Assembly: GCA_021399405.1 (NCBI GenBank)
Contig: JAAFKL010000366.1
Span: forward strand, 1-7,683
Direction of reading: 5' to 3'
Length of the DNA stretch: 7,683 bases
Source of the DNA: Candidatus Heimdallarchaeota archaeon
Lineage (GTDB): Archaea; Asgardarchaeota; Heimdallarchaeia; Heimdallarchaeales; Kariarchaeaceae
Every line of letters starts with the position of its first letter. Within the stretch, counting starts at the first letter, position 1. A program made the translations under genes and the position numbers. Below, piece after piece: positions 1 through 7,683 of this stretch. The notes under the pieces were generated by a model. That model searched no databases, was not told the origin of the DNA, and saw only the letters and a list, made by a program, of their open reading frames with translations.

Positions 1-8
1 TTAAATTT

Positions 9-770
9 TTATAATTCTAAACAGAATTCAAGGAAATATTTTGCAACTCGATTGTAGTGATTCATGGTTTTGGCAGCTTTACCTTTACCATAATCATCAA
101 GAAATGATTGAACTATTTCATAATTTATGGAAGTAGCGTTATTTTTGATTGCAAAATTCAATATATATCTCCCAATATACTCATGGATATACCAATAGCT
201 CTTGGAGGTGGATTTTGTCTCAACATGGGTCATCCAAGGTTTATAGATCGAATCATAATCTAATGTTGTTAATAGTTCTGTTTGATGTTTTGCCCCTATT
301 GAAGGAGTTGATAATTTAGTAATTGGTTTAGATGCTTTTACAGATACTTTCGATCTTGGTTGTCTTAATTTTCGTTTATTTTCACGTAATAATTCGACTT
401 CAGCTTTCAATTTGGAAAATTTTTCATTTTCCAATGTTTGGTGTTGTTGCAGCTGTTGATCAACTTCAAGCAAAGTTCGTACCTCACTAAGTGGAATTTT
501 GTAATCACTTGTTTTTCGTAATAAATATTTTCCCACTTGGGAGGCTGCCAATTTGTGTTTTTCAATTATTAATTCGTTTTCATTAATGGAGAAATTTAGT
601 CTCAACCAGCGATTAACATGAATACCTGAAAAATTCCTAATTCCACGTTTTCTAATCTGATTTAACATTGATTTGCTCACTGAATTGTAAAACTCTTTAA
701 TATTTTCTGGGATTTCTTCGAAGGAGTTCGGATCCACCATCTCTTTAATCAATATCTGCTTAGAAGGCAT
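9..770 (-). CDS. Protein with C-terminal tyrosine-recombinase-like core-binding domain, no catalytic domain
   Basis: 253 aa, starting at ATG (770-768) and ending in TAA at 11-9. Residues about 172-253 look like the SAM-like core-binding domain of phage-integrase-type tyrosine recombinases: four short helices, a 'tkSTSKSYWYIHEYIGRYI' stretch, a linker, then 'AAKTMNHYNRVAKYFLEF', the usual end of that domain. The protein stops exactly where the catalytic domain (R...HxxR...Y) would begin, so no recombinase active site is present. Residues about 98-136 are a charged, Gln/Glu/Lys-rich probable coiled coil, followed by a basic Ser/Thr/Lys linker (137-165). The N-terminal 90 residues are not recognised. 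It could be a truncated integrase, a stand-alone DNA-binding protein, or the 5' part of a gene broken just outside the window. There is no Shine-Dalgarno; a TATA-like box lies about 31 nt upstream. The ORF is certain to be open; the domain call is moderate. Confidence 0.6.
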   Translation of the reverse strand: MPSKQILIKEMVDPNSFEEIPENIKEFYNSVSKSMLNQIRKRGIRNFSGIHVNRWLRLNFSINENELIIEKHKLAASQVGKYLLRKTSDYKIPLSEVRTLLEVDQQLQQHQTLENEKFSKLKAEVELLRENKRKLRQPRSKVSVKASKPITKLSTPSIGAKHQTELLTTLDYDSIYKPWMTHVETKSTSKSYWYIHEYIGRYILNFAIKNNATSINYEIVQSFLDDYGKGKAAKTMNHYNRVAKYFLEFCLEL

Positions 771-796
771 CTTAATTGTATATTATACTTTCCGCG

Positions 797-805
797 TAAT
801 AAATA
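797..805 (-). promoter_or_regulatory. Probable TATA box for the recombinase-like gene
   Basis: On the minus strand this reads TATTTATTA, centred about 31 nt before the ATG at 770. That would give a leader of only a few nucleotides, in keeping with the near-leaderless pattern of the other genes here. Inferred from position and composition only. Confidence 0.35.
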
Positions 806-980
806 CATCGAAACCGTTTGAAATTATGATAAATTTTATCTAGAAAAATTGTGTTTCTATTTAATTATTCTTTGAATAACGCGAGTTTCATACGTATAAC
901 TAGTGAAATTTCTAGTGCAAATACAATTTTACTCCTATGTATCGGAATTTTGCTGAAAAGTATCCAATTGTCCCTATGAA

Positions 981-987
981 TATAAAT
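981..987 (+). promoter_or_regulatory. TATA-like box upstream of the DUF4239 gene
   Basis: TATAAAT at 981-987 matches the archaeal TATA consensus and would place the transcription start near 1008-1011, leaving a leader of about 70 nt. A second, weaker candidate (AATAAATC, about 1049-1056) lies 26-27 nt before the TTG at 1079 and would give a leaderless transcript. The sequence does not decide between them. Confidence 0.35.
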
Positions 988-989
988 TC

Positions 990-1008
990 TTGTACCCATA
1001 AGGTACAA
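990..1008. promoter_or_regulatory. Perfect 7-5-7 inverted repeat, candidate operator
   Basis: The arms TTGTACC (990-996) and GGTACAA (1002-1008) are exact reverse complements separated by CATAA. The repeat starts just downstream of the TATAAAT box, so it covers the stretch between TATA box and expected transcription start of the DUF4239 gene. That is a position where a bound repressor would block initiation. The binding protein is unknown. It could instead form a short hairpin at the start of the RNA. Confidence 0.4.
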
Positions 1009-1078
1009 AAGAAGTTAGGTTATACGTGGTAAGGGACTAGATCTGAACAATAAATCGAGTAATCTTAATAAGCTCAGA

Positions 1079-1831
1079 TTGTTGGAAGTTAAATTAGCTA
1101 TAGCCATTGTGATCATTGCAATGGTTGTGGGATTTCTCTTACGCAGTTCTACTAACCAGTTTGAAGATATTAGAACATCGGATGTTGTGGGCACTTATGG
1201 AACAATGTACGCATTGATTACTGCTTTTATTTTGGTTAATGCGTGGAATCACTTCAATGAGATTAAGAGTACTTATGCTGCTGAAACAGAAGCTTTGATG
1301 CATCTATGGAATTTTGTAGATTTTCTTGATGATGAAACGATGTCAAAGGTCATGCATTTTACTTTGTTATCATATATTGATGCAATACTAAAGATTGAGT
1401 TCCCTAAATTGGCCAGATTTGAGCATGTACATCTACCTTCCCCTGAATATCAAAAGATATTACATTTGCTTGATATGATTGATTTTGAGAAATCCAGAAC
1501 AGGAATTGCATTTGATGCTATGGTAATGGCCTTCAAAGATTTATCTCATGCTCGAAACCAGAGAATTGAACATAGTCTAAATAGAATTCCAGGACCAATG
1601 AAATTATTCTATATTCTGTCCAGTGTATTTTTCTGGATTGCTTATTTCGTTCAATATTTTGATAGTGAATTCTTGTATTTCTTTAATCTATTTGCTACAA
1701 CTGTTATTGTGGTCTTGTCTTACATAATTATATTCGATCTGGATAAACCACTGTCGGGCCTTATTCAAATTTCCCTTGAAAATTATGACATATGTAGATT
1801 GTATATCAAGGAAACAATTCACAGTTTGTGA
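1079..1831 (+). CDS. Bestrophin-like DUF4239 family membrane protein
   Basis: 250 aa from TTG at 1079; a second TTG follows directly (1082) and no in-frame ATG exists between the upstream stop (1016) and here, so the start is uncertain. There are two N-terminal membrane segments (about 5-21 and 41-57), a long cytoplasmic helical region (58-172) and two C-terminal membrane segments (about 174-193 and 200-219). This 2+2 layout is that of DUF4239, which Pfam describes as bestrophin-like. Family signatures visible are GTYGTMYALITAFIL in TM2, the AETEA stretch (68-72) at the start of the helical region, ARNQRIEHS (158-166) before TM3, and FDLDKPLSG (219-227) after TM4. The family is thought to form channels, but its substrate is not established. 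The length fits the family (about 230-270 aa). It appears to be monocistronic, with a T-rich stretch just after the stop. Confidence 0.75.
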   Translation: MLEVKLAIAIVIIAMVVGFLLRSSTNQFEDIRTSDVVGTYGTMYALITAFILVNAWNHFNEIKSTYAAETEALMHLWNFVDFLDDETMSKVMHFTLLSYIDAILKIEFPKLARFEHVHLPSPEYQKILHLLDMIDFEKSRTGIAFDAMVMAFKDLSHARNQRIEHSLNRIPGPMKLFYILSSVFFWIAYFVQYFDSEFLYFFNLFATTVIVVLSYIIIFDLDKPLSGLIQISLENYDICRLYIKETIHSL

Positions 1832-1841
1832 TTCATACTGG

Positions 1842-1860
1842 TAAGATTTTATTTATATAT
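1842..1860 (+). terminator. T-rich candidate terminator after the DUF4239 gene
   Basis: An AT-rich run with short T tracts (GATTTTATTTATATAT) starts about 14 nt past the stop codon. Archaeal termination often uses T-rich stretches without a hairpin. Support is compositional only. Confidence 0.25.
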
Positions 1861-1976
1861 GAATAAACCATTGAATCACCCGATTAATCAGATAATTTTT
1901 GAAGATCATTAAATAATATTCAATACTTTCAGATTGATCTCGGTTATAGTTCAGTCATTCAAGAATATGAGTTACA

Positions 1977-2141
1977 ATGTTCTACATGACGTTCATTTTC
2001 ACGTTATTTCGACACATCGTAGCTAACCATATTTGGAAAACAATACCAGTTATTGCATCATTAACTTTGGGTTCAATTACAGGATCATTTGAGGGGCAGC
2101 CTTGTACTCAAAGTAAATCCCTTATACAAATCGGTTGCTAA
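1977..2141 (+). CDS. Doubtful small ORF, 54 aa, hydrophobic N-terminal half
   Basis: It is open from ATG 1977 (alternative ATG 1986) to TAA 2139-2141, with an in-frame stop just upstream at 1968. The product starts MFYMTFIFTLFRHIVANH and has a second apolar patch (PVIASLTLGSITGSF), so it could be a small membrane-associated peptide with a Cys near the end. There is no Shine-Dalgarno, and only a weak TATA-like TTATAG lies about 30 nt upstream. An ORF of this size is easily found by chance in AT-rich DNA. I do not recognise it. Confidence 0.15.
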   Translation: MFYMTFIFTLFRHIVANHIWKTIPVIASLTLGSITGSFEGQPCTQSKSLIQIGC

Positions 2142-2282
2142 ATAATTGATTTACAAAATATAATAATCCATAACCCTATGTTTACGATACTTTCATTTCC
2201 AAATTAATTAACATTTAAGAGATAATTTATTACGTTTAGGAAAGACTATGCGCAAATAATGTAGTGTAAAAAAAATTGATTC

Positions 2283-2322
2283 TCTGAGCAATATTTACGT
2301 ATTGTGTGAAATATTGCTGAGA
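2283..2322. repeat. Long imperfect inverted repeat / hairpin
   Basis: The arms AGCAATATTT (2287-2296) and AAATATTGCT (2309-2318) are perfect reverse complements around a 12-nt loop. After one G-G mismatch, TCT (2283-2285) pairs with AGA (2320-2322), giving 13 pairs in 14 positions. It lies 131 bp before the zinc-ribbon gene and 450 bp after the DUF4239 stop. No T run follows it, so it is not an obvious terminator. It could be an operator, a structured RNA or a remnant of a mobile-element end. Confidence 0.5.
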
Positions 2323-2420
2323 TCACATATTGAGCCAGTTAATTTGTCCTCAATAAATTCTTTTTCATCCCACAAAAACAGATTTTATTTATCAAATCTC
2401 ATCATAAACTGGAAATAATT

Positions 2421-2431
2421 TAAATTTTATA
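2421..2431 (+). promoter_or_regulatory. Probable TATA box for the zinc-ribbon DUF4234 gene
   Basis: TAAATTTTATA is centred about 27-28 nt before the ATG at 2454 and is preceded by a purine-rich GGAAATAA that could serve as a BRE. Together with the lack of a Shine-Dalgarno this predicts a leaderless mRNA and supports the chosen start. Confidence 0.5.
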
Positions 2432-2453
2432 CTAACATGAATAATACGAAATT

Positions 2454-3140
2454 ATGTTCTGTTCTGGTTGCGGCTCAAATTTGAAACCAAATGATACTTT
2501 CTGTGGTGTCTGTGGAGCGAAAAACATGAATCAAGAGTCATCTGAATATGACCAACAGCCTGCCAAACCCGTGAAGCAATTACCCGACTATTCATCACCC
2601 CCAAACGGTGAGTATAGACCAACAACCCCACAAAGTAACATGGGTGCTGCCCCTAATGTTCCGTATGCGGCATATCCACCAAAAAGAGATTTCTTTTTGT
2701 GGTTAATTTTAGGAATTTGTACATGTGGCATCGGTGGTCTAGTATATTTTTATCACAATTTCAATGATGTGAGGAACCTGGAGATGATAACGAAATATCA
2801 ATCCACAGATCAGATGATGAGAAATCGTACCAATGATCCTGCGATTGCTCTTCTTGTATATTTTATATGTAGTCCGATAGCGTATATAATGAAATATAGT
2901 AATCTAAATGATTATCTTAATTTTTATGGTAACAGATATACTGATCCTGCACCAGCAACTCCTGGTAAATTAATTGGTGTATGGGCTTTAACATTTTTTA
3001 CTTTTATTTTTGGGATCTTCATTATACCCCTGTTGTTTGTTGCATTTGCGATGATTTTCTACATAATATATCTGGAAAAACAATGGCAAGATAGTTTGAA
3101 CTTTCAAATAGATAAAACGATTATGTACTCCCGTCTTTAG
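2454..3140 (+). CDS. Zinc-ribbon DUF4234-type membrane protein
   Basis: 228 aa. The start is fixed by the zinc ribbon beginning at residue 3 and by a TATA-like box at the leaderless distance. Residues 3-20 form a CxxC-x10-CxxC zinc ribbon (C3, C6, C17, C20: CSGC...CGVC). A Pro/Tyr/Ser/Gln-rich disordered linker follows (about 25-75). Next comes the DUF4234 segment, KRDFFLWLILGICTCGIGG (77-95), then YFYHNFNDVRNLE, whose pattern of an aromatic-rich helix and a Thr-x-Gly-Ile-Gly turn is typical of that family. Further membrane segments lie at about 129-147 and 173-206. The function of DUF4234 is unknown; zinc-ribbon fusions are common in archaea. The protein probably sits in the membrane with the ribbon in the cytoplasm. 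It is followed in the same direction, after 86 nt, by a DUF2085 gene that has its own promoter-like sequence. Confidence 0.75.
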   Translation: MFCSGCGSNLKPNDTFCGVCGAKNMNQESSEYDQQPAKPVKQLPDYSSPPNGEYRPTTPQSNMGAAPNVPYAAYPPKRDFFLWLILGICTCGIGGLVYFYHNFNDVRNLEMITKYQSTDQMMRNRTNDPAIALLVYFICSPIAYIMKYSNLNDYLNFYGNRYTDPAPATPGKLIGVWALTFFTFIFGIFIIPLLFVAFAMIFYIIYLEKQWQDSLNFQIDKTIMYSRL

Positions 3141-3187
3141 GTACTTGTAATTTTCATTTAGGGCGTCAATTTACCTCTCATTAATGC

Positions 3188-3197
3188 AATATTTAAT
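3188..3197 (+). promoter_or_regulatory. Possible TATA box for the first DUF2085 gene
   Basis: AATATTTAAT is centred about 34 nt before the ATG at 3227, giving a leader of several nucleotides. No Shine-Dalgarno is present. Moderate to weak support. Confidence 0.3.
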
Positions 3198-3226
3198 GTA
3201 GATCGTGACCATATCCAATTTATAAA

Positions 3227-3826
3227 ATGGCAATAAATAATTCATCTACTGTTTTTCGAAAACGAAAAGGATATTTGAAATTACTATTGTCACATCATCC
3301 CCTTTGTGGATTTTTTGAATCAGACACATATAATATTAGTAAATTAAAAATATGTAAGGGCTGTACAGCGGGTTATAGTGGAATATATATCGGAATTTAT
3401 CTTTTCATCACCAGTTTAATCCCTGCTTTTTTGATAATCAAATCGGTAGAACAATATTTTACAATCGTGTTGATTGCAGGATTTATTACATTGTTATATG
3501 AATTTCAGAGAAAAAAAATCATTCCCCGATTTCCAATAAGGTTGATGATGGGTACTTTATTCATAGTGTCAATTTATGCAATAATTAAGCTTGATAATTG
3601 GTTTCACAAATACCTAATTATCATGTTTCTTTTCTTTTTCTCAAATATTATTGGGTACTCACGTTATCGAAAACTCCAACGTGTTTGTAGCACTAATTGT
3701 GGAGAGAGAAGATTAGATTGGTGCGAATATGCATTAGGTGATTCCATACCACCCGAACTCATTCAATTGAATACGTTTGATAATATTATTGAACCACCTG
3801 TTGAAATTGATAATCAGATATCATAA
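3227..3826 (+). CDS. DUF2085 family membrane protein, paralogue A
   Basis: 199 aa from ATG 3227. The N-terminal region has the DUF2085 signature in its archaeal form: SHHPLC (H23, H24, C27), then 15 residues, then CKGC (C43, C46), then a glycine-rich first membrane helix (YSGIYIGIYL). Four membrane segments are likely, at about 52-72, 77-92, 104-121 and 128-144. After the last one comes a second cysteine group, C154-x3-C158-x7-C166. The His/Cys clusters at both ends would lie on the same side of the membrane and could bind a metal; this is inference, since the family has no established function. It is paralogous to the gene at 5357-5941, which has the same spacing between motifs. It converges with the MerB-like gene, whose stop lies 63 nt downstream. 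Confidence 0.75.
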   Translation: MAINNSSTVFRKRKGYLKLLLSHHPLCGFFESDTYNISKLKICKGCTAGYSGIYIGIYLFITSLIPAFLIIKSVEQYFTIVLIAGFITLLYEFQRKKIIPRFPIRLMMGTLFIVSIYAIIKLDNWFHKYLIIMFLFFFSNIIGYSRYRKLQRVCSTNCGERRLDWCEYALGDSIPPELIQLNTFDNIIEPPVEIDNQIS

Positions 3827-3889
3827 CATCAAGTAAATCGGATACTTCGATTATTGAATGTGCTCAATTATATCATTTATAATATTTAT
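3827..3889. terminator. Convergent intergenic region, possible rightward terminator
   Basis: This is 63 nt between two stop codons. It contains a weak hairpin (AATCG/CGATT, about 3837-3853) and, at 3874-3890, a T-rich ATTTATAATATTTATTT that could end rightward transcription of the DUF2085 gene. Nothing comparable is seen for the leftward MerB-like gene. Confidence 0.25.
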
Positions 3890-4609
3890 TTAACAACAAG
3901 AACATTCATTTTGTTCTGTATTCAAAGAGGTAGCAGACTCGTTTTCGTTACTACAACAAGCATTCTGTCCACCAGTTAATTCTATTCCTTGATCTTTTGC
4001 AATTGCTGTATTAATACAAGATTGGAACGCCGACTGGGTGAATTGCGATCTCGCAGATACTAATGCTTCATCAAAATCCATTATATCATTATGCTTGGTA
4101 TCCACATTGCTCTTATCTGAATAAAAATTTATGGACGGACAGAGTGAAACTGCAGGTGCAGTTCCCTTTGGTACTTCACTAGTTTTCTTGTGAGCAATAA
4201 CTAGATCTTGAAATTCTTGCTTTTCAAGTGAAGGATCAATTACTATTTTAATAGGGTCGCCAGTACTGAAATCAGTTGTTTCAATTGTTGTTTTTGTCTC
4301 AAAAGTATATGCTACGCCCAAAGCATCAATTGCACACATTGAATATCCGGATCCAATACCCTCCACAGTAACCTTATAGTTGGATTTCACTGGACTAATG
4401 GGATACGCACCAATCAATTTCTTTTCCTTATTAAAAGCTAATAAACCACGTTTTGCAAGACTTAGATAGTCAAGACTTTCAAATTCTGTCTGGAACTCGT
4501 GTTCAATTTTTTCCATATTGATGCCGTTTAGTAGTCGTGTTAGCACTTTTAAGTGCAAATCAAAAAATGCCGATTCATCAATGTTTGGTAATGTTATTTG
4601 GGATGTCAT
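3890..4609 (-). CDS. merB: MerB-like organomercurial (alkylmercury) lyase with Cys-rich tail
   Basis: 239 aa; MerB enzymes are usually about 210. MerB cleaves the carbon-mercury bond of organomercurials by protonolysis, releasing Hg(II) and a hydrocarbon. The three catalytic residues are identifiable: C92 and D95 in SMCAIDALG (E. coli C96/D99 in WCALDTL) and C157 in SLCPSINFYSD (E. coli C159 in SFCCHVHFF). The conserved TGxPI (116-120) and the SARSQFTQSAF helix near the end also align. The N-terminal region (about 15-85) matches the helical, winged-helix-like domain of MerB, though it is somewhat short. The position of E. coli C117 is not a cysteine here. The C-terminus is extended by about 25 residues with C218-C219 and C236, C238, C239, which could hold the released metal. 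It is transcribed divergently from a PadR-type regulator. A GGAG at 8 nt spacing and a TATA-like box 27 nt upstream both exist. Family assignment by recall; the actual substrate is unproven. Confidence 0.8.
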   Translation of the reverse strand: MTSQITLPNIDESAFFDLHLKVLTRLLNGINMEKIEHEFQTEFESLDYLSLAKRGLLAFNKEKKLIGAYPISPVKSNYKVTVEGIGSGYSMCAIDALGVAYTFETKTTIETTDFSTGDPIKIVIDPSLEKQEFQDLVIAHKKTSEVPKGTAPAVSLCPSINFYSDKSNVDTKHNDIMDFDEALVSARSQFTQSAFQSCINTAIAKDQGIELTGGQNACCSNENESATSLNTEQNECSCC

Positions 4610-4617
4610 AGTTTATA

Positions 4618-4621
4618 CTCC
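4618..4621 (-). promoter_or_regulatory. Possible Shine-Dalgarno of the MerB-like gene
   Basis: On the minus strand GGAG (within GTGGAG) lies 8 nt before the ATG. It is the best ribosome-binding site candidate in a window where other genes lack one. If it is used, transcription would start further upstream, for example from the TATATA-like sequence at 4685-4693. Confidence 0.3.
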
Positions 4622-4632
4622 ACGTAAAATCT

Positions 4633-4640
4633 GATATATT
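4633..4640 (-). promoter_or_regulatory. TATA-like box of the MerB-like gene
   Basis: On the minus strand the sequence is AATATATC, centred about 27 nt from the ATG at 4609, the leaderless distance. Its upstream edge merges with inverted repeat 1 (4637-4651), so the repeat would cover the BRE/TATA region. An alternative TATA-like sequence on the same strand, TTATATATC at 4685-4693, would give a 50-nt leader. Confidence 0.4.
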
Positions 4641-4651
4641 CCAGAGGAATA
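4637..4651. promoter_or_regulatory. Candidate operator 1 (MerB-like gene side)
   Basis: This is a perfect 6-3-6 inverted repeat, TATTCC-AGA-GGAATA. It is centred at 4644, 35 nt upstream of the MerB-like start, overlapping the probable TATA/BRE. It shares its half-site with the repeats at 4699-4726 and 4744-4764. Confidence 0.6.
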
Positions 4652-4698
4652 ATGATTCAGATCCTATATCTCGTTGTTCGTTGTGATATATAAGAGTT

Positions 4699-4726
4699 AG
4701 TTCCATCGGAATATTCTTTGGGAATA
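4699..4726. promoter_or_regulatory. Candidate operator 2, two overlapping half-site pairs
   Basis: Two overlapping copies of the motif are present: AGTTCC-ATC-GGAATA (4699-4713) and TATTCT-TTG-GGAATA (4712-4726, one mismatch). The block 4701-4715 (TTCCATCGGAATATT) is repeated at 4749-4763 with 14 of 15 bases identical, 48 bp away. It lies between the two promoters and could be an auxiliary site for dimer-dimer contacts or looping. Confidence 0.5.
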
Positions 4727-4743
4727 AAAATGCCTTATCTGAA

Positions 4744-4764
4744 AAATATTCCATCAGAATATTT
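4744..4764. promoter_or_regulatory. Candidate operator 3 (regulator side)
   Basis: The arms AAATATTCC (4744-4752) and AGAATATTT (4756-4764) pair over 8 of 9 positions around ATC. The centre, 4754, is 36 nt upstream of the regulator ATG. The right arm runs into the probable TATA box, as expected for autorepression. Confidence 0.6.
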
Positions 4765-4768
4765 ATTT
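4759..4768 (+). promoter_or_regulatory. TATA-like box of the PadR-type gene
   Basis: An AT-rich box (ATATTTATTT) is centred about 26-27 nt before the ATG at 4790. No Shine-Dalgarno precedes that ATG, so a leaderless transcript starting at or near 4790 is likely. This favours ATG 4790 over the second ATG at 4796. Confidence 0.45.
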
Positions 4769-4789
4769 CGTCCAAATTGCCCCTAGAAT

Positions 4790-5233
4790 ATGGTTATGGC
4801 AGATACATTAAATAAACATAGTGAAAATATGTTAATTGTTCCAATGATTGTAGATAAATCAATCCCTCTCACATCTGCTCAGTCGATTTTCCTGATGGTA
4901 CTAAAAGGTGAAGGAAGACCGATGTCAGGTAAAGAGATTGTTGATATGGTTGAATTAAAGCTTGGTGAAAACTCGATACCCACTCCTGGTGCGGTATACA
5001 AAATATTGAATCATTTAGAAGTGAAAAAAAAGTATATTAAGGAAACTACTACTAAAATGCAAAAACAGGAAGATGGTCGAATTAGGTATTACACTTTGAC
5101 TGATTTAGGAAATCAGATGGTAGCTAATATTTACGAGCATGTTAAGAATATTTTCTCTTTCATGTGTTATTGTTGTATTGACATCTCTAATGCACAGAAG
5201 ATAGAATTGTTACCTCCATATCCTTTGAAATGA
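4790..5233 (+). CDS. PadR-family winged-helix regulator with MCYCC motif
   Basis: 147 aa. Residues about 27-115 follow the PadR/winged-helix pattern: LTSAQSIFLMVLKG (helix 1), PMSGKEIVDMV (helix 2), PTPGAVYKILNHLE (recognition helix; compare the usual SPGTLYRxLxxLE), then a basic wing DGRIRYYTLTDLG, where PadR proteins have RRxYxLTxxG. The C-terminal helix (about 108-129) normally mediates dimerisation; here it ends in C126-Y-C-C129, the only cysteines in the protein. Such a cluster could bind a thiophilic metal, in a dimer or alone. The gene faces the MerB-like gene, and the spacer is full of inverted repeats. I infer that it represses both genes and is released by mercury or an organomercurial. 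The family is certain; the ligand is hypothetical. Known mercury regulators belong to the MerR or ArsR families. Confidence 0.8.
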   Translation: MVMADTLNKHSENMLIVPMIVDKSIPLTSAQSIFLMVLKGEGRPMSGKEIVDMVELKLGENSIPTPGAVYKILNHLEVKKKYIKETTTKMQKQEDGRIRYYTLTDLGNQMVANIYEHVKNIFSFMCYCCIDISNAQKIELLPPYPLK

Positions 5234-5308
5234 CTTTAAATTTCATATAGTTGTACGGCTACAAAGGTTGTGTAGGATAATAATTTTACAATATTTGGTA
5301 AACATAAC

Positions 5309-5323
5309 TTATTTCAGAAATAA
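5309..5323. promoter_or_regulatory. Short palindrome next to the DUF2085 B promoter
   Basis: TTATTTC-A-GAAATAA is a perfect 7-1-7 inverted repeat touching the TATA-like box at 5321-5332. It is AT-rich, so chance is a real possibility; it is listed because of its position. Confidence 0.25.
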
Positions 5324-5332
5324 TAAATAAAA
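5321..5332 (+). promoter_or_regulatory. TATA-like box of the second DUF2085 gene
   Basis: TAATAAATAAAA is centred about 30 nt before the GTG at 5357, giving a very short or absent leader. This supports that GTG as the start. Confidence 0.4.
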
Positions 5333-5356
5333 ACAGCAATCTTAATTGGAAGAACA

Positions 5357-5941
5357 GTGTCCACAAAAAAAGGGTTGGCAAAATCACTCAAAGATAGAAC
5401 ATATTCTTGGACGATGTTTCACTATCGAATAGCACACCACCCCACCTGCTCCAATTTTGATGAACATTTTTATCAAATTAAAAACAATAAAGTATGTCGT
5501 GGATGTGCAATGATGTATTCAGGATACATCGTGGGTATATTCAGTATATTAATTCTATTTTATCTAGAAAAATTACGAATAAATGAATTACACCTAGCTC
5601 TGTATTTCCTTTACCTACCAACGGTTGCCACATCTTATATGGTGAAGAATAGACAAGTCAAGGATGTGGCAAGGTTCTTATTGGGCAATGGGATAATTGT
5701 TGCAATAGTTTTAATTGTGTGGGGAATTTTCAGTAGAACATATTGGATATCGCTGTTTGTATCGCTACAGTATTTATTATTTAGGGCCCTTTTGTCTAAA
5801 AAAAGAGAGAAGTCAAATAATGATGTTTGTACCAGTTGTGATGAATTTACAAACCCTAGGTGCTCAGGATTAAGAGATTATCATGACCGATTTGCAATTT
5901 ATCAATCTGGATTAATCAGGCTCGATGCTTTTTCGGAGTGA
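5357..5941 (+). CDS. DUF2085 family membrane protein, paralogue B
   Basis: 194 aa from GTG 5357. It carries the same motifs as the gene at 3227-3826: AHHPTC (H27, H28, C31), exactly 15 residues, CRGC (C47, C50), and a first membrane helix with YSGYIVGIF. Likely membrane segments are at about 53-71, 77-95, 107-124 and 128-143. The C-terminal cysteine group is C158-x2-C161-x7-C169. Overall sequence similarity to paralogue A outside the motifs is low, so the duplication is old or the two arrived separately. Function unknown. The gene starts 123 nt after the PadR-type gene and has its own promoter-like sequence, so it is not clearly in an operon with it. The TPR gene follows after about 40 nt. 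Confidence 0.75.
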   Translation: MSTKKGLAKSLKDRTYSWTMFHYRIAHHPTCSNFDEHFYQIKNNKVCRGCAMMYSGYIVGIFSILILFYLEKLRINELHLALYFLYLPTVATSYMVKNRQVKDVARFLLGNGIIVAIVLIVWGIFSRTYWISLFVSLQYLLFRALLSKKREKSNNDVCTSCDEFTNPRCSGLRDYHDRFAIYQSGLIRLDAFSE

Positions 5942-5977
5942 AATAGTGGTTAAGATGAAATTATCAAATGAGGAATT

Positions 5978-7618
5978 TTGAGGAAAATGTCAGATAAGAT
6001 TCAAAGTGGTACAAATCAATTTATGGTGGTTTTAGAAAATAATGAACTTTCACAACAAGAAAAAACTGAATCACTTTTACGACTCGTTCATGAGATGACT
6101 TCTACAGGTGCAATTCGTCCATTTGCGGGGTTACTGAATGACAACAATACAAAAGATCAATTAATTCAAAATCTATCGCATTCTAATCAATCGGCAGCTG
6201 AATTAGCAAATGAATTAGGGAAAATTAGTAGAAGGTTAGGAAAAGCAGATCTATCCCAATTATTGTATAATATGGCGCTGAAGCATTATGATAAATTAAA
6301 TGACGATTATGGAAAATTAAAGGTAAAATTAAATTTAACCAATCTCTTATTGGCTACAGGAGAGTTCGGTAAAGCAAAATTGGAATATGAAGTGTTGCTA
6401 AATAAAGAATCTCAATTTGAAGATTTAAATTCAATGATTTTGATGAATTACGCTTCATGCTGGTATCATATGGGTGATCTTGATAATGCTAAAAATTATT
6501 ACAACAAAGCATTGGAGAAATTTATACAAATTGAAGCTGAACCTGCTCAACTTGCAAATACGTATTACAATATTGCAGTGATTGAGTTAAATCAGAAGGA
6601 ACTGAAAAATGCAAAATTAAAATTTATTAAAGCTGTCGAATTATATGCAAAGGCTGGCAACCTTAGGGGTCAGATAATAGTTTCTGAACAACTCCTTAAG
6701 TTATCTATCAATTCCGAAGATCAACAGGAATTGCCAGAATTAACTAGCAATATTACAAAGCTAATTAATTGGAAGTCCGATTATAGAACTTTTTGCAGAA
6801 TTGGGAATATAATAATTGATCATTTGGATTTTGAAAAACAAATTGAATTATTTGAGGAATTTACTCTCGAGTTTATACCAACAAAGGATGAACCAATTGA
6901 GGTTTACCAGTTACTTTCTAAGATTATTAGAGTGTATACGAATCATAATTACCAACTTCCAAATTTGAGGTTATGTGTAGAAGCGTTATTACAAATTAGT
7001 AATGAATTGGATGATTCTGACTCAAATTTATCTCTCCGGTTGCAGAAACTGTGGATATTATACAGATTGGATTTAACAGAGGAAGCAACCGAGATTGCAA
7101 ATGATATCATTACAAATAAGATTCATTCGTCTCAACTCGATTTTGAGTTGAGCTTGTATTATTTTATGATAAACAGATTTGAGACTTCATATAAAATTTT
7201 GAAAAAGCATACTCGAACCAAAATACAAAAAATTACACCTTCTAGATTCAGATTTGATTTACTGTATTTGCTTTCACTTGATGCTCTAAATAATGAAAAA
7301 GACATCAAAATATGGTTTGACAATATATTGAAACTAGACAAAACTATTTTCAATAATCCTTTGTTATACTTAACGTGTTTTTTGATGAGGAAAAATGTTT
7401 CAATTGGAATTTCATTTCTGGGACCATTAAATGAAGAAATTATGAGTAAATTCAATGACAGTTTGAGTCTAGAAGAATATAAAAAAGTTAAATGCATAAA
7501 TTCTTACGTGAAATATGTTAAATATCCCTTACAATTGAAAATTGTTACCCAACTTGACTATTGTATCGAAATTTTATCATTTCTTTTAGAAAACACCGAA
7601 AATTTGCTATCATATTAA
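5978..7618 (+). CDS. TPR-repeat protein of unknown function
   Basis: 546 aa from TTG 5978, or 543 aa from ATG 5987, which I think more likely because it is an ATG with a weak TATA-like stretch (about 5958-5968) at the leaderless distance. A GAGG at 5970-5973 sits 4 nt before the TTG and is the argument for the longer form. At least four tetratricopeptide repeats are visible at about 74-107, 113-146, 153-186 and 193-226 (numbering from TTG). The clearest are ASCWYHMGDLDNAKNYYNKALE and YNIAVIELNQKELKNAKLKF. The remainder (about 245-546) is helical, Leu/Ile/Asn-rich and probably made of degenerate repeats without a catalytic motif. There is no signal peptide or membrane segment, so it is probably a cytoplasmic scaffold. 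The partner is unknown. Confidence 0.7.
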   Translation: MRKMSDKIQSGTNQFMVVLENNELSQQEKTESLLRLVHEMTSTGAIRPFAGLLNDNNTKDQLIQNLSHSNQSAAELANELGKISRRLGKADLSQLLYNMALKHYDKLNDDYGKLKVKLNLTNLLLATGEFGKAKLEYEVLLNKESQFEDLNSMILMNYASCWYHMGDLDNAKNYYNKALEKFIQIEAEPAQLANTYYNIAVIELNQKELKNAKLKFIKAVELYAKAGNLRGQIIVSEQLLKLSINSEDQQELPELTSNITKLINWKSDYRTFCRIGNIIIDHLDFEKQIELFEEFTLEFIPTKDEPIEVYQLLSKIIRVYTNHNYQLPNLRLCVEALLQISNELDDSDSNLSLRLQKLWILYRLDLTEEATEIANDIITNKIHSSQLDFELSLYYFMINRFETSYKILKKHTRTKIQKITPSRFRFDLLYLLSLDALNNEKDIKIWFDNILKLDKTIFNNPLLYLTCFLMRKNVSIGISFLGPLNEEIMSKFNDSLSLEEYKKVKCINSYVKYVKYPLQLKIVTQLDYCIEILSFLLENTENLLSY

Positions 7619-7633
7619 TAGCTGTGATAAACA

Positions 7634-7642
7634 CTTATTAAA
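7634..7642 (+). promoter_or_regulatory. TATA-like box of the gene entering at the right edge
   Basis: CTTATTAAA is centred about 28 nt before the ATG at 7666, again at the leaderless distance, with no Shine-Dalgarno between. Confidence 0.35.
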
Positions 7643-7665
7643 TGAGACACAAATAGAAAACCAAC

Positions 7666-7683
7666 ATGGCACAAGAAATGAAA
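7666..7683 (+). CDS. Start of a gene cut by the window edge
   Basis: ATG 7666 opens a frame (MAQEMK) that runs to the end of the window. Only six codons are visible, so nothing can be said about the product. The support is the TATA-like box at the same distance as for the other genes here. Confidence 0.4.

What the first reader, a model, noticed from the sequence alone, without database searches (positions are those of the whole stretch)
3890..5233. MerB-like lyase paired divergently with a PadR-type regulator: candidate undescribed organomercury response unit
Seen: an ORF with all three MerB catalytic residues (C92, D95, C157) faces a PadR winged-helix gene across a 180-bp spacer rich in a shared inverted repeat. 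Known: characterised mer systems are controlled by MerR (bacteria) or ArsR-like proteins, and MerB is normally accompanied by MerA. None of these appears here. Inference: a PadR protein has taken over metal sensing and controls a stand-alone organomercurial lyase in an archaeon.
Basis: partly seen in the sequence, partly recalled or inferred. Interest (0 to 1): 0.75.

Follow-up and report, generated by a model that had tools for sequence, protein, structure and literature searches.

The report
MerB-like lyase under arsenic-type PadR switch
In what looks like an Asgard archaeon, a gene resembling the enzyme that breaks down methylmercury sits beside a cysteine-bearing PadR regulator and a DNA switch that some relatives use next to an arsenic-methylating enzyme, which hints at an unfamiliar form of toxic-metal control.

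Summary
ORF 3890-4609(-) is a divergent MerB homologue with C92, D95 and C157. It faces a PadR gene, and the spacer carries repeated dyads. PadR control of the gene is well supported, but the context found is arsenic. In 227 held genomes of the Asgard phylum, the 7 clear PadR orthologues all lie divergently next to an arsenite methyltransferase (ArsM) scoring above the curated cut-off. Their spacers carry tandem GAATATTC boxes 5 bp apart. A matrix built only from those arsM spacers gives its three best hits in the window inside the merB/padR spacer. A MerB gene of the same clade (L001) has the same boxes before its start, with no padR in the 556 bases available. The PadR family (102 proteins, a CC pair in 100) is Asgard wherever an organism is named; the window's clade has CxCC. 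Most likely: a thiol-based metal(loid)-responsive repressor controlling a stand-alone organometal lyase. Not shown: binding, ligand, substrate, activity. PadR stands beside merB only in the window and, by inference, on one more contig; 0 of 6 other Asgard merB loci read have it. New variant of known kinds.

The parts
3890..4609 (-). MerB-like lyase ORF, 239 aa
   Evidence: PF03243 above cut-off; MerB fold
4334..4336 (-). codon of C92 (MerB C96 position)
   Evidence: invariant in 34 of 34; aligned to MerB2; codon checked
4325..4327 (-). codon of D95 (MerB D99 position)
   Evidence: invariant in 34 of 34; codon checked
4139..4141 (-). codon of C157 (MerB C159 position)
   Evidence: invariant in 34 of 34; aligned to MerB2 Cys; codon checked
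3893..3973 (-). Cys-rich C-terminal tail (residues 213-239, 5 Cys), mostly of low confidence in the model
   Evidence: pLDDT under 50 for 219-239; sequence
4635..4653 (.). operator-like dyad 1, at -44..-26 from the merB start codon
   Evidence: 16.4 bits by a matrix trained on arsM spacers; position
4697..4715 (.). weak dyad 2 (overlaps dyad 3)
   Evidence: 5.2 bits
4710..4728 (.). operator-like dyad 3
   Evidence: 15.1 bits
4745..4763 (.). operator-like dyad 4, exact AATATTC-N5-GAATATT
   Evidence: 19.5 bits, best hit in the window
4687..4694 (-). TATA-like element of merB (-85)
   Evidence: weak: simple consensus score 9.7
4807..4814 (+). TATA-like element of padR (-37 from 4844)
   Evidence: weak: simple consensus score 11.7
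4790..5233 (+). PadR-family regulator; likely start 4844 (129 aa)
   Evidence: PF03551 above cut-off; start by alignment of relatives
5165..5176 (+). CxCC motif (C124, C126, C127 of P0036) at the end of the last helix
   Evidence: CC in 100 of 102 relatives, CxCC in 6 of 102

Best explanation
The pair is a stand-alone detoxification unit. A PadR-family repressor dimer binds GAATATTC boxes (AATATTC-N5-GAATATT dyads) in the spacer, one of them close before the merB start codon, and keeps merB off. A thiophilic metal or metalloid species binds the CxCC cysteines, the repressor lets go, and a MerB-fold enzyme is made that protonates a carbon-metal bond using C92, D95 and C157; a Cys-rich tail may hold the released metal. 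Shown by sequence: both families, the catalytic residues, the conserved cysteines, and the operator-like boxes shared with arsM promoters of PadR-bearing relatives. Inferred: binding, repression, ligand, substrate.
For: MerB family and fold. Catalytic residues invariant in 34 of 34. The 7 PadR orthologues over 84 bits in 227 genomes (next match 50.6 bits) are all divergent from an ArsM over the 263-bit cut-off (294-336 bits). Box arrays lie in 7 of 7 of those spacers. The arsM-trained matrix has its top three window hits in the spacer. In the 7 genomes the shorter dyad occurs at 30 sites: 8 in the padR-arsM spacers; of the other 22, 17 inside ORFs. One of 3 further intergenic sites lies 17 nt before a flavin-reductase-like gene whose homologue follows arsM in another genome. 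L001, of the same MerB clade (100/96), has boxes at -47..-16 from merB. CC pair in 100 of 102 PadR.
Against: PadR adjacency in 0 of 6 other Asgard merB loci read. L003 and L004 have other divergent genes and other palindromes, and their merB starts have no boxes. The matrix also gives isolated hits of 14.3 bits in L004, 12.4 in L006 and 9.6 in L003 away from merB starts, so one hit alone means little. Exact dyads occur in 31 genomes without a clear orthologue. NCBIfam MerB and SaoL scores are far below cut-off. The MerB C117 position is D113, the '117alt' kind. Cysteines alone do not prove metal sensing. No expression or binding data.
Confidence: 0.6

Rival explanations
1. The MerB-like enzyme is part of an arsenic regulon and works on an organoarsenical or another organometal rather than on organomercury, for instance undoing or completing what ArsM does.
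For: Operator-like boxes and regulator family shared with arsM; MerB and SaoL curated models not met; divergent clade with a long stem.
Against: No MerB homologue is known to me to cut C-As (recalled). All three Hg-C cleavage residues are kept in 34 of 34. No ArsM gene lies in the window.
Confidence: 0.2
2. Real organomercurial lyase, but the PadR is a general stress or thiol-redox regulator and the cysteines answer to oxidation or disulfide stress, not to metals.
For: Vicinal cysteines can be redox switches (recalled); a flavin-reductase-like gene carries the boxes in G043.
Against: Seven of seven clear orthologues face ArsM, an arsenic enzyme family; ArsM and MerB share metal(loid) chemistry rather than redox defence.
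Confidence: 0.2
3. Chance neighbourhood: the two genes are divergent but functionally unrelated, and the boxes control only padR itself.
For: PadR adjacency not seen at 6 other Asgard merB loci; the best dyad (4745-4763) lies at -99..-81 from the padR start.
Against: Box 4635-4653 lies at -44..-26 from the merB start; L001 merB has tandem boxes at its start with no padR visible in 556 bases; P0002 and P0039 share a contig length of 1410.
Confidence: 0.1

Closest known systems
MerB organomercurial lyase (PF03243; PDB 3F0O, 5C17)
   Different: 13-18% identical in the structural alignments; D113 in place of C117; PadR beside it instead of MerR; no mer genes in the window; Cys-rich C-terminal tail; curated MerB model not reached
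SaoL, MerB-like lyase of the Sec-assisted organometallic system (NF040728)
   Same: Best curated NCBIfam match (53.4 bits)
   Different: Below the 140-bit cut-off; no other window protein scanned against NCBIfam matched an SAO model (7 others scanned); on a separate branch from three proteins over the SaoL cut-off
PadR regulators of Asgard arsM loci found here
   Same: Family, CC pair, divergent layout, GAATATTC boxes
   Different: Partner gene is ArsM, not MerB; CC lacks the third cysteine of CxCC
ArsR-type As(III) repressors and MerR (recalled)
   Same: Proposed to work like them: small DNA-binding regulator with a cysteine site that controls a neighbouring detoxification gene
   Different: PadR (PF03551), not ArsR or MerR family; different cysteine arrangement and operator
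MerB homologues of Heimdallarchaeota reported in PMC8261052
   Same: Same broad lineage and enzyme family (passages)
   Different: The word PadR does not occur in that paper's main text; MerR and MerD are named as mer regulators. The window's gene was not matched to its entries

Membership tests
MerB (PF03243) | Profile score above Pfam gathering cut-off | tested here: met
   50.8 vs 27 bits
MerB (PF03243) | C96, D99, C159 equivalents | tested here: met
   C92, D95, C157 invariant in 34 of 34, aligned at the MerB2 positions (MerB2 has Ser at 99)
MerB (PF03243) | C117 equivalent (canonical signature in PMC8261052) | tested here: not met
   D113 aligns there; such proteins are called MerB-like 117alt
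MerB (PF03243) | MerB fold | tested here: met
MerB (PF03243) | Cleaves Hg-C bonds | not testable with these tools
   needs enzyme assay
NCBIfam alkylmercury lyase MerB (PRK13239) | Score above curated cut-off | tested here: not met
   26.6 vs 193 bits
SaoL (NF040728) | Score above curated cut-off | tested here: not met
   53.4 vs 140 bits
mer operon | MerR regulator and MerA beside merB | tested here: not met
   none among the window's 8 proteins scanned; rest of genome not held
PadR (PF03551) | Profile score above gathering cut-off | tested here: met
   33.7 vs 27 bits
PadR (PF03551) | Winged helix with C-terminal dimerisation helix | tested here: met
Asgard arsM-PadR group found here | CC pair near the C-terminus and GAATATTC boxes in the spacer | tested here: met
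Asgard arsM-PadR group found here | Divergent from ArsM | tested here: not met
   neighbour is MerB-like

The most novel reading that the evidence does not exclude
Asgard archaea have a metalloregulator family of their own, PadR proteins with a vicinal-cysteine sensor, that controls arsenic methylation in several lineages. One clade evolved a three-cysteine (CxCC) sensor and took over a MerB-fold lyase, giving an oxygen-independent organometal lyase inside an arsenic regulon, possibly acting on methylarsenicals, for which I recall only an O2-dependent C-As lyase (ArsI).
Probability: 0.15. Interest if true: 0.85.

Novelty: new variant of a known kind. Interest (0 to 1): 0.6.

Why it matters
It would give Asgard archaea, close kin of eukaryotes (recalled), a PadR-type metal(loid) regulon, with a defined operator and candidate sensor cysteines, that joins arsenic methylation and an organomercurial-lyase homologue. 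It makes two open points directly testable: what 117alt-type MerB proteins without MerA do, and whether PadR proteins can be metal sensors. A relative of the regulator occurs in 'Candidatus Lokiarchaeum ossiferum' (P0096; its neighbours were not read), so expression after arsenite or mercury could be measured if a culture is available.

Tried and rejected
Read as a standard mer operon: rejected, no mer partner in the window and curated MerB model not met. Membership in SaoL: rejected on score. Viral origin: no support; MerB and PadR each gave no relative in viral contigs; phage and plasmid records were not searched. A PadR profile over ORFs of the first 80 loci gave none, L001 included; tblastn of six PadR proteins against L001 and L004 gave only chance-level hits. 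MerA: 0 of 11 genomes (4 with merB, 7 with PadR) reached the cut-off of 454 bits, best 372.8 in G053 and 331.5 in merB genome G002, so a divergent MerA is not excluded.

Strict dyad across the phylum: 37 of 227 genomes have an exact AATATTCN5GAATATT, 46 sites, 31 of the genomes outside the seven PadR genomes; the reversed control pattern is in 7 genomes. Only 7 of the 46 sites are padR-arsM spacers. Of 31 sites in the 30 loci looked at, 25 lie outside known padR-arsM spacers: 19 inside ORFs, 6 not. So a single dyad is not diagnostic; arrays beside PadR are the argument. One search printed L227 and L240 as 'inside' because of antisense ORFs over known spacers. In one search the L125 arsM start was mis-set by 3 bases (one search shows the ATG), so its offsets are 3 too small. 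TATA-like scores in that call are weak evidence: L003 and L004 show such elements too.

A second, weaker PadR group next to ArsM in at least 11 more genomes (pairs read by me from the capped lists, regions) has other palindromes and other C-terminal cysteines; it supports PadR-arsM linkage but not this operator. Literature: searches PadR+arsM, PadR+organomercurial, PadR+arsenite+transcriptional repressor, PadR family+arsenic+metalloid gave nothing on a PadR metal(loid) sensor in the listings; no listed paper of those was opened, and most subscription journals are not held.

The dyad consensus was first seen by eye in spacers that included the window; the matrix letters come only from the seven arsM spacers. 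The 1410-base contig said to carry both P0002 and P0039 was not read; the link is by equal length, both from 'ena', and could be coincidence. The PadR tree has few columns and warns of long branches; the CxCC label was taken from the same sequences.

Full report

The regulator. ORF 4790-5233(+) is PadR. Five close relatives begin at the methionine that corresponds to base 4844, so I take 4844 as the likely start. With an alignment of 13 PadR (6 close ones, 7 from arsM loci) the protein search gave 102 proteins at E<=1e-10; every hit whose name gives an organism is Asgard, counting Promethearchaeota as the Asgard phylum. A CC pair after residue 60 is present in 100 of 102, CxCC in 6 of 102. The six form one clade, 100/99, in a tree of 96 (six short or fragmentary rows left out; few columns, long-branch warnings). 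The model ends its last helix at residue 126, so the CxCC lies at the helix end, where confidence is middling. MarR and PadR chains fit about equally well.

The arsenic link. I searched 227 genomes of the phylum of L003's genome (a Heimdallarchaeota MAG) with the six-sequence PadR profile: 124 had some match at E<=0.001, and seven stood out at 84-114 bits, the next being 50.6. In 7 of 7 the next gene, divergent, is ArsM: NF008823 294-336 bits, cut-off 263. ArsM itself is over the cut-off in 95 of 227 genomes, so most ArsM genomes lack a clear orthologue of this regulator. Reading together, at least 11 further genomes have a weaker PadR divergent from an ArsM; these show other operator-like repeats.

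The operator. The seven arsM-padR spacers all contain tandem GAATATTC-like boxes spaced 5 bp, period 13. A matrix from 19 such sites, none from the window, scored over the window gave 19.5 (4745), 16.4 (4635) and 15.1 (4710), all in the merB-padR spacer, the next 9.2 elsewhere; 0 of 300 Markov spacers reached the maximum, their best being 14.1. Against this, isolated hits of 14.3 (L004), 12.4 (L006) and 9.6 bits (L003) occur away from merB starts. The dyad ATATTC-N5-GAATAT occurs 30 times in the seven genomes (reversed control 0 or 1 in each), 8 of them in padR-arsM spacers. Of the other 22, all viewed, 17 are inside ORFs, 2 straddle an ORF edge and 3 are intergenic. One of the three lies 17 nt before a flavin-reductase-like gene (PF01613); a homologue in G053 follows arsM. 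In the four merB genomes held, which have no clear orthologue of this PadR (none, none, and weak matches), the dyad occurs 1, 2, 1 and 0 times. The exact longer dyad occurs in 37 of 227 genomes, 46 sites, only 7 of them padR-arsM spacers.

Relatives of the MerB gene. Scanning the genome collection with the MerB alignment kept the best 80 of 339 loci, the first six Asgard by title. L001 (52% identical) has boxes scoring 15.8 and 11.1 at -47..-16 before merB and no PadR in the 556 bases available upstream of its ORF. L003 and L004 have a different divergent gene (winged-helix by my reading; HTH_24 just under cut-off for L003, no Pfam hit for L004) and other palindromes. L004, L005 and L006 carry C-terminal extensions of roughly 80-110 residues that I read as winged-helix-like but that Pfam does not name. 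L002 faces a LmbE-like ORF (my reading). So PadR adjacency is 0 of 6. The window, P0002 and P0003 (the L001 gene) form one clade, 100/96, within an Asgard group of 39 rows, 100/99 (midpoint root). P0002 and the CxCC PadR P0039 both have 1410 bases as longest contig, both from 'ena', perhaps the same one. MerB is rare: 6 of 227 genomes with a match, four of them strong. MerA reached its cut-off in 0 of 11 genomes searched, the best at 372.8 of 454 bits.

How it most likely works. In six of seven arsM loci a TATA-like element at about -76 to -87 is followed by the boxes and then the start codon (in L127 at -45); the window's merB has a TATA-like stretch at -85 and a box at -44..-26 (simple consensus, weak evidence). 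That is the layout of a repressor. The cysteines are a natural ligand site for As(III), Hg(II) or organometals (inference). Release would allow synthesis of a lyase acting by protonolysis as MerB does (inference from residues). The Cys-rich tail, seen in 7 of 34 by the rule CC or at least two Cys in the last 35 residues, may hold the product (inference). The substrate stays open: organomercury is the default from the residues; the boxes shared with arsM are the reason to test organoarsenicals.

Known and new. MerB in Heimdallarchaeota and MerB without MerA in about half of MerB genomes are in print (PMC8261052, passages); the word PadR does not occur in its main text. I found no report of PadR control of merB or arsM in the searches (listings only). 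The enzyme and regulator are members of known families; the combination, operator and cysteine motif are the new part.

Noticed in passing
3227-3826 and 5357-5941: Two paralogous small membrane proteins with HHPxC and CxGC motifs flank the merB-padR pair (25% identical over 144 columns, E 3e-11); no Pfam or NCBIfam family above cut-off.
   Followed up: partly
9-770 (-): 253-aa ORF without Pfam match whose end looks to me like the core-binding part of a tyrosine recombinase.
   Followed up: no
L216-L226: A second PadR group divergent from ArsM in 11 Asgard genomes, with TATTGG/CCAATA-type repeats in several spacers and C-terminal CxC or CxxC endings in several: a possible second arsenic-type PadR switch.
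   Followed up: partly
L003:7297-7887 and L004:4411-5043: Another likely winged-helix regulator family, not named by Pfam above cut-off, divergent from Asgard merB, each with a near-perfect palindrome (one mismatch) in the spacer.
   Followed up: partly
L004:5148-6107, L005:1724-2620, L006:7932-8792: MerB-like proteins with C-terminal extensions of roughly 80-110 residues that look winged-helix-like: possible lyase-regulator fusions.
   Followed up: no
L155:4516-4532: Box array 17 nt before a flavin-reductase-like gene in G043; its homologue lies downstream of arsM in G053: a possible second regulon member.
   Followed up: partly
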